Source of the DNA: an uncultured Acidobacteriaceae bacterium
GTDB taxonomy: Bacteria > Acidobacteriota > Terriglobia > Terriglobales > Acidobacteriaceae
Reading direction: 5' to 3'
NCBI GenBank assembly: GCA_903842065.1
Contig: CAIMKZ010000074.1
Span: 62,001 to 126,000 of the forward strand
Length of the DNA stretch: 64,000 nucleotides
This document shows positions 1-64,000 of this stretch, in pieces. The position numbers and the translations under genes were made by a program. How positions within the stretch are numbered: the stretch's first letter is position 1; every line of letters begins with the position of its first letter. Under the pieces are notes generated by a model, which was given only the letters and a program-made list of their open reading frames with translations, was not told where the DNA came from and made no database searches.

Positions 1-769
1 CGGCGATTGGGATGCCGCGGTTCGCGACTGCGAACAGGCCGTACGCCTGGACTCCGGCAACTCCACGTACCATATTTGGCTCGGCAGAGCGCTCGGCGAA
101 AAAGCCGGCAGAGCCTCCTTCCTCAGCGCCTATTCGATGGCCAAGCGCGTACTGGCGGAGTTTCAGCGGGCAACGGAACTCGACCGAACCAACGCCGGCG
201 CGCTCTTCGATCTCGGCTCGTTCTACGTCGAAGCCCCTTCGGTTGTAGGCGGTGGGCTGAGCAAGGCCGAGAGCGTGGCCCTCGAACTCGATCGTGTCGA
301 TCCGCCCCACGCATGGGAGCTGCGTTCCCGCATCGCCGAAAAGAGAAAAGATCCGGGCGCAGCCGAATCGAACCTGAGAAAAGCCATCTCGCTCAGCCGT
401 CATCCGGCCGTGCAATGGTCGGTGCTCTCGCGTTTCTTCGGCAACAGCAAACGCTGGGCTGAGATGGACTCGGCCATCGCCAGTTGCACCTCGGCTGCCG
501 CGCGCGATGCTGCTCACTCCGGGGTCGCGCTCTACGATGCCGCCGGCGTGCTCATCGCCGTTGGCCGCGATCAGGCGCTGGCCGCGAAGATGCTCGAGGA
601 TTACGTCAACGGCTCGGCAAAGACCGAAGAGGCGCCCGCTTTCATCGCCCTGACCCGCCTGGCGCGCCTCAAAGATCAGTTGGGCGATCATGCCGGAGCG
701 CAGGTGGCGGTCAATGCCGCTCTCCAGCTTGCCCACGACTATCAGCCCGCGAAAGACCTGAGAAGATAG
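1..769 (+). CDS. TPR-repeat protein, C-terminal part
   Basis: The reading frame is open from base 2 to the TAG at 767-769, so the gene enters from the left and its start is missing. The visible part, about 255 residues, is helical and has tetratricopeptide-like spacing, for example the stretch around DWDAAVRDCEQAVRLD at its left end and a later repeat near GDHAGAQVAVNAALQLAHD. Such repeats form a protein-binding scaffold; the partner is unknown. It lies 16 bases before the TolC-family gene on the same strand, so the two are probably co-transcribed and it may be an accessory protein of that export system (inference). There is no catalytic motif in the visible part. Confidence 0.75.
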   Translation, partial: GDWDAAVRDCEQAVRLDSGNSTYHIWLGRALGEKAGRASFLSAYSMAKRVLAEFQRATELDRTNAGALFDLGSFYVEAPSVVGGGLSKAESVALELDRVDPPHAWELRSRIAEKRKDPGAAESNLRKAISLSRHPAVQWSVLSRFFGNSKRWAEMDSAIASCTSAAARDAAHSGVALYDAAGVLIAVGRDQALAAKMLEDYVNGSAKTEEAPAFIALTRLARLKDQLGDHAGAQVAVNAALQLAHDYQPAKDLRR

Positions 770-785
770 GAGAGACGAGGGACTC

Positions 786-2123
786 TTGAGAAGGCTCATA
801 CAAGCGCGCGGTTTCGGTTTGGCGGCAGTAGTTGCAGCTGTGCTGGCCTCTTCCCTGTCCTGCACGGCGCAGGTCTCGCTATCCACCGTGGTCTCGCTGG
901 CGCAGCAGAAGAGCACGGCCGTCCGCCTCGCGCAAAGCGACGTCAAAAAGGCGTCCGCCGTTCTGTCCGAGACCCGCGACGTTTTTCTACCCTCAATCGG
1001 CTTCGGCTCCGGACTGCCTGCCTTCCAGCAGGTCGGTTTTACCGGCGCTCTGCCAACCATCTGGGACGCCAATGTGCACTCGATGGTCTTCTCCATGCCG
1101 CAGATCCGCTACGTTCAAGCGGCACGGGCTTCATACAAGGCCGCGCAGATGTCGCTCAACGACGCGCGTGAACAGGTAGCGCTCGATTCCTCTACGGCCT
1201 ACATCGAACTCGATGCCGTGCAGACCCTCATTGGAACCGCACGCGAGGAGCAGCGCGACGTGGAGCGCCTGCTTGAGATCGTCCAGCAGCGCGGTATCGA
1301 GGGCGTGGATCCTGCGCTGGCCGTCCTCCAGGCCCAACTGGCAGCGGCACAGCTCAAACTGCATCTGCTGCACCTTGAAGATCGTTCTCATGCGCTTGCC
1401 CGGCAGCTCTCGACGTTAACCGGTCTACCCGCCGCCTCCATCCTCCCCGATCATGCCTCGATCCCGCTGATTCCCGCGGTTCATGCCGATGTCGCGCCCA
1501 AAAAGCTCGCGCGCATCGAGTCCGTCGAGTTACTCGCCAGAGCAAAGGAGCGCACCGCAAAGGGCGACTCGGAACACCGCTGGATGCTGCCCCAGATCAC
1601 CTTCGGACTCATATACAACCGCAACACCACACTGCTCAACGACATCAATCAGTACTACAAGTCGAATCTGCCGGCCAACAACCTCAGCTCCGGTTTCTCC
1701 ATTCAGGTGCCGATCTTCGACGCCGGCGTCCGCGCCCGTTCCGCGGAGTCCGCGGCGGACGCCCTGCGCGCCCGCGTCGAGGCCGAGGAGGCACAGCGCC
1801 AGAACGACGTGAACATCGCCGATCTCTCCGACAATCTGCGCGAACTCGACACCCGCGCTGAGATTGCAGGCCTCAAGCAGCAGATCGCCGAAGCGCAGCT
1901 CAAGTCCGTCGTAGCCCAGCTTGAAGTAGGCAACGGCGCCATCGCCGAGCCCGGCGCTCCCGCACAGATATCCCCCGCCGCCGAACAGCAGGCACGCATC
2001 GACGAGCGGCAGAAATTCGAAGAGGCCATCGAGGCAGGAATCGATCTAAACAAGGTGCGCCTGGGCCTTCTGCGCGCTCTTGGACACATGCAGGACTGGC
2101 TCGACGTGCTCAAGGTCAAATAG
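786..2123 (+). CDS. TolC-family outer-membrane efflux protein
   Basis: The 445-residue product has a signal peptide (first ~28 residues, ending SSLSCTAQ) and long Ala/Gln/Glu-rich coiled-coil helices arranged as two similar halves, the pattern of TolC/OprM proteins that form trimeric outer-membrane channels for drug efflux or type I secretion. The length is normal for the family. The start is TTG at 786 with a purine-rich GAGGG just upstream; no ATG fits the signal peptide better. Neither an inner-membrane pump nor a membrane-fusion protein is visible, because the upstream part of the probable operon lies outside the window, so the substrate cannot be named. Confidence 0.85.
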   Translation: MRRLIQARGFGLAAVVAAVLASSLSCTAQVSLSTVVSLAQQKSTAVRLAQSDVKKASAVLSETRDVFLPSIGFGSGLPAFQQVGFTGALPTIWDANVHSMVFSMPQIRYVQAARASYKAAQMSLNDAREQVALDSSTAYIELDAVQTLIGTAREEQRDVERLLEIVQQRGIEGVDPALAVLQAQLAAAQLKLHLLHLEDRSHALARQLSTLTGLPAASILPDHASIPLIPAVHADVAPKKLARIESVELLARAKERTAKGDSEHRWMLPQITFGLIYNRNTTLLNDINQYYKSNLPANNLSSGFSIQVPIFDAGVRARSAESAADALRARVEAEEAQRQNDVNIADLSDNLRELDTRAEIAGLKQQIAEAQLKSVVAQLEVGNGAIAEPGAPAQISPAAEQQARIDERQKFEEAIEAGIDLNKVRLGLLRALGHMQDWLDVLKVK

Positions 2124-2218
2124 CTGAATCAAACACGGTGCACTGCTCTTCCACAGCGTTGCATCCCAAACGCATTCCTGATAATCTGAGTATGGTTCTG
2201 AAGAGGAACTATGTGTGC

Positions 2219-2295
2219 GCGCCCGTAGCTCAGCTGGATAGAGCGACTGACTACGAATCAGTAGGTCGGGTGTTCGAATCACTCCGGGCGCACCA
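2219..2295 (+). tRNA. tRNA-Arg (anticodon ACG)
   Basis: A complete cloverleaf. The 7-bp acceptor stem is GCGCCCG/CGGGCGC, the D arm carries AGCTGGATA, and the anticodon stem ACTGA/TCAGT encloses loop CTACGAA with anticodon ACG. The T loop is TTCGAAT, the discriminator base is A and the CCA end is encoded (2293-2295). The ACG anticodon (A34 normally becomes inosine) reads CGU, CGC and CGA. A short hairpin terminator follows. Confidence 0.97.
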
Positions 2296-2315
2296 TTCAT
2301 TTTCGATGTAACGAT

Positions 2316-2346
2316 ATGCGGCCTCTTGGCCGCATTCGCTTTTTCC
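2316..2346 (+). terminator. Terminator after tRNA-Arg
   Basis: An 8-bp stem, ATGCGGCC at 2316-2323 and GGCCGCAT at 2328-2335, with a TCTT loop, followed by TCGCTTTTT. This fits a rho-independent terminator about 20 bases after the tRNA. Confidence 0.75.
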
Positions 2347-2515
2347 GCGTCACTCTGGCCGCTGCCCTGCCTTGCACCCACTCGCCCAATCTCCTCACAC
2401 TCCCACGGTTAACTGACACGCTATGGATCGAGCCGCCGCGCGGAGATGCGCGCTGCCGAATGTGGTTCTTGCGCTCGCTGCATTCGGCCAGGTGCGCTTA
2501 TGTCGCGCTCTAACA

Positions 2516-2550
2516 AGAACGGGCGCCCACATCGCGTGGGCGCCCGTTCT
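2516..2550 (-). terminator. Terminator of the MFS transporter gene
   Basis: A perfect 15-bp GC-rich stem (2516-2530 with 2536-2550) and 5-nt loop lies 23 bases beyond the stop of the minus-strand transporter gene. The T tract that follows on the minus strand (TGTTAG) is weak, so the hairpin may act mainly as an mRNA end-stabiliser. Confidence 0.7.
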
Positions 2551-2572
2551 GTTGAGTCGGAATGAGTGATTG

Positions 2573-3865
2573 TCAGGCTGCCACAGGCGCCTTCGGAGCC
2601 CATTTCTCGCGCAGCACCACGATGCACGTAACCAGGCCAAGAACAAGGAATACATTGATGACCTGCATGGGAGCCGTGTAGCTGCCGGTTTTCTGAAGCA
2701 GCCATCCGGAGATGATGGGGGCGGCAATTCCAGCCAGCGACGTGGACACGTTCTGGATGCCGGCGACCATGCCTGCCGCTCCGGGAGGGATCAGCGTCAT
2801 GCGGCAGAGAGCCAGGTGGTTGGAGGTTGCCAGACCAATGCCGGAGAGCGAAATGAGCGCCCAGAATAGTGCAACGTTGAGCGAAGTAGTGCTGGCGCCG
2901 AAGATCTCGGTTGCGGCGATGGCGAAACCGGCGATGACGAAGCCCTTGCGGACAACAACCGGGTCGCCGCCGCGGCGGATCATGTAGTCGCCAAGCATGC
3001 CGGAGAGCAGCGCTACGATGGCGATGCCCATGAAGCTGAAGAACTGGAACGAACCCATCTTGCTGAGCGACAAGCCGCGCGTGTTGTGCAGGTAGTCGGG
3101 CATCCAGCTCATGCAGTAAAAAACAAAGTAGTTGTAGCAGAAGTTGATGACGATGGTGCCCCAGACGACAGGACTCGCGAAGATGGCGGAGAGCGGCAGC
3201 GCGGCGGCCTTCTTTTTGCCGGACTGGACAGTCGCCTGCGGGATGTCTTTGCGGACCATCAGAAGCCATGGCACCAGCCAGATGAGCCCGATGAGGCCGA
3301 TGACGAGGAACATGGACTGCCAGCTGTACTTGAGGATGAGCCAGGCGGCGAGCGGTGCGCCGATGGCCGGCCCGATCTTGGTGCCGATCATGTAGATGCC
3401 GATGGCCAGGCCCATCTGCCTCTCGCCGAAGTTCTGCCGCATCCAGCGGTAGCTGGCAGGGACCACGATGGCTTCGCCGGCGCCCGTCATGATGCGCGAG
3501 GCGTTCAACTGCGCGAAGTTGCGGCTGACGCCGGAGGCCGCCGAGGACACGCACCAGACGACCAGGCTGATGGCGTAGGGAATCTTGACGCCGTAGCGAT
3601 CGACGATCCAGCCCATGGGAATCTGGAGGGCGGCATAGGCCCAGAAGAAAGCGGAGAGCAACAGACCGCTATCGGTGTGGCTGAGGCTGAAGTTCTGAAT
3701 GAAACTCTTGTCGGCCACCGCGACTGAAATGTTGGTGCGCGAGGCAAAGGCCAGGACGGCACCAATGCTCAGCAGACCGAGAATGGTCCATTTCTTCCAG
3801 GCGGTGGTTTCGGTCTCGTTGGAGACGTGGATTGTGTCGATTGCCTTGGCGGCGGGCGTTGCCAT
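2573..3865 (-). CDS. MFS transporter, anion:cation symporter (ACS) type
   Basis: A 430-residue inner-membrane protein with about twelve hydrophobic segments. The loop motif WIVDRYGVK after the second membrane segment is the major-facilitator signature (GxxxDRxGxR type). Overall similarity in pattern is to the ACS family (hexuronate, galactonate, glucarate and phthalate importers), so uptake of a sugar acid with protons is likely; the exact substrate cannot be read. ATG start at 3865 with AGGGAGAATCTGC just upstream. The gene stands alone, with a hairpin terminator at its 3' end and 425 bases of non-coding DNA before it. It is not paired with a catabolic gene in this window. Confidence 0.85.
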   Translation of the reverse strand: MATPAAKAIDTIHVSNETETTAWKKWTILGLLSIGAVLAFASRTNISVAVADKSFIQNFSLSHTDSGLLLSAFFWAYAALQIPMGWIVDRYGVKIPYAISLVVWCVSSAASGVSRNFAQLNASRIMTGAGEAIVVPASYRWMRQNFGERQMGLAIGIYMIGTKIGPAIGAPLAAWLILKYSWQSMFLVIGLIGLIWLVPWLLMVRKDIPQATVQSGKKKAAALPLSAIFASPVVWGTIVINFCYNYFVFYCMSWMPDYLHNTRGLSLSKMGSFQFFSFMGIAIVALLSGMLGDYMIRRGGDPVVVRKGFVIAGFAIAATEIFGASTTSLNVALFWALISLSGIGLATSNHLALCRMTLIPPGAAGMVAGIQNVSTSLAGIAAPIISGWLLQKTGSYTAPMQVINVFLVLGLVTCIVVLREKWAPKAPVAA

Positions 3866-4224
3866 GCAGATTCTCCCTTAGCCCAAGCGCATATGGCTCA
3901 GGTCGCAAGTGGCTAGTTGAACAAAAAGACGAGCTAACTCTCGCTTCAGGATATCAAGCGCGTCAGCCGGTCTGTGCCTGATACTTGCCGCTATCGGATG
4001 AGTAGTAAGGTGAGCCAGACCGGATCGGTCACTAGGCCAAAGCGGATCGGTAGCAGGCGAATCCGATGAAAAGCGATGCCGGATAAAGGGGCTGTCCGGG
4101 GGAAAGCTTCTCCGCAACTCCGGAGAAGTGTTCTTCGCAGACATCCCCTTTGATCGAATCCGGCCGAGAAACTCTGCGCTCAGCTTGATCTGCTGGACCG
4201 TGGATTCACATCTTTCTACAAACA
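3866..4224. promoter_or_regulatory. Leader/promoter region of the MFS gene
   Basis: This non-coding stretch probably carries the MFS-gene promoter. It has several short repeats of the word CGGATCGGT/CGGATC and a perfect small palindrome, GACCG-GAT-CGGTC at 4018-4030, which could be a regulator site. No clear -35/-10 pair could be fixed, so this is only a suggestion. Confidence 0.3.
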
Positions 4225-4259
4225 AGAATCAGGGAACTCCGTAAGAGTTCCCTGATTCT
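4225..4259 (-). terminator. Terminator of the MBL-fold hydrolase gene
   Basis: A perfect 15-bp inverted repeat (4225-4239 and 4245-4259) with a 5-nt loop, followed on the minus strand by TTGTTTGT. It is placed 32 bases after the stop of the minus-strand hydrolase gene. Confidence 0.85.
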
Positions 4260-4290
4260 CAAATCGGCAGATCGATTACAACACGGGGCG

Positions 4291-5217
4291 CTAAGCTGTT
4301 TTTGCGAACCGCTTCTCGCAATACTCAGCATAGACCTTTGATTGGAAAGGTAAGTGATCGATCGCGGCATACTTATAGACTTCCTCACCGCGAACCTTGC
4401 GCACCTTTTCCAGCTCCGGAGCAACATACTCCATAATCTTCTCGGCGATCAACTCCGGCTTGCCCTCGCTGGTATATTTGCGGCCTATCTCCAACTGATC
4501 TTCCAACTGCTGGATGGCTCGGGTAATTACAAAGTCGACCTTATCCGTGATGCCATAGTGCCCCATGTAAATGTAGGCGGGCGGCGCCTTCATGACTTCC
4601 TTGAGCGTTGCCAGCGAAACCATGTTGTCCGAGTTGCGCGTGTTCAAAATATATTGAGAATCGGCGTCAAGGAAGCAGTTGCCGACCAGGTCGTTAATGA
4701 ACAAACCGTTGTTCTTCGATTCGTAGATGATCAGGCCGGTGGGCTGATGCCCCGCCGTGTACTTGATCCTGAACACCTGGCCGTCACCGAGATCGAACTC
4801 GTCGCCATCGTTCACGTAAACAATGCGATCTTCCGGGACCGGCTCCATCTCCATGGTGATTCGAGCCATCGTGCCCGGAGAGAAAATTGCTTTCCAGTCG
4901 ATACTGCCGGGATCGGTCAACCGCTGCTTACACGCCGGATGGGCATATACCTTGGCGTTGGGCATCTCCCTGATAAGTGGAGCCGCGCCGCCAAGATGGT
5001 CCTGGTGACCATGAGTGATGAATAAGCGAGTAATATCGCTGAGCTTTATGCCAAGCGCTTCGATCTGAGCCTTGGTCGTTTCAAACCGCATACGCTCGCC
5101 GGTATCGACCATGACTATTTCCTTGCCCTTGATGACATACAGAGACATGTACTTTTCAAAGCCCCGCATCATGCCGTCAATGCAATAGATGTTATTCAAC
5201 TGTTCCAGATAGCTCAC
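4291..5217 (-). CDS. Metallo-beta-lactamase-fold hydrolase
   Basis: A 308-residue protein. The metal-binding motif T-H-G-H-Q-D-H lies at residues 68-74 (ligands H69, H71, D73, H74), with further ligands H157 (TAGHQPTG) and D176 (NDLVG). This gives a complete binuclear metal site of the glyoxalase II/metallo-hydrolase type. There is no signal peptide, so it is cytoplasmic. The substrate is not evident; beta-lactamase, lactonase and thioesterase activities all occur in this fold. GTG start at 5217 with AGGA 5 nt before. It has its own terminator and stands alone. Its GC content looks lower than that of its neighbours, which may mean transfer (weak evidence). Confidence 0.8.
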   Translation of the reverse strand: MSYLEQLNNIYCIDGMMRGFEKYMSLYVIKGKEIVMVDTGERMRFETTKAQIEALGIKLSDITRLFITHGHQDHLGGAAPLIREMPNAKVYAHPACKQRLTDPGSIDWKAIFSPGTMARITMEMEPVPEDRIVYVNDGDEFDLGDGQVFRIKYTAGHQPTGLIIYESKNNGLFINDLVGNCFLDADSQYILNTRNSDNMVSLATLKEVMKAPPAYIYMGHYGITDKVDFVITRAIQQLEDQLEIGRKYTSEGKPELIAEKIMEYVAPELEKVRKVRGEEVYKYAAIDHLPFQSKVYAEYCEKRFAKTA

Positions 5218-5610
5218 TTGTTCCTGCTTTCTGGCCGCATAAGTCAGGGTATTAACTCGCAGCCTCTGTTGTTCGTTATTTAGGCGAGGCGACTACTGTC
5301 CCTCAGCCCCCTTCGATTGTTACAAGCGTTTTTCGTCTTCCGTATGCATGCACACCATTGATGCAACTCCTCCAGTATTGGAGAGGAAGAACGACGACGA
5401 GTCCGTCGACATCGGTTGCAGAATATCACCCAGCATCATTGCCTTGCCATCGCCTGCAAGTCTCCACAGGCGTACAACCGGCGGTTCATCTGCCTGATCC
5501 AATCCGCGTTCGCCCTGGCAATCTTACTGTCTGAAAATAGGATGCATCGAGAGCCACTCGTGATGCGCTTTTGTTTTATCCGCGCCGCTTCCCTGCCCGA
5601 CTCGCGCTGC
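5218..5610. other. Intergenic region, no supported gene
   Basis: Both flanking genes point left, so the promoter of the hydrolase gene should lie here. A 60-codon minus-strand frame (5320-5502) is open but has no recognisable product and no clear ribosome-binding site, so it is not called. No repeat or structured RNA is apparent. Confidence 0.4.
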
Positions 5611-6264
5611 TCACACCAGCCCAAGGTACGGCGCGGGATCGGGAAAGTCTCTGGCCAGCGTCTCTTGCTCGGCAGCCAGTCCGTAGCCGTCCAGCTCGCT
5701 GAAGCGATCGAGCAACAGCTCGTGAAACAGCTCCGCGCGCATGGCCTGCACATGCAGGTGCGGGTGCCAGTTGCCGTTCTGCGGCGGACCGCCGATCGCA
5801 GCCACAATCTGTCCCGGCTTCAGCCTATCCCCCGGTGCAACGCTCGGACTCTCAAGATGCGCGTAGATGAAGATCAGCCCTCGTGCGTCGAGAAACACGC
5901 GTGTCCCCCAACCACCTTCGTGGTCCGCGTCCTCGTCCACCAGGATGACGCGAGCTTCAAAGCTCGCTGCTACGCGCGTTCCCTGGGGCAGATTCAGGTC
6001 GATGCCCAGATGCAGAAATGCGCCGCTGGCCCCTAGATAGCTTCCACGCCAGAGATTGCTGCGATTTTCAAGATACCCGCCCCACGACCAGTCAATCCCG
6101 AGCCTCCGCTGCATGGCGTCGATCATGCGCTGGCACGCCGCCGGGTCCAGCAGCGGATTCTTCCCTGCTTCGAAGAGGCCGGGCTGCTCGCTTCGAAACC
6201 GCGCTGCCTCTTCGTCGAGATTTACCTCGCCGTGCGGCCGGTCCAGCCAGTCGGGAAAGATCAA
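5611..6264 (-). CDS. M23/LytM-domain protein, cytoplasmic-looking
   Basis: A 217-residue protein with the M23 (LytM, lysostaphin-like) metallopeptidase pattern: H-x3-D in HLGIDLNLPQGT, then IYAHLESPSVAPGDRLKPGQIVAAIGG, then the HLH motif in WHPHLHVQ. All zinc ligands appear present. Secreted M23 enzymes have a signal peptide and cut peptidoglycan; this one has neither a signal nor a membrane anchor. It most resembles the M23 module found inside some cytoplasmic multidomain aminotransferase/kinase proteins (recalled, not searched). The start is TTG at 6264, overlapping the TGA of the upstream kinase/GNAT gene as TTGA, so the two are translationally coupled. Confidence 0.75.
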   Translation of the reverse strand: MIFPDWLDRPHGEVNLDEEAARFRSEQPGLFEAGKNPLLDPAACQRMIDAMQRRLGIDWSWGGYLENRSNLWRGSYLGASGAFLHLGIDLNLPQGTRVAASFEARVILVDEDADHEGGWGTRVFLDARGLIFIYAHLESPSVAPGDRLKPGQIVAAIGGPPQNGNWHPHLHVQAMRAELFHELLLDRFSELDGYGLAAEQETLARDFPDPAPYLGLV

Positions 6265-7754
6265 AGGCTGCTGAACGGATCGAGATTCCGGATGTAATCC
6301 AGAAGCTCCTGCGCCGCCTCCGACCAGGCAGAGATGTTGTTGTAGTCCAGATCGACGTTGTTCAGGTACTGCAAGATGAGCGCATCTCCGAAGCGCGCGC
6401 GGGGCAGGATGCCGGCGAAGAAGAAGCCCAACTTCTCAAACTCCGCCGCAAGCCTGCACGTAGCCGGGTCTTCGAGGCTCAGGAACAGATTGATGGTCGC
6501 CACCTGTTCCAGACAGTAGGCTCGTTGCAGCTTGCGCACCGCGTGAACGACTTCGCTGCCGTATCGTGCAATAAATATCTCCGCACACCCCTCGGCGGGG
6601 TTCACGCTCGTGTCGATCTCGGTATCCAGCGCCGGCAGAGTGAGTTCGGCTTCGCGGTACTCGTGCGTTGCGCCCAGCGATGCATAGAGTTTCTCGATCA
6701 TCGCGCGGTGCTGGGGAGGCGCATAGATCGTGAGCCGATGCGGCGCCTGCATGTAGCGGAAGCTCAGCACTACGCTGATGCGCTGCGAGGGGTTGCCCGG
6801 AATGCCCTTGAACTTCCAGCTATTTGGACTGGTGGCCAACAGAATGCCGCAGTCGTGAAAATCGGCGCGCGCCAGAGCCTTCTGCGAAAAGACGTGGTTG
6901 GCAACGCCGTAGGCATACATTCCCGCAAGCTCGCGCGGCTTCGGCGAGTTGATCAGAAACTCGTTGAGCCGGTTGATAACGCCCTGGCCGCGATACTCCA
7001 CGTTGACGAAAAGAAAGGTCATCTCCGCGATGCGTTCCTGCGGCGACTGATACAGCAGCGCGGCGTGGCCCATGAAGATGTTGTCTTCGGTCACGGCTAC
7101 GCCAGAGATCAGATCGCCGCTATGGTTGAGTTCGACCAGCCGTTCTGGATAGTAGATGTGATCGTCGAAGAAGCTGTAGCCATGCGACTTGTAGGCGCAG
7201 CGCGAGATCTCAATGGCCTCTTCGTCTCTCATACGCCGCACTTCGTAGTTCAGCTTCTCGGCGATCGGCGCGGGCTCTGCTGCTGCCTCCACGGCCGGCT
7301 GTGCCTCCTGTGCAGCTTCCCCGGCCAGGTATTTGACCAAGTGCGTCTCCTTGCCCTGCGGCCCAAGATTGTGAAACGAGCAGTCGTCTACCATCGAACG
7401 CATCAGAAAGACGCCCATGCCGCTCGACTCGCCGGGCTGATAAGCGGGAATCAGGCTGGGATCGAAGGGAATGCCGGTCTCATGCACCACAACGCGGATG
7501 CCGCCGGCAATCGGCTCGCAGGCGATCTCAAACTCCGGACTCTCTTCGGCGTCGTAGCCGTGATGCATCACATTGGTCACAGCCTCTTCAGCCGCAACCT
7601 CCAGTTGGCTGCGCGCAACATCGTCGAAGCCGAACTGCTCGGCCACCTGCCGCACAAACGTGAGTGCCAGCGGCAGATAGGCTATCTGGTTGGGCAGCTT
7701 CAGCCGCGGCACCGCCGAACGAGTGGAAGATGTGACAGAATCACCGTGCGTCAA
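6261..7754 (-). CDS. Anti-sigma-type HATPase fused to a GNAT domain
   Basis: A protein of about 497 residues. Residues ~20-145 match the RsbW/SpoIIAB-type GHKL ATPase: N box around EEAVTN (N61), a G1-like box HETGIPFDP (91-99, with Glu where Asp is usual) and a G2 box GMGVFLMRS (112-120). From ~175 onward there is a GNAT acetyltransferase-like region with the acetyl-CoA loop YRGQGV. The frame is open further upstream, but TTG at 7754 is chosen because GCGGAGG precedes it by 6 nt and because the thioesterase gene begins divergently at 7818. It may be a regulatory kinase plus acetyltransferase; no cognate anti-anti-sigma factor is visible. It is coupled to the M23 gene downstream. Confidence 0.78.
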   Translation of the reverse strand: MTHGDSVTSSTRSAVPRLKLPNQIAYLPLALTFVRQVAEQFGFDDVARSQLEVAAEEAVTNVMHHGYDAEESPEFEIACEPIAGGIRVVVHETGIPFDPSLIPAYQPGESSGMGVFLMRSMVDDCSFHNLGPQGKETHLVKYLAGEAAQEAQPAVEAAAEPAPIAEKLNYEVRRMRDEEAIEISRCAYKSHGYSFFDDHIYYPERLVELNHSGDLISGVAVTEDNIFMGHAALLYQSPQERIAEMTFLFVNVEYRGQGVINRLNEFLINSPKPRELAGMYAYGVANHVFSQKALARADFHDCGILLATSPNSWKFKGIPGNPSQRISVVLSFRYMQAPHRLTIYAPPQHRAMIEKLYASLGATHEYREAELTLPALDTEIDTSVNPAEGCAEIFIARYGSEVVHAVRKLQRAYCLEQVATINLFLSLEDPATCRLAAEFEKLGFFFAGILPRARFGDALILQYLNNVDLDYNNISAWSEAAQELLDYIRNLDPFSSL

Positions 7755-7817
7755 GAACAGCCTCCGCTGAGGAATAGTTTGGGTGCTGCAGATACTATAG
7801 CCTTTGGAGCGCAACGC

Positions 7818-8228
7818 ATGGAGATCGATCTGAAAGCTGGAATGACCGGCCACAAACAAGAGCCGGTGACCGCAGAAAACACCGCCATCCAATACGGCAG
7901 CGGCAGCGTGGCCGTCTACGCCACTCCAGCCATGGTCGGCCTCATGGAGAGCGCCTGCATCGACGCCGTAGACGCCCATCTGCCCGCCGGCATGGGCACC
8001 GTCGGCATCGAACTCAAGATCAAACACACCGCAGCCACGCCCGTTGGCATGACCGCGCGCGCCGAAGCCGAACTTATTGAGATCGACGGGAAGCGACTGC
8101 TCTTCCGCGTCAGCGCCTTCGACGAACAAGGCGAGATCGGAGCGGGAACCCACGAGCGCTTCATCATCTCCGTCGACAAGTTTCTCTCCAAAGCCAATGC
8201 AAAAAAAGCGCAGTTCGTAATGAGCTAG
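7818..8228 (+). CDS. Thioesterase, FlK (fluoroacetyl-CoA)-like
   Basis: A 136-residue single-domain hot-dog protein. The pattern Y-x-A-T-P-A-M-V-G-L-M-E-x-A near residues 31-44, then VGIELKIKHTAATPVGMTARAEAELIEIDGK, is typical of the FlK-like thioesterase family, which hydrolyses small acyl-CoA thioesters. Whether it acts on fluoroacetyl-CoA is unlikely to be decided by sequence, since most family members are general thioesterases. ATG at 7818 with GGAG 7-10 nt before. It is divergent from the HATPase-GNAT gene (63-bp shared promoter region) and convergent with pnp, with a shared hairpin between. Confidence 0.8.
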   Translation: MEIDLKAGMTGHKQEPVTAENTAIQYGSGSVAVYATPAMVGLMESACIDAVDAHLPAGMGTVGIELKIKHTAATPVGMTARAEAELIEIDGKRLLFRVSAFDEQGEIGAGTHERFIISVDKFLSKANAKKAQFVMS

Positions 8229-8261
8229 AGCAGGCGCCTTTTAGCGTTGCATCCATGCAAA

Positions 8262-8289
8262 GATGCCTGGACCGAAGCCCAGGCATCTG
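8262..8289. terminator. Bidirectional terminator between thioesterase and pnp
   Basis: A perfect 10-bp stem (8262-8271 with 8280-8289) and 8-nt loop between two convergent genes. T-rich runs follow on both strands (GTTGTTTCT on plus, TTTGC on minus). Confidence 0.8.
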
Positions 8290-8317
8290 TTGTTTCTACT
8301 GCGATATTCCGCTATCC

Positions 8318-10771
8318 CTACTTGGCGCTTCCACCGGGACGCGGTCCACCCGGACGGCGGCGGCGGCGGCGGTTTGCCTGTCCGGCAGCGCCGGCAGGTC
8401 CCTGCGGACGGGCGGTGCCGGGAGTAGCCGGCGCTCCGTCTGCGCGGTTGAAGTTGGGCTCGTTCTCCTCGTCGAACTCCTCGCCTTCGTCGTCGCCGAA
8501 GTCGTCGCCGCCTTCGATCAGAATCGTGCTCTGATTCGAGGTAGGCTGGCGCTCGTCGAACTCGTGACGGGGCTGGCGGGGCTGCGGAGGAGCAGCAGGT
8601 GCGGCCTGCTCCGGCTCTGCTGGCTCAGTCTCTTCGGCGGCCTCGGGTGCGGATCCGGTCTGCTGGGCCAGCTTGGCCTTCTGCTCCTTGATCAGCGCCT
8701 TGCGGCTCAGCTTGATGCGGTTGCCTTCAAGTGCCAGTACCTTCACCATCACCTGATCGCCTTCGCGCAACTCGTCCTTCACGTCCTTGACGCGGTGCTC
8801 TGCGATCTCGGAGATGTGCAGAAGGCCGTCGGTGCCCGGGAAGATCTCGACAAACGCGCCGAACTCTGCCAGACGAACAACCTTGCCCAGATATACCTTG
8901 CCCACTTCCGGCACGGCCGTAACGTCGTTCACCATAGCCAGCGCCCTTGCCAGGCCCTCGGCATCGGCCGACGAAACGCTCACCTTGCCTGTATCGTCCA
9001 CATCGATCTTGGCGCCTGTCTGCTCGACGATGCCACGAATCGTGGCGCCGCCCTTGCCGATCAGGTCGCGGATCTTGTCGGTCGGAATCTGCACGGTCAC
9101 GATGCGCGGTGCGTACTTCGAGCGCTCTCCGCGCGGCGAGTCCAGCACCGCATCCATCTTGTCCAGCAGGAAGATACGGCCCTGGCGGGCCTGTTCCATC
9201 GCCTGCTCAAGAATCTCCCGGGTCAGGCCGCTGATCTTGATGTCCATCTGAAGAGCGGTGATGCCCTGACGGGTTCCGGCCACCTTGAAGTCCATGTCGC
9301 CGTAGTGATCTTCCGCGCCTGCGATATCGGTCAGGATGGCGTAGTCGTCGCCTTCCTTAACCAGGCCCATGGCCACACCTGCCACAGAACCACCCAGCTT
9401 GATGCCGGCATCGAAGAGCGCAAGGCTAGCGCCGCAGACCGAAGCCATCGACGAAGAACCGTTCGACTCCAGAATGTCGCTGACGATGCGGATCGCGTAC
9501 TGCGACTCTTCGGCAGAAGGCAGAACAGGCGTGAGGGCGCGCTCGGCAAGTGCTCCGTGGCCCACTTCGCGGCGGCCAACACCGGTCATACGGCCGGTCT
9601 CGCCCACGCTGAAGGGTGGGAAGTTGTAGTGGAGCATGAACTTCTTCTTCTGCTCGCCCTCGTAGGACTCAAGCCGCTGGCCCTCATCCATTGTGCCCAG
9701 CGTAGCCGTAACCAACGCCTGGGTCTCGCCGCGGGTAAACAGCGCCGAGCCGTGGGTGCGGGGCAGAACGCCGGTCTCGATTGTGATCTCGCGGATCTCG
9801 TCAAAGGCGCGACGGTCGGGGCGAATGCGTTCCTTCGTCACCTGCTCGCGGAACAGACGCTCGCGCATCAGCTCGAAGTAGGTCGACAGCTTCTTCTTCG
9901 CAGCCGGATCGTCGGCCGGCAGCTCGGCCGCAAGCTCTTCTTTGATCTTCGCGACCAGCGCATAGCTATCGATCTTGGCGTGGGCCTTGGTGTCGAGCGC
10001 ATCCTTGAGACGATCGCCAACCTTGGCCTTCAACTCGGCGTAGTACGCCTCGTCAACCTCGGGAGTCGTAAATGCGCGCTTGGTCTTGCCGCCCAGCTTA
10101 ACCAGCTCTTCGATGGCGGCGACGATCTTCTTGATCTCGACGTGCGCAAATTCGATGGCGGCGACGATGACCTCTTCGGTCTCCTGCTTGGCGCCGGCTT
10201 CGATCATCACGATGCCGTCTTTGTGGCCCACCACCATGATGTTCACCGTGCTCGACTGGCGCTCGGTGTAGGTCGGGTTCACAACGAACTCGCCTTCCAC
10301 GCGGCCCACGCGTACGGCGGCAACGGTCGTGGTGAACGGAATGTCAGACAGAGCCAATGCCGTGGCCGCTGCATTGATCGCGATCACATCGGGATCGTTT
10401 TCCTTGTCGGCAGAAAACACCAGCGCGATGACCTGCGTCTCGTTGCGGAATCCCTCGGGAAACAACGGGCGGATGGGACGGTCAATCTGACGGCACGTCA
10501 GAATTTCCTTCTCGCTGGGACGGCCTTCGCGCTTGATAAAGCCGCCGGGGATCCGTCCGCCGGCGTACGTGTACTCGCGATAATCGACTGTCAGCGGGAA
10601 AAAGTCGATGCCTTCGCGCGGGCTCTGCGATGCAATTGCCGTCGCCAGTACAACCGTCTCGCCGGTCGTTACCAGCGTTGCGCCAGAGGCCTGCTTGGCC
10701 ATGCGTCCGGTCTCAAACACCAGCCGCTTTCCGCCGGATAGCTCGACGGATACTTCATGCTTGTTTGACAT
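8318..10771 (-). CDS. pnp: Polyribonucleotide nucleotidyltransferase (PNPase)
   Basis: An 817-residue 3'-5' phosphorolytic exoribonuclease of mRNA decay. In order: first RNase PH domain ([17 protein letters not shown] onward), helical linker, second RNase PH domain ([20 protein letters not shown], with the catalytic [16 protein letters not shown]), a KH domain ([14 protein letters not shown]) and an S1 domain ([19 protein letters not shown]). It is longer than the usual ~700 residues because of an acidic, Pro/Ala-rich tail ending in an Arg run and GGPRPGG, probably disordered and RNA-binding (inference). The start is ATG at 10771 with GAGAGGAT upstream; the 23 in-frame codons before it are not protein-like. 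It is downstream of rpsO, the classic gene order. Confidence 0.97.
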
Positions 10772-10987
10772 AGTTATCCTCTCTTCTCTCTTTTCGCTTG
10801 GGAAACTTGGGATTGGAAGCGCCGCGGATACTTGCGGCATCGGAGATCGTGTTCACCCGGAATGGGCGAAACAAAAGCGCCGCGCCAGCCGTCTCAACGG
10901 CTCTGCGGGCGCATGTGCGCAAGGGCGTCGCACGACGACACCGGTGCACTGCATCTGGCGGCTTGATAGCCAAGCCAGATGCAATAC

Positions 10988-11016
10988 GGCCCCAGACTTT
11001 GGGTGGAACTGGGGCC
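10988..11016 (-). promoter_or_regulatory. Hairpin in the rpsO-pnp spacer
   Basis: An 8-bp stem (GGCCCCAG at 10988-10995, CTGGGGCC at 11009-11016) lies between rpsO and pnp. In enteric bacteria the same spacer holds the rpsO terminator and the RNase III-cut hairpin by which PNPase controls its own mRNA. A similar role here is inferred from position only. Confidence 0.5.
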
Positions 11017-11067
11017 TCGACCAACGTCCGGTCTGGGCACTTCCGGTTCAAAAAGTGTCTTTCGGGT

Positions 11068-11334
11068 TTACTTACGGATACCGAGCTTGGCAATCACGTC
11101 ACGATAACGATCGGTGTCATGAGCCTTGAGGTAGTCAAGAAGGCGGCGGCGCTTGCTCACCAGTTGCAAAAGTCCGCGCCGTGAAGCATGGTCCTTCTTG
11201 TGCGTCTTGAAGTGCTCGGTCAATTCGCCAATCCGCGTGCTCAAAATTGCGATCTGGACCTCGGGGGAACCCGTGTCCGTCTCATGAGTGCGGAAGCGTT
11301 CGATTAGATCAGCTTTCTTTGCAGTCGCCAGCAC
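11068..11334 (-). CDS. rpsO: 30S ribosomal protein S15
   Basis: An 88-residue small-subunit protein with the family core [48 protein letters not shown]. The frame can extend to a GTG at 11367 (99 residues). GTG at 11334 is chosen because it gives [14 protein letters not shown] and exactly the standard S15 length, with AGGAG about 11 nt before it. S15 binds 16S rRNA and in many bacteria also represses its own translation. It is followed by pnp. Confidence 0.95.
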
Positions 11335-11514
11335 GGCGTTTGGTACTCCTGTTCTCTTTGTGTCCACTCTTAAGTGTCTACAGTGAGATTATCATGAACG
11401 GCCGGTGAACAAAAACCCGCCCGCTCATGGGGAACCAAGCCCGGAAACCCTTGCCGCTCAATGCGCTCCAACAAGGAACCTCGACTGTCTGCGGGCCGTT
11501 CGAAGGCCGGCCCA

Positions 11515-12561
11515 TTACTCCTCCCCCTCCCCTGCCTCGGGCCCAACCCAGTAGTTCGCCCGCGCAACGATTCGCGCCCCGTAATCGACCGCCAACTTTA
11601 CCTTGATCGTGTGCAGCCCCGGCGTCGGGTCCGACGGGCTGAAAGTGATCAGATACCGGTTCCGCGCATGTTTGGCCGCATCCACCACCCGGGCCTGAAA
11701 CTTCTTGTCGCCGGTAAAAGTCGTGTACTCGCCACCGCTCATCGCGGCAACTTCTTTCGTCACGTTCGTCTTGAAGGCCTTCACCAGAGCCACCAGCGCC
11801 GACACCATGTTCATCGTCCGGTTCTCGCCCGAGTCCTTGATGTCGTGCGCCAACTGCGCGGCGACGGGCGAAAACGAGACGCTCAGAACCAGCACGTCCG
11901 ACTCGCCAATCTGCTTGATCAGCCCGGTAATCTTCGTGTGCTTGCTCCCCGTGTCGCGCTGCTCGCTGATGAGCAGCAGAACCCGGCGAAACTCCTTGGG
12001 CCGCGTCTCCAGCAGATTCGCCGCATAACTCACAGTGTCCAGAATCGCCGCTCCACCGTCGCCCGGCTCCAGATTCTTCAGGTCCTCGTTGACCGCGTCG
12101 GCCGAGTGCGTAAAGTCCCGAATCAGATGCTGGGTCGAGTCAAACCCAACCAGCGCCACCTCGCTCTGCTTATCGGCGAGAAACAGATCGAGCAGCGGCC
12201 CCAGCTTCGCCAGCTTGTCGAACTCCAGCACGCTCACCCCACCCTGCTCAACCGCGACCACCAGCGCTACAGGCGCAGTGTCCATCTCCTCCTGTACCCG
12301 GATCTTCTGCCGCACGCCGCTGTCTTCGACGATGAAGTCATCAGGCTTGAGCCCGTAGAGAATTGTCCCGTCGCGCTTTTCGACCAGCGTCGGCACCAGC
12401 ACTTCGGTTGTCGTAACAGTCAGGCTGGCCTCAGACGAGGGCCGGGGCATGGGCTTCGGAGGCTCTGCCGGGGGCAATTGCTGGGCCAGGCCCACGCAGG
12501 CCCACGGCAATCCCGCTACAAACAAAAGCGACGCAAATCGGATAAAGACAGGAAAACGCAT
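11515..12561 (-). CDS. Secreted VWFA-domain protein, acidobacterial type
   Basis: A protein of about 348 residues with a signal peptide (FIRFASLLFVAGLPWACVGLAQQ). A von Willebrand A-like domain begins near VALVVAVEQGGVSV and runs through a region with RVLLLISEQRDTGS. The metal-ion site DxSxS is degenerate (VAVEQGG in its place). This is the architecture of the VWFA-related family described for Acidobacteria, whose function is unknown; binding or adhesion outside the cell is a guess. A GTG at 12609 is possible, but the small gene ending at 12587 and the better-placed signal peptide favour ATG at 12561. No strong ribosome-binding site is seen. Confidence 0.78.
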   Translation of the reverse strand: MRFPVFIRFASLLFVAGLPWACVGLAQQLPPAEPPKPMPRPSSEASLTVTTTEVLVPTLVEKRDGTILYGLKPDDFIVEDSGVRQKIRVQEEMDTAPVALVVAVEQGGVSVLEFDKLAKLGPLLDLFLADKQSEVALVGFDSTQHLIRDFTHSADAVNEDLKNLEPGDGGAAILDTVSYAANLLETRPKEFRRVLLLISEQRDTGSKHTKITGLIKQIGESDVLVLSVSFSPVAAQLAHDIKDSGENRTMNMVSALVALVKAFKTNVTKEVAAMSGGEYTTFTGDKKFQARVVDAAKHARNRYLITFSPSDPTPGLHTIKVKLAVDYGARIVARANYWVGPEAGEGEE

Positions 12562-12586
12562 CGAGTCGATGATAGCCGAGTCCGGC

Positions 12587-12811
12587 TCAGGGCTTCCGGC
12601 GCGCCTCACGCTGCATCTGTCCCGTCCAGCGCAGAAAGCTGAACAGCTCCCACCGCGAGTGCCAGAGAAAGTTCATCACGCTTGAGACATCGAGCGACTC
12701 AGCCGGCTTCGAGGAGTAGGTCTCGATCCTCCAGCGCAGATAGGGGCTGCGCCACGGCGTGAGCCGGTGACCTCGAGTTGCATTCCACAGAAAGCGCAAC
12801 GAGTCGAGCAA
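12587..12811 (-). CDS. Small Arg/Trp-rich protein of unknown function
   Basis: A 74-residue basic protein (LRFLWNATRGHRLTPWRSPYLRWRIETYSS...). I do not recognise a named family. Support for coding: a TTG start at 12811 with GGGAG 5-6 nt before, a good fit between the end of flgL and the VWFA gene, and regular amino-acid composition without rare-codon runs. There are several Trp/Arg residues and no signal peptide or membrane helix. It could be the first gene of a unit with the VWFA gene (26-bp gap). Confidence 0.5.
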   Translation of the reverse strand: MLDSLRFLWNATRGHRLTPWRSPYLRWRIETYSSKPAESLDVSSVMNFLWHSRWELFSFLRWTGQMQREARRKP

Positions 12812-12846
12812 GTGACTCCCCCTCGCCCCTCAGTATAGCGCCGCAC

Positions 12847-13755
12847 CTACATCTTGCTGAACAGACTGTTGGTGGCCGACTCAAGCTGGGCAATCAAATT
12901 GATCAGCGCCGTCTGCCTGGTCTCAGCCAGCGCAAGCTGCGTCGAAATCGTCGGCAGATCGGCCTGGATCAGATTCGTCTGCGCTGTGATCAGCTGCGTC
13001 TTCTCACTTTCGATCGACTGGCTCGCAGCCGTAAGCTGATTGATCGATCCGTCGACCGTCACGCGCTGCTGCGACACATAGTTGAGCGCGGTATTCAGAT
13101 TCGCCGTATCCTGGGCAGCCTGCTTGATGTCGACCGTGCCGCTTGAGTAGTCGGCGATGAGCGCGTTCAGCGCGCCAAAGACGCTGTTGCCGCCCGAACC
13201 GAGAAAAATCTGGTTGCCGGGAACATTCAACTGAATCTTCTGCCCATTCGGCAACTCAATGTTGTTCACGCCCGAGTCACCCGAGTAGCTGGTCACGCCC
13301 GGAGAAGCTGCGTTCGATGTGGTAAATGGAACCGTGTCGGTCTTTGAGCCGGCAAACAGATACTGTCCCTGGTAGCTGGTGTTGGCCAGCGCCTGCACCT
13401 CCGACAAAATGCCCGCAAGCTGGCTGCTCACCGACTTCACGTTGCTCTCGCTCATCGTGCCGTTGTTGGCGCTCATGGCCAGAGAAATCGCTGTAGTCAA
13501 CTGCGATACCACGCTGCCCAGCGCCGAATCGGATACCTGCAACTGCCCCGTCACGCTCGCCGCGGTCTCGGTAAACGAGTCGTCCCGCTGAATCTGGCTC
13601 GCCAGAAGCACATTCCGCCCGGCGCCCACTGGATTGTCGCTCGGCGCGTTGATACTCACTCCGCTCGAAACCTGGGCGCTCAACTTCTGGATGCTTACCT
13701 GTGTCTGATTAAGCGAACCGGCAAGATTGGAGATGTAAAAAGGATTCACGCGCAT
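12847..13755 (-). CDS. flgL: Flagellar hook-filament junction protein FlgL
   Basis: A 302-residue protein. The N-terminus MRVNPFYISNLAGSLNQTQVSIQKLSAQVSSG and the C-terminal helix (ALAETRQTALINLIAQLESA) have the flagellin-like D0/D1 pattern of FlgL, the second junction protein between hook and filament. Length is typical. ATG at 13755. The AGGAG before it (13764-13768, minus strand) is part of a heptamer repeat that bounds the spacer to flgK. It is the last gene of the long flagellar series. No flagellin gene follows in this window. Confidence 0.92.
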   Translation of the reverse strand: MRVNPFYISNLAGSLNQTQVSIQKLSAQVSSGVSINAPSDNPVGAGRNVLLASQIQRDDSFTETAASVTGQLQVSDSALGSVVSQLTTAISLAMSANNGTMSESNVKSVSSQLAGILSEVQALANTSYQGQYLFAGSKTDTVPFTTSNAASPGVTSYSGDSGVNNIELPNGQKIQLNVPGNQIFLGSGGNSVFGALNALIADYSSGTVDIKQAAQDTANLNTALNYVSQQRVTVDGSINQLTAASQSIESEKTQLITAQTNLIQADLPTISTQLALAETRQTALINLIAQLESATNSLFSKM

Positions 13756-13762
13756 AATTTTC

Positions 13763-13949
13763 AGCTCCTAGCTATTAACTTTTAGCTGTTAGCTCCTTGC
13801 TAGCTCGCTGGCGCAGCGGCGATTGAGAAAATCATTCACACTTCTCTCCGCCTGCTAACTCCTGCGCTCTCTCAAACAACACCAGCTGTTTTTCGTGGCC
13901 TCAACACTTGATCGGGCACAAATGAGCTAACAGCTAATAGCTAGCAGCT
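13763..13949. repeat. Heptamer-bounded spacer between flgK and flgL (AGCTNNT type)
   Basis: The left arm is an array of 7-bp units, AGCTNNT, at 13763-13804 (AGCTCCT, AGCTATT, AACTTTT, AGCTGTT, AGCTCCT and a degenerate sixth). The right arm at 13922-13949 has four units in the opposite orientation, ANNAGCT. They include a perfect 14-bp inverted repeat (13782-13795 and 13924-13937) separated by 128 nt. The middle part has no ORF with a plausible product. The unit nearest flgL supplies the AGGAG ribosome-binding site. Confidence 0.8.
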
Positions 13950-13956
13950 GCATTTC

Positions 13957-15369
13957 CTACACCGTCGTCTGCTGGCCCAGGTTCAGTGCCGAGCTGATGA
14001 TCCGGTTCAGAATGTTAAATACCTGCGACGCCGCCTGATACGAGGTCTCAAGTGTCGATAACGCCGACGCCTCGTCGTTCAAATTCACTCCCGATAATGC
14101 GTCCCGCTGCGACTGAAGCTGCGTCACCGAAGCCGTCTGTGCCGTATTCTCCGCTTTCACCTCTGAGACCGCCGCGCCAAGGCTCGATACAAAGTTTGAA
14201 AAGTAGTTGATCGGCGTTTGTCCGTTCACCACCGACCCGGTCATCATCCCGGCCATCGCCGTAGCATTCGAGTTGTTGCCCGTTCCCGAGCCCGGCGAAG
14301 CCGCCGCGATCCGGTTCGGATCGCTCATCACCACCGTCATCGACATGGCCGCCCCGGCCATCGCCGTAGGCTCCCGGAAGATGTTGAGCGGATCGGCAGC
14401 CGTGCCCGTCGCACCATTCAGATCGGTCCCCGCGTTGTTCTGCGCATTCACTGCGGTCGAGAGACTGTAGGCCAGTTGATCGAGCGCGCCGAGCGCCGTC
14501 GGCACATCCCCGTCTCGCGCCGTCAGATATCCGCCCAGTTGCCCGCCTCCCGAAGTCAGCCCCGAAGTAACGTCGCTTCCGTTCAGGAAGAAATGAGTCA
14601 CTCCGCCGACGTTTCCACCCGATAGAGCCACATTCTGGTTTCCCGCAACCAGAACCTGGCCCGACGTCGTCGTTACCGTCAGCCCGTTGTTCTCGGTTGT
14701 GATCTGGTTGATGCCGACCAGCTCAGAAAGCTGGCTCAACGCCTGCTGGCGCTGATCTTCAAGCGGGCCCGCGTCGGCAGTGGGCGACTCGGCCTGTATC
14801 CGTTGATTGAGCCCGGCGATCGTCGACGTGAGCGCATTCACCTGGCTCGCCACACCCGCCGCCGCCTGGTCCAGAGCCGACCTCTGCGAATTCAGGCTCC
14901 GCGCCGCGCCTGAGATAGCGCCCGCCAAAGTCGAGGCCGAAGACAGTACCTGCTGGCGAAGCGCGCTGTTTGTCGGACTCGCCTCAAGGGATGCAAACGA
15001 GTTGAAGAAGCTCGTGATCCCCGCGCCGATGTCGCCTGTGCTCGAAGTCTCCGAAGTGACCGGAAATACCGACTCGATGTTGTTCAACGCCGATAGCCGC
15101 GCGCTCGATGCAGAAGCCAACTGCTTCTGCTGCGCCAGCCGCTCCTCAAGAACCCGGTCGCGCTGCGACGTATAGCCGGCCGACGTCACACCGTCGCCCA
15201 GCAATCTGCCACTCACCTGAATCGTGCCGTTCTGCCGCCACTCCGGCCGCTCGGCCGTGTACCCGGCAGTGTTGGCGTTGGCCACATTGTTGGCCACCAC
15301 GCTCAACGCCGCCTGATCGGCATCGAGCGCGCCAGAGATGATCCCGAATGCGGAGTTAATGCTCCCCAC
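13957..15369 (-). CDS. flgK: Flagellar hook-associated protein 1 FlgK
   Basis: A 470-residue protein. It starts MGSINSAFGIISGALDADQAALSVVANNVANANTAGYTAE, the rod/hook N-terminal motif (NNVANANTAGY) shared by FlgB/C/E/F/G/K. It ends with a conserved helix (NLNDEASALSTLETSYQAASQVFNILNRII), as FlgK does. It forms the first ring between hook and filament. The ATG at 15369 overlaps the preceding flgN-like gene by 14 bp. A repeat-bounded spacer of 201 bp separates it from flgL. Confidence 0.93.
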   Translation of the reverse strand: MGSINSAFGIISGALDADQAALSVVANNVANANTAGYTAERPEWRQNGTIQVSGRLLGDGVTSAGYTSQRDRVLEERLAQQKQLASASSARLSALNNIESVFPVTSETSSTGDIGAGITSFFNSFASLEASPTNSALRQQVLSSASTLAGAISGAARSLNSQRSALDQAAAGVASQVNALTSTIAGLNQRIQAESPTADAGPLEDQRQQALSQLSELVGINQITTENNGLTVTTTSGQVLVAGNQNVALSGGNVGGVTHFFLNGSDVTSGLTSGGGQLGGYLTARDGDVPTALGALDQLAYSLSTAVNAQNNAGTDLNGATGTAADPLNIFREPTAMAGAAMSMTVVMSDPNRIAAASPGSGTGNNSNATAMAGMMTGSVVNGQTPINYFSNFVSSLGAAVSEVKAENTAQTASVTQLQSQRDALSGVNLNDEASALSTLETSYQAASQVFNILNRIISSALNLGQQTTV

Positions 15370-15706
15370 TGCCGCCCTCCTCGCCCCTCCAGCCCTTCGC
15401 CTGCCGCTCGCTGTACTCCACCCGGCCCTCGCGCAGTTCGGCTAGCCGCTCGATCACCCTCATATTCCCTCGCGTTGCATCCAGCACGCGCTCAAAGATA
15501 GACATCTCGCGCAGGGCCTCGCGAGCCTCATCCAATAAATCAGCGCTCCCGCTCCCCCCGTTTTCGGGCAGCTCGCGATTGAGCGCCTCGCAGGACGCCG
15601 CCAGCTCCGCAAGCCGCACACTGTCAAGCCGGGCAAGCGCACTCGATGCATCGCGCACCAAATCCTTCAGCACCGGCCGCGACGGCAAATCCATAGGCGA
15701 TCCCAT
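15356..15706 (-). CDS. FlgN-like flagellar export chaperone (by position)
   Basis: A 116-residue, almost fully helical, charged protein (LVRDASSALARLDSVRLAELAASCEALNRELPE...). It has the size, helix content and place, just before flgK and overlapping it by 14 bp, of FlgN, the chaperone that delivers FlgK and FlgL to the export gate. FlgN sequences diverge strongly, so the name rests mainly on context. Two possible starts exist: ATG at 15706 and the ATG four codons later. Confidence 0.6.
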   Translation of the reverse strand: MGSPMDLPSRPVLKDLVRDASSALARLDSVRLAELAASCEALNRELPENGGSGSADLLDEAREALREMSIFERVLDATRGNMRVIERLAELREGRVEYSERQAKGWRGEEGGSGEH

Positions 15707-15721
15707 CGCCCCTCCGTATCG

Positions 15722-16015
15722 TTATCTGCTACCGGCCAGCATCGAATCGATCACCTTCGCGGCCACATCCGACGCGGGCACTGAGTAGCTCCCATCGGCC
15801 AGAGCCTTCTGGATCGCTGCTACCTTCTCCGTGCGCACCCCATCTTCGCCAGAGGTCTGCGCCATCTGGCTGGCCGCACTGCTCAGGGTCGCATGGTCCT
15901 CGGAGCCTATACCGCCGGCTCCCGCCGCATGGCTCTTGCCGCGCCCCGCAACCGTATCCGTCGTGTTCACTCCGAGCAGTGAACTCAACCCATCGAAACC
16001 ACTGCGAATCTCCAT
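15722..16015 (-). CDS. flgM: Anti-sigma-28 factor FlgM
   Basis: A 97-residue protein. The C-terminal half (EDGVRTEKVAAIQKALADGSYSVPASDVAAKVIDSML) matches the conserved FlgM region that binds sigma-28 (V..I...I..G.Y.V....A.ki...l). The N-terminal half is Gly/Ser-rich and disordered, as in FlgM of other bacteria. FlgM holds FliA inactive until the hook-basal body exports it. Its partner fliA is in the same gene series (24594-25436). Confidence 0.85.
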   Translation of the reverse strand: MEIRSGFDGLSSLLGVNTTDTVAGRGKSHAAGAGGIGSEDHATLSSAASQMAQTSGEDGVRTEKVAAIQKALADGSYSVPASDVAAKVIDSMLAGSR

Positions 16016-16109
16016 CAGCTTTGCTCCTCACCCCGCATATCGGCGCTCTTCTCTAATCACTTTAGTCATTTGCCGCTCCTCATTACGGTATCGCCGGCGA
16101 TTTCCCCGG

Positions 16110-16415
16110 TTACCTTCCCGCCATGGGAGCCACAGCTCCCGCCGTCCCGGAGTGGGAGAGCGAAGAAACGATCCGGTTCGCGATCCCAAAGCCCCCGCGC
16201 TGGCTCAGCGCCTGCCCCAGCGACTCGGTGGCATACTCTCCCAGAGCCCCGCCCGAGTTCGTGCCATCCTCACCCGTCAACCCGTCGCCCGCAGTCATCG
16301 GTTTGAGTAACTCCTTCAGCATCATTCCCTCAAACGCCTGAGCCGCCTTCACCAGCCGCGGCTGAGGAGCCACTGCCGTCTGCCCATTCTCACTCGTATC
16401 AATCCCAACCCGCAT
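16110..16415 (-). CDS. flgJ: Rod-binding protein, FlgJ N-terminal domain only
   Basis: A 101-residue protein containing the rod-binding core: KAAQAFEGMMLKELLKPM (consensus aa.qFE.mfl..llk.m) and GALGEYATESLGQALSQRGGFGIANRI. The C-terminal peptidoglycan hydrolase domain of enterobacterial FlgJ is absent, so a separate enzyme must open the cell wall for the rod. This short form is common outside Gammaproteobacteria. It follows flgI, as usual. Confidence 0.85.
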   Translation of the reverse strand: MRVGIDTSENGQTAVAPQPRLVKAAQAFEGMMLKELLKPMTAGDGLTGEDGTNSGGALGEYATESLGQALSQRGGFGIANRIVSSLSHSGTAGAVAPMAGR

Positions 16416-16447
16416 CGAGTCCTTCCTCAGTCCCTTATTCCCTGCCT

Positions 16448-17632
16448 CTACAGCACTTCCAGATCCGCCTCGAGCGCCCCGGCCTCTTTCATCGCCTGAA
16501 GGATCGAGATCACGTCGTGGGCTCCCGCACCTATCTTTTGCAATTGCTGGACCAGATCCTCGACCGTCGCGCCTTCTTTCAGCTCGATCCGGTTCACCGG
16601 TTTGTCCTGGGCATCCACCGTTGTCTGCTCAACCACCTGTGTCGTCCCGCTTGAGAACGCCCCCGGCTGCGACACCTCCACCCGCGAGACCACGTTCACA
16701 CTCAACCCCCCGTGCAGGATCGAGACCGGCTGAAGCCGGACCGTACCGCCGATCACCACCGTTCCCGTACGCTCGTTCACCACTACCCGCGCCCTGGGGT
16801 AGACCGAGACCTCCACCTGCTCCACCTTGTCGAGCAGCGAGGCCACATCCTCCCCCTCCGCCACCGCAATCTCGACCCGCCGGCTGTCGACGACGTGCGC
16901 GCGCTTGGCCTCAAGCGCCTGATCGATCGAATCGGCCATCCGCTCGGCAGTGTGGAAGTCGGCGTCGTTCAACAGCACGTCGACCGTCTTCATCTTGTCC
17001 AGCTCAAAGGGCACACCCCGCTCCACGAGCGCGCCGCCCGGAATGCGCGCCGTCGTCGGATGGTTCATCTGCTTGGTGTTTCCGGCCGAGCTGGCCATAT
17101 ATCCGCCCAGCACCAAGGCTCCCTGGGACTGCGCGTAGATCTGCCCATCGGGCCCATAGAGCGGCGTCATCAGCAGGATGCCGCCCTCAAGCGACCGCGC
17201 GTCGCCGGCCGAAGACACCGTCACGTCCAGCTTGTAGCCGGGACTCACGAACGGCGGCAGCGTCGCCACCACAAAGACCGCCGCCATGTTCTTCACCTGC
17301 ATGTTATTGGCGCTCGCCGCGCCGGTCTGCGGAACCGTCACGCCAAGCCGTTCCAGCGCCGATACCAGCGTCTGCCGGGGAAAGACCGTCTGCTGGCTGT
17401 CGCCGGTGCCTCGCAACCCCACCACCAGTCCGTAGCCCACCAGCTGGTTCTCGCGGATACCTGCGATCGAGGCCACATCCTTGACCCGCGCCGTCCGCGA
17501 CGTCTCGGCGGCGGGCAGCAGAGCCGCGCCCAGCAGCATCGCCACGGCCATCGCCAGCCACAACACAAGATGCCTCCAGTGCTGCCTCAGCGGTTCAAAG
17601 CGCATCGCATTGTCCACTCCGCTTCCCCTCAT
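16448..17632 (-). CDS. flgI: Flagellar P-ring protein FlgI
   Basis: A 394-residue periplasmic protein. A hydrophobic signal segment (HLVLWLAMAVAMLLGAALLPAA) is followed by RVKDVASIAGIRENQLVGYGLVVGLRGTGDS, the near-invariant N-terminus of mature FlgI. Later family blocks include ERMADSIDQAL and VVVNERTGTVVIGG. It forms the ring in the peptidoglycan layer around the rod. ATG at 17632 has GGAG 7 nt before; a second ATG nine codons later is possible. Its presence with flgH shows a diderm flagellum. Confidence 0.95.
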   Translation of the reverse strand: MRGSGVDNAMRFEPLRQHWRHLVLWLAMAVAMLLGAALLPAAETSRTARVKDVASIAGIRENQLVGYGLVVGLRGTGDSQQTVFPRQTLVSALERLGVTVPQTGAASANNMQVKNMAAVFVVATLPPFVSPGYKLDVTVSSAGDARSLEGGILLMTPLYGPDGQIYAQSQGALVLGGYMASSAGNTKQMNHPTTARIPGGALVERGVPFELDKMKTVDVLLNDADFHTAERMADSIDQALEAKRAHVVDSRRVEIAVAEGEDVASLLDKVEQVEVSVYPRARVVVNERTGTVVIGGTVRLQPVSILHGGLSVNVVSRVEVSQPGAFSSGTTQVVEQTTVDAQDKPVNRIELKEGATVEDLVQQLQKIGAGAHDVISILQAMKEAGALEADLEVL

Positions 17633-17650
17633 CGCCCTGCTCCATCCGCC

Positions 17651-18364
17651 TCAGAAAACCAGCAGCCGCTCAAGCAAGCGCACCAGCGGGTTTTGTCTAT
17701 ACGTCGCATCGTTCACGATTCCCTTGCCCGTAACCTCGAGCTCCAGATCGGTCATCGCCGCCGACTGCACCTGGTTCTGCGCGCTCACGTCCTCGGGCCG
17801 CACCAGCCCGCGCAGCTTGATCAGCTGGGTCTGCTGCGAAAAGGTCAGCTGCCGGGTCGCCTGTACCACCAGCATCCCGTTCGGCAGCACGTCCACCACC
17901 TCGCCCCCGAAGGTCGTCGCCAGGCTGGAGTCCGTGGTGCTCTGCCCCTGTGCCGTCAGCCCCGAGGCCGAACTCTGCCCTACCAGATTCTGCAATCTGC
18001 TGGCGCTACTCAGCGTCCCGACTAGCCCCGTCAGTCCCGAGTTCGCATTCGATGCTCGCGTATTCTTCACCTGACCGCCGGCCGATGCGCTCAGACTCTC
18101 GCTCACCACGATCATCACCACGTCGTGAACCCGGAAGGCCTTCACATCCGTGCCCAACCGCACCAGTTGCCCTGAAGGAGACCAGATGGCGCCGGGCGTA
18201 CGCACCTCGGCGGCCTGCTGGGCGCGCACACGGTCTATATATGTCTCCAGCGCCATCTCCGGAGGAGCAGGTTTCTGCGCGGGGATCAGAGGAATCTTCT
18301 TCTTCGCCGTCGCCGGCAACGCCGAGAGCGCCACCAGCAGGATCGCAACCGCCTTCCACTTCAT
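17651..18364 (-). CDS. flgH: Flagellar L-ring protein FlgH, without lipobox
   Basis: A 237-residue protein. Family features are GAIWSPSGQLVRLGTDVKAFRVHDVVMIVVSES and, near the C-terminus, GKGIVNDATYRQNPLVRLLERL. The signal peptide (MKWKAVAILLVALSALPATA) ends in ATA-KKK. No cysteine follows it, although most FlgH proteins are lipoproteins with an LxGC lipobox. Insertion into the outer membrane must therefore work without lipid, or the start is upstream (not supported by sequence). The ATG overlaps the stop of flgA by 4 bp (ATGA). Confidence 0.93.
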   Translation of the reverse strand: MKWKAVAILLVALSALPATAKKKIPLIPAQKPAPPEMALETYIDRVRAQQAAEVRTPGAIWSPSGQLVRLGTDVKAFRVHDVVMIVVSESLSASAGGQVKNTRASNANSGLTGLVGTLSSASRLQNLVGQSSASGLTAQGQSTTDSSLATTFGGEVVDVLPNGMLVVQATRQLTFSQQTQLIKLRGLVRPEDVSAQNQVQSAAMTDLELEVTGKGIVNDATYRQNPLVRLLERLLVF

Positions 18365-18801
18365 CGCGCCGCCCTCCCCGTCAACTCCGTGCGCCCGTCA
18401 CAGCCTGCCCGCGCCATCACTACCGCCCCACCGGCAACCAGTCGCGCGCGCACTCCCTCGCCCTCGGCGGCACGATTCATCGCCACCGCCTCCAGACTCA
18501 GATCGACCGCACTCGTGTGCTCCTCGACCACGATCCGGTCTCCTGCGCGGATCACGCAAACCGGCTTTGCCACAGGAGTAGATGCGCGTCCCTGTCCGGC
18601 CGCCAGCGGCTCCAGCCGCCCCGGCCCGCCTGGATGCGCGGAGTCGCGCAACAGCGCCCACCGCTGACCTGTAGCCGGATCGACGATCGTTCGCTCTGTA
18701 TCTCCGCCCCGGAACAGATTTTCGGCTCGAGCCGAGCCGGCGCATATCACCACCGCAAGTCCCGTCACCTGAATCGCCTTCGCCCAGACCGCCATCCCCA
18801 A
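18361..18801 (-). CDS. flgA: P-ring assembly chaperone FlgA, short form
   Basis: A 146-residue protein with a signal peptide (TGLAVVICAGSARA). The C-terminal part, RAGDRIVVEEHTSAVDLSLEAVAMNRAAEGEGVRARL, is the SAF-like domain characteristic of FlgA C-termini. The N-terminal SAF/antifreeze-like region of full-length FlgA (~220 residues) is largely missing. It assists FlgI ring formation in the periplasm, and flgI lies two genes downstream. The call rests on this domain and on position. Confidence 0.75.
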   Translation of the reverse strand: MGMAVWAKAIQVTGLAVVICAGSARAENLFRGGDTERTIVDPATGQRWALLRDSAHPGGPGRLEPLAAGQGRASTPVAKPVCVIRAGDRIVVEEHTSAVDLSLEAVAMNRAAEGEGVRARLVAGGAVVMARAGCDGRTELTGRAAR

Positions 18802-18829
18802 CTCCCTCTTGCCACAATCACGCCCGCAT

Positions 18830-19618
18830 TTAGCGCGTCATGTTGTTTACCTGCGAGTACATGTCATCGGCGGCTTTAATCACCTTCGAGTTCGACTCAT
18901 ACGCCCGCTGCGCCAGAACCATCTGAACAAACTCGGTCACCACATCCACGTTCGAGTTTTCGAGATACCCCTGTTGCAGTGTGCCCAGTCCCTCGCTGCC
19001 TCCGGGATTGCCCAGCACCGCGTCGCCCGAACTCAGTGTCGAAGCCAGCAGGTTCGACCCCATGCTCGCCAGCCCCCCCGGATTGGGAAAGGTAGCCAGT
19101 TGCAGCTGCCCCAGCGGCGAGGGGTTCTGCTGCCCGGGCAGCGTCGCGTTCACCACCCCATACTGGGTGATCGTCACCGCCGTCGCATTCGGAGGAATCG
19201 TGATCGTCGGAATCAGCGGGTCGCCGTCCGTCGTCACGATGCTTCCCTGGCTGTTCAGGTGAAACTGCCCGGCCCGCGTGTAAGCTATGGTTCCGTCGGG
19301 CCGCTGCACCTGGAAAAACCCCTGGCCCTCAATCGCCACATCGAGCGGGTTGTTGGTCTGGTTCAGCTCGCCCTGCATCGAGATGATCTCGGTGGCCGCC
19401 GAGCGCGTGCCCAGGCCGATCTGCAACCCGGCCGAGACCGTCGACTGGCTCTGCGCGGCGCCCGGCGTCACAAGATTCTGGTAGATCATGTCCTGAAACT
19501 GAAGCCGCATCTGCCGGAAGCCGGTCGTAGACGCATTGGCCAGATTGTTGGCGATCGTGTCCAGATTCAACTGCTCGGCGCTCATCCCGCTGGCCGCTGT
19601 GTACAAAGCTCGAATCAT
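18830..19618 (-). CDS. flgG: Flagellar distal rod protein FlgG
   Basis: A 262-residue protein that is nearly canonical throughout: MIRALYTAASGMSAEQLNLDTIANNLANASTTGFR at the start, NPLDVAIEGQGFFQVQRPDGTIAYTRAGQF in the middle and LGTLQQGYLENSNVDVVTEFVQMVLAQRAYESNSKVIKAADDM at the end. Forms the distal rod. ATG at 19618 with GGAGGTGCACCC directly before. A 232-bp spacer bounded by AGTCCCT heptamers precedes it. Confidence 0.97.
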   Translation of the reverse strand: MIRALYTAASGMSAEQLNLDTIANNLANASTTGFRQMRLQFQDMIYQNLVTPGAAQSQSTVSAGLQIGLGTRSAATEIISMQGELNQTNNPLDVAIEGQGFFQVQRPDGTIAYTRAGQFHLNSQGSIVTTDGDPLIPTITIPPNATAVTITQYGVVNATLPGQQNPSPLGQLQLATFPNPGGLASMGSNLLASTLSSGDAVLGNPGGSEGLGTLQQGYLENSNVDVVTEFVQMVLAQRAYESNSKVIKAADDMYSQVNNMTR

Positions 19619-19636
19619 GGGTGCACCTCCAGTGCA

Positions 19637-19846
19637 CAGGGACTAGGGACTAGGGCCGGTATATTGCCCGTCGAGACTTCTATTGACTCGCTTTGAAAAC
19701 AACTCATACTTTCTCCGTTCACCGCATACGTGCTCACTTCCCGTAGCCCGATTCATTCGTTTTCAAGCCGGAACATCCTGCATTTCTCTTAGCTTCCTTT
19801 TCCCATCTCCATCCGTCACTCCTAGTCCCTCAGTCCCTAGTCCCTG
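19637..19846. repeat. Heptamer-bounded spacer between flgF and flgG (AGTCCCT type)
   Basis: The left arm is AGGGACT-AGGGACT-AGGGCCG (19638-19658). The right arm has AGTCCCT at 19824-19830, 19832-19838 and 19839-19845. A perfect 15-bp inverted repeat links them (19637-19651 with 19832-19846; 180 nt apart). The middle contains no recognisable gene. Confidence 0.8.
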
Positions 19847-19850
19847 CCTC

Positions 19851-20588
19851 TTACACCTTGCTCAACTCCTCGGCTGCAAACTTGTTCATCTCGGTGTGAA
19901 AGACCGTCAGGGCCTTCTGCATCATCTCGGCCTGGCGCTGCATCAGCACCAGATCGAGCGTGCCGCGGATTACGTCCTGGTTGGCCCCTTCGAGAGCGCC
20001 CTGCTCCACCACGGCATCCTTCGCCGCCACCGGCGTCGCTCCCGCCGGAGCCACGTAGCGGTTCGTGCCCTCGGCCAAGAGCTCTGTGTTCGCTGGAAAT
20101 GTAAAGAGACCCACCGAACCGGCCAGTCCGCCGTCAACTGAGATCGCCCCGTCGCCCCGGATCGAGACCTCGCCCGGAGGAACCGCAACCGGCTTGCCGG
20201 CAGGAGACAAAACCGCCTCGCCCGTCCGCGTCACCAGATGCCCGGTGGACTCGCGATGGAAGCTGCCGTCCCGCGTGTAGCGGATGCCGTTCGATGTCTC
20301 GACCGCGAAGTATGCCTGGCCTTCGATGGCCAGATCGAGTGGATTGCCTGTTCTCTGGATCTCGCCCTGAGCCTGGCTGAGGCTGGTGCCGCCCACTACG
20401 CCATAGTCGTTCACGGCGCGGCCCATCTGCGATCCGGCCGAGCCCTCGCCGAGCAGCACCGCCCGAAAGTATGGGCGCTCGGCCCGGTAGCCCGCCGTCT
20501 GCGTGTTGGCCAGATTGGCCGCGGCGGCGTCGAGCGCGTCGGAGCGCGCTACCAGACCCGCCATAGCCGCGTAGTATCCGCTGTCCAT
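19851..20588 (-). CDS. flgF: Flagellar proximal rod protein FlgF
   Basis: A 245-residue member of the FlgE/F/G family. N-terminus MDSGYYAAMAGLVARSDALDAAAANLANTQTAGYRAE, then NPLDLAIEGQAYFAVETSNGIRYTRDGSFHRES, and a C-terminal helix ending LVLMQRQAEMMQKALTVFHTEMNKFAAEEL. It is more divergent than the neighbouring FlgG, which is typical of FlgF. ATG at 20588 with AGGGG about 8 nt before. Confidence 0.88.
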   Translation of the reverse strand: MDSGYYAAMAGLVARSDALDAAAANLANTQTAGYRAERPYFRAVLLGEGSAGSQMGRAVNDYGVVGGTSLSQAQGEIQRTGNPLDLAIEGQAYFAVETSNGIRYTRDGSFHRESTGHLVTRTGEAVLSPAGKPVAVPPGEVSIRGDGAISVDGGLAGSVGLFTFPANTELLAEGTNRYVAPAGATPVAAKDAVVEQGALEGANQDVIRGTLDLVLMQRQAEMMQKALTVFHTEMNKFAAEELSKV

Positions 20589-20766
20589 ACCCGGTACCCC
20601 TGCATTAGAGGGACCGAATTGGTGGGGGAGGGATTAGAGGAAGATCAGAATGATGCGCTAAGCGATGTGATCGCGCGCGAGCCTGCTGGAATGCGCCGCG
20701 CGAAGCGCACGGCAACAAGATGCCGCGGGCCGGAGTCGCACTTCCAACCCCGGCTAGCCTGCCAAT

Positions 20767-21255
20767 TTACTGCACGTTGTCGCAGATGATCCTGACCTCG
20801 AAGTGCTCGCCCTCGAAGTCGTAGATGTGGCGCAGATCGAAGGCCGGAGCCTGCACGTGCAGGTTGTAGTCCCGCCCGCTGATCACCGCCGGCACCGAGA
20901 GCCCGCAGTGCGCAGAAAGCTCCGGCACCTTGCTCTTCCATGACCCGGCCAGCATGTTACATAACTCGCCAAAGCCGTCCTGCACCGTGTCGTCTACCTC
21001 GGCGAACTCCTGGCCGGTGAGCCGGCCGGCCAGCAGCCGCGCCGCCACGCTGTTGCCGCGCAGAATGCAGGCGCCGCTCAGCACCCCGCCAAACCCCACC
21101 ACGGCCGTCACCGATTCAGGAGCCGTAGAGACCGGCCCCGCATCCCGGCTGGCCGTCCCGCCCAGCATCATCGCAAAAACCTCTTCGACACTCGCGTCGA
21201 GATGTACCGGGTCAGCAACTTTTTCTATCGATCCGCGCAAAGATACCGCCGCCAT
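20767..21255 (-). CDS. cheX: CheX-type CheY-P phosphatase
   Basis: A protein of about 162 residues with the CheC/CheX/FliY fold. The catalytic motif E-x2-N occurs in FGELCNMLAGSWKS, preceded by VGFGGVLSGACILRGN. CheX removes phosphate from CheY. The response regulator gene lies directly upstream, which supports this role. The frame extends to 21354, but ATG at 21255 is chosen because AAAGGAG stands 6-7 nt before it and the fold begins right after. A single E-x2-N motif points to CheX rather than CheC, which has two. Confidence 0.8.
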   Translation of the reverse strand: MAAVSLRGSIEKVADPVHLDASVEEVFAMMLGGTASRDAGPVSTAPESVTAVVGFGGVLSGACILRGNSVAARLLAGRLTGQEFAEVDDTVQDGFGELCNMLAGSWKSKVPELSAHCGLSVPAVISGRDYNLHVQAPAFDLRHIYDFEGEHFEVRIICDNVQ

Positions 21256-21382
21256 GCCCACTCCTTTCCGTTTGCCTGCACTGCCGGAGCGCCTTATCGT
21301 GTCACGGCTCCCAACGGCATCCTGCGTGAACTCTTTGGGCCTCGCTCCCCCCACGCTCGGAGACGCGCAAGGCCCCCGCCCC

Positions 21383-21766
21383 TCAGGACCTCGTCACAAG
21401 AGGCAATACCCGCTCCTTGACCTGCTCAGGCGTAAACGGCTTGCGTATATATCCCTGCGCTCCATCCTGAATGGCCTGCTTCACATGCTCCTCGCTCGAT
21501 TCCGTGGTTATCATCACCACCGGAACACCGGGGGCAAGATTCCGGCTGCGCATCTGGCGCAGAAACTCCAGACCATCCATCGACGGCATATTGATGTCCG
21601 ACAGAACCAGATGCACCCGCTTCGTGCTGAGCAGATCCAGCCCCTCTACGCCGTTTCCAGCCTCATACACCGTATCCAGATCGAGATCGGCCTGCCTCAG
21701 AGCACGCTCCACTATCTTCCGCATCACGGAGGAATCATCGACAATCAACACATCTATCCCAGCCAC
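21383..21766 (-). CDS. cheY: CheY-like single-domain response regulator
   Basis: A 127-residue receiver domain with nothing attached. The acidic pair D10-D11 (VLIVDDSSVMRK), the phospho-acceptor D57 (LVLSDINMPSMDG), the Ser/Thr switch in VVMITTES and the conserved Lys in YIRKPFTPEQ are all present. It should bind FliM/FliN of the motor when phosphorylated. It lies between the probable CheX phosphatase and fliN/fliM. No CheA kinase is in this window. Confidence 0.9.
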   Translation of the reverse strand: MAGIDVLIVDDSSVMRKIVERALRQADLDLDTVYEAGNGVEGLDLLSTKRVHLVLSDINMPSMDGLEFLRQMRSRNLAPGVPVVMITTESSEEHVKQAIQDGAQGYIRKPFTPEQVKERVLPLVTRS

Positions 21767-21857
21767 AGATTGCTCCTTCTCTCACCCCTTATCGGTCAGT
21801 TGCCGGAAATCGTGAGTCCCTGCTTCGAACTCCCTCCCGAAGGGCTCTCAAACCGCC

Positions 21858-22832
21858 TCAGGCTGCCGCTCCGGGGCGCGAGGCGATCGCGCCAACCAGG
21901 TCGCGCACTTCATGTCTGCGCGGCACCGGGCCCGACTGACGCCGTGTCCACATCCTGAGCCAGAGAAAGTCGTGCACTCGCACCAGCCGCGAGTCCACTG
22001 GATGGCGCGACTCGACGGCCTTTGAAAACGCCCGTGCCAGGCCGGACTCCGAGGCCGCTTCCATCAGCTCACAGGGAGGATAGCCGGCCACCAGCGCCTG
22101 CTGCTGGGCGCTGTCAAAACGATCGCCCGCGACCACACCGCTCTCCACCCTCAACCCGTTCATCCGCTCGATAGCCACCGCCACCTGCTGATCGAGCCGA
22201 TTCTCGAAGCCAAGATAGACCAGCCGCCCGCCAGCAACCCGCACCGGAAGCGCCCGCAGCGCATCGACGAAGAGACGGGGCAGCAGCGGCGCCACCGACT
22301 CCGGATCGTGACGGTTCAGATCGAGCACCGGACAGCTCCACTGCAATCCCACGGCACGGGTCACCAGCGACTCGTTCGCCGCTCCGGATCGCACCAGCCA
22401 GTCGCCCAGCCGCCCGCCGCGCGCCTCGCGTTGCATCCCGACGGCCCGGCGCAGCGCGTCCTGCGTAATCCAGCCCTGCTCAAGCATCGCCAGGCCCAGA
22501 GGAATCCGGTGGCGGTAGTCCTCTCCCCCGCCGGATCTGGTTCCAATCTCGCGCCACAGCGCCTCCTCGACCCGGGTCCGGGTGCAGTCTGCCGAACAGC
22601 ACCAGCCACCCTCGAAGATCGGCGCCGAACGGCTGCGCAGAAGCTTGATCCAGCCGCTCGCGCAGTCGGGATTCGCGCAACGCGGAAACAGCTCCCGGCT
22701 TCGCGCAGCAGGCGCTGTGCCCGGTCCGGCTCCAGCCCCGGCAGCAGGCTCTGCGCCAAGCACAAGGACCGCATCGCGAGCCCCGCCGCGCCGAACCGCT
22801 AAACCCGTTTCCATCCCACCTCCACCAGGCAT
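21858..22832 (-). CDS. MshEN-like (GspE N-terminal) protein with Cys motif
   Basis: A protein of about 324 residues with no full-length family I can name. Residues ~30-75 contain a Cys cluster (CANPDCASGW ... GGWCCSADC) that looks like a zinc knuckle. Then come two tandem MshEN-like units, LGLAMLEQGWITQDALRRAVGMQ and RLGDWLVRSGAANESLVTRAVGLQ. In MshE such units bind c-di-GMP. The ATPase domain of GspE/PilB is absent. It sits between fliN and cheY. The ATG at 22832 overlaps the fliN stop as TGATG; ATG at 22844 or 22814 (with GGAGGT before it) are alternatives. Confidence 0.6.
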   Translation of the reverse strand: MPGGGGMETGLAVRRGGARDAVLVLGAEPAAGAGAGPGTAPAARSRELFPRCANPDCASGWIKLLRSRSAPIFEGGWCCSADCTRTRVEEALWREIGTRSGGGEDYRHRIPLGLAMLEQGWITQDALRRAVGMQREARGGRLGDWLVRSGAANESLVTRAVGLQWSCPVLDLNRHDPESVAPLLPRLFVDALRALPVRVAGGRLVYLGFENRLDQQVAVAIERMNGLRVESGVVAGDRFDSAQQQALVAGYPPCELMEAASESGLARAFSKAVESRHPVDSRLVRVHDFLWLRMWTRRQSGPVPRRHEVRDLVGAIASRPGAAA

Positions 22833-23620
22833 CAGAACAGGCATCGAATGCTCTCCAGCCGCTTGCGCGGCGCGGCAACCTCGGTGATTCTGAGGCCGAA
22901 GTTGCCATTCACAAGTACCACTTCTCCCCTCGCGACGATCTTGTCGGCCACGATAAGATCGACCGGATCGGCCACCTGGCGATCCAGCTGCACCACATCG
23001 CCCGGCCCCAGATCGAGAATCTCGCCGAGCGGCAGTTCGCGGGACCCGAAGCGCAGCGAGGCCTCCAGTTCCACGTCCAGCAGCAGTTCGATGCCCGACG
23101 AGAGCGCCACCGGATGGCGCGGGTCCGAGGCCCCGGCCGGCGGCTGCGCCGCGGGAGCCTTTGCGGCCGGAGGCGGAGCCGCGGCAGCGGGCTTCGGTTT
23201 CTCTTCGGCTTCCTTGACCCGGTCGCGCACCAGCACCGTCCAGCTTCGTTCGCCAGCTTTCAGCGCGAAGGCCCGGCTGATCGAGCCGCCCTCGGTGGCC
23301 GGCTCGAAGCGCTCCACCTTGCAGCGCTTGCCGGCCACGGCCAGCATCTCGCCGGCCGCCGCGTCGAAGGTCTCGCGCACGATCTCCCGCCAGGCCTCGG
23401 CCTGGTCCATACCCTCGCCCATCAGAGGCGTGTCCAGCACCGAGCCTTCGAGGATCACCGAGAAGGTCCCCTCGACCTCGCCCGTGACATCGGCACGGTA
23501 GCCGATCGAGGGTCCGGTGACCGGCTTGGGAATTGACTCAATCAGCTCCGGAGAGCCGCTCAGGGCCTGCGAGAAGAGGCTTGAGGCAACTCGCGCCCAG
23601 CAGTCAAGAAAGCTATTCAT
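22832..23620 (-). CDS. fliN: Flagellar motor switch protein FliN, long form
   Basis: A 262-residue protein. The C-terminal ~80 residues form the SpoA/FliN domain (LLLDVELEASLRFGSRELPLGEILDLGPGDVVQLDRQVADPVDLIVADKIVARGEVVLVNGNFGLRI). The N-terminal part resembles the CheC-like region of FliY without a clear E-x2-N, and a Pro/Ala linker joins them. Part of the C-ring that reverses rotation. The ATG overlaps the fliM stop by 4 bp (ATGA). Confidence 0.9.
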   Translation of the reverse strand: MNSFLDCWARVASSLFSQALSGSPELIESIPKPVTGPSIGYRADVTGEVEGTFSVILEGSVLDTPLMGEGMDQAEAWREIVRETFDAAAGEMLAVAGKRCKVERFEPATEGGSISRAFALKAGERSWTVLVRDRVKEAEEKPKPAAAAPPPAAKAPAAQPPAGASDPRHPVALSSGIELLLDVELEASLRFGSRELPLGEILDLGPGDVVQLDRQVADPVDLIVADKIVARGEVVLVNGNFGLRITEVAAPRKRLESIRCLF

Positions 23621-24579
23621 GGCATAACCTCAGGCGTCGAAACTTCCAGCCTTGCGGCGCGATGGGGTCCCAGACGCACCGGGCGGGCCTCAAAGAGAGG
23701 CTCTCCGGCCACGCGCACCTCGGCCAGGGTGTTAGCCGGATGATTCAGGCGCAGCACCATGCCCGGTTTCAGACCTTCGAGATCGGCGGTGCGGACGCTG
23801 ACCGTCGGCAGTTGCAGGGATGTGCCGAAGCGTATCCGCCGGGCCACATCCATCATCTTGCCCCGCGCGTTGCCGCCATGGGAGCGCCGGCCCCAGTCGA
23901 TCGTCATCCGGCGCAGGATGGTGTTGGCCACCACCGCCGGAAAGGCCAGGTTCAACAGGCCCGAGCTGTGCGGCATGCGGATCTCAAAACTCAGGCAGAG
24001 CGTCTTTTCGCTCACCGCCATCAGACGCGCCACCTGGGTCTGCATCTGGCGGCGCTCGAACTCGAAGCTCAGGCCCACCGGCTGCCAGGCCACGGTCAGC
24101 TCCCGGCAGATGATCTCCACCAGGCTGGCCAGAATCGACTCCTCAATATCGGTCAGCTCGCGCAGCGGGCCGTCCTTGCCGTCGCCGCCCAGCAGAAGAT
24201 CGATCACCGGCGGAGCAAGCGCCAGATCCAGCTGCATCACCGAGGCCGCCCCCAGCGGCTCAAGTCGCACCGAGGCAACGTAGCTGATCTCCGGGATTCT
24301 TAGCAAAAACTCATTGAACGGAATCTGCTCGGCCGAGACCAGGTTGACCTGAAACCGCGTACGCAGCCACGCCGCAAGGTTATGGGTCAGGTTGCGCGCG
24401 AACATGTCGTTGAGCATGCTGATAGCCCTCAGCTGCTCGTTCGATATCTGCCCGGCCAGGGAGAAGTTGTAGGGCAGCACACGGGCCCGCACCTCGGTCT
24501 TCTCCGACGACTCGGCGCCCGTTCGCGCTGCCTGAAACAACGCATCGATCTCGTCCTGTTTGAGAGTCTTCTCGTTCAC
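23617..24579 (-). CDS. fliM: Flagellar motor switch protein FliM
   Basis: A 320-residue protein. The N-terminal LKQDEIDALFQAA is the CheY-P-binding peptide (LSQ.EIDALL type). The middle domain starts at YNFSLAGQISNEQLRAISMLNDMFARNLTHNLAAWLR, and the C-terminal SpoA-like domain ends the protein. GTG start at 24579 with GGAG 6 nt before. Overlaps fliN. Binds phosphorylated CheY, encoded three genes downstream. Confidence 0.95.
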   Translation of the reverse strand: MNEKTLKQDEIDALFQAARTGAESSEKTEVRARVLPYNFSLAGQISNEQLRAISMLNDMFARNLTHNLAAWLRTRFQVNLVSAEQIPFNEFLLRIPEISYVASVRLEPLGAASVMQLDLALAPPVIDLLLGGDGKDGPLRELTDIEESILASLVEIICRELTVAWQPVGLSFEFERRQMQTQVARLMAVSEKTLCLSFEIRMPHSSGLLNLAFPAVVANTILRRMTIDWGRRSHGGNARGKMMDVARRIRFGTSLQLPTVSVRTADLEGLKPGMVLRLNHPANTLAEVRVAGEPLFEARPVRLGPHRAARLEVSTPEVMP

Positions 24580-24593
24580 GGCTCACTCCTCAC

Positions 24594-25436
24594 TCAGGCC
24601 ATCCTGCGCGCGGCCGGCTTGCGAACTCTTCCGATCACGCCCCTGGCCGCCAGATCCCTGAGCGCGGAGCGCAGATGCGAGACCGCCGAGGCATGCACCT
24701 GCGAGACCCGGCTCTCGACTACGCCCAGCGCCAGACCGATCTCACGCATCGTCATCTCTTCGAAGTAGTAGAGCGTCATCACCAGACGCTCCCGGTCGGG
24801 CAGGTTCGAGATCGCCTCGGTGAGCCGATCCTCGAGCTCGCCCTTGAGACACCGGAACAGCGGATCCTCGTCGGGGCGGCCCGGAATATACGCCAGCTCC
24901 TCCTCGCCCGAGTCCTCGTTGCGCTCCATGTGCAGGGTGCCGATCTCCAGGCCCTTCAACTCGCCGAGCAGCTCCTGATACTCATCGAGACCCAGCCCCA
25001 TCTCGGCCGCCACCTCGTTCTCGGCCGGAGCCCTGCCCAGCCTTCCGGTCAGAACCCGGATCGACTCCTCGACCGCGCGGCCCTTGCGCCTCAGCTCCCG
25101 CGGACTCCAGTCGAGCGTGCGCAGACTGTCCAGGATCGCCCCGCGTATGCGGAACTGGGCGTAGCTGCGGAACTGTACTTTCTTATTCGGATCGAACTTG
25201 GTGAAGGCGTCCATCAGCCCCACCACCCCGGCCGAGACAAGATCCTCGATGTCGACGTGCTGGGGAAGCCGCTCGTGGATCCGGCGGGCGAGAAACCGCA
25301 CCATGGGCAGATGTTCTAGCAGAACACGCTCCTGCTCGGCGCTCATCGCGGATTCGGGCGAGACCATCGGAGGATACCCCGAGACCGCCCTCCGACCCCG
25401 TACTTCCCTGCCCAGACTTGCTGCTTCGGCACCCAT
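24594..25436 (-). CDS. fliA: Flagellar sigma factor 28 (FliA/RpoF)
   Basis: A protein of about 280 residues. Region 2 is HLPMVRFLARRIHERLPQHVDIEDLVSAGVVGLMDAFTKFDPNKKVQFRSYAQFRIRGAILDSLRTLDWSPRELRRKGR, which matches FliA/WhiG closely. Region 3 follows, and region 4 is LPDRERLVMTLYYFEEMTMREIGLALGVVESRVSQVHASAVSHLR with a helix-turn-helix. It directs transcription of late flagellar genes. FlgM is encoded in the same series. In many species flhF and flhG stand between flhA and fliA; here they are absent. ATG 25436 is used, though a start near MSAEQE is possible. Confidence 0.94.
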   Translation of the reverse strand: MGAEAASLGREVRGRRAVSGYPPMVSPESAMSAEQERVLLEHLPMVRFLARRIHERLPQHVDIEDLVSAGVVGLMDAFTKFDPNKKVQFRSYAQFRIRGAILDSLRTLDWSPRELRRKGRAVEESIRVLTGRLGRAPAENEVAAEMGLGLDEYQELLGELKGLEIGTLHMERNEDSGEEELAYIPGRPDEDPLFRCLKGELEDRLTEAISNLPDRERLVMTLYYFEEMTMREIGLALGVVESRVSQVHASAVSHLRSALRDLAARGVIGRVRKPAARRMA

Positions 25437-25508
25437 GCCACGCCCCTCTCACCAGAGAATCCAACCTAAAAACGCACGTACCCAGCCCCATACCCTGCCC
25501 CGCCATCC

Positions 25509-33664: not shown

Positions 33665-33690
33665 TAAGGGCCGCGCGCGCGCGGCCCTTA
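33665..33690. terminator. Palindromic terminator between higA and the oxidoreductase gene
   Basis: A perfect 26-bp palindrome, TAAGGGCCGCGCG at 33665-33677 followed by its complement, lies between two convergent genes and can serve both. No strong T run follows, so efficiency is uncertain. Confidence 0.6.
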
Positions 33691-33700
33691 CTACTTTCCT

Positions 33701-34774
33701 CTACGCCTTGAAATCTGCCGCGCTATAGGCGCCCGGTTTCCATGCGGGAATGGCCCAATCCGCGGGGACGGTCCCGACCTTCACCGGAGCGCCATTGCGC
33801 TCCATCTGCGAATAATAGGCGGTCTGAAGGCACTGAAACTTCTTCCGCATCACCTCCAGCGGCTGATACAGGGCGCGTCTTTCAAAGCTGCGCTGAATAT
33901 CCTTTAACTGCGGGAAGAAGCGCGTAATGGCATCGGAACCAGCCGGGATTCTGGTCGAAACCTCGCCCTGCTTGCACAGGATGTTGAACGAGAACAGATC
34001 GGTTCCTGCTCCCTGCATGGAGAGAACGAACGGCTTTCTCTTGTCGGTTCCGGGATAGTAGTAGTCCACGCTTAGAAATCCCGTCTTGCGCACATCGTCG
34101 GCGTTCATGCTGATGGATGCCACGTCGTAGCCAAGGATCTTCATCATCAGGTACGGAATGTGGAAGTGCGGCTCATCGGGAATCTCCGCCGTCGCAAAGG
34201 CTCCCAGGACCTCCCCCGCGCTGGTTAACTGGCGCACCGCGATGCTTCCCTGATCGTTGTGCTCGAAGGGAACCGTCGCCATCACAGGAGTGCTGTGCTT
34301 GGCAGCCAGATCGAGCATCTCGTCCATGTGCACGAGCGTGTTTGACCAGTGCCGCTGGAGGAAACTGGGGATTCCTGCCTGAATATAAGGCCGCAGTAGC
34401 AGGTGCTGCCAGGGCGCAAGGATAAGATCGCCAACCAGAACAGCGTCCACTTTGCCGACCATGGCATCGTAGCGTTCGACCACCTCGCAATCCCACTTGT
34501 CAGCAAAATCGCGCGCCTTTTTGGTGTCTTTGTCCCACACATATGCGGGCCTCATGCGCAGCAGACTGGTCCCCTCATACTTTCCCTTGGGGCTGAGAAC
34601 GTTGGCCCAGATATCCCAAAAAGAGTAATCGAGGCCCAGGGCTCCAACCTTCATGACCGGTGTGGAATCGGACGGCGCGGCGGATGCAACGCTCGCCATA
34701 GACAACGCAGCCACGGCGCCTGCCCCAGCCACCTTCAGAAACTCCCGCCTGCCGGAACGCAAAGTGTTTGTCAT
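33701..34774 (-). CDS. Tat-exported Gfo/Idh/MocA-family protein
   Basis: A protein of about 357 residues. The N-terminus carries a twin-arginine signal, SGRREFLKVAGAGAVAALSMASVASA, so it is exported folded. The remainder resembles Gfo/Idh/MocA oxidoreductases (MKVGALGLDYSFWDIWANVLSP, then KARDFADKWDCEVVERYDAMVGKVDAVLVGD, where the Rossmann fold usually continues), but the usual G-x-G-x-x-G is not clear, so cofactor use is unsure. Such secreted forms often act on sugars. ATG at 34774 with AAGGAG 7 nt before; 24 bases of in-frame sequence precede it. It is placed between the two toxin-antitoxin pairs and on the opposite strand. Confidence 0.72.
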   Translation of the reverse strand: MTNTLRSGRREFLKVAGAGAVAALSMASVASAAPSDSTPVMKVGALGLDYSFWDIWANVLSPKGKYEGTSLLRMRPAYVWDKDTKKARDFADKWDCEVVERYDAMVGKVDAVLVGDLILAPWQHLLLRPYIQAGIPSFLQRHWSNTLVHMDEMLDLAAKHSTPVMATVPFEHNDQGSIAVRQLTSAGEVLGAFATAEIPDEPHFHIPYLMMKILGYDVASISMNADDVRKTGFLSVDYYYPGTDKRKPFVLSMQGAGTDLFSFNILCKQGEVSTRIPAGSDAITRFFPQLKDIQRSFERRALYQPLEVMRKKFQCLQTAYYSQMERNGAPVKVGTVPADWAIPAWKPGAYSAADFKA

Positions 34775-34856
34775 GCCGCTCTCCTTTTCGTAATGCACAT
34801 CATACCGTCAATGACGGACGGCCCTCATCTCAAAACACCGCTATATTTGGGTGGCT

Positions 34857-34898
34857 CCAGGTCATCCGCCGTGGCAGACCGCGGCGGATGAGACCTGG
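34857..34898. repeat. Dispersed palindrome, copy 2 (upstream of hicAB)
   Basis: Arms CCAGGTCATCCGCC (34857-34870) and GGCGGATGAGACCTGG (34883-34898), with a 2-nt bulge, preceded by GGGTGGCT and followed by GAAGCACC. This is the same family as the copy before higBA. The left base of the outer arm, CCAGGTC, is shared with the copies at 51813 and 61582. Confidence 0.7.
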
Positions 34899-35023
34899 GA
34901 AGCACCGGTCCCTCGCCGAATGCCGCTGACCTCACCGCAGGTGATTTGGCAGATCGTTCTTCCCTATACCGTCCCAGTTCGTTCCCGAATCCGGAGACCG
35001 CAAGCCCCGCCGCAGGCGGAGGG
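34899..35023. other. Spacer between palindrome copy 2 and the hicAB promoter
   Basis: No gene. It contains two short hairpins of the form CCTCACC-GCA-GGTGA (about 34931-34942) and CCGCC-GCA-GGCGG (35008-35020). The second is directly before the hicAB -35 box, at the same relative place as the CCACC-GCA-GGTGG hairpin before higBA. Confidence 0.5.
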
Positions 35024-35058
35024 TTGACATGGTAAACATAATTGTGTACTCTTTACTC
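35024..35058 (+). promoter_or_regulatory. hicAB promoter with internal operator, leaderless
   Basis: TTGACA (35024-35029), a 17-bp spacer and TACTCT (35047-35052) put the start of transcription at or next to the A of the hicA ATG (35059). The spacer holds GTAAACA-N4-TGTGTAC (one mismatch), a likely antitoxin operator. It aligns without gaps to the higBA promoter. No ribosome-binding site precedes the ATG. Confidence 0.72.
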
Positions 35059-35250
35059 ATGAACACCGCCGAGTTCCAACGGTGGCTCAAAAGCAAGGGC
35101 GCAAAGTTCGATCGCTCGCGCGGCAAGGGTTCCCATATGTATGTCAACCTGAACGGCAAGACCTCCGTGATGCCCACGCATAGCACCGAGATGCGCACAG
35201 GCACGGTCGAAAGCATCAAGCGCCAGCTCGGCCTGAAGGGAGAAAAGTGA
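35059..35250 (+). CDS. hicA: HicA-type toxin
   Basis: A 63-residue mRNA interferase with a double-stranded RNA-binding-like fold. The family block G-x-K-x-x-R-x-x-G-S-H occurs as GAKFDRSRGKGSHMYV with the catalytic His in GSH, followed by SVMPTHSTEMRTGTVESIKRQLGL. The frame is open ten codons further up, but ATG at 35059 gives the canonical N-terminus and fits the predicted transcription start. TGATG overlap couples it to hicB. Confidence 0.93.
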   Translation: MNTAEFQRWLKSKGAKFDRSRGKGSHMYVNLNGKTSVMPTHSTEMRTGTVESIKRQLGLKGEK

Positions 35251-35675
35251 TGCTGCAATACGCCGCAAAGTTGACCCCCGGCCATCCGGAAGAGGGCGGC
35301 TACACTGTGACCTTTCGCGACGTTCCCGAGGCGATTACCGATGGCGAAACTCTGGAAGACGCTCTCAAGTACGCAGCCGAGGCATTGGAACTGGCTCTGG
35401 AGCATTACCTCGACGAGCGCCGCATGAGTCCTGCCCCCACGGCCCCTAAAAAGGGGGAATATCTCATCGCGCTGCCTGCCAGTCTCTCGCTCAAAATTGC
35501 CCTGCTCAACGAGATGATTCGTCAGAATGTGCGTCCGGCTGAGTTGGCCAAGCGCCTGAAAACCAGCAAACAGGAGGTCAATCGCCTCACTACCCTATCC
35601 CATGCCACCAAGGTGGACCGAATCGCCGAAGCCTTCCATGCTCTAGGCAAGGAACTCACCATAACAGTTGCTTAG
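35250..35675 (+). CDS. hicB: HicB-type antitoxin
   Basis: A 141-residue protein. The N-terminal partly degraded RNase H-like fold is YAAKLTPGHPEEGGYTVTFRDVPEAITDGETLEDALKYAAEALELALEHYL. The C-terminal part (IRQNVRPAELAKRLKTSKQEVNRLTTLSHATKVDRIAEAFHALGKEL) is a helix-turn-helix that should bind the operator at 35031-35049. The ATG at 35250 overlaps the hicA stop (TGATG). Its stop is 15 bp before pdxT, so read-through into pdxT is likely. Confidence 0.92.
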   Translation: MLQYAAKLTPGHPEEGGYTVTFRDVPEAITDGETLEDALKYAAEALELALEHYLDERRMSPAPTAPKKGEYLIALPASLSLKIALLNEMIRQNVRPAELAKRLKTSKQEVNRLTTLSHATKVDRIAEAFHALGKELTITVA

Positions 35676-35690
35676 TTGGAAGGATACATT

Positions 35691-36287
35691 TTGACTAACG
35701 TTCACCCTCGCCGCATCGGCGTCCTCGCCATCCAGGGCAACTACGCCGCCCACGCCGCCGCTCTCATTGAGGCCGGCGCCGAACCCCACGAGATCCGCAA
35801 AGCCGAGGAACTGGCCAACATCGACGGCCTCATCCTCCCCGGCGGCGAATCTACCACCATCCTCAAGTTCCTCGAGCGCCGCCACCTCTTCGACTCGCTT
35901 ATGGCGTTCTGCTCGGCCAAGCCCGTCTTCGGCACCTGTGCCGGAGCCATCCTTCTCGCCCGCGAGGTCCGCAACCCCGCCCAGCGCTCCCTTGCCCTGC
36001 TAGACGCCGTCGTCGAGCGCAACGCCTACGGCCGCCAGATCGACTCCTCCATCCTCACCGCCCCCACCGCTCTCGGCCCCGAACCCCTTGAGATGGTCTT
36101 CATCCGCGCCCCGCGCATCCTCTCCGTCGGCCTCGCAGTCGAGACCCTGGCCTCCCGCGACGGATTCCCAACCCTCGTCCGCCAGGGCCAGATCCTCGCC
36201 GCCACCTTCCATCCCGAGATGTCAAAGGACCGCCGCGTGCATAAACTATTTATTGAGATTGTTTCCGCATCCATCACAAACAAATAG
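35691..36287 (+). CDS. pdxT: Pyridoxal 5'-phosphate synthase glutaminase PdxT
   Basis: A 198-residue class I glutaminase that supplies ammonia to PdxS. LAIQGNYAAHAAAL and LPGGESTTI at the start, the nucleophile C83 in FGTCAGAILLA, and the H174/E176 pair in TFHPEM complete the triad. The start is TTG at 35691, with GGAAGGA 7-8 nt before; an earlier TTG at 35676 lacks such a site. The gene begins 15 bp after hicB and no promoter is visible between, so it may depend on the hicAB promoter or on read-through. Confidence 0.95.
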   Translation: MTNVHPRRIGVLAIQGNYAAHAAALIEAGAEPHEIRKAEELANIDGLILPGGESTTILKFLERRHLFDSLMAFCSAKPVFGTCAGAILLAREVRNPAQRSLALLDAVVERNAYGRQIDSSILTAPTALGPEPLEMVFIRAPRILSVGLAVETLASRDGFPTLVRQGQILAATFHPEMSKDRRVHKLFIEIVSASITNK

Positions 36288-36437
36288 GTATAACTGCTTT
36301 TTGCCCAACCATCCGCAATCACTTGCGCCAGCCCGCTCCTTGTCAAATGCTCTTCCGCCACTCCTGCAAACCCCTACAACGAAGACACTGTACACCTGCC
36401 CGGCTCAGGCGTATTCTCTGTACCCAGAGGGACTTCG

Positions 36438-37196
36438 ATGCCGATCCTCCTTGCTCCGGATACCGTCCAAACAAGGCCTGGAGTGCCTGCTCGCGGGGGT
36501 AAACCTCCGGCGGACCAGCCGCCCACGCACGGACACGGAGGTGGCGGAGACGGAAGGCTCTGGGGACCAGGCCCGCGAGCTGGGTTATATCGCGTTCGCG
36601 CTCTTCTTTTCAGCGTGTTAGCTGTCGAGGCAGCTCTCTTTGCGGCACTGCTGCTGCTCTTTCACGCTCGCCTCTCCGGCACCCACATCGATCCCCGGAT
36701 GCTGCGCCAGGTCAGAGACTGGCCGTCCGCGCTGATTCCCCCCATTCTGTTCCTCAACTCCGCCATCCTGGTCACAAGTATGCTGACCATGGCGCGGGCC
36801 CGGCGACATATCTTCGCCGAGTTCGACCTGATTGACGAATGGCTGGGAATGGGCCGCCCTGCCCTGGAAAATGCCCTCAAATGGCTAGGCGGCACCCTGA
36901 TCCTGGGGCTGCTCTTCCTTGCCGGACAGTGGGTCGGATGGAACCAGTTCAATGATGCCGGCCTTGGCATCGAGCAGCAGTCAACCCCTGCCGGACGCGC
37001 CTTCCATCTGCTCGCCGGCGCTCACGCTGTTCACCTGGCGGCGGGCATTCTGGCTCTGACCGTCTGCCTGGGAGTACTTTGCACCATTAAGCGCATACAG
37101 CACCGGCAGATCGCTGTCGATGTCGTGGCATGGTTCTGGCACGCAATGGGATTTGCATGGCTGCTTCTGTTTGCGGCGCTGACCTGTTGGCAGTAG
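36438..37196 (+). CDS. Cytochrome c oxidase subunit III-like protein (orphan)
   Basis: A 252-residue membrane protein. After a Pro/Gly/His-rich N-terminus (PPTHGHGGGGDGRLWGPGPRA) come five hydrophobic helices with subunit III features: VEAALFAALLLLFH, PPILFLNSAILVTSML, LGGTLILGLLFLAGQWVGWNQF, AFHLLAGAHAVHLAAGILAL and WFWHAMGFAWLLLFAAL. Subunits I and II are not in this window, so it stands alone or duplicates one elsewhere. ATG at 36438 without a strong ribosome-binding site. It precedes the nuo genes but is separated from them by a gene on the other strand. Confidence 0.78.
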   Translation: MPILLAPDTVQTRPGVPARGGKPPADQPPTHGHGGGGDGRLWGPGPRAGLYRVRALLFSVLAVEAALFAALLLLFHARLSGTHIDPRMLRQVRDWPSALIPPILFLNSAILVTSMLTMARARRHIFAEFDLIDEWLGMGRPALENALKWLGGTLILGLLFLAGQWVGWNQFNDAGLGIEQQSTPAGRAFHLLAGAHAVHLAAGILALTVCLGVLCTIKRIQHRQIAVDVVAWFWHAMGFAWLLLFAALTCWQ

Positions 37197-37333
37197 CCGC
37201 ACGCCGCGTACCGCAGCGCCCAATCCATTTCAGATCAAGCAATTATCCCGGATTCTTCAACGCATCGATGCAGTCGAAGCCCTTCCGGCATAGCCAGTCG
37301 TCGCAGCGCAGCCGTACATGCAATCCGCCCGGC

Positions 37334-37648
37334 CTAGGCCGTACGGTGCTCAAGCCAAGCCGAGCAGCGCTCGCGAAAACTCGCCACCTCGGGGCACTCG
37401 TAGTACACCGAGCGGTTGGCGGCCATCAACATTTTCACGGCTTCGGTCATCGGATCGTTCAGACGGAAGCTGCCGCCGCCGTGAACATGCTCGTCGGTGA
37501 GGTACTCGATGGCGTGGCCCAGAATCTCAAGCGCTTTGCCCGCCTGCGAAGAGATCTTCCTCCGCCTCTCTACCGGCCTCGTGCTCGGTACTGAAAACAT
37601 AACGCCAACGGCTGTGCTGCCCATTTCATGACCTGCGAAAAGTTCCAT
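37334..37648 (-). CDS. Small conserved-looking protein of unknown function
   Basis: A protein of about 104 residues (MELFAGHEMGSTAVGVMFSVPSTRPVERRRKISSQAGKALEILGHAIEYLTDE...). I do not recognise a family. The composition is that of a soluble cytoplasmic protein, with one probable helix pair (SQAGKALEILGHAIEYLTDEH and DPMTEAVKMLMAANRSVYYECPE). ATG at 37648 with GAGG ~10 nt before; five more codons are open upstream. It is alone on the minus strand between the oxidase gene and nuoA. Confidence 0.55.
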   Translation of the reverse strand: MELFAGHEMGSTAVGVMFSVPSTRPVERRRKISSQAGKALEILGHAIEYLTDEHVHGGGSFRLNDPMTEAVKMLMAANRSVYYECPEVASFRERCSAWLEHRTA

Positions 37649-38003
37649 GTGATTAACCCTCACACAGAATTTCGGCCAGAGGTTTCTAATCTACAGGTCA
37701 CGCCGGTACCGTGTCTGAACATCGGACACCACGAAATGGATCCCCTTCGGGGACGACAGTGATCCAGCACACAACCAAGCCTCCGCACAGCATCATATAA
37801 AATCCAGTAAAGCGGAATTCTTGCTACGAAGTTCCCTTCTATCGGACACGTGTATCAGTTCGGACGAAGGGGTCAATCTCTCGCTTCCGCCATCTTGACG
37901 GATGCGAGCCGAGTACCTAATCTCAAAGTTGGGCATCTGTTACGGAAAATGGTCGGCTCGGGGTCCGCAACAGTCCCACAATCAACTGCTTGTTTCAAAC
38001 CGG
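37649..38003. promoter_or_regulatory. Upstream region of the nuo operon
   Basis: This 355-bp interval should hold the nuo promoter on plus and the promoter of the small minus-strand gene. A small hairpin TCCCC-TTC-GGGGA (37741-37753) and two copies of the word ATCGGACAC (37724-37732 and 37841-37849, 117 bp apart) are visible; the direct repeat may be a regulator site. No clear -35/-10 is called. Confidence 0.4.
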
Positions 38004-38411
38004 ATGGATATGGTCCCCTATCACTGGCAGTACCTTCCTCTGTTGATGCAAATCGCGTTCGCTGTGCTGATGGGTGTCGGTATGGTCGTGGCCTCATGGC
38101 TCATCGGCCGCCATCGCAACACCAAAATCAAACTTTCGGCATATGAGTGCGGCATTGAGCCGGTCGGAGACGCCCGCGGACGCTTCAGCGTGCGCTTCTA
38201 TATGGTCGCCGTCCTGTTCATCCTCTTCGACGTGGAAGCGGTTTTCATGATGCCCTGGGCCCTCATCTATCGCAAACTCTACGGCATCACCGGATCGCGA
38301 CTCTTCGGCTTCTGGGAGATGTTTGTCTACCTCGGTTTCGTGGTTGTCGGCCTCTACTACATCGTCCGCAAGGGCATCCTCAACTGGAGCCAGGACCGCG
38401 CCGACCTCTAA
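38004..38411 (+). CDS. nuoA: NADH dehydrogenase I subunit A
   Basis: A protein of about 135 residues with three membrane helices. The loop KIKLSAYECGIEPVGDARGRFSVRFYMVAVLFILFDVEAVFMMPWA is the NuoA signature, including the Cys of the conserved loop. ATG at 38004 is chosen from the alignment of the first helix (YLPLLMQIAFAVLMGVGM); in-frame codons before it do not look like protein. First gene of the operon. Unusually, nuoC and not nuoB follows. Confidence 0.93.
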   Translation: MDMVPYHWQYLPLLMQIAFAVLMGVGMVVASWLIGRHRNTKIKLSAYECGIEPVGDARGRFSVRFYMVAVLFILFDVEAVFMMPWALIYRKLYGITGSRLFGFWEMFVYLGFVVVGLYYIVRKGILNWSQDRADL

Positions 38412-38474
38412 CCATCCAGCGGGCAGTAAACGCTTCAAGATCTTTGCTTTGAAGAAAGAAGACGGTTCCCAGGG

Positions 38475-38975
38475 ATGATACTGAACCCAACATTGCCAGA
38501 CAGGCAGGCGGTCCTCGAGCAGATGAGCGACCACCCCGCCGTCAAGGCCATGCTCGACTGGAGCACCGAGGCGCTCATCGACGCAAAGTTCGAATTCGGT
38601 GAGCTGACTGTCACAGTCGCTCCCGAAAAGATCCGCGAGGCATGCGTCCGCCTCCAGGCCGCCGGTTACAACTTCTTCGACGACATGACCGCTGTCGACT
38701 GGCAACCGGCCACGCCCCGCTTTCAGCTCAGCTATCACTTGCTCAGCCACAAGTTCCGCGAGTACATCCGCCTGCGCGCCTTCGTCGACGGGGCTGATCC
38801 GGTCATCGACTCCATCACGCAAGTCTGGCCTGCCGCCAACTTCTACGAGCGCGAAGTCTTTGACCTCTTCGGCATCCGCTTCGCCGGCCACCCCGATCTG
38901 CGCCGCATCATGATGCCCGACGACTGGGAAGGCCACCCGCTCCGCAAGGACTACCCCGTGGAGGGCTACCGCTGA
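38475..38975 (+). CDS. nuoC: NADH dehydrogenase I subunit C
   Basis: A 166-residue peripheral subunit (30-kDa type). The conserved tail VTQVWPAANFYEREVFDLFGIRFAGHPDLRRIMMPDDWEGHPLRKDYPVEGYR, with the family motif ERE-x2-D-[LM]-[FY]-G, is complete. It is a separate gene, not fused to nuoD as in E. coli. The ATG at 38475 lies 63 bp after nuoA; that gap has no room for nuoB. Its stop overlaps nuoD by one base. Confidence 0.95.
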   Translation: MILNPTLPDRQAVLEQMSDHPAVKAMLDWSTEALIDAKFEFGELTVTVAPEKIREACVRLQAAGYNFFDDMTAVDWQPATPRFQLSYHLLSHKFREYIRLRAFVDGADPVIDSITQVWPAANFYEREVFDLFGIRFAGHPDLRRIMMPDDWEGHPLRKDYPVEGYR

Positions 38976-40180
38976 TGGCGACCGTTGGCACCACTCCTGA
39001 GATCACCAACCTCGGCGGACAGCACATGGTCCTCAACATGGGCCCCCAGCACCCCGCCACCCACGGCGTGCTTCGACTCGTCGTCGAAATCGACGGCGAG
39101 GTCATCGTCAAGATCCGCCCGGAGATCGGCTATCTGCACACCGGCATCGAAAAAACCTGCGAGGCCAAGTTCTACCAGCAGATCGTCCCCCTTACCGACC
39201 GCATCAACTACCTCGACCCGCTCGCGAACAATCTCTGCTACTGCCTTGCTGTAGAAAGACTTTTAGGTCTTGAGATCCCCGAGCGCGCGCAGTGGATTCG
39301 CGTCCTGCTCACCGAGCTCAGCCGTCTGAACTCCCACCTCGTCTGGCTCGGAACCCACGCCATGGACATCGGCGCGCTCACCGTCTTCCTCTACACCTTC
39401 CGTGAGCGCGAAGAGATTCTGCGCCTCTTCGAAGCGGTAGCCGGCCAGCGCATGATGACCAGCTACTTCCGCATCGGCGGACTCGCCATGGAGCCGCCCC
39501 CGGGCTGGTTCGATCGGGTGCAGGCCTTCCTCAACATCTTCCCCGAGAAGATCGACGAGTACTCGAACCTGCTCACCGGCAATCCGATCTTCATCAACCG
39601 CCTCAAAGGTGTGGGCTATCTCTCCGGCGCGGATGCGGTCGCCCTCGGCGTCACCGGGCCTCCTCTGCGTGCCTCGGGCGTCGATTTTGATCTGCGCCGC
39701 GACATGCCCTACTCCGGCTACGAGAAGTTCAAGTTTGAAGTGCCCACCTCGACCGAAGGCGACACCTGGGCCCGCTACGTCATCCGCCTCGTCGAGATGC
39801 GCGAGAGCGTAAAGATCATCCAGCAGGCCCTCGACGGAATGCCCGGCGGCCCCATCAAAGCCTATGCACCCAAGATCGTCCTCCCCGACCGCGAACAGAT
39901 GAAGACCGGCATGGAGTCGCTCATCCACCACTTCAAGATCGTCACGGATGGTTTCCCTGTTCCGGCAGGCGAGGTATACCAGGGCATCGAGTGCGGACAC
40001 GGACAGATAGGCTACTACGTGGTTTCGGATGGGACAGCAAAGCCCTACCGCGTCCACATGCGCTACCCGTCTTTCCCAACGCTTCAGGCTTTGGAAACCA
40101 TGTGCAAGGGCCGCCTCATCGCAGACATGGTAGCTGTAATCGGCTCCATCGACATCGTGCTCGGAGAGATCGACAGATAG
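38975..40180 (+). CDS. nuoD: NADH dehydrogenase I subunit D
   Basis: A 401-residue 49-kDa-type subunit that forms the quinone pocket together with NuoB. MVLNMGPQHPATHGVLRLVVEIDGEVIVKIRPEIGYLHTGIEKTCE carries the conserved HPATHG. C-terminal VYQGIECGHGQIGYYVVSDGTAKPYRVHMRYPSFPTLQALE...IGSIDIVLGEIDR is also canonical. ATG at 38975 overlaps the nuoC stop (TGATG). A 92-bp spacer with two small palindromes separates it from nuoE. Confidence 0.97.
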   Translation: MATVGTTPEITNLGGQHMVLNMGPQHPATHGVLRLVVEIDGEVIVKIRPEIGYLHTGIEKTCEAKFYQQIVPLTDRINYLDPLANNLCYCLAVERLLGLEIPERAQWIRVLLTELSRLNSHLVWLGTHAMDIGALTVFLYTFREREEILRLFEAVAGQRMMTSYFRIGGLAMEPPPGWFDRVQAFLNIFPEKIDEYSNLLTGNPIFINRLKGVGYLSGADAVALGVTGPPLRASGVDFDLRRDMPYSGYEKFKFEVPTSTEGDTWARYVIRLVEMRESVKIIQQALDGMPGGPIKAYAPKIVLPDREQMKTGMESLIHHFKIVTDGFPVPAGEVYQGIECGHGQIGYYVVSDGTAKPYRVHMRYPSFPTLQALETMCKGRLIADMVAVIGSIDIVLGEIDR

Positions 40181-40194
40181 TTTATTGAAGGGTG

Positions 40195-40247
40195 CGGGCT
40201 TTGAGCCCGTACATCGAACTGCCAGAATCTTGCTGGGCTTTTAGCCC
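40195..40247. repeat. Two small palindromes between nuoD and nuoE
   Basis: CGGGCTTTGAGCCCG at 40195-40209 and GGGCTTTTAGCCC at 40235-40247, the latter followed by CTGAGGG. A similar pair is found between nuoH and nuoJ. They may be stabilising hairpins in the nuo mRNA or remnants of a dispersed repeat. Confidence 0.65.
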
Positions 40248-40272
40248 CTGAGGGAATACCAAGCTGACTCGA

Positions 40273-40788
40273 ATGACCGATCAAGAATCCATCTCGATCT
40301 TCTCTCCCGCGACCGCCGCCCGCTTTGACGCGCTCGTACTCAAGTACCCCCTCAAGCGCTCGGCCCTCGTCCCCATGCTGCTCTACGCGCAGGACGAGAT
40401 CGGCTACCTCTCCGACGCCGTCATCGCCGAGATCGCCCAACGCATCGGCATCACCCAGCTTGACGTGCGCTCCGTGGCCAGCTACTACTCCATGCTGCGC
40501 TTCAAGCCCGCCGGCCGCTACAACGTCCAGGTCTGCACCAACATCTGCTGCATGTTGCGCGGCGGCTACGACATCCTCGATCGCTTCAAGAAGGAACTCC
40601 ACATCGGCCATAAAGAAACCACCGCCGACGGCACATTTTCGCTCGAAGAAGTCGAGTGCATCGGCGCATGTTCCTGGGCCCCCGCCATTCAGGTCAACTA
40701 CGACTTCCACGACGAGCTCAAACCCGATCTGGTCCCCGGCTTGATCGATGCTTACCGTGGTAAAGCAGCCGCGAAGGGAGCTAAGTAA
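40273..40788 (+). CDS. nuoE: NADH dehydrogenase I subunit E
   Basis: A 171-residue thioredoxin-fold subunit holding the [2Fe-2S] cluster N1a. The four ligands are visible: C-x4-C in VCTNICCMLRGG and C-x3-C in VECIGACSWAPAIQVN. Together with NuoF and NuoG it makes the NADH-oxidising module. The stop overlaps the nuoF ATG by one base (TAATG). Confidence 0.95.
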   Translation: MTDQESISIFSPATAARFDALVLKYPLKRSALVPMLLYAQDEIGYLSDAVIAEIAQRIGITQLDVRSVASYYSMLRFKPAGRYNVQVCTNICCMLRGGYDILDRFKKELHIGHKETTADGTFSLEEVECIGACSWAPAIQVNYDFHDELKPDLVPGLIDAYRGKAAAKGAK

Positions 40789-42080
40789 TGCCCAGACTTG
40801 TCTCCCATCCCGATGAAGTCAAGATCGTCTCCCAGCGCTTCGGCCAGGGAGCGGCCAACATCGACCGCTACATCGAACTCGGCGGCTATCAGGCTGTAAA
40901 GAAGTGCATCGCGCAAGGCCCGGACTGGATCATCGACGAGATGAAGGCCAGCGGCCTGCGCGGACGCGGTGGCGCGGGCTTCCCCACCGGCATGAAGTGG
41001 TCCTTTGTGCCCAAGCAGTCGGCCAAGCCCAAGTACGTGCTCGTCAACGGCGACGAGAGTGAGCCCTGCACCTGCAAAGACCATCTGATCTTCCTCCACG
41101 ATCCGCACTCAATCATCGAGGGCACCATCATCGCCGGTCTGGCCATCGGCGCAAAGACCGGCTTCATCTATCTGCGCGGCGAGTATCGCTACCTCATCGA
41201 GATCATGGAGCGCGCTGTTGCCGACGCCTATCAAAAAGGCTTCCTCGGTAAAGACATCTTCGGCTCCGGCATCGAATTTCAAATCATCACCCAGACCGGC
41301 GCGGGCGCATACGAGGTCGGCGAAGAGTCGGCGCTCATGGAGTCGCTCGAAGGCAAGCGCGGTGTTCCGCGTATCAAGCCTCCCTTCCCGGCTGTGGTCG
41401 GACTCTACGGCGGACCCACGGTCATCAACAACGCCGAGACCATCGCTACCGTCCCCCACGTCATCACCATGGGCGCGGCGGCATTCAGCGCGGTCGGCTC
41501 GGCGCGCAACGGCGGGACACGCTTGTTCAGCATCAGCGGCCACGTCGAGAAGCCCGGCGTTTACGAGCTGCCCATGGGCTACAACCTCAAAAAGATCATC
41601 TACGAAGTTGCGGGCGGCATCTGGAAGGGCCGCGGCCTCAAAGCCGTCGTCCCCGGCGGAAGCTCGACACCCTGCCTTCTGCCCGACGAGATCGACATCG
41701 GTATGGACTTCGACCAGGTCGCAAAAGCCGGTTCCATGATGGGCTCGGCCGGCGTCTGCGTCATCGACGACCACACCTGCATGGTCGAGTTCGCCCAGCG
41801 CACCATCGCCTTCTATCAGCATGAGAGCTGCGGCTGGTGTATTCCCTGTCGCGAAGGCACCGACTGGATCAAAAAGACCATCACCCGCATCCACGCCGGT
41901 TTTGGCGAAGCCAAGGACATCGACAACGTCACCACCATCGGCAACAACATGCTGGGCCGCACCTTCTGCCCGCTCGGCGACGCGGCTGCAATGCCCACGC
42001 TCGCCTTCGTCAAGAAGTTCCGCAAAGAGTTTGAAGATCACCTGAACGGCAAACCGTGCCCGTTCGCGCACAAGAATTAA
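40788..42080 (+). CDS. nuoF: NADH dehydrogenase I subunit F
   Basis: A 430-residue NADH- and FMN-binding subunit. The glycine-rich NADH site is GLRGRGGAGFPTGMKWSF; ESEPCTCKDHLIFLHDPHSIIEG is the FMN region; cluster N3 ligands are C-x2-C-x2-C in ESCGWCIPCREGT plus the later Cys in GRTFCPLGDAAAMP. Length is standard. After it the operon is interrupted by an unrelated ORF before nuoG. Confidence 0.97.
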   Translation: MPRLVSHPDEVKIVSQRFGQGAANIDRYIELGGYQAVKKCIAQGPDWIIDEMKASGLRGRGGAGFPTGMKWSFVPKQSAKPKYVLVNGDESEPCTCKDHLIFLHDPHSIIEGTIIAGLAIGAKTGFIYLRGEYRYLIEIMERAVADAYQKGFLGKDIFGSGIEFQIITQTGAGAYEVGEESALMESLEGKRGVPRIKPPFPAVVGLYGGPTVINNAETIATVPHVITMGAAAFSAVGSARNGGTRLFSISGHVEKPGVYELPMGYNLKKIIYEVAGGIWKGRGLKAVVPGGSSTPCLLPDEIDIGMDFDQVAKAGSMMGSAGVCVIDDHTCMVEFAQRTIAFYQHESCGWCIPCREGTDWIKKTITRIHAGFGEAKDIDNVTTIGNNMLGRTFCPLGDAAAMPTLAFVKKFRKEFEDHLNGKPCPFAHKN

Positions 42081-42102
42081 GTAAGCACAGTTAGGAGGCG
42101 AA

Positions 42103-42495
42103 TTGGAAAAGCCATTCGAAATCGCAAGCATCAAACGCGCACTCCTTGCTGTCGAGCCAAAGATGACGCAGCGTCATAAGTTGATGCTTGAGACACATTA
42201 CCAACAGAAAATGTCCTCAACAGGGAGATTGGCTGAAGCTGCTGGCTATAAGGGCGGATATCGAATCGCTAACATTCAATACGGTACATTGTGCAGCAGA
42301 ATCGCAAGCGAGCTTGGGTTTTCGCCTGATAACGAATACTCCTGGATACAGACAATCGCTACAGCGTCGAAGCGAAATGACAAGCATGGACACTTTCAAT
42401 GGGTGATGGATCAGGTTGTCCGTGATGCTTTGAAAGAATTGAATTGGTTTCGGAATCGGAGTTCAGCCGCAACAAAGTTGAAATTGAACGACTAA
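42103..42495 (+). CDS. Unknown protein inserted between nuoF and nuoG
   Basis: A 130-residue protein not related to complex I. The block MSSTGRLAEAAGYKGGYRIANIQYGTLCSRIASELGF resembles a winged-helix-like domain I recall at the N-terminus of some HNH endonuclease-type proteins (ATxLAxAxGYxxYxxxNLQYGxL); no nuclease motif is present here. Base composition is clearly more AT-rich than the neighbouring nuo genes, and codon use differs (AAA, AAT, TTG, GAA). TTG start at 42103 with GGAGG 5-6 nt before. It probably came by transfer; function unknown. Confidence 0.65.
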   Translation: MEKPFEIASIKRALLAVEPKMTQRHKLMLETHYQQKMSSTGRLAEAAGYKGGYRIANIQYGTLCSRIASELGFSPDNEYSWIQTIATASKRNDKHGHFQWVMDQVVRDALKELNWFRNRSSAATKLKLND

Positions 42496-42529
42496 ACACA
42501 ATTTTTGTTCCAATTGCAAAAGGAATTTG

Positions 42530-44797
42530 ATGCCCGACGTAACCTTCACTGTCGACGGAAAGAAGCTCACGGCGCCCGCGGGGACGCTGCTCATCGACGC
42601 CTGCCGCAAGGCCGGTATCGAGATCCCCGCCTTCTGCTACTACCCCGGCCTCTCGCTTCAGGCCGCCTGCCGCATGTGCGTCGTGCGCCAGGAGAAGGTG
42701 CCCAAGCTTCAGACCGCCTGCACCACCACGGTCGCAGAAGGCCAGGTCTTCATCACCGATTCCGATGAGATCGCCCAGGCCCGCAAAGGCACGCTCCAAC
42801 TGCTCCTCGGCAACCATCCTCTCGACTGCCCGGTCTGCGACAAGGGTGGCGAGTGCGAGTTGCAGGACATGGTCTTCAAGTACGGCGCGGCCGAGAGCAC
42901 CTACGCCGACGCCAAGAACCATCGCGAAGAGCAGCAGTGGTCTCCGGCCGTCTACTACGACCGCCCTCGCTGTATCTTCTGCTATCGCTGTGTACGCGTC
43001 TGCGGAGAAGGCATGGACGTCTTCGCCCTCGCCGTCCAGAATCGCGGTTCCTCGGCCGTCATCGCTCCAAATGAAGGCACCCAGCTCGACTGTGAGCAGT
43101 GCGGCAACTGCATCGACATCTGCCCCGTGGGCGCGCTCACCTCCGGCTCTTACCGCTACCAGACGCGCCCCTGGGAGATGAATCACGTTTCGACGATTTG
43201 CACCCACTGCGCCGACGGCTGCAAGGTCACGCTCGGCATCCGCACCACAGCCGACGGCGCAGAGATCCTCCGCGCCAGCAACCGCGACTCCAGCGGCATC
43301 AACGACGACTTCCTCTGCGCCAAGGGCCGCTTCGGCTTCGACTTCGTCGCAAGCGAACAACGTCTCACCAAGCCACTGGTCCGCAACGCGCAAGGCAACC
43401 TCGAACCCGCCACATGGGAACAAGCCTTCCAGGCAGCAGCCTCTCGCTTGAAAGCTGTTCGAGATGAAAAAGGCGGCAACGCCATCGGCGTCATCGGCTC
43501 CAACCGTACTACCAACGAAGAGAACTACCTGCTGCAAAAGCTGGCCCGTACCGTGCTCGCAACCAATAATATCGACCACGAGCGCACCACGGACTACCCA
43601 GCCTTCGCGCAGGCCCTCGCCGGAACCACCGGCAAGACGGCGAGCCTCAAAGACATCGCCACCGCCCCCGCGATTCTGCTCATCGGCGGCAACCCCACGG
43701 AAGAGCATCCGCTGCTCGCCAATCTCCTCCGCACCGCGGTTCGGCTCAATAAAACACGGCTCTACATCGCCAACTCCGGACCCATCAAGCTCGACCGCCA
43801 GGCGCGGCTCACACAGCTGGTTCCCGACGGCGACTTCGCCAAGCTCCCCGCCTTCCTTGAAGCCGGAGCAGCGGACTTCGCCAAGGCCATCGCAGCCGAG
43901 GAGTCCCTCATCGTCGTCTTTGGCCAGGAGTTCCGCGGCGAATCCGCCGGCAAACTCGTCGCATGGGGCCTCAAGCGCGCCAGCGTCCGCTTCGCCTATC
44001 TCGGAGATCACTCGAACTCCCGTGGCGCGGCAGACATGGGCCTGCTCCCCGATCTGCTTCCCGGCTACTCGCCCGCTCCGGTCCCCGGCAAGACCCTCGG
44101 CCAGATGCTGTCGAGTTCGCTCGGCGCTCTCATAGTCGTCGGCGCGGACCCCTTCACCAGCCACAAATTCCCGTCCGAAGCATCAAAAAAGACGTTTGTC
44201 GTTGCCATCGATCTCTTCCTTACTCCAACAGCAGCAGCAGCCGACGTCGTCTTCCCGGCCGCCAGCCTCTATGAGAAGTCCGGCACCGTCACCAACACCT
44301 TCGGCGACGTGCAGCTTCTCCGCAAGGCTGCGGACCGCCCCGGCGTCAAACCCGAGTTTGAAATTCTCGTCCGCCTTGCTCTGGCTCTTGGCGCGGACAT
44401 CAAGGCCCTCGTTCCCATCGGCGTCAGCGGCACCACCGGCGATCTCGGCCAGTCCCGCGGCGCGCAGATGGGCGAGGCCGACCGCCACTCCGTCTACATC
44501 AAGGGACACAACCTCGAGCCACGCTTGAGCCCCTTCGATCCCATCGCCCTGCTCGACGAGATCGCGCAAACCGTTCCCGGCTACTCTCTCGACCGCATCA
44601 ACCTGCTGGCCGGCAACTCCGTCACCACAGAGATCGGCGCTGGCCCCGGCTTCGTTTCCGTCGCCGCACTTTCCGGCGAGATCGCGCCCGCGCACGACAC
44701 ACTCTTCACCTCATCTGCCCTTGGCCGGTACTCCGACGGCCTCAACAAAATCGCGCAACACCAGAGCCCTGCTCAATCAACCGCCGCGGCTGATTGA
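42530..44797 (+). CDS. nuoG: NADH dehydrogenase I subunit G
   Basis: A 755-residue iron-sulfur subunit. Cluster ligands in order: N1b C36, C47, C50, C64; N5 H96, C100, C103, C109; the two ferredoxin-like groups C148-x2-C151-x2-C154-x3-C158 and C188-x2-C191-x2-C194-x3-C198; and the extra N7 group C224-x2-C227-x3-C231 with a later Cys in DDFLCAKGRFG. The rest is a molybdopterin-oxidoreductase-like domain without molybdenum. N7 occurs only in some bacterial complexes. ATG at 42530 with AGGAA before it. Confidence 0.96.
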   Translation: MPDVTFTVDGKKLTAPAGTLLIDACRKAGIEIPAFCYYPGLSLQAACRMCVVRQEKVPKLQTACTTTVAEGQVFITDSDEIAQARKGTLQLLLGNHPLDCPVCDKGGECELQDMVFKYGAAESTYADAKNHREEQQWSPAVYYDRPRCIFCYRCVRVCGEGMDVFALAVQNRGSSAVIAPNEGTQLDCEQCGNCIDICPVGALTSGSYRYQTRPWEMNHVSTICTHCADGCKVTLGIRTTADGAEILRASNRDSSGINDDFLCAKGRFGFDFVASEQRLTKPLVRNAQGNLEPATWEQAFQAAASRLKAVRDEKGGNAIGVIGSNRTTNEENYLLQKLARTVLATNNIDHERTTDYPAFAQALAGTTGKTASLKDIATAPAILLIGGNPTEEHPLLANLLRTAVRLNKTRLYIANSGPIKLDRQARLTQLVPDGDFAKLPAFLEAGAADFAKAIAAEESLIVVFGQEFRGESAGKLVAWGLKRASVRFAYLGDHSNSRGAADMGLLPDLLPGYSPAPVPGKTLGQMLSSSLGALIVVGADPFTSHKFPSEASKKTFVVAIDLFLTPTAAAADVVFPAASLYEKSGTVTNTFGDVQLLRKAADRPGVKPEFEILVRLALALGADIKALVPIGVSGTTGDLGQSRGAQMGEADRHSVYIKGHNLEPRLSPFDPIALLDEIAQTVPGYSLDRINLLAGNSVTTEIGAGPGFVSVAALSGEIAPAHDTLFTSSALGRYSDGLNKIAQHQSPAQSTAAAD

Positions 44798-44847
44798 GCT
44801 AACACCGCCAGCACGCTAACTCCGCTGTTATTGAAGGCTGAACGAAC

Positions 44848-45894
44848 GTGACCTTACTCGCATTCTTTCTCTGGAACCTGGCCAAAGTCATCGTCGTCAC
44901 GGTGATTCTCCTGTTGGGTGTGGCCTACACGGTTCTGCTCGAGCGCAAGCTCGTGGGCCGCATCCAGAACCGCTGGGGGCCCAACCGCGTCGGCCCCTTC
45001 GGTCTGCTCCAGCCGCTCGTCGATGGCGCAAAGTCCTTCCTTAAAGAGGACCTGATCCCCACTGCCGTCTACCGCCCGCTCTATCTGCTGGCGCCGATCC
45101 TCTCGCTCGGCTGCGCGCTCATCTCCATCGGTGTCATCCCCTTCGGCATACCCCACGCAGGCCCCGGCGGCGTCGACCTCTTTGAGATCTCCGACGTGCA
45201 CATCGGCCTGCTCATCATCCTCGGCGTCACCTCCATGGGCGTCTACGGCATCGCGCTGGCCGGCTGGTCGTCGAACAACAAGTATTCCCTGCTCGGATCT
45301 CTGCGCTCCTCGGCACAGCTCGTCAGCTACGAGCTAGCCCTCGGCCTCTCGCTCGTCGGCGTTGTGCTTCGCACTGGTTCCTTCAGCCTCCGCGATATCG
45401 TCGAGCACCAGGCCACCCGCGGCATCGTCACCTGGAACATCTTCGGCGGACTTCAGATCCTGGGCTTCTTCATCTACCTGATGGCGGCATACGCCGAGAC
45501 CAACCGCTGCCCCTTCGATCTGCCCGAGGCGGAAAGCGAGCTCACCGGCGGCTATCACACCGAATACAGCTCCATGAAGTTCGCCATGTTCTTCATGGCC
45601 GAGTACGCCAACATGATCAACGTGGGCTGCGTCGCCACATTGCTCTTTCTCGGCGGCTGGACCAGCCCCTTCGGCGACCTCATCGGACCCTTCCAGAGCG
45701 GTCTCGTCAACGCACTGCTCTCGCTCTTCTGGTTCGTCATCAAGGTCTTCGCGTTTCTCTGTCTTTACGTGTGGGTGCGCGGCACTCTGCCCCGCTTCCG
45801 CTACGACCAGCTTATGAACTTCGGATGGCGGTGGCTGCTGCCCCTGGCCATCTTCAACATCGTCGGAACCAGCCTCTGGTACGCGTTCCGCTGA
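44848..45894 (+). CDS. nuoH: NADH dehydrogenase I subunit H
   Basis: A 348-residue membrane subunit next to the quinone site, with about eight helices. Conserved ERKLVGRIQNRWGPNRVGPFGLLQPLVDGAKSFLKED near the start and AYAETNRCPFDLPEAESELTGGYHTEYSSMKFAMFFMAEYANM in the middle. GTG start at 44848, 50 bp after nuoG. nuoI, which normally comes next, is missing; an 86-bp spacer with palindromes leads directly to nuoJ. Confidence 0.97.
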   Translation: MTLLAFFLWNLAKVIVVTVILLLGVAYTVLLERKLVGRIQNRWGPNRVGPFGLLQPLVDGAKSFLKEDLIPTAVYRPLYLLAPILSLGCALISIGVIPFGIPHAGPGGVDLFEISDVHIGLLIILGVTSMGVYGIALAGWSSNNKYSLLGSLRSSAQLVSYELALGLSLVGVVLRTGSFSLRDIVEHQATRGIVTWNIFGGLQILGFFIYLMAAYAETNRCPFDLPEAESELTGGYHTEYSSMKFAMFFMAEYANMINVGCVATLLFLGGWTSPFGDLIGPFQSGLVNALLSLFWFVIKVFAFLCLYVWVRGTLPRFRYDQLMNFGWRWLLPLAIFNIVGTSLWYAFR

Positions 45895-45906
45895 TCTGAA
45901 CCGGAG

Positions 45907-45965
45907 GATTCAGGGGCCTTCAGACCCCTGAATCCAGCCGCAAGAACCTCGGGCCTTTAGGCCCG
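45907..45965. repeat. Two small palindromes between nuoH and nuoJ
   Basis: A 10-bp stem, GATTCAGGGG (45907-45916) with CCCCTGAATC (45925-45934), and CGGGCCTTTAGGCCCG nearly perfect at 45950-45965, followed by GATGAAAAC. It is at the place where nuoI is normally found and resembles the pair between nuoD and nuoE. Confidence 0.65.
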
Positions 45966-45980
45966 GATGAAAACTGAGCG

Positions 45981-46505
45981 ATGCACGTAATTCTCTTTGC
46001 ACTCTTCGCCGTCTTCTGCCTCGCCGGAGCCATCAATCTCCTCGTGCAGACCCATCCCATCAACAGCGCCCTCTCGCTGATTGTGGTCATGACCTCGCTC
46101 GCCGTCATGTACTTGCTCCTCGGAGCCGAGTTCCTGGCCGCCGCGCAGGTCATCGTCTACGCGGGCGCTGTCATGGTGCTGTTCACCTTCGTCATCATGC
46201 TGCTCAACGCCGGCCGCGAAGAGCGAACCCGCGGCAGCAGCGTGGCGCGCACCATCGGTCTGCCCGCTGTCGTCGTCATCCTCGCCGTGCTGGCCACCAT
46301 CATCCTGCACGTGCAGGGACTCGGCAACACCTCGCTCGGCCAGGGCATCACCACCACCGAAGAGTTGAGCACCGTCCTCTTCCACGAGTTGCTACTGCCC
46401 TTTGAGGTCACCTCCGTGCTGATCCTCATCGCCATCCTCGGCGCAGTGGCGCTGGCCCGCGTCGAAGGCTCCTCCCCGGACGACGCAGAAAGGACGGGCC
46501 AATAA
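45981..46505 (+). CDS. nuoJ: NADH dehydrogenase I subunit J
   Basis: A 174-residue membrane subunit with five helices. The block HPINSALSLIVVMTSLAVMYLLLGAEFLAAAQVIVYAGAVMVLFTFVIMLLN contains the pi-bulge helix (YAGAVMVLFTFVIML) that moves during turnover. ATG at 45981. The stop overlaps nuoK by one base (TAATG). Confidence 0.95.
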   Translation: MHVILFALFAVFCLAGAINLLVQTHPINSALSLIVVMTSLAVMYLLLGAEFLAAAQVIVYAGAVMVLFTFVIMLLNAGREERTRGSSVARTIGLPAVVVILAVLATIILHVQGLGNTSLGQGITTTEELSTVLFHELLLPFEVTSVLILIAILGAVALARVEGSSPDDAERTGQ

Positions 46506-46825
46506 TGAACTTCCTCACCCAACCCGTGCCCCTCTCCTGGTTTCTGCTGCTCAGCGCCGTGCTCTTCTCGCTCGGAGTGGTCGGCTTCCTCTTCAAGCGC
46601 AACATCATCACTGTCTTTCTATCCATTGAGCTCATGCTCAATGCCGTCAACCTGTCCTTCGTGACCTTTGCCCATCAGTGGCACGCGGTCAAGGGCCAGA
46701 TCTTCGTCTTCTTCGTCATGATGGTCGCAGCGGCTGAAGCAGCCGTGGGCCTGGCCATCATCATTGCTATCTTTCGCGCCCGCGGAACGCTGGCCATTGA
46801 CCGTATCGACCTGATGAAACGATGA
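46505..46825 (+). CDS. nuoK: NADH dehydrogenase I subunit K
   Basis: A 106-residue subunit with three helices. It contains LFKRNIITVFLSIELMLNAVNLSFVTFAH with the conserved Glu in SIELMLN, and MMVAAAEAAVGLAIIIAIFR with the second conserved Glu. Both are needed for proton transfer in E. coli. The stop overlaps nuoL by 4 bp (ATGA). Confidence 0.96.
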   Translation: MNFLTQPVPLSWFLLLSAVLFSLGVVGFLFKRNIITVFLSIELMLNAVNLSFVTFAHQWHAVKGQIFVFFVMMVAAAEAAVGLAIIIAIFRARGTLAIDRIDLMKR

Positions 46826-48780
46826 ACACACCGCTACATCTCTGGCTCATTCCCCTCCTGCCGCTGCTTGGCTTCGCGCTGAACAGCATCCTGGGCCGCG
46901 GCCTGCCCAAGTGGCTGGTCACGACCATCGGACTCCTTGCGCCCCTCGGCGCGCTGACTGTAGTTCTGAACGCCGCTCGCTCGCTCGTCGGTCTCGGCGC
47001 GGGTCTCCCCGCTCTGCCCTACGTGGAAGCCTGCCCGAATCCCTGGATCGCTCTCGGCTCGCTGCGCATTGACTTCGCTCTGGCTCTCGATCAGCTCTCG
47101 CTCGTCATGCTGCTCGTCGTCACCGGCGTCGGATTCCTCATCCACGTCTACTCGGCCGGCTACATGAAAGACGACCCCGGCTACGCACGCTACTTCAGCT
47201 ATCTGAACCTCTTCCTCTTCTTCATGACCACGCTGGTGCTGGGCGGCAACCTGCTGCTCATGTTCGTCGGCTGGGAGGGCGTCGGTCTCGCCTCTTACCT
47301 GCTCATCGGCTTCTGGTTCAACAAGAAGTCCGCCGCCGACGCCGGCAAGAAAGCCTTCATCGTCAACCGCATCGGCGACTTCGGCTTTCTCATTGGAATC
47401 TTCTTACTGCTGTCCAACTTCGGCACACTCTCCTTTGCCAATCTGGGCGCTCTCGTCGCAGCCAACCCCGGCTGGACTGGCGGAGTGCTGACAATCATTT
47501 GCATTTGTCTCTTCATCGGCGCAACCGGCAAGAGCGCGCAACTTCCGCTCTACATCTGGCTGCCCGACGCGATGGAAGGCCCCACGCCCGTCTCGGCCCT
47601 CATTCACGCCGCGACGATGGTCACGGCCGGCGTCTACATGATCGCCCGGACACATTTTCTCTTCGATCGCTCTCCACTTGCTCTGCTCGTCGTAGCCATC
47701 ATCGGCGCAGCCACCGCGCTCTTCGCCGCCACCATGGGAATGGCGCAGAACGACATCAAGCGAGTGCTGGCCTACTCCACCATCTCCCAGCTCGGCTACA
47801 TGTTCCTGGCCTGCGGAGTAGCGGCCTACTCCGGCGCAATCTTCCACCTCATGACCCACGCCTTCTTCAAGGCCCTGCTCTTCCTTGGCGCGGGTTCAGT
47901 AATCCACGCCATGGGTGGTGAGCAGGATATGCGCAAGATGGGCGGCCTTCGCAAGAAGCTCCCCGTCACCTTCTGGACCATGACCGCCGCGGTCTTCGCC
48001 ATCGCCGGCTTCCCGCCCTTTGCCGGCTTCTTCTCAAAGGACGCCATCCTCTACTACGCCTACCTTCATGGCGCAGGCGGCAAGATTCTCTACGGCGTCG
48101 GCCTGCTCACGGCTCTGCTCACATCGTTCTACATGTTCCGCCTCTGGTACATGACCTTCTTCGGCGAGATCCGCTCGCACGACGCGCACCCGCATGAGAG
48201 TCCCTGGTCGATGCTCGGACCTCTCTCGATCCTCGCCGTGCTTTCGATCTGCGGCGGCTGGATCGGTATTGAACGCTTCGGCGCGTATCTCGCCCCCGCC
48301 ACCGGCAAACTCGCCGAATCGGCCTCCAGCTCGCACCTCGAACTCATCCTCAGCATCGTGGCCGTTCTCGTAGCCCTCGAAGGCCTGCTTATCGCCGACA
48401 AGTACTACCGGCGCAGTCCCGAACGTCCAGCGAAGGTCGCGGCAGCGATGCCCGGCGTCTATAACCTCGTCGCCAACAAGTACTACGTAGACGAGTTCTA
48501 CGGCGCGGTCGTCGTCAAGCCTCTGCTCGGCATCTCGAAGTACCTTCTTGGCTGGGTCGTTGACATCGGCATCGCCGGTGGAGCCGCATGGCTCCTCGCA
48601 GGAATCGCCAACTTCGGCGGCGCAATCCTCCAGCGCTGGCAGTCCGGCAACATCCGCTCGTACGCCGCGTGGCTCGCCGCAGGAGCAGCAGTCGTGCTCC
48701 TCTTCGCGTTTCTTCAGCCCGTACTCTTCCCTGCGTCCGTACCCTTAGTCCACTTCAACCTGCTGTTGGGAGGGCGCTGA
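46822..48780 (+). CDS. nuoL: NADH dehydrogenase I subunit L
   Basis: A 652-residue antiporter-like proton-pumping subunit with about 16 helices. MLMFVGWEGVGLASYLLIGFWF holds the key Glu. TGKSAQLPLYIWLPDAMEGPTPVSALIHAATMVTAGVYMIAR and NDIKRVLAYSTISQLGYMFLACG are typical. A long C-terminal lateral helix is present after YLAPATG. Followed by nuoM after 2 bp. Confidence 0.97.
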   Translation: MNTPLHLWLIPLLPLLGFALNSILGRGLPKWLVTTIGLLAPLGALTVVLNAARSLVGLGAGLPALPYVEACPNPWIALGSLRIDFALALDQLSLVMLLVVTGVGFLIHVYSAGYMKDDPGYARYFSYLNLFLFFMTTLVLGGNLLLMFVGWEGVGLASYLLIGFWFNKKSAADAGKKAFIVNRIGDFGFLIGIFLLLSNFGTLSFANLGALVAANPGWTGGVLTIICICLFIGATGKSAQLPLYIWLPDAMEGPTPVSALIHAATMVTAGVYMIARTHFLFDRSPLALLVVAIIGAATALFAATMGMAQNDIKRVLAYSTISQLGYMFLACGVAAYSGAIFHLMTHAFFKALLFLGAGSVIHAMGGEQDMRKMGGLRKKLPVTFWTMTAAVFAIAGFPPFAGFFSKDAILYYAYLHGAGGKILYGVGLLTALLTSFYMFRLWYMTFFGEIRSHDAHPHESPWSMLGPLSILAVLSICGGWIGIERFGAYLAPATGKLAESASSSHLELILSIVAVLVALEGLLIADKYYRRSPERPAKVAAAMPGVYNLVANKYYVDEFYGAVVVKPLLGISKYLLGWVVDIGIAGGAAWLLAGIANFGGAILQRWQSGNIRSYAAWLAAGAAVVLLFAFLQPVLFPASVPLVHFNLLLGGR

Positions 48781-48782
48781 GA

Positions 48783-50318
48783 ATGAATGCCTTCAACCCC
48801 ATCATCCTCACGCTGATCCTGCTCACGCCGCTCGTCGGCGCGGTGTTGGTCGCGCTCCTGCCAGACCGCGCCAAGATCCCCAACTGGATCGCTCTGTTGA
48901 CCTCGCTCGTAACCTTGCTCTTCACGCTGCACCTGCCCGCGCACTTCGCGTGGGGCCAGCAGCAGGGCTTCCAGTTTGAGATCAACCGCATCTGGATCGA
49001 GTCGCCCGCCATCTTCTACCATGTCGGCATCGATTCCCTCAGCCTCTGGCTTGTAGTCCTCACCGGCATCCTCGCCCCCGTCGGCGTGCTCGCAAGCTGG
49101 AACGCCATCCAGTCACGCCCCAAGGTCTTCTACTCGTTCTTCCTCCTCCAGCAGACCGCCATCGTCGGCGTCTTCATCTCGCTCGACCTCATGCTCTACT
49201 ACGGATTCTGGGAGCTGTCGCTCGTCCCCATGGCAGTCCTCATCGCCATGTACGGCCGCAAAGACGGATCGAAGGCCGCGCTCAAGTTCTTCCTTTTCAC
49301 CTTCATCCCCTCCGCGCCGTTGCTGGTCGCCATTCTGTGGCTCTACACGCGCACCCACACCTTCAACTTCGCCGACCTGCAATTTGAAATCGCCGCGGGC
49401 CTTATCCCCGCCGGACTGCTCTTCTGGGTCGCGCTCGCGTTTCTGTTCGCCTTCGCCGTCAAGGTTCCGGTCTTCCCACTCCACGGCTGGCTCTCCGACA
49501 CCTTCGCTGAAGCCCCAGTCGCCCTCGCCATGATCGTCGCCGGCAAGATGGGCCTCTACTCGCTGCTGCGCTTCCACGTCGGTCTCTTCCCTGTTCAGGC
49601 CCGCCAAATCGCGCCGCTCATGATTGCCCTCGCCGTCATCGGCATCCTCTACGGCGCATGTCTCGCCCTGGTGCAGAAGAACTTCTTCCGTCTCATCGCA
49701 TTCGGCACCGTTAGCCACGGCTCTCTAGTGATCCTCGCCATCTACGGCCTAACTAAAATGGGCTGGACAGCCTCCATCTTCCAGATTCTGTCGATAGGAA
49801 TTGTCGAGGGTGTAGTCCTCACCATCCTCGGCGGACTCTACAACCGCTACAAGACGGCAGAGATCGACTCCTACGGCGGCGCAGCCACCAAGCTCCCCCG
49901 CGCGGCAACAATCTTCGTCCTCGCCGCGCTTACCTCCATCGGCCTGCCTCTGTTGAGCGGCTTCATCGGCGAGTTCCTCATCCTATCGACTACTTTCTCC
50001 CAGGTCAGCCGCTGGTGGGCCATCGTCGCCGCTGTCAGCGTCATCTTGAGCGCCGCTTACATGCTCTGGCTCGTGCAGCGCCTTTTCTTCGGACCGGAAG
50101 GCAAGCTCACCGCCTCCACTTCCGTGCGCGACCTCAGCTTCGGCGAGTTCATCGCCGTCGCCCCGCTCGTCGCCCTCATGCTCATCCTTGGCGTCTCGCC
50201 CACGCCTCTGCTCGACTCCATCCAGTCCGGGCTGCATCCGCCTTCTGCTCAAATCAAACAAGTGATTCAGATTCCCATCAACCCGCAGACCGTTGTTGCA
50301 CCGGAGGCCAAGCGGTGA
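48783..50318 (+). CDS. nuoM: NADH dehydrogenase I subunit M
   Basis: A 511-residue antiporter-like subunit. [20 protein letters not shown] carries the conserved Glu, [43 protein letters not shown] the Lys, and [23 protein letters not shown] the later helix. ATG at 48783 gives [28 protein letters not shown]; the open frame further up lies within nuoL. The stop overlaps nuoN (GTGA). Confidence 0.97.
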
Positions 50319-51799
50319 CCACAGTACCCGACATCTACCGCATCCTCCCCGAGGTCATCCTCACGCTCACCGGCGTGCTCATGATGCTCACCGACGCCAC
50401 CATCCCCCCGCACTGGGCCCGCCGCAACCTTGGCTGGATCGGCGCCATCGGCACCACGCTCGCCCTCTGGTCGAGCCTCTGGCAGCTCTCCCTGCCTGAA
50501 GGCACAGCCTTCTTCGGCACCGTCGAGACCAGTGCCTTCACCGTCTTCTTCCACGTGCTCATCTGCGGTATCGTGCTGGTGACTCTGCTGCTCTCGCTCG
50601 ACACCCTGCCCGGCCGCAGCCACCATCAGGGCGAGTTCTACACCCTCATCGTCTTCGGCGCTGTAGGCATGTGCCTGCTCACCGGCGCAGTCGAGCTGCT
50701 GGTCGCCTTCATCGCCCTTGAGATCTCGTCGATCGCCACCTACGTCCTCGCCGGCTACCGCAAAGAGACCGGCAAAGGCCCCGAGTCCGCGCTCAAGTAC
50801 TTCCTGCTCGGCTCCTTTGCCACCGCCTTCCTTCTCTACGGCATCGCGCTCATCTTCGGCGCAACCGGCACCACGCATATCTACGAAATCGCCCGCCTGG
50901 CGCCGCTAGCCGTGAATCACACCCTCGTCATCGCGTCGCTGGCCCTGATGCTCGTCGGAATCCTCTTCAAGGTCTCTGCCGCTCCCTTCCACGTCTGGAC
51001 CCCCGACGTCTACGAAGGCTCCTCCTCGCCCGTCGCAGCGCTGCTCTCGACAGCCCCCAAGGCTGCCGCCTTCGCGCTGCTGTTGCGCGTCATCTACGAG
51101 GCCTACCCCAGCCTGCACTCCTTCTGGTCGCCGCTGCTCTGGATCGTCGCCGTCGTCTCCATGACCGTCGGCAACCTCGCGGCTCTGCGCCAGCGGAACG
51201 TCAAGCGCATGCTGGCCTACTCCTCCATCGCCCACGCCGGTTATCTGCTCGCGGCCTTCGCCGGAGCATCCTCCATGGGCATCGCCGCGGCCAGCTTCTA
51301 CACCGCCGCCTACGCCGCCATGAACGTCGGCATCTTCGCCATCGTCACTCTGGTCAGCGGATACGACGACCGCGCCATCCTGCTCGACGACTTCCGCGGA
51401 CTCATCCATCGCGCGCCGCTGCTCGGCTCCCTGCTCATCTTCTTCCTCATCTCGCTCACCGGCATCCCCTTCACCGGCGGGTTCGCGGGCAAGTTCTACA
51501 GCTTCTCTGCCGCCATGGGCGCTGGAGCCATCTGGCTCACCATCATCGGCCTGCTCAACTCCGGCATCGCCGCCGGCTACTATCTCCGCCTCGCTCTCGT
51601 CTCGGCCCAAAAGCCCGACGCAGATAGCGAGCAGCCCCGTCCGCAAATGGGTGTAGCCGTCTCGGCCGCCATCGCCCTCTGCTTCCTCGCAACATTAGTC
51701 CTCGGCATTCTGCCCAACGTCACTCTCCACGCCGCCCAGCAAGGCGCGCAGACGCTCCAGGCCCCGATTGCCGCGCCCCCCTCAAACGTCACTCCATAG
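50315..51799 (+). CDS. nuoN: NADH dehydrogenase I subunit N
   Basis: A 494-residue antiporter-like subunit, last of the operon. [50 protein letters not shown] and [39 protein letters not shown] are conserved. GTG at 50315 gives [24 protein letters not shown], with overlap GTGA to the nuoM stop. A palindrome of the dispersed family follows 14 bp after the stop. Confidence 0.95.
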
Positions 51800-51812
51800 A
51801 ACTGCCGGGTGC

Positions 51813-51838
51813 CCCAGGTCGCGCTTTTGAGACCTGGG
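51813..51838. repeat. Dispersed palindrome, copy 3 (nuoN-lpxD)
   Basis: CCCAGGTC (51813-51820) and GACCTGGG (51831-51838) around GCGCTTTTGA, inside the context GGGTGCC...GAACCCATGCACCC. It is the third of six copies. It lies where the nuo mRNA should end and could act as its terminator, though no T run follows. Confidence 0.7.
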
Positions 51839-51888
51839 AACCCATGCACCCAAGCCTCCCGCACACCCCCTTCCGGTAAAATCGTTCC

Positions 51889-52938
51889 ATGAAGCTAGGC
51901 GACCTTGCTACCCACCTGGGCGCGGAACTGCGCGGCGATCCCAACCTTGAGATCACCGGCGTAAACGGCATCGAAGAGGCCTCCTCCTCTGAAGTCACCT
52001 TCGTAGCCAACATCAAGTACAAGTCCCTGGCCCGCACCACCAAAGCCGCCGCGATCATCGTCGAGCCCGAGTTCGAAGAGCTCACCGTCGCCACGCTGCG
52101 AATCGCCAACCCCTACCACGCCTTCTCGCGCACCCTCGGCCTCTTCTACACCGGCCCAAGCTATCCGCCCGGAATTCACCCCACCGCCGTCATCGACGCC
52201 TCCGCCACCATCGCCGAAGGCGCGCACATCGGCCCCTTAGCCGTCATTGGCCCGCAGGTTGAGATCGGCCCCGGCGCAACCATCCTCGCCCACGCTGTCA
52301 TCTATGCCGGCGCAAAGATCGGCGCACGCTTCTTCGCCCACGCCCACTCGGTCGTCCGCGAGTTCTGTATCCTCGGCGACGATGTCACCCTCGAAAACGG
52401 CGTCATCATCGGCGCCGACGGCTTCGGCTTCTCCAAGAACGAGCGCGGCGAGTGGGTCAAGATCCCCCAGGCCTCCTACGTTCGCATCGGCAACCGCGTC
52501 GACGTGCAGGCCAACGCCACCATCGACCGCGCCTCCATCGGAGTCACTGAAGTTGGCGACGGCACCAAAGTCGACAATCTCGTCCAGATCGGCCACGGCT
52601 CCCGCGTCGGCCAGAACTCCCTTATCTGCGCCCAGACCGGCCTCGCCGGCTCTTCCATCGTCGGAAACAACGTCATCCTCGCCGGACAGGTCGGCGTCGC
52701 CGGACACCTCACCATCGGCGACGGCGTCATTCTCACCGCCAAGTCCGCCGTCTCCCACGACGTGCCTCCGGGCAAAATGATCTCCGGCATCCCGGGCTTC
52801 GATAACCGCACCTGGCTGCGCGCCTCGGCCGTCTTCCAGCGACTGCCTGATATCTCAAAGCGCCTCAACGCACTGGAATCGAAAGTGGAAAAGGCCCTCT
52901 CTCAGCCGGCAGATCAACCCAGCGATGAAAAGCCCTGA
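51889..52938 (+). CDS. lpxD: UDP-3-O-acylglucosamine N-acyltransferase
   Basis: A 349-residue enzyme of lipid A synthesis; it adds the second 3-hydroxyacyl chain. The N-terminal uridine-binding domain is MKLGDLATHLGAELRGDPNLEITGVNGIEEASSSEVTFVAN. Then comes a left-handed beta-helix of hexapeptide repeats (IGPLAVIGPQVEIGPGATILAHAVIYAGAKIG...). The catalytic His lies in NLVQIGHGSRVG. ATG at 51889. It indicates an LPS-type outer membrane. Other lipid A genes are not adjacent. Confidence 0.95.
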   Translation: MKLGDLATHLGAELRGDPNLEITGVNGIEEASSSEVTFVANIKYKSLARTTKAAAIIVEPEFEELTVATLRIANPYHAFSRTLGLFYTGPSYPPGIHPTAVIDASATIAEGAHIGPLAVIGPQVEIGPGATILAHAVIYAGAKIGARFFAHAHSVVREFCILGDDVTLENGVIIGADGFGFSKNERGEWVKIPQASYVRIGNRVDVQANATIDRASIGVTEVGDGTKVDNLVQIGHGSRVGQNSLICAQTGLAGSSIVGNNVILAGQVGVAGHLTIGDGVILTAKSAVSHDVPPGKMISGIPGFDNRTWLRASAVFQRLPDISKRLNALESKVEKALSQPADQPSDEKP

Positions 52939-53082
52939 AATGCACCACTGCCGCTTGTACATCTTCGACTCTTTGAAGCGTCTAATTTATGCAGGAGTGT
53001 AAATTCTATTCTGAACTGCTCTTATCTTGCTTCGTGTTCTGGCCGATAATCGAAGCGTAAGGGTCCGGAGAAAGGAGGGCGA

Positions 53083-54954
53083 TTGCAAGCCTCCACAATC
53101 ACGGCGCGCCAGTGGCGAATGCGTTACCGGGTCTATCTGCGGCCGCTTGGCTGCTTCCTCTCCGTCGGAGCCGCGACGCTGTTCTTCGGATCGCTTGGCA
53201 ACGGACTGATCATCTGGGTCGCCAACGGCATTCTCCTCGCCTACCTGCTTCTGGCGCCACGACGCTTCTGGCCGGCCTATATCATTGCTGCCGTTGTCGC
53301 GCATCTCATTGCATCCGCTCTGCTTCACGTCTCCTGGCAGGTGAATCTCCTCTACACGATGCTCGACACCATCGAGGCGCTCATCGCGGCCGCGCTTCTA
53401 AGGCGTCGTTCCACCGATCTTCCAAACTTCACCAGTCCCTTTTACCTCTTTCGCTTCACCGTCTGCGCCATTGTCGCTGCTCCAGCCATCTCCGCCGCGG
53501 TTGAGGGGCTCGCGGATCTTTTCATCTTCCACCAGGCCTTTCTGCCCTCATTCCAGCATCTCTTTCGCACCGACGCCCTCGGCATCTGCGTCACTACGCC
53601 TGCCTGCGTAGCCCTGTTTCGCACTCGTCTGCGCAAGTTGCTCAGCGATTACTCCAACTGGTTGCGACTGCTTCCCATCTGCGCCCTTTGCGTCGCGGTC
53701 TTTCTGCAGAATGAGCTGCCCGCTCCCATCCTGCTCTTTCCTGTCCTCCTGCTGGTGCTGCTGCGCATGGGCCTCGGCTGGGCCTCACTGCTCACTCTGT
53801 TCGTCACCACTGTAGGAGCTTGGTTCACCAGTCGCGATATCGGACCGTACGCCAATACCCCCGTCAGCAACGCCCTCGGCCCGGATATCCGCCTCCAACT
53901 ATTTGTCACTTCGCTGATGGTCACGATCTACAGCGTTTCGGTCGTCATTGAAAACCTGCGCAACACTGAAAAGCGGCTCCTCTATATCGCAAACCTTCAT
54001 ACCCTGGTGGCGGAGAACTCACGCGACGTGATCATTCTGGAAGATTCTCAGGGCAACCGCACTCTAGTCTCCTCTCCCGATCGATTCTGGAGCGGTTGGT
54101 CGCACGAGGACATTCAGGCCATGGGTAGCCTGGAGAGAATCCATCCGGACGATCGGCTGCGCGTGAGCTCGGCCATCAGCGACCTCCGCGCCGGAGCAGA
54201 CGGTACGTTGATCGAGTACCGTGTAGGAGGACGCGATGGGGCTTTCACCTGGGTTGAGGCCAACCTGCGCACCGTGCGCGACCCGATCTCGCGCAAGCCC
54301 ACCCGACTGCTCAGCAACATCCGCGACATATCCGAGCGCAAGTACGCAGAGCAGCAGCTAGAAGACGCCTTCCACGCCGTCGAGGCACTTGCGGTAACCG
54401 ACGCCCTCACCGGCCTCGCCAACCGCCGCCGATTCGACCAGTACTTATCCGATGAATGGCGCCGTGCCCTGCGCGAGCGGACTCCGCTCGCCATGGTCCT
54501 CATCGACGCCGACCTCTTCAAGGCTTACAACGACACCTACGGCCACCACCAGGGCGATGTCTGCCTACAGGCCATCGCCGGCGCACTCCGCAAAGCGATC
54601 CTGCGCTCCAGCGACCTCGGGTCTCGCATCGGCGGGGAGGAATTCGCCATCCTGCTGCCAAACACCTACGCAGAAGGTGCGCGTCAACTCGCCTACCGCG
54701 TCTGCGAGGAGGTCCGCAACTGCGCCATCGAGCACTCCGGCAGCCCGCATGGCATCGTGACCGTTTCCGCCGGCTATTCCGCCATGGTTCCCTTGCCCGG
54801 ACAGGCTGCTTCCCTGCTCTTCGACACCGCCGATCAGGCCATGTACGCCGCCAAGCACAGCGGCCGAAACTGCGTTCATCCGATCGATGTGCCTGACGCC
54901 ATAAACGAGGATGCCGACGCTGACACCGACGCCTTCCCGTCAATTAATATCTAA
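53083..54954 (+). CDS. MASE1-PAS-GGDEF diguanylate cyclase
   Basis: A 623-residue membrane-bound enzyme that makes c-di-GMP from GTP. The first ~300 residues have about eight helices in a MASE1-like sensor (IIWVANGILLAYLLLAPRRFWPAYIIAAVVAHL, the MASE1 Trp-x-x-x-G-I pattern). A PAS domain follows (~300-430), then GGDEF. The active site is GGEEF at 517-521. The inhibitory site RSSD is at 508-511, exactly five residues before, so feedback inhibition is expected. TTG start at 53083 with AAAGGAGG 4 nt before. It stands alone with a terminator. Confidence 0.92.
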   Translation: MQASTITARQWRMRYRVYLRPLGCFLSVGAATLFFGSLGNGLIIWVANGILLAYLLLAPRRFWPAYIIAAVVAHLIASALLHVSWQVNLLYTMLDTIEALIAAALLRRRSTDLPNFTSPFYLFRFTVCAIVAAPAISAAVEGLADLFIFHQAFLPSFQHLFRTDALGICVTTPACVALFRTRLRKLLSDYSNWLRLLPICALCVAVFLQNELPAPILLFPVLLLVLLRMGLGWASLLTLFVTTVGAWFTSRDIGPYANTPVSNALGPDIRLQLFVTSLMVTIYSVSVVIENLRNTEKRLLYIANLHTLVAENSRDVIILEDSQGNRTLVSSPDRFWSGWSHEDIQAMGSLERIHPDDRLRVSSAISDLRAGADGTLIEYRVGGRDGAFTWVEANLRTVRDPISRKPTRLLSNIRDISERKYAEQQLEDAFHAVEALAVTDALTGLANRRRFDQYLSDEWRRALRERTPLAMVLIDADLFKAYNDTYGHHQGDVCLQAIAGALRKAILRSSDLGSRIGGEEFAILLPNTYAEGARQLAYRVCEEVRNCAIEHSGSPHGIVTVSAGYSAMVPLPGQAASLLFDTADQAMYAAKHSGRNCVHPIDVPDAINEDADADTDAFPSINI

Positions 54955-54964
54955 AACGCAAAAA

Positions 54965-54989
54965 GGGCGGGACGCATCGCGCCCCGCCC
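54965..54989. terminator. Bidirectional terminator, cyclase gene / secreted-protein gene
   Basis: GGGCGGG (54965-54971) pairs with CCCGCCC (54983-54989). Both flanking genes converge here. The minus strand continues with TTTTTGCGTTTTAG, a good T run, so it mainly ends the minus-strand gene. Confidence 0.8.
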
Positions 54990-55012
54990 TGACTGTTCTC
55001 GGCTGTTTGTAC

Positions 55013-55978
55013 TTACTTAACCACTCCCTGAAACAGAGGCGACTGAAGCAGACTAGAAAACTCCTGGTCGCTCGCTGCGAAGTGTATGTTCAGCTGACCC
55101 GACTGAGACGCGATGCTGGTATCGTTCAGCGCCGCCTTCTCCGCATCCGTGCTGCTCATCTTGCGTACCAGTACCGCCGCGCTCAGCAGTGAAGACACCG
55201 TCGCCGCCGCAAACGCGTCGCCGGTAGAGATGGTCAGATCGAAGCGCACCCCGTGCGTAAAGTCCATCGAGTACCACGAGTTCTGAAGACGCTTCTTCAC
55301 CGAATCCATGTCAGCCACCGACCCGGCCTGGCCCAGCACCTGCTTCATCATCGTCTGCGTGCCCTGATCGTCCAGAATGCTCCACAGCGCGTTTGAGTCC
55401 ACGCTCTGCATCGCACTCATCATCGTCCCGTTGTTCAGCATGCTCTGCGTCAGCCCGTCGCGCGTGTCCAGAGCCTTCTTCACCGTTGCTTCGTCGCCAA
55501 ACACCATCGTCGAGGTATCCACAAAGCACAGCACCATGCCCGCCTTGGTCATCGGGTAGATGCTGTTGTTGCGCACCACCGTGGCCTTCAGCTTCTGCAC
55601 ACGGAAAGCGGCCAGAATGTCGCGCACCGGAAACTGCCCCTGCGCAATGCCCAGCGTGTCGAGTCCTTCGCCAGATGCCGAGGTCCGAACCAGCGCAAAG
55701 GCCAGCTGATCCACGTACTGATCCATGCTGCCCATACCCTTCAGCGCCGTCTTCTTCAGGGCCTCGTCAAACTGCTTCAGCTCCGCCGGCATCACCCGGT
55801 TGCGAAGCGCCATCGCCGATGTCGAGTTCTGCATGGCCCGATAGTCGATTGCCACCAGTTGCTGCACGTCGCGGGGAATCGCACCGCGCGCGTTCGAGTC
55901 AAGCTGCGCCGCATGAGCCACACCCGCACCGGCCACTACAGCCAGTAACATCCACCACTTCACAATTCCCTTAAACAA
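55013..55978 (-). CDS. Secreted protein of unknown function
   Basis: A protein of about 321 residues with a signal peptide (GIVKWWMLLAVVAGAGVAHAAQ). I do not recognise a named domain. The body contains repeated alpha/beta segments: LVAIDYRAMQNSTSAMALRNRVMPAEL, then DQLAFALVRTSASGEGLDTLGIAQGQFPVRDI, then STMVFGDEATVKKALDTRDGLTQSM. These resemble proteins often annotated as hypothetical in acidobacteria. TTG at 55978 is chosen because GGAGGT stands 5 nt before it; the open frame reaches 56014. Monocistronic. Confidence 0.6.
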   Translation of the reverse strand: MFKGIVKWWMLLAVVAGAGVAHAAQLDSNARGAIPRDVQQLVAIDYRAMQNSTSAMALRNRVMPAELKQFDEALKKTALKGMGSMDQYVDQLAFALVRTSASGEGLDTLGIAQGQFPVRDILAAFRVQKLKATVVRNNSIYPMTKAGMVLCFVDTSTMVFGDEATVKKALDTRDGLTQSMLNNGTMMSAMQSVDSNALWSILDDQGTQTMMKQVLGQAGSVADMDSVKKRLQNSWYSMDFTHGVRFDLTISTGDAFAAATVSSLLSAAVLVRKMSSTDAEKAALNDTSIASQSGQLNIHFAASDQEFSSLLQSPLFQGVVK

Positions 55979-56053
55979 TTCAACCTCCACGGTATTACGG
56001 GCTTCGACGTTCAAAGCCGCCGGATTCTTCCGGCACGAGCAGAACTCTTCTCT

Positions 56054-56974
56054 TCAGGATACGCCGGGCCAGGCCAGCGGGTGGTCCAGCCGTCTCTCGA
56101 AGATCTTGCTCTCCTCGTCGAACCCACTTAATAGACGCATCCAATCGCTATCCCGCTCACACGCAGCCTCGGGAATCAGTCCAACGATCTCGCCGCCGGT
56201 AATCTCCGTCTTATGATGCGCGGCAAGTTGCGCCAACTTGCGGTGAACCATCGAGACCGGCGTCGCCTCATAGTCCCCTATATGCAGCGCCAGTTGCGCG
56301 CGCCCGTGCGTCAGCATAGCGATAGCCTTCACGCCCTTCAAGCCGCTTGCCGCTGGCCTCACCTCACGAGCAATCGCCCGCGCCAGCGCCACGTCTCCTG
56401 AGTCAAAGTACACATTGTAGGAAACTAGAAACCGACGCGCGCCCACCGCGCACGCTCCGGCGCTTGGATGCAGATCCGGCCCGCCCAGGTCTGGCCGCCG
56501 CGACGGGTCCTTCCGCACAGCGTCCCGCAGCCCTTCAAACTGCCCCTGCCGCAACTCTTCCAGATTTGCCCGGTCGGGCCGCGCCGCCGCCGCCTCATAG
56601 AAGAAAACAGGCACTCCGAACCGACGCCAGATCTCCAGCCCCGCCTGCCGCGCCAGAAGCGCGCACTGCTCCAGACGAATCCCGCTCACCGGCGCAAACG
56701 GAACCACGTCCGCAACACCGATGCGCGGATGCGATCCCTGCTGGCGGTTCATGTCGATCAGTTCGACGGCCTTGCCCACGCCTCGAACCGCCGACTCAAG
56801 CACCGCCGCCGGCGCTCCGGCTATCGTCACATACGAGCGGTTCTGGTCCGCGTCCCGGCTCCAGTCCAGCAGATGAACGCCCTCCACGCGCATCGCGGCC
56901 AATATCGCCTCAACGCGGCGGGCATCCTTGCCCTCTGAAAAGTTGGGAACACACTCGACTAACGGCCCTGTCAT
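56054..56974 (-). CDS. ftcD: Glutamate formimidoyltransferase
   Basis: A 306-residue enzyme that moves the formimino group from N-formimino-glutamate to tetrahydrofolate in histidine breakdown. MTGPLVECVPNFSEGKDARRVEAI is the family N-terminus. RSYVTIAGAPAAVLESAVRGVGKAVELIDMNRQQGSHPRIGVADVVPFAPVSG contains the folate/substrate site with the catalytic His in GSHPRIG. It lacks the cyclodeaminase domain of mammalian FTCD. The 68 in-frame codons before ATG 56974 are not part of the family. No hut genes are beside it, so the pathway context is missing here. Confidence 0.9.
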   Translation of the reverse strand: MTGPLVECVPNFSEGKDARRVEAILAAMRVEGVHLLDWSRDADQNRSYVTIAGAPAAVLESAVRGVGKAVELIDMNRQQGSHPRIGVADVVPFAPVSGIRLEQCALLARQAGLEIWRRFGVPVFFYEAAAARPDRANLEELRQGQFEGLRDAVRKDPSRRPDLGGPDLHPSAGACAVGARRFLVSYNVYFDSGDVALARAIAREVRPAASGLKGVKAIAMLTHGRAQLALHIGDYEATPVSMVHRKLAQLAAHHKTEITGGEIVGLIPEAACERDSDWMRLLSGFDEESKIFERRLDHPLAWPGVS

Positions 56975-57006
56975 TCCAGCTCGCTTCCGGCCGCTGCCGG
57001 TTCCTC

Positions 57007-57729
57007 TTACTTCCAGAAGTTGTAATCGATCTGGAACTGCAAAAGCGCGTTTACACCCGGGTTGCGATCGCCCAGTGAAGCTGAAGAGATGTGCAGCGCA
57101 TTCAGTTCCACGCCGATCGACCGCTTCTCCTTCACAAAGTAGTGGAACCCAATTCCGCCCTGGGGCGAAAAGTTCCATACGCTCGTCCCGCCGTTGATCC
57201 CCAGCGCCGGATTGCTGTTAAAGTTCGGCGGAAACTTGTGCGTCGTATAGATAAGTCCGCCCGCTCCCTGAAACCAGGGCTGAAAGCGGCTCGATTTGCT
57301 CAAAAAGTTCCAGCGCAGAATCACCGGCGTAATGCTCACACCGCGAAACGTGCCGCCGCCCGTTGGCAGTGTGCAGCTCACCGGAAGCCCGCCGCTGATG
57401 CATGTGTACTGCTGCGTATGCGGGGCCGGGGTGTAGGCCTGCCACAGTGGCATGACGTTCGCACCGTACTCGAACTGCCCGCTGGCCACGCCCAGCTTGA
57501 TCACAGGAGTCAGTATCTTGCCCGCCTGCACGCCCGCATTCACAAACTTGTAGCTCGACCGGTCGCCGATCCCGAAACCGTAGCTCACAAAAGGACCATA
57601 CTCAAAGCTCCGGTTATTGCGGACCTGCGCCACGGGATTGACAGACTTCGCACTCTGAGCCACGCCTGCCACACTGGAAAGAACTACGATCGAAAACGAA
57701 ATCGCTATCAAACTCTTGATGTTCCGCAA
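57007..57729 (-). CDS. PagL-like outer-membrane barrel (acyloxyacyl hydrolase family)
   Basis: A 240-residue protein with a signal peptide (SLIAISFSIVVLSSVAGVAQS) and alternating beta strands of a small barrel, ending in the aromatic residue pattern IDYNFWK. The segment LHISSASLGDRNPGVNALLQF resembles the PagL (lipid A 3-O-deacylase) motif H-x-S...NPG. In PagL the triad Glu is about 14 residues after the His; here Asn is there. Activity is therefore doubtful, although the fold is likely. Normal ATG at 57729. Confidence 0.65.
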   Translation of the reverse strand: MRNIKSLIAISFSIVVLSSVAGVAQSAKSVNPVAQVRNNRSFEYGPFVSYGFGIGDRSSYKFVNAGVQAGKILTPVIKLGVASGQFEYGANVMPLWQAYTPAPHTQQYTCISGGLPVSCTLPTGGGTFRGVSITPVILRWNFLSKSSRFQPWFQGAGGLIYTTHKFPPNFNSNPALGINGGTSVWNFSPQGGIGFHYFVKEKRSIGVELNALHISSASLGDRNPGVNALLQFQIDYNFWK

Positions 57730-57772
57730 TGTACTTCTCCTTCAGGATCGCGCTCAGTCTCTGACCACTGAC

Positions 57773-57799
57773 AACTGTTCCCTTAGTCCCTCAGTCCCT
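57773..57799. repeat. Heptamer array between yebC and the PagL-like gene
   Basis: AACTGTTCCCTTAGTCCCT (57773-57791) is identical, in reverse complement, to part of the flhA-flhB spacer arm (27633-27651). TAGTCCCTCAGTCCCT (57784-57799) is identical to part of the flgF-flgG spacer (19823-19838). Only one arm is evident at this site; the yebC terminator follows at once. Confidence 0.75.
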
Positions 57800-57801
57800 G
57801 A

Positions 57802-57838
57802 CAAGAAGGACCGCCCAAACCGGGCGGCCCTTCTTGTA
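57802..57838 (-). terminator. Terminator of yebC
   Basis: ACAAGAAGG-x-CCGCCC pairs with GGGCGG-xx-CTTCTTGT (57802-57838), a long stem with a short AAACC loop, 18 bases beyond the yebC stop on the minus strand. Confidence 0.8.
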
Positions 57839-57855
57839 GGAAGTATCGCCCGGCA

Positions 57856-58602
57856 TTAACCCGCAGCTTGTTCCATCTGGTCGGCGTCCATATCGAAGTT
57901 CGAGTAAAGGTTCTGCACGTCGTCAAGATCCTCCAGCACGTCGAGCAAACGAATCATCTGGTTGGCCGCCGCCCCTTCTAGCTTCGTATACGTCGAGGGC
58001 AGCATCGTCACCTCGGCTGAAGTCGTCGCAATCCCCGCCGTCTTCACCGCGTCCCGCACCGCCTCAAACGAGGCCGGATCGGTCGTAATCTGCCAGCTGT
58101 CGTCTTCGTCGTTCAGGTCCTCGCCGCCATGTTCGAGCACGATATCCATCAACTGCTCTTCGTTGGCCGCGTCCTTATCGATCGCGATCACGCCCTTCTT
58201 TGAGAACATGAACCGAACCGAGCCTGTCTCGCCCAGGTTGCCGTTGTGCTTGCTGAATGCGTGCCGGATCTCGCTCACCGCTCGGTTGCGGTTGTCCGTC
58301 AGAACATCGACGATGATCGCCGCGCCGCCCGGTCCGTAGCCTTCAAACGAGATCTCTTCATAGCTGACGCCTTCCAACTCACCGGTGCCGCGTTGAATCG
58401 CACGCTTGATGTTGTCCTGCGGCATATTTTCGGCCTTGGCTGCGGCGACGGCCGTACGAAGCCGGGCATTGGTGTCAGGATTGCCCCCGCCCTTTGCGGC
58501 GACTGCAATTTCCTTCAACAGACGGGTGAAGATCTTGCCGCGCTTGGCATCCAGCGCGCCCTTCTTGTGCTTAATTGTGGCCCATTTGGAATGGCCGGAC
58601 AT
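57856..58602 (-). CDS. yebC: YebC/PmpR (TACO1) family protein
   Basis: A 248-residue protein, standard length. [32 protein letters not shown] is the almost invariant start, followed by [17 protein letters not shown] and [47 protein letters not shown]. The family was described as transcriptional regulators; recent work links members to translation of polyproline and similar stretches. In many genomes it precedes ruvC, but here no ruv gene adjoins. Confidence 0.96.
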
Positions 58603-58972
58603 AAAGACCTCTGGAAGTGAAAGATAACGGCGCTCGGCCGGCCCGCTTCAAGGCTCAGATTCCATCCGATGCCGGTGAGTCCGGCAGCCTCCCGCTCACC
58701 GGGAAGCCCCCTGCAAGTAATGGCAGGGGCAGGAGTTGAAGCAGGAGCGGCAAACAGACGCACCCGACAAGTGAGTATACCATCCGCGCCCTCAACCGGA
58801 AACGCTGCGAGCAACCGCCAAATTGGGTGTCCCCAGCCCTAAACCTCGCAAATTTGACTCCTTTACAAGCGCGAAGCCGGGGTAGATAATCTGCTCACCC
58901 CTGGGAGGGTCTTTCCCCGAACTTCCCCCCTTCCGGCTCTCCACAGGGCAAATCCAGGAGGTTTCTCGAAAG
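58603..58972. promoter_or_regulatory. Divergent promoter region, yebC / secreted protein
   Basis: 370 bp between two divergent genes. A bulged hairpin, GCCCCCTGC (58706-58714) with GCAGGGGC (58723-58730), lies in the yebC leader side. Near 58955 the sequence AGGAGG serves the plus-strand gene. No ORF is supported. Confidence 0.45.
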
Positions 58973-59842
58973 ATGAAAATGACGATTCCGGTCCTGCTGG
59001 GGCTTTCCCTCGCGGCAGGCTTAACCCCTTACGTCCAGGCGCAGCCCTCCCCGGCTCCGCCCAAAGTCCTTCACATCGAACGCGAGTTCATCAAACCCGG
59101 CAAAGCCGGCGCTATCCACGACCGCTCTGAGAGCGCATTTGTGCAAGCCATGGCCCGTGCCAAGTGGCCCACTCACTACATCGCCCTCAACTCCATGTCC
59201 GGAAAGAGCCGTGCGCTCTACCTGGTCGCCTACGACTCCTTTGCCGACTGGCAGAAAGACATCGACGCCACCAGCAAGAACGCCGCCCTCTCCGCCGAAC
59301 TCGATCGCAGCTCCGTGAACGACGGCGAACTGATCTCCGGCTACGACGAGGGCGTCCTCTACTACCAGGACGAGCAGAGCTTCCATCCCGTCGCCGATCT
59401 CACTCATACGCGATTCATCGAGATCACCTCGTTCCGCCTCCGCCCCGGACATCACAAAGAATGGAACGACGCCGTCAAGCTCGTCATCGACGCCCACAAG
59501 AAAGCCAACGACAGCGCCAACTGGGATATGTATGAACTCGAGTACGGCGGCGCGGATGAGTACCTCCTCCTCAGCGCCGATAACGGACTCGCCGACATCG
59601 ACAACGGATTCGCCGAAGGCAAAAAGTTCAACGAAGCCCTCGGCGAAGATGGCATGAAGAAGCTCGAGCAGCTCGCCGCCGCAGCCATCGAGAGCTCCGA
59701 CTCCGAACTCTTCGCCATCAACCCGAAGCAGAGCTATCCGCCCGACGCATGGGTCAAGGCCAACCCCACCTTCTGGAAGCCCGCCCCCGCCGCCAAACCC
59801 GCAGCGGACGCAGCCAAGCCTGCTCCCGCAGACAAAAAGTAG
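58973..59842 (+). CDS. Secreted protein, two dimeric alpha/beta-barrel-like repeats
   Basis: A 289-residue protein with a signal peptide (IPVLLGLSLAAGLTPYVQA). Two segments, VLHIEREFIKPGKAGAIHDRSESAFVQAM and RFIEITSFRLRPGHHKEWNDAVKLVIDAHKKA, each look like the start of an antibiotic-monooxygenase/NIPSNAP-type ferredoxin-like domain. No catalytic residues can be named. The tail is Ala/Pro/Lys-rich (KPAPAAKPAADAAKPAPADKK). ATG at 58973, with AGGAGG 9-10 nt before it. I know similar proteins only as hypothetical in acidobacteria. Confidence 0.65.
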   Translation: MKMTIPVLLGLSLAAGLTPYVQAQPSPAPPKVLHIEREFIKPGKAGAIHDRSESAFVQAMARAKWPTHYIALNSMSGKSRALYLVAYDSFADWQKDIDATSKNAALSAELDRSSVNDGELISGYDEGVLYYQDEQSFHPVADLTHTRFIEITSFRLRPGHHKEWNDAVKLVIDAHKKANDSANWDMYELEYGGADEYLLLSADNGLADIDNGFAEGKKFNEALGEDGMKKLEQLAAAAIESSDSELFAINPKQSYPPDAWVKANPTFWKPAPAAKPAADAAKPAPADKK

Positions 59843-59894
59843 CCCTCACCCATCAAGGACTGCGCCCCTCTCAACTCACCACAACAACGGGTAC

Positions 59895-59931
59895 CCCCGG
59901 TCCCTCGTCCGCCGTGGCGGAGGGACCGGGG
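59895..59931. repeat. Dispersed palindrome, copy 4
   Basis: CCCCGGTCCCT (59895-59905) pairs with AGGGACCGGGG (59921-59931). The inner part GTCCGCC-GT-GGCGG extends the stem. The context is GGGTACC...GAAACACC. It lies 50 bp after the secreted-protein gene. Confidence 0.75.
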
Positions 59932-60028
59932 AAACACCAACCCTAAATCTGCCAACTCGCGCCCCCCTAATAATCGTTCCCCCAACTTTTCTTGCTTTCT
60001 ATCCGTATAGAAATCGAGGAGATAGCGC

Positions 60029-61501
60029 ATGAACGATCTAACAAGAAGAGGCTTCGTAAAGTTCAGTTCAATGGTTGGAGCGGTCCTGGCAGGCGCCGTT
60101 ACCGGCAAACTCGAAGCTCAGGCAAGCGGCTTCCAGGCAGCCAGTATGCCCGGAGGCCCAGGCGGTCCCGGTGGCAGAGCCAAGAAAGGCCCCGGCATTC
60201 AGGGTATCTATGCGCTATGCGAGGTTACCGGTGGCGGTAAAAAAGTTTACGGTATTGCAGTACAGTACGACGTGGCGATCGATCCCGCCAGCCTGGCGCT
60301 TGACACATACACCACAAGCGTCTTCCCTGCTGCCAGAGGCATGATGGGCGGCCCCGGCGGCCCGGCCATGCCGCAAAATTCCACGCCCCCCGGCCCGAAA
60401 GCAAGGCCCGTCGTAGCTATCTACACAAACGCTGAGCCCGCGTTGCTGAGCGGCCGCAAGAGCGTCGCCGGCATGTATGTCATCGCTGAATTCGCGCACG
60501 ATGCGGACTTGAGCGCCCAGACCTCCGACAGCGATAAGGTCTCTCTCTCCCAGGACAAGGATGTCAAAACGGCCGCCGGCAAGGTCTATGCCGCAAGTGC
60601 AACCGTAGTGGACAACGCCTCCGGGCGCGGAAACGATGCCGTAGTCCGCAGCATCGACGCCTGGGAGCAGAACCACTGGTGGTGGGACGACTCGCGTTCC
60701 GCAATGCTCGAGTACAGCATCTACCTGCCCAAGTCTTTCCTGAAACCCGGTGGCGAGAACAAGGAGTATCCGCTCGTCATGGCTATCACCCACTCGGGCA
60801 CCAGCTACGACGGCACCTGCGCCCAAACGCTGACCGATGGTGTCATCGCCAGCATCTGGGGCATGCCCGAAGAGCAGGCGGAGCATGAGTGCGTGGTCAT
60901 CACTCCGCGCTACGAGCGCACCACGATGAACGATTACTGGGAGCACTCCTACGATCTCGAAAACACCTACAAGCTGGTCGAGTTCATGCTCTCGAACAAG
61001 TGGAACTACGGCAACCCCAACCGCGAAGACCGTGCAGACAAGGTTCTCAAGATCGACCCCAAAAGGGTCTATACGACCGGCTGGTCCATGGGCGCCATGA
61101 GCTCCATCTGGATGATGGCCAAGCATCCCAAGACCTTTGCCGCCGGTCTCATCATCGCCGGCCAGCAGCGGCCTGGCGATGTTGTCGATCTGGCCAAACA
61201 GAACGTCCTCATCATCACCGGCACTGAAGACGGCAAGGCGACACCGTGGAATGAAAAGTGCTTACCTGTCTGGGAGAAGGCAGGCGGCAAGGTTACGCGG
61301 CCCGCGGAGCGCCTCGACGCGTCACTCATCTTCCCGGTCGACGATCAGAAGAAGCTGACCGAACAGATCGACGGCTACATCGCCAAGGGAGGCAACATCA
61401 CCTTCCTGACCTTCGACAAAGTCGATCACATGGGCTCCGCCAGAAAGTTCTTCTACATCAAAGCCGCAAGAAACTGGCTGTTCAACCAAAAGAAAGCGTA
61501 G
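60029..61501 (+). CDS. Tat-exported alpha/beta-hydrolase (esterase-like)
   Basis: A 490-residue protein. The N-terminus DLTRRGFVKFSSMVGAVLAGAV is a twin-arginine signal. Gly/Pro-rich linkers (MPGGPGGPGGRAKKG and MMGGPGGPAMPQ) flank a beta-rich N-terminal domain. The C-terminal hydrolase domain has the nucleophile elbow G351-W-S353-M-G355 (TTGWSMGAMSS), a later Asp in ITGTEDGKATP and a His in DKVDHMGSAR, giving a full Ser-Asp-His triad. It resembles PHB-depolymerase/feruloyl-esterase-type enzymes; the polymer or ester it cuts is unknown. ATG at 60029, with GGAG ~11 nt before. Confidence 0.82.
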   Translation: MNDLTRRGFVKFSSMVGAVLAGAVTGKLEAQASGFQAASMPGGPGGPGGRAKKGPGIQGIYALCEVTGGGKKVYGIAVQYDVAIDPASLALDTYTTSVFPAARGMMGGPGGPAMPQNSTPPGPKARPVVAIYTNAEPALLSGRKSVAGMYVIAEFAHDADLSAQTSDSDKVSLSQDKDVKTAAGKVYAASATVVDNASGRGNDAVVRSIDAWEQNHWWWDDSRSAMLEYSIYLPKSFLKPGGENKEYPLVMAITHSGTSYDGTCAQTLTDGVIASIWGMPEEQAEHECVVITPRYERTTMNDYWEHSYDLENTYKLVEFMLSNKWNYGNPNREDRADKVLKIDPKRVYTTGWSMGAMSSIWMMAKHPKTFAAGLIIAGQQRPGDVVDLAKQNVLIITGTEDGKATPWNEKCLPVWEKAGGKVTRPAERLDASLIFPVDDQKKLTEQIDGYIAKGGNITFLTFDKVDHMGSARKFFYIKAARNWLFNQKKA

Positions 61502-61581
61502 CCAAGGTCGGCCGGGTCCAGATTCACTCGTGACCCACTTCTCAACCAACCACATCTAAACCAACCTAAGGAACTGGGTGG

Positions 61582-61606
61582 CCCAGGTCTCGATTCGAGA
61601 CCTGGG
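61582..61606. repeat. Dispersed palindrome, copy 5
   Basis: A perfect 11-bp stem CCCAGGTCTCG (61582-61592) and CGAGACCTGGG (61596-61606) with ATT loop, in the context CTGGGTGG...GAGATCAACCC. It is the most regular copy in the window. Confidence 0.8.
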
Positions 61607-61656
61607 AGAGATCAACCCTCAACCAACCACTTTTGCACCATCCCCAAAACTGGGTG

Positions 61657-61683
61657 CCCCAGGTCTCGATCCAGAGACCCGGG
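61657..61683. repeat. Dispersed palindrome, copy 6
   Basis: CCCCAGGTCTC (61657-61667) with GAGACCCGGG (61674-61683), in the context CTGGGTG...GAAACACCACCC. It lies 75 bp after copy 5 in tandem orientation. The sequences between the copies also repeat (AACCAACCAC). Confidence 0.75.
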
Positions 61684-61801
61684 AAACACCACCCCTAATT
61701 AAATCCCTGCCATCCTGAGCAAAGGCCACCCGCCCCCCAACCCCATCATGTGAAAACCCCATACGCAAAATGGGAAATTTTTCGGTATTATTAGATATAG
61801 T

Positions 61802-62088
61802 CAAGTCCCGGTAACGGTTAGACCTGCTCAAGCCACCTTTTTGAACGTAAAATCAGGCGATCTCGCTAGTCGGGTCGAGCCGTGGCGGTGTATCCGGGAA
61901 GGCCAGAGTGCAATGCCGTCCAAGTCCGCAGCCCTTCAACAGCGGACAAAGGCGCTACGGGGTGCAATAACCCCGGCCTGCTGGATCCCAGGGGGATCAA
62001 CCCCCTGAAGCACAACCTGCTTTTTTCCCGCGGCGTCTTTCACTGCCGTGGGTGCTCTGCACACTTTTGTTTCTTTGGAAGGCTGCCA
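61802..62088 (+). ncRNA. Candidate structured 5' leader of gltB
   Basis: A run of hairpins precedes gltB: GTCCGC/GCGGAC (61924-61948), GGGGT/ACCCC (about 61960-61974), CAGGGGG/CCCCCTG (61989-62007), then CTGCTTTTTT (62015-62024) and CCCGCGGC/GCCGTGGG (62027-62052). The stem before the T run may be an attenuator. It matches no riboswitch class I can identify with confidence. This is a prediction from base pairing only. Confidence 0.4.
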
Positions 62089-64000
62089 ATGGATAACCCA
62101 AGTCGTCGCCGCACTAACTCTCCACACGGACTCCCCCCCGCTCAGGGTCTTTACGACCCTCGCAACGAGCACGATGCGTGCGGTATGGGTCTGGTCGCCA
62201 ACATCAACGGCGAGAAGAGTCACGAGATCATCCGCAAGGGACTCGAGGTCCTCATCAACCTCACCCATCGCGGAGCGGCAGGCTGCGACCCGCAGACCGG
62301 AGACGGCGCCGGCATCCTCATCCAGATTCCCCATGCCTTCTTCGCCCGCGAGTGCGGCGAACTTGGACTTCAGTTGCCCGAGTCCGGCGCATACGGCGTG
62401 GCCATGTGCTTCCTGCCCGTCGAGCGCCACAGCCGACTCCAGTGCGAGGGCGTCTTCGAGCGCATCGCTCAGGAAGAAGGCTGCCCCGTCATCGGCTGGC
62501 GCGACACACCGGTCAACGGCGACGCTATCGGCCGCGAGGCCCGCAACTCTCAGCCCTATATTGAACAGCTCTTCATCGGCCGCCCCGCCGGCCTCGATGA
62601 AGATGCCTTCGAGCGCCTCCTCTACCGTGTCCGCCGCCGCACTGAGAACGAGATCGCAAACTCCGATATCGACGACAAGGAGACCTTCTTCGTCCCCTCC
62701 TGTTCCTGTCGCACCATCATCTACAAGGGCCTCATGCTCGCCCCCCAGATCGAAAAGTTCTATCTCGAACTGGCCAACCCCATGGTGACAAGCGCGCTCT
62801 GTCTTATCCACCAGCGCTTCTCCACCAACACCTTCCCCAGCTGGAAGCTCGCTCACCCCTACCGCTACATCTGCCACAACGGCGAGATCAACACCATCCG
62901 CGGCAACATCAGCTGGATGAACGCCCGCCAGTCGATCTTCGAAAGCCCTCTCTACGACGGCAAGATCAACGACCTGTATCCCGTCATCATCCCCGGCGGC
63001 AGCGACTCGTCCTCGCTCGATAACGCCGTCGAGTTCCTCTACCAGTCCGGCCGTTCCCTGCCCCACGTCATGGCCATGCTCATCCCAGAGGCCTGGGCCG
63101 GCAACCCCGACATGGACGAGGACAAGCGCGCCTTCTACGAGTACCACGCCTCGCTCATGGAGCCGTGGGACGGCCCCGCCTCCATCGCCTTCACCGACGG
63201 ACGCATCATCGGAGCTACCCTCGACCGCAACGGACTCCGCCCCGGCCGCTACGTAGTCACCAAGGACGACCTGGTCGTGCTCGCCTCCGAGACCGGCGTC
63301 ATCGAAGTCCCCGCAGAAGACGTGCGCCGCAAGGGACGTCTCCAGCCCGGCCGCATGTTCCTCGTCGATACCGTCCAGAAGCGCATCATCTCCGACGGCG
63401 AAATCAAGAAGACCCTTGCCCATCGCCAGCCGTACGCCGAGTGGCTCAAGCAGCAGCAGATCAACCTCGACATGCTGCCCGAGCCATCGCGCATCGTCGC
63501 CTCCAATCAGGAGACACTCATCCGCCGCCAGCGCGCCGCCGGATACAGCGAAGAAGACCTCCGCGTCCTCATCCAGCCCATGGCCGCCAAGGGCGAGGAG
63601 CCCATCGGCTCCATGGGGTCCGACGTGCCGCTCGCTTGCTTGAGCGACCGCCCCCAATCCCTCTTCAGCTACTTCAAGCAGCTCTTCGCCCAGGTCACCA
63701 ACCCGCCGATCGACCCCATCCGCGAAGAGCTGGTGATGTCTTTGATCAGCTACCTCGGCACCGAGCGCAACATCCTCGACGAGCAGCCTGAGAACTGCCA
63801 TACCCTCAAGCTGCCTCAGCCCGTCCTCTCCAATCGCGACCTCGAAAAGCTCCGCCGCGTCGCCACCGGAGACCTGCTCGCCACCACTCTCTCAGCACTC
63901 TTCCGCGCCGAAGACGGTGAAGAAGGCCTGCGCCGAGCCCTCGAAGAACTCGGCAACCGCGCCTCGCTCTCCGTCGCCAGCGGATACACGGTCCTCATCA
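62089..64000 (+). CDS. gltB: Glutamate synthase large subunit, N-terminal part
   Basis: The first ~637 codons are in the window; the gene runs off the right end. It has a 30-residue propeptide (MDNPSRRRTN...YDPRNEHDA), then the nucleophile C31 in ACGMGLVANINGEKSHEII of the class II glutaminase domain. THRGAAGCDPQTGDGAGILIQIPHAFF and HQRFSTNTFPSWKLAHPYRYICHNGEINTIRGN are canonical. It makes glutamate from glutamine and 2-oxoglutarate together with GltD. ATG at 62089 with GGAAGG 6 nt before. Confidence 0.96.
   Translation, partial: MDNPSRRRTNSPHGLPPAQGLYDPRNEHDACGMGLVANINGEKSHEIIRKGLEVLINLTHRGAAGCDPQTGDGAGILIQIPHAFFARECGELGLQLPESGAYGVAMCFLPVERHSRLQCEGVFERIAQEEGCPVIGWRDTPVNGDAIGREARNSQPYIEQLFIGRPAGLDEDAFERLLYRVRRRTENEIANSDIDDKETFFVPSCSCRTIIYKGLMLAPQIEKFYLELANPMVTSALCLIHQRFSTNTFPSWKLAHPYRYICHNGEINTIRGNISWMNARQSIFESPLYDGKINDLYPVIIPGGSDSSSLDNAVEFLYQSGRSLPHVMAMLIPEAWAGNPDMDEDKRAFYEYHASLMEPWDGPASIAFTDGRIIGATLDRNGLRPGRYVVTKDDLVVLASETGVIEVPAEDVRRKGRLQPGRMFLVDTVQKRIISDGEIKKTLAHRQPYAEWLKQQQINLDMLPEPSRIVASNQETLIRRQRAAGYSEEDLRVLIQPMAAKGEEPIGSMGSDVPLACLSDRPQSLFSYFKQLFAQVTNPPIDPIREELVMSLISYLGTERNILDEQPENCHTLKLPQPVLSNRDLEKLRRVATGDLLATTLSALFRAEDGEEGLRRALEELGNRASLSVASGYTVLI

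Follow-up and report, generated by a model that had tools for sequence, protein, structure and literature searches.

Short palindromic intergenic sequences, some of them between cistrons, are familiar in bacteria as REP/BIME, Correia and MITE-like elements. Reports of heptanucleotide repeats in bacteria go back decades, but no function has been agreed on. Among these, the cyanobacterial STRRs are the closest kind to the arrays described here, sharing tandem intergenic 7-bp units that can form hairpins in operon gaps. For STRR hairpins such as that of the hupS-hupL intergenic region, an increase in transcript stability or translational coupling has been proposed (PMC2670836), and in Nostoc 7120 the repeats csR1.1 (ttgtcagttgtcagttgtca) and csR1.3 (ccactgactactgac) are listed for one gap (PMC2408588). 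In the P6b region of the Nostoc tRNA-Leu group I intron, heptanucleotide repeat motifs of two classes form a stem-loop (PMC4476775). TAACTGA direct repeats occur in marine Beggiatoaceae, cyanobacteria and Bacteroidetes (MacGregor 2015, PMC4679880); their arrays lie directly 5' of start codons, also in ribosomal-protein operons, and no self-folding is predicted for these direct repeats, one indirect repeat being present in the main genome (PMC4679880). A literature search found no paper joining a heptanucleotide repeat with Acidobacteria, the nearest being PMC4679880, PMC2670836 and PMC2408588.

The window analysed here is a stretch of 64,000 nucleotides (contig C74, 62001-126000) from the genome of a Terracidiphilus-like acidobacterium, whose FlgL shares at most 72% identity with relatives labelled Acidobacteriaceae or Terracidiphilus. 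The features of its flgK-flgL junction are as follows.

13957-15369, minus strand: flgK (Pfam FlgK_D1, E 1e-46)
13756-13956, minus strand: flgK-flgL intercistronic gap, 201 nt
13922-13950, minus strand: 5' arm in the mRNA, GCAGCTGCTAGCTATTAGCTGTTAGCTC, directly 3' of the flgK stop (from sequence and fold)
13806-13921, minus strand: spacer (loop region) of the gap, single-copy in the genome, starting TTTGTGC just inside the 5' arm
13763-13805, minus strand: 3' arm in the mRNA, AGCTAGCAAGGAGCTAACAGCTAAAAGTTAATAGCTAGGAGCT, directly 5' of the flgL start (from sequence and fold)
13765-13769, minus strand: flgL Shine-Dalgarno AGGAG, located in the final heptad of the 3' arm and predicted to pair with the 5' arm
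12847-13755, minus strand: flgL, a flagellin-family hook-associated protein 3 (Pfam Flagellin_N); relatives keep the flgK-flgL order

As the first-pass annotation of this DNA had described, inverted 7-bp arrays bracket the gap, with minor deviations of the units: AGCT-type heptads occupy 13763-13805, where AACT replaces AGCT in one unit and the final unit is off phase, and reverse-complement heptads occupy 13925-13949 at the far end. The perfect 14-bp inverted repeat reported there (TTAGCTGTTAGCTC at 13782-13795, GAGCTAACAGCTAA at 13924-13937) is present with its 128 nt between. The minus-strand mRNA is predicted to form a single long hairpin that closes 6 nt past the flgK stop and 6 nt ahead of the flgL ATG, the fold of 13740-13960 reaching -86.9 kcal/mol (z -4.92; 0 of 200 shuffles equally stable) and pairing the AGGAG as part of the stem. 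This predicted fold, together with the genome-wide pattern, supports the earlier suggestion of arms that pair in the mRNA with the flgL start taking part. The TTTGTGC on the inner side of the 5' arm is a weakly recurrent motif. A minority of hairpins have TTYGTGC where the 5' arm meets the loop (ribosomal-protein gaps of L158 and L208-L227, and 13806-13921 of the window), and GTGC lies within 5 nt of the array end in 41 of 89 occurrences.

Three further hairpins lie in the window, at junctions of flgF/flgG-type genes, of flhB and flhA, and of fliQ and fliR.

29691-29788, minus strand: second AGCT-family hairpin, in the gap between fliQ (29789-30058) and fliR (28920-29690); arms 29695-29717 and 29757-29785; -44.5 kcal/mol, with a nearly perfect predicted stem of about 29 bp
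19619-19850, minus strand: hairpin of the AGGGANY family, separating two rod genes of flgE/F/G type (18830-19618 and 19851-20588); arms 19637-19655 and 19821-19847; -75.8 kcal/mol
27615-27818, minus strand: AGGGANY-family hairpin in the gap between flhB (27819-28919) and flhA (25509-27614); arms about 27784-27812 and 27631-27650; -63.7 kcal/mol

Judged by sequence and context, the hairpins are not intrinsic terminators with a GC-rich stem and U tract, the stems lying inside codirectional operons, in gaps of 98-232 nt, with a start codon after them. At gathering score, Rfam 15 matched a tRNA as its sole hit in the window and none of the heptamer hairpins, and at the ribosomal-protein loci it returned just sub-threshold miRNA-precursor models, which fit any long hairpin. 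Two other repeat regions lie in the window. Between a YebC-family and a PagL-like gene (57730-57855), a strong GC-rich terminator-like hairpin is followed by a mixed AGGGANY/CAGTKRY heptamer array with no clear partner, and at 61535-61684 a 77-bp unit stands in two tandem copies (CTCAACCAACCACA...CTGGGTGCCCCAGGTCTCGATCCAGAGACCCGGG...) and recurs in further intergenic regions of the genome (C5:114007-114555, C5:141444-142502), REP/BIME-type in appearance.

The flgK-flgL arrays belong to a genome-wide set that is real, widespread and orderly. The search of the genome and its relatives that had been suggested at first pass succeeded in both: the three-unit pattern AGCTNNTAGCTNNTAGCT has 94 + 97 = 191 matches in the 4.09-Mb genome against 0 + 0 for the same pattern read backwards, a number far in excess of chance, and such arrays are found widely in Acidobacteriaceae. 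Across 464 kb of the genome, 26 period-7 arrays compare with 1-7 for periods 5, 8, 10 and 11; at the strictest threshold the numbers are 11 and 0. Context was counted over 864 kb of the genome, read in stretches, with genes called outside the ribosomal-protein comparison by a home-made hexamer caller that leaves some starts approximate. There, 71 AGCT-type array matches comprise 1 within a gene and 70 between genes, the latter making up 36 spacer entries (one gap entered twice); 32 of the 36 have codirectional flanking genes, where 58% would be expected (P = 1.6e-4; P = 0.026 without the ribosomal contig). Read outward from the nearest gene, the units are AGCTNYT in 56 of the 70 arrays, several of the other 14 being palindromic and scored on both strands, and the median distance from array to gene boundary is 6 nt, against 31 with random placement.

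A stricter form of the pattern, AGCTNYTAGCTNYTAGCT, occurs in 37 of 40 genomes sampled from the window's genus, in 184 of 300 Acidobacteriaceae genomes (55 of 79 genera) and in 25 of 297 genomes across the phylum, Acidobacteriaceae included; most of these 25 are Acidobacteriaceae, the matches outside the family being few and of low count. The phenomenon does extend past Acidobacteriaceae, because the S3-L16 gap of L267, from another acidobacterial family, holds a hairpin of heptamers whose core differs again (GGTAGCC...GACTACTGG). The flgK-flgL gap itself is variable. The annotation had named orthologous gaps free of arrays, combined with no genome-wide excess of inverted pairs, as what would refute its reading; among the nearest relatives, 27 of 36 different flgK-flgL gaps are indeed free of period-7 arrays, a point against a coupling role, yet inverted pairs are strongly enriched. 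In the relative L062 this gap is short and scar-like, as if from a collapsed hairpin.

The arrays are not a peculiarity of the flagellar operon; they are densest in the ribosomal-protein operon: the richest stretch, contig C48:1-20000, carries by its translations the end of tuf and then the S10-spc-alpha operon, most gaps of which contain an inward-facing array pair. In the array scan of this region, the reversed-sequence control is invalid for the AGGGA core. The genus has dozens of heptamer hairpins, chiefly between ribosomal-protein genes. The comparison covered 21 operons of the genus, with ribosomal operons taken from 20 relatives and their gaps extracted, a few starts being placed 6-21 nt too far downstream. 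A gap that spans only 10-57 nt in one species can reach 85-200 nt and carry arrays in another; the insert of the longer gaps sits between the stop codon and the Shine-Dalgarno. The array families, all of period 7 and assigned via simple motif counts, are AGCTNYY, CAGGGRY/AGGGANY, CAGTKRY, AGTTCNY and CGTG/CACG. Among 299 ribosomal-protein gaps of 70-330 nt, period 7 marks the stop side of 57.5% and the start side of 36.8%, any other period from 4 to 12 reaching at most 1.3% of gap ends. Where both ends carry arrays, the two arms are of the same family in 80 of 87 gaps; permutation gives a mean of 38.1 and a maximum of 52, and the stricter permutations reach at most 61 within the same gene gap and 70 within the same genome. 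Some gaps depart from this arrangement. The L22-S3 gap, 19-57 nt in most relatives, is widened in L208 and L212 by inserts with repeated ...TTCGCTCAGGATGACAGG..., unlike the heptamer hairpins, and the L2-S19 gaps of L218, L219 and L224 and the L14-L24 gap of L222 are short and scar-like, as from collapsed hairpins, keeping one or two heptads that adjoin the stop or the Shine-Dalgarno.

The S3-L16 gap shows what is retained between species. It carries arrays in 31 of 33 cases in the genus, in 11 of 29 in other Acidobacteriaceae genera and in 1 of 20 in other acidobacterial families, where its median length is 21 nt. A tree of 14 ribosomal-protein genes requires at least 10 changes of array family at this gap across 20 species, a number not below that for shuffled labels (mean 9.5), and the families cluster on the tree no more than shuffled labels do. 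In the sister species L208 and L209, an AGCT hairpin stands against a CAGGG hairpin between nearly identical flanks. Because the loops of different-family hairpins are mostly unrelated (mean z 0.82) and those of same-family hairpins often homologous (mean z 3.10), it is whole hairpins that are replaced, loop included, and a switching of arms around a conserved loop is ruled out, the loops changing along with the arms. Since relatives keep the hairpin in unrelated repeat sequences, the paired structure seems to be what is conserved, and the structural reading is a strong one.

Predicted folds close a stem across 86 of the 87 array-bearing gaps, with a median of 32 pairs. By this stem a median gap length of 129 nt becomes a median path of 18 nt from stop to start outside the stem, the 5' flank having a median of 2.5 nt. 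Of the 87 folds, 47 leave the Shine-Dalgarno free, 17 hold it in the stem against the 5' arm and 7 pair it elsewhere, and in 16 none was found; its sequestration is thus no general rule, 17 of 71 scored hairpins showing it against 47 of 71 in which it is free. Over the 864 kb, arrays precede 19 of 286 codirectional starts but only 1 of 240 divergent starts (P = 1e-4), and 12 of 264 codirectional starts when the ribosomal contig is left out (P = 0.003). Their scarcity at divergent genes fits a transcribed intercistronic RNA; avoidance of promoters predicts the same pattern. Outside the ribosomal operon, arrays follow the stop at 6 of 176 tail-to-tail junctions, mostly unpaired, and at 12 of 264 codirectional ones, which is about equal.

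At the level of single base pairs the RNA signal is weak to modest. The arms hold no excess of G.U over A.C (123 versus 115 mismatches), which rules out base-by-base RNA selection of that form, and fold z-scores are no better on the sense strand (-3.39) than on the antisense strand (-3.76); the lower sense-strand energies probably reflect base composition. Same-family arms match slightly better within their own gap than between gaps (17.55 versus 16.03, P = 0.001), and homologous hairpins have fewer broken pairs (164 versus 184 +/- 5 permuted) and more double compensations (20 versus 13 +/- 2.9 permuted). The multi-register pairing that the repeats allow would weaken such covariation signals.

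The reading to which somewhat better than an even chance is given is that the hairpins are transcribed between cistrons and loop out the spacer, keeping the stop and the next ribosome-binding site close so that the cistrons stay translationally coupled. Each arm consists of 7-nt units that keep a constant core and leave one or two positions free, and because of this composition the arms can pair in several registers, at about six of every seven positions and with N.N mismatches. The 5' arm begins a few nucleotides past the stop and the 3' arm ends just before, or over, the next Shine-Dalgarno; because the arms adjoin these two sites, the stem would set aside about 30 to 150 nt of spacer as a loop and leave about 18 nt between stop and start instead of about 130. 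A terminating ribosome may then sit on the foot of the stem and open it, coupling the neighbouring cistrons. In a minority that includes flgL, the Shine-Dalgarno lies within the predicted stem, so that ribosomes translating the gene before it may be needed for access. The arrays, their positions and gene context, the pairing of families, the predicted folds and the replacement of hairpins are observations; that the hairpins form in the cell and have this coupling role is inferred, the looped-out spacer being the best candidate among several functional readings.

A neutral or selfish origin is rather unlikely but weighs most among the other explanations: insertion, or slippage with template switching, would keep making inverted heptamer arrays, which survive where they do least harm, between a stop and the next Shine-Dalgarno. 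The matching of the arms could indeed stem from how hairpins arise and not from selection, and the fast turnover, one species having a hairpin at a gap where another has none, the replacement of whole hairpins with their loops, the weakness of fine covariation and the collapsed-arm-like scars (L2-S19 in L224, flgK-flgL in L062) all agree with it. Near-fixation at S3-L16 through so many replacements is hard to explain, however, unless the hairpin is retained; no multi-copy spacer or transposase-like unit was found, and tail-to-tail gaps, which ought to tolerate arrays no less, hold no more of them. The annotation had left a choice between a translation- or mRNA-level module and a decayed mobile element. 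The first is still the best reading, whereas a mobile element or MITE is rejected: although presence and absence at orthologous gaps is a MITE-like trait, only the arms match elsewhere in the genome, the flgK-flgL spacer is single-copy, and the loops of different families at one gap differ.

Set against translational coupling, a role in mRNA processing or stability is quite improbable. The long imperfect stems would be sites for RNase III or a similar enzyme, or blocks to exonucleases, that set the ratio of neighbouring proteins; the median of 32 predicted pairs is long enough for RNase III-type recognition, and the products of the flanking genes (ribosomal proteins, hook-associated proteins, export-gate subunits) need set ratios. 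A processing site, however, needs no start 2-3 nt past the stop codon, and N.N mismatches about every 7 bp interrupt long perfect duplexes. Far less probable still is an RNA- or DNA-binding protein that reads the heptads, which has been suggested for the TAACTGA repeats. Such a protein would be suited by cores that are conserved next to degenerate positions, but AGCT, CAGGG, CAGTK, AGTTC and CGTG swap at one gap with the arrangement kept, so that one protein would have to read all these unrelated cores, and the two arms differ in sequence as RNA; a protein reading a single core is unlikely given this replacement. A cassette of stop codons in all frames, with TAG every 7 nt, cannot be general because the CAGGG-family 5' arms carry, by their sequence, no stops.

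Coupling through a looped-out spacer remains the preferred reading, and if a translational role is true, the hairpins would offer a general means of coupling genes that lie far apart in an operon. Matched heptamer pairs sit in the most constrained operon of the cell, and a function as RNA hairpin is directly testable because many replicate gaps and species are at hand, together with at least 10 natural replacements at one gap in which pairing was kept. A bolder proposal, put forward as doubtful in its entirety, is that exchangeable heptamer hairpin cassettes punctuate Acidobacteriaceae operons exactly between stop and Shine-Dalgarno, that structure alone is selected while an unknown process swaps unrelated whole cassettes, and that the stems set the coupling, and with it the ratios of the proteins, in essential operons, the ribosomal and flagellar ones among them.

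TAACTGA is the reverse complement of TCAGTTA and so falls in the acidobacterial CAGTT family, csR1.1 and csR1.3 of Nostoc 7120 resemble two arms of the CAGTK family, and in a comparison made with CAGTT-type units, these match Nostoc csR1.1 and also occur in arrays on Nostoc and Kovacikia plasmids. In arrangement the acidobacterial arrays differ from the TAACTGA direct repeats by the inverted pairing of their arms, seen in 80 of 87 gaps. The two repeat sides of the Nostoc P6b element pair as well, but within an intron, whereas the acidobacterial arrays lie in operon gaps. REP/BIME, Correia and MITE-like elements are copies of one sequence, in contrast to a single-copy spacer between arms of unrelated families. 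In 150 kb of cyanobacterial plasmids, period-7 arrays were found, some as inverted pairs. As far as those 150 kb allow a comparison, the acidobacterial hairpins would differ from the STRRs in that paired arms systematically frame the gap, adjoin stop and start directly, occupy most gaps of the ribosomal-protein operon and are replaced by another family with both arms matching and pairing kept.

Follow-up and report, generated by a model that had tools for sequence, protein, structure and literature searches.

Polarised heptamer arrays at gene edges in an Acidobacteriaceae genome and in its flgF-flgG spacer

Heptamer repeats between bacterial genes have been described in a few lineages, each time as an oddity of a single sequence that was explained through that sequence, be it by quadruplexes, stop codons or a specific binding protein. 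Rehm et al. 2015 (PMC4692102) reported intergenic GGGAATC heptamers in Xanthomonas and GGGGA(C/T)T heptamers in Nostoc, for which quadruplexes were proposed and no function was found. The G-rich strand of these repeats is sense after stop codons and antisense before start codons, within 50 bp, each Xanthomonas genome holds 70 to 75 inverted pairs, and the repeats are rare between divergent genes (PMC4692102). MacGregor 2015 (PMC4679880) described direct repeats of TAACTGA in marine Beggiatoaceae as well as some Cyanobacteria and Bacteroidetes. These lie just upstream of starts in one polarity, with a reversed set right after a stop; the unit is single, inverted pairs are rare, and many of the start codons have no Shine-Dalgarno site (PMC4679880). 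Filamentous cyanobacteria have degenerate 7-bp tandem repeats (STRR), some of which form hairpins between co-transcribed genes; a role of these hairpins in transcript stability or translational coupling was proposed (PMC2670836).

The arrays described here come from an Acidobacteriaceae genome and very probably represent the kind of gene-edge heptamer array published for Xanthomonas, Nostoc and Beggiatoaceae. They resemble the repeats of Rehm et al. in heptamer period, intergenic site, strand rule, inverted pairs and scarcity in divergent gaps. Those repeats, however, comprise one G-rich unit per genome, whereas here there are several unit families, most arrays lack quadruplex potential, and the unit changes between species at one locus. 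With the TAACTGA repeats they share a start-directed polarity, and the units AACTGAC and AACTGAT found before starts here are close to TAACTGA. That unit is nevertheless absent at the flgF-flgG locus, where the units are AGGGACT/AGTCCCT, and the Shine-Dalgarno site stays outside the array here, unlike at many TAACTGA-bearing starts. STRR are likewise degenerate 7-bp tandem repeats, known from cyanobacteria rather than Acidobacteriaceae, and as far as the accessible part of the source goes, one STRR unit (ttgtcagttgtcagttgtca) equals the CAGTTGT unit of one relative studied here (L104), while a polarity rule and family matching of ends are not described there. REP/REPIN elements and MITEs are also intergenic, inverted and multi-copy; unlike them, the present arrays have no conserved palindrome or interior and no apparent dependence on a Y1 (RAYT) transposase.

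The gene-edge rule has thus been published before, for the GGGAATC heptamers of Xanthomonas, the GGGGAYT heptamers of Nostoc and the TAACTGA repeats of Beggiatoaceae, without proven function. What is new is its occurrence in Acidobacteriota, the presence of several families under one rule in one genome, and the inability of most arrays to form G-quadruplexes. Rehm et al. (PMC4692102) make no mention of Acidobacteriota, and the literature that we searched, with incomplete coverage, yielded no report of such arrays in this phylum.

Layout of the flgF-flgG spacer

The sequence analysed, here called the window, is a stretch of 64,000 nucleotides (C74:62001-126000) from a 4.09-Mb draft genome of the Acidobacteriaceae, which relatives of its FlgG place close to Terracidiphilus and Occallatibacter. 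On the minus strand, flgF (19851-20588; Pfam LlgE_F_G_D1 and Flg_bb_rod) lies upstream of flgG (18830-19618; Pfam Flg_bb_rod, LlgE_F_G_D1 and Flg_bbr_C), and the spacer at 19619-19850 separates the flgF stop codon from the flgG start codon. As read from the plus strand, AGGGACT units (CAGGGACTAGGGACTAGGG) occupy 19637-19655 and AGTCCCT units (CCTAGTCCCTCAGTCCCTAGTCCCTG) occupy 19821-19846. In mRNA sense (minus strand), the stop-side array at 19821-19846, CAGGGACTAGGGACTGAGGGACTAGG, was seen in the sequence and by a tandem repeat finder, and starts 4 nt past the flgF stop. The start-side array at 19637-19655, CCCTAGTCCCTAGTCCCTG, was seen in the same two ways and as an exact lag-7 run, and ends 18 nt ahead of the flgG start. 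Along the mRNA, the order is flgF stop TAA, GAGG, stop-side array, 165 nt, start-side array, Shine-Dalgarno region and flgG ATG.

An earlier note on this DNA had described a perfect 15-bp inverted repeat of AGTCCCT and AGGGACT heptamers whose arms lie 180 nt apart. Direct reading found this to be exact (arms 19637-19651 and 19832-19846), with one unit step in the right arm of 8 bp instead of 7. With a loop of at most 300, the window contains three perfect inverted repeats that are 15 bp or longer: the flgF-flgG pair and two tight hairpins. When the window was shuffled 20 times by mononucleotides, a single such repeat arose overall. Taken alone, the flgF-flgG pair is only moderately unlikely by chance; it stands far above chance because a genome-wide class of such arrays exists.

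The middle of the spacer (19656-19820) is locus-specific, with no alignable counterpart in other flgF-flgG spacers. A sequence scan of this middle found neither a promoter-like site on the sense strand nor a terminator-like site, a search of 19500-19900 found no intrinsic terminator (a short GC-rich stem with a T run after it), and Rfam gave no match at the spacer. Beside the start-side array, at 19621-19637, the Shine-Dalgarno core of flgG is contained in the loop of a hairpin whose 6-bp stem is perfect (sense GTGCAC-TGGAG-GTGCAC), and a comparable hairpin, GCGCAC-CGGAG-GTGCGC, precedes flgG in the relative L132.

Several further arrays lie in the window. AGCT-type arrays mark both edges of the flgL-flgK spacer (13756-13956), on the plus strand at the left (13762-13803) and the minus strand at the right (13920-13953). 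Another such pair, 29690-29725 (plus) and 29745-29789 (minus), occupies the spacer downstream of the gene at 29789-30058. A single AGTCCCT-type array (27790-27811, minus) sits past the stop of flhB (27819-28919, minus; FlhB by Pfam), and two AGTCCCT units (57785-57799, minus) lie in the spacer 57730-57855. In the flgK-flgL spacer of a congener (L203), a run of loose units of about 20 nt (ATTCAGGCTGCCGGCGGAGTC and similar) takes the place of heptamers. Separately, a 77-bp tandem repeat at 61541-61684 of the window contains a palindromic motif around CCTGGGGCACC, which is an abundant intergenic repeat (about 42 per Mb in the source genome, 0 to 5 in three congeners).

Unit families, polarity and pairing of ends

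Array statistics cover 1.26 of the 4.09 Mb of the source genome and, for each of three congeners, another 0.4 Mb. Genes were called with a home-made caller; its errors, such as a gene start missed at C76:40839-41436, blur the edge distances. In the 1.26 Mb, 32 exact period-7 arrays fell in 229 kb of noncoding and 27 in 1031 kb of coding DNA, compared with 1 in shuffled noncoding DNA, and periods 14 and 21 were likewise raised. The earlier note had reasoned that a spacer function would be unlikely if arrays were equally common inside genes. They are not: approximate lag-7 arrays occurred in 64 noncoding versus 17 coding regions, coding DNA being 4.5 times larger (27.9 versus 1.6 per 100 kb, about 17-fold), and the loci of 80 relatives held 62 noncoding versus 7 coding arrays. 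Noncoding and coding lag-7 arrays numbered 29 and 10 in AB60 and 10 and 4 in T. gabretensis; the third congener, G151, had few arrays (3 and 2). Apart from multiples of 3 or 7, most other lags stayed near 2 per 100 kb of noncoding DNA, with 6.5 for lag 8, the slipped form. A count over the 4.09-Mb genome gave 27 occurrences of AGTCCCTAGTCCCT versus 5 of its reversed control. The excess of period 7 over coding DNA, shuffled DNA and other lags rejects chance as the origin of the class.

The units group into families that keep their core constant while the last positions are free to vary, namely YAGCT-NY, YAGGG-NN, YAGT-NNN and others. Arrays consist of about 3 to 6 units at gene edges, mostly within 7 nt after stops and within 20 nt before starts in about half of cases; the gap left before starts gives room for the Shine-Dalgarno site. 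A minor heptamer family outside the YAG anchor, CGTGNNN (CGTGGTTCGTGGTTCGTG), was seen in the source genome at C100:6184-6254, C77:96527-96580 and C100:75126-75786.

At both stop and start edges, YAGNNNN reads away from the gene (85 versus 8 overall). Outward exceeds inward by 20 to 0 beside convergent stops and by 26 to 4 on the start side of co-directional gaps, and the ratio is 33/4 for AGCT, 13/3 for AGGG, 11/3 for AGT and 59/8 in 29 other species. The earlier note's proposal that the AGTCCCT and AGCT spacers share one design with differing units is therefore borne out, with outward polarity in each family. Its description of that design as an inversion needs an addition: inverted pairs are present, but a fixed polarity relative to genes belongs to the design as well. 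Stop codons in all three frames were found in 53/117 arrays read toward the gene and 44/117 read the other way, a difference that does not discriminate, and we rejected them as the cause of the polarity.

Inverted pairs occur within single gaps, and 28 spacers carry at least two arrays. In the source genome, both arms of 12 pairs could be assigned to a family, and in all 12 the family was the same, including pairs in convergent and divergent gaps; in AB60, one partner of a few pairs could not be classified. Neighbouring array-bearing spacers along the chromosome differed in family 26 times and agreed 23 times. At the variable bases, arms matched their own partner no better (0.698) than arms of other spacers of the same family (0.703), which rejects exact pairing held by selection. 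The middles between paired arrays had no copies elsewhere in the sampled sequence. Arrays occurred in 10/242 divergent, 65/748 co-directional and 21/183 convergent gaps, and 36/57 co-directional array-bearing gaps of up to 400 nt had only one clear end. One convergent gap of the source genome (C73:14510-14639, in L068) carries CAGTNNT arrays at both stops, with a terminator-like hairpin and T run between them.

The flgF-flgG spacer in relatives and its predicted folding

We compared 81 flgF-flgG spacers, from 80 relatives and the source genome. The gap is either 11 to 52 nt, essentially the Shine-Dalgarno site alone, or longer and mostly of the array design with other units, among them CAGTGAA/TTCACTG (L098), CAGGGGT/ACCCCTG (L100, L126), CAGTTGT/ACAACTG (L104) and CAGTTCA/TGAACTG (L106). 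Of the sense YAGn4YAG pairs in the 34 gaps above 55 nt, 66 lay in the stop half against 3 in the start half, and of the antisense pairs 5 against 54, so that 120 were oriented as the rule predicts and 8 were not. On a tree of FlgF plus FlgG, the state switches 10 to 12 times between short gaps and long array-bearing gaps. The middles fail to align even among near relatives, the exceptions being the array-rich pair L115/L128, short matches and spacers outside the class. The flgF stop codon (L088-L167) is TGA in 13/21 array-bearing spacers and 14/60 others; this link is not significant, with only 5 independent contrasts on well-supported branches.

Unrelated units under the same rule, and a unit swap at one orthologous spacer, separate the rule from the sequence. 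Because several units follow one rule, explanations tied to one repeat sequence cannot suffice. The variety of units amounts to a set of natural swap experiments, and any explanation must fit AGCT, AGGG and AGT alike.

In the minus-strand flgF-flgG spacer, a long stem is predicted between the two arrays, closing the entire middle. Own arms formed on average 0.78 of possible pairs versus 0.53 for arms swapped between species, own arms being better in 14/15 species, and the minimum free energy was below that of shuffles in 15/15 species with both arms. One possibility is that the arrays are kept for this stem, because pairing in the polycistronic mRNA folds out the spacer or blocks nucleases; in one version, folding keeps the flgF stop near the flgG Shine-Dalgarno site. 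The better pairing of own arms despite differing units and the low folding energies favor such a role, which recalls the proposal made for STRR hairpins between hupS and hupL of cyanobacteria (PMC2670836). However, pairs also occur in convergent and divergent gaps, including the convergent gap with a terminator-like hairpin between its arms; pairing does not need a fixed polarity; and the variable bases are no better matched within one spacer. A loop-out that shortens the path from stop to start gains no support, as shuffles fold to an equal path length and the measure does not discriminate. We consider a selected RNA stem possible but doubtful.

We read arm pairing as a possibly useful consequence rather than the proven reason for the arrays, since the match is at the family level only and pairs occur in convergent and divergent gaps, where the arms share no transcript. 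The spacer function raised in the earlier note was not demonstrated: single arrays are common, pairs are not confined to co-directional gaps, and variable bases match only by family. Its ranking of periodicity and inversion above the exact bases holds in part. Judged from these comparisons, period 7, inversion and polarity are more conserved than the bases, with families sharing the design and units changing at an orthologous spacer; but bases do count at the family level, because arms of one spacer share a family and pair better than arms of other species.

Origin of the arrays and their spread across genomes

The reading that we tentatively prefer, at somewhat less than an even chance, is that the arrays belong to gap-filling repeat DNA with polarised inverted ends, which arises at the DNA level and, once transcribed, makes the spacer fold into a stem. 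In this class, degenerate YAGNNNN heptamers form the left end of a spacer and their reverse complement the right end, a locus-specific middle lies between them, and the whole fills the gap from stop codon to Shine-Dalgarno site. Both ends would arise together by polar copying of DNA in a 7-nt register rather than by independent slippage, unit families would turn over quickly, and copies would persist only where no gene or promoter is broken. Where the flanking genes are co-directional, as at flgF-flgG, the ends are predicted to pair in the transcript as a long intercistronic stem, which here would enclose the entire middle from the flgF stop to the flgG Shine-Dalgarno site; this would make the insert tolerable and may stabilise the message.

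Intergenic enrichment, polarity, the matched families of all assigned pairs, unique middles, repeated state changes and the scarcity of divergent arrays favor gap-filling DNA. An arm match at the family level only is also what would be expected if a single event produced both ends and exact pairing was not maintained afterwards. Against it stand the absence of Ku, the array-rich genomes in which no Y1 transposase was found and the many co-directional gaps with only one clear end, and if the DNA were a mobile insert, copies with related middles would be expected; none were seen in the sample. Gene-relative polarity across several phyla could equally reflect a constraint at the transcript level.

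A distinctly less likely explanation is that the arrays are sites for an RNA- or DNA-binding protein, a polar reader of cores at heptamer spacing that might act in translation or messenger decay, for instance; such a protein was suggested for the TAACTGA repeats of Beggiatoaceae (MacGregor 2015, PMC4679880). A five-base core that stays constant while the last two positions vary within each family, the fixed polarity, and sites that adjoin start and stop codons would suit such a reader. Unrelated cores (AGCT, AGGG, AGT) obeying one rule in one genome would not, one specific reader does not allow units to change at an orthologous locus, and Acidobacteriaceae genomes with zero array matches exist. 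It is very unlikely that replication slippage acted independently at each site with no element or function involved: in many bacteria no long simple repeats are commoner than heptamers, slippage has been proposed (cited in PMC4692102 and PMC4679880), and 8-nt steps are present in the arrays, but a random process predicts neither polarity nor family match of gap ends, and the overall polarity count argues strongly against it.

The G-quadruplex explanation offered for the repeats of Xanthomonas and Nostoc is highly improbable here. G3 tracts recur every 7 nt in the AGGG family and the location rule equals that of Rehm et al., but (G3+N1-7)4 is possible in only 18/117 oriented arrays, all within part of the AGGG family, the AGCT and AGT families show the same polarity, and the flgF-flgG arrays carry two to three G3 tracts per arm; quadruplexes were rejected as a general cause on the first two of these counts. 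There is hardly any chance that the spacers are ordinary miniature transposons (MITE or REPIN) with inverted ends that consist of heptamer arrays by accident: inverted ends, patchy presence and avoidance of genes and promoters fit, as does a correlation of Y1 transposase number with array number (rho 0.45), but copies in the sampled sequence have no interior in common, which rejects a classical MITE, and genomes with 111, 181 and 240 array matches had no detected Y1 transposase.

A Y1 (RAYT) transposase is present in the source genome, but those array-rich genomes suggest that the arrays do not require one. Filling of ends in nonhomologous end joining was rejected as well, as Ku was not found in the source genome despite its many arrays. 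Beyond the gap-filling reading for Acidobacteriaceae, bacteria of several phyla might have in common a process, independent of the unit, by which gene gaps are marked or filled with outward-reading heptamer arrays, through a polymerase or end-copying activity in a 7-nt register, with the unit interchangeable and the polarity and matching of ends either made or selected; we regard this as unlikely.

Five-unit (YAGNNNN) arrays were found in 139/160 Acidobacteriaceae genomes, with 0 to 388 matches per genome. Single genera span much of this range (0, 32, 54 and 273 matches in g27; 4, 81, 165 and 388 in g33), and such variation within one family, sometimes one genus, makes a search for the responsible genes feasible. 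Across the phylum, 115/199 genomes had five-unit arrays, with up to 2744 matches, and the distant Acidobacteriota G234, G245, G214 and G249 each carry hundreds to 2744. Unit families differ by clade, since it is the reversed control pattern that abounds in several of them. The unit CAGCACT of G214 shows reversed polarity (L289 and L307, on rough gene calls), which indicates that YAG itself is not universal.

Follow-up and report, generated by a model that had tools for sequence, protein, structure and literature searches.

In the window, a 64,000-nt stretch of an uncultured Acidobacteriaceae genome, we identified a minus-strand gene whose product combines a four-cysteine module, an MshEN domain and a C-terminal region (Table 1). 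The gene lies between fliN and a cheY-like gene, as an earlier note on this DNA had placed it, in the minus-strand order flhB, flhA, FliA-type sigma gene, fliM, fliN, MshEN gene, cheY, cheX, flgF, flgG, and is part of a long run of structural flagellar genes. The codon use of the open reading frame is coding-like (GC3 0.75 versus GC2 0.56). A chance open reading frame in the shadow of fliN was considered and dropped, given conservation across classes down to ~20% identity and a fixed position, as was a degraded PilB pseudogene, given the strong conservation and the invariant cysteines. FliN itself carries ~150 N-terminal residues without a Pfam match ahead of its FliMN_C domain, and similarly long forms occur among other acidobacterial FliN proteins.

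The overlap with the end of fliN that the earlier note had reported stands, and amounts to 13 nt; the start it had assumed, at 22832, is only the second in-frame ATG. We place the true start at 22844 because the first ATG and the MPxL or MSxL protein start are conserved in close relatives (once MLVL). Every genus-level locus examined has its start codon (ATG, in one case GTG) at precisely the same place, 13 nt within fliN and preceded by GGAGA(G/C). Among the more distant families within the class, the arrangement of the two genes is a 4-nt overlap or a gap of 10–21 nt. Translational coupling of the gene to fliN is inferred from this arrangement.

Table 1. Features of the flagellar locus, of the MshEN protein and of related loci (window coordinates unless a locus is named).
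Feature	Position	Strand	Evidence or remark
MshEN gene (328 aa; Cys module, MshEN, C-terminal region)	21858..22844	-	328 codons
fliN (262 aa), partner gene upstream of the MshEN gene	22832..23620	-	PF01052, E 2.9e-22
fliM	23617..24579	-	PF02154, E 1.1e-36
cheY-like response regulator	21383..21766	-	PF00072, E 3e-31
cheX	20767..21354	-	PF13690, E 1.2e-17
13-nt overlap: MshEN gene start codon within fliN 3' end	22832..22844	-	same 13 nt in every genus-level locus checked
GGAGAG ribosome-binding site within fliN	22851..22856	-	sequence; GGAGA(G/C) in every genus-level locus examined
Variable low-complexity N-terminal tail, aa 1-54	22683..22844	-	pLDDT <40; absent in other classes
Four-cysteine module Cx4C-x21-Cx3C, aa 56-87	22584..22679	-	C56, C61, C83, C87 invariant in family alignments and in 59/59 copies
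MshEN motif I (PLGLAMLEQGWITQDALRRAVGMQ), aa 115-138	22431..22502	-	pLDDT 87-93
MshEN motif II (RLGDWLVRSGAANESLVTRAVGLQ), aa 145-168	22341..22412	-	pLDDT 87-93
MshEN_C alpha/beta half, aa 169-250	22095..22340	-	N215 aligns with MshE Asp108
C-terminal region, aa 251-328	21861..22094	-	W295 and R297 invariant; weak likeness to PilB/GspE N2 start
Membrane GGDEF protein, possible c-di-GMP source	53083..54954	+	GGDEF, E 1.1e-47; hydrophobic N-terminal half
MshEN gene copies in second flagellar loci	L070:6025-6924, L071:5989-6855, L072		L070 and L071 complete

As a single sequence, the protein matches the Pfam family PF05157 (E 0.0015, 18.9 bits) and the NCBIfam c-di-GMP_motif model NF053729 (E 3.9e-8, 33 bits), in both cases under the cut-off (curated 23.1 and 38, respectively); other members of its family match more strongly, to 6e-13 and 2.8e-14. 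Against solved structures, phmmer retrieved PilF (1.6e-22), MshE (1.2e-8) and also PilB, and a family profile gave PilF 2.4e-56, PilB 4.5e-30, MshE 7.4e-23 and XpsE only 1.2e-5. A Foldseek search with the structural model of residues 106-322 returned 17 matches at E≤0.001, all of the MshEN type, with c-di-GMP-bound PilF-GSPIIB and MshE as the best, and the model fits 5htl_B with a target-normalised TM-score of 0.71. In this trimmed model, the MshEN_N half reaches a pLDDT of 87–93 and MshEN_C only 54–77, and the C-terminal region is unresolved; a full-length model from 10 sequences (mean pLDDT 45) gave nothing usable for the cysteine module and the C-terminal region. The MshEN likeness noticed earlier from the sequence alone is thus borne out by profile matches, phmmer and the fold comparison of the model. 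However, the supposed two tandem MshEN units are a single domain, with a pair of 24-residue motifs in tandem making up its binding half. The linker between these motifs has 6 residues in the window protein and 5 in some homologues (L017, L020, L027), 5 being the length characteristic of MshEN domains. Likewise, the N-terminal cysteine motif exists and its four cysteines are invariant in the family, with its form now corrected to Cx4C-x21-Cx3C; the module probably binds zinc. No ATPase core was found with Pfam or NCBIfam; the protein ends at residue 328 and only the MshEN part of PilB is matched. Pfam gave no match to PilZ or to the YcgR N-terminal domain.

In MshE, the key contacts to c-di-GMP are, per motif, the LG pair with the following amide, two leucines and one glutamine, plus Asp108 (PMC5013675). 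Among the flagellar-locus copies of our family, G117, L131, G147 and Q168 are present in 59/59 and Q138 in 58/59. Mean entropy is 0.39 bits over the ten contact columns and 1.64 bits over the remaining columns of the motifs (permutation p < 5e-5); nowhere in the MshEN domain is conservation in the main flagellar copies stronger than at the contact positions. The window protein meets the motif pattern (R/K/L)LGxx..G..xxxxLxxxLxxQ, with both glycines, both glutamines and L131 in place, and deviates at P115 (motif I, position 1), at V135 in motif I and at V161 and V165, where valine occupies two leucine positions of motif II. Proline instead of arginine at the first position of motif I is found in 51/59 copies. 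This change appears tolerable, because the GSPII-C domain of Thermus PilF, whose sole deviation is a proline at this motif position, binds c-di-GMP with a KD near 0.5 uM (PMC11731258); in addition, mutation of MshE Arg9 altered the affinity no more than ~fivefold (PMC5013675). At the position of MshE Asp108, the window protein has N215, and most relatives have Asp. This asparagine, the missing arginine of motif I and the two valines of motif II speak against the reading as a receptor. The nearly invariant D218 was rejected as the Asp108 equivalent, since the alignment pairs Asp108 with N215. The original proposal was to fall if a structural alignment revealed no c-di-GMP residues, and in comparison with solved complexes they are present. 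Although there are no binding data, c-di-GMP binding is strongly predicted from sequence and model.

We then asked how closely the gene follows fliN, comparing by hand the pairs of fliN and MshEN-protein matches from two tables covering 200 genomes of the class. The full-length protein was found in 53/200 genomes (E < 1e-56), in 53/53 cases directly after fliN, on the same strand and within ~350 nt, and in 0/98 fliN-negative genomes. However, 49/102 fliN-positive genomes lack the gene, which is therefore not a general part of the motor. The remaining matches listed (E 1e-20 and weaker) are confined to the MshEN part, most of them in 550–670-codon frames, and those fetched are PilB/GspE-type ATPases. 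A survey of Acidobacteriota outside the class yielded divergent copies in 14 further genomes, and 9/9 of those fetched belong to flagellar loci, with fliN on one side and flgF or a chemotaxis gene on the other; some of these intervals also contain HDOD and DUF2802-like genes. Across the phylum, 35/36 positive genomes are also fliN-positive, the exception being a fragment at a contig edge. The co-occurrence survey suggested in the earlier note thus came out in its favor, and homologues are not always outside flagellar loci, which would have refuted it: the full-length copies, the divergent copies fetched and the copies in second loci are all flagellar.

The slot after fliN varies in content. 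In loci from other acidobacterial classes (L061:4659-6029, L062, L063), fliN and the MshEN gene are separated by an HDOD gene and a small membrane-protein gene of the DUF2802-like type. Flagellated relatives with fliN and no MshEN gene after it are represented by L073, L074, L075 and L076; fliN is followed by an HDOD-like ORF in L073, by a DUF2802-like gene in L075 and by neither in L074.

Our favored reading, held with moderate confidence, is that the protein is a c-di-GMP receptor that is made with the switch complex, acts at the C-ring and serves as the acidobacterial equivalent of YcgR, with another fold. Under this scenario, the receptor would be cytoplasmic and belong to the flagellar switch of Acidobacteria, and would be made together with the C-ring because its translation is coupled to that of fliN, the coupling itself being inferred. 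The MshEN domain is predicted to bind one c-di-GMP between its two 24-residue motifs, and binding would reorient the alpha/beta half. The cysteine module and/or the C-terminal region probably contacts a switch protein, with FliN as the first choice, followed by FliM or CheY, and high c-di-GMP would change motor speed or bias, as YcgR and FlgZ do elsewhere; the protein may in this way tell flagella to stop or change on settling. Gene order alone is the basis for placing its action at the C-ring, and the link to FliN, FliM or CheY, the partner and the direction of the effect are likewise inferences. The earlier suggestion of a c-di-GMP receptor connecting the messenger to the switch is accordingly supported by the contact residues and the fliN linkage, with binding and contact both inferred.

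Linkage to fliN falls short of proof of contact, and export, assembly or expression are other processes on which the gene product might act. FliN belongs to the C-ring, and the C-ring docks the export ATPase complex, so that a c-di-GMP receptor made with FliN might control flagellar assembly or export, for example via FliN-FliH-FliI, rather than rotation. The location of the gene in a long run of structural genes and the usual role of MshEN domains, the regulation of secretion or pilus ATPases, are compatible with this possibility. Furthermore, regulation of the export ATPase FliI by c-di-GMP has been reported (cited in PMC5013675). However, in the genus the gene is found between fliN and cheY/cheX, away from fliH/fliI, and the protein has no ATPase core of its own; we consider control of assembly or export unlikely, albeit a serious contender.

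An additional possibility is that the protein is a structural or adaptor component of the C-ring that uses the MshEN fold for protein contacts and has lost c-di-GMP binding. A precedent exists in XpsE, the MshEN domain of which does not bind c-di-GMP and carries the losses G11V, G40L and Q61V (PMC5013675). Relevant here are three genomes of the same genus in which a further flagellar locus (L070, L071, L072) carries an additional copy of the gene. The copies in L070 and L071 retain the gene position and the four cysteines and lack G147 and Q138, and are predicted to be non-binders because of these losses; the function therefore seems partly independent of the ligand. Together with the Arg-to-Pro change in motif I, these copies lend some weight to an adaptor role. 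In contrast, no other part of the domain comes close to the ligand-contact columns in conservation among the main copies, and the XpsE-type losses are absent from these copies, which makes a purely structural role improbable, although not negligible, for the protein described here. In the two-locus genomes, it may be that only one of the two motors responds to c-di-GMP. A short HDOD gene follows the copy in L070 (Pfam), and similar ORFs follow the copies in L071 and L072. Finally, nucleic-acid binding is common among four-cysteine modules and HDOD genes occupy the same slot in other classes, but a regulator of expression or localisation that acts through the cysteine module on nucleic acid or a polar landmark, merely travelling with the flagellar operon, is very hard to reconcile with the lack of a recognised DNA-binding domain (Pfam) and with the inferred fliN coupling, which would not be expected of a product needed before the motor.

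The genome encodes ~12 GGDEF proteins and five PilZ proteins. The membrane diguanylate cyclase that the earlier note had seen in the window is indeed present, with hydrophobic (MASE1-like), PAS-like and GGDEF parts; its gene lies on the opposite strand, 20 kb beyond the flagellar genes and unlinked to them. In the search for YcgR-type brakes, each of the two N-terminal domains was detected in 1/200 genomes, neither of which is fliN-positive. Motile Acidobacteria have many diguanylate cyclases and no YcgR-type brake, which leaves open the route by which c-di-GMP reaches their motors, and a fliN-tied receptor with an invariant overlap is a testable candidate for it.

With the MshEN/GSPII domains of Vibrio cholerae MshE, Thermus thermophilus PilF-GSPIIB and Escherichia coli NfrB, the protein shares a pair of 24-residue motifs in which LG, L and Q are conserved, and after them an alpha/beta half of the same fold in the model. 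Unlike these proteins, it contains no ATPase or glycosyltransferase, has a four-cysteine module in front and proline for arginine in motif I, and, in the Acidobacteriota surveyed, occurs in full length only in flagellar loci. The proposed role, c-di-GMP input to the motor, is that of the YcgR/FlgZ/PlzD brake; YcgR consists of PilZN and PilZ, whereas our protein has neither and is modelled with the MshEN fold, in agreement with the initial description of a YcgR- or FlgZ-like function in another fold. In Caulobacter, the Cle proteins (PMC5677366) connect c-di-GMP to the motor as effectors that likewise lack PilZ and are thought to act at the switch; their fold is CheY-like (REC) and their sequence unrelated. 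Combinations of MshEN with CheA and CheX domains are mentioned by Wang et al. (PMC5013675), and c-di-GMP input to chemotaxis via MshEN was thereby foreseen in outline. We found no report of MshEN linked to a flagellar switch gene in a literature search that did not extend to subscription papers; within that limit, neither the architecture nor the linkage to fliN seems to have been described, as the earlier note had supposed for the architecture. If the reading as a switch receptor holds, a flagellar role would be assigned to an MshEN protein for the first time, the roles assigned so far being in pili, secretion or polysaccharide, and a pilus-ATPase module would have been reused in a rotary motor.

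The PilB/GspE traffic ATPases share the MshEN domain, and differ in having an ATPase core and a pilus or secretion locus. The C-terminal region of our protein aligns in the right order with the start of the PilB N2 domain and scores 17.3, above the best of 36 decoys (13.4; P 0.014), which hints, weakly and at the level of sequence, that the protein derives from the front part of such an ATPase; identity with the N2 domain is only suggestive, and the main reading does not depend on it. A broader scenario, which we put forward tentatively and consider somewhat less likely than not, is that YcgR is replaced in the phylum by a c-di-GMP-gated C-ring subunit that arose when the N-terminal half of an ATPase of type IV pili or type II secretion was recruited and joined to a zinc module, and that in two-system genomes only one motor is c-di-GMP-sensitive, the second-locus copy having lost the ligand residues. 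The genome has just one other clear MshEN match, a GspE/PilB-like ATPase (L079:205-1842) in which both binding motifs are missing and which, unlike PilB of many related families, begins directly with the MshEN_C half.
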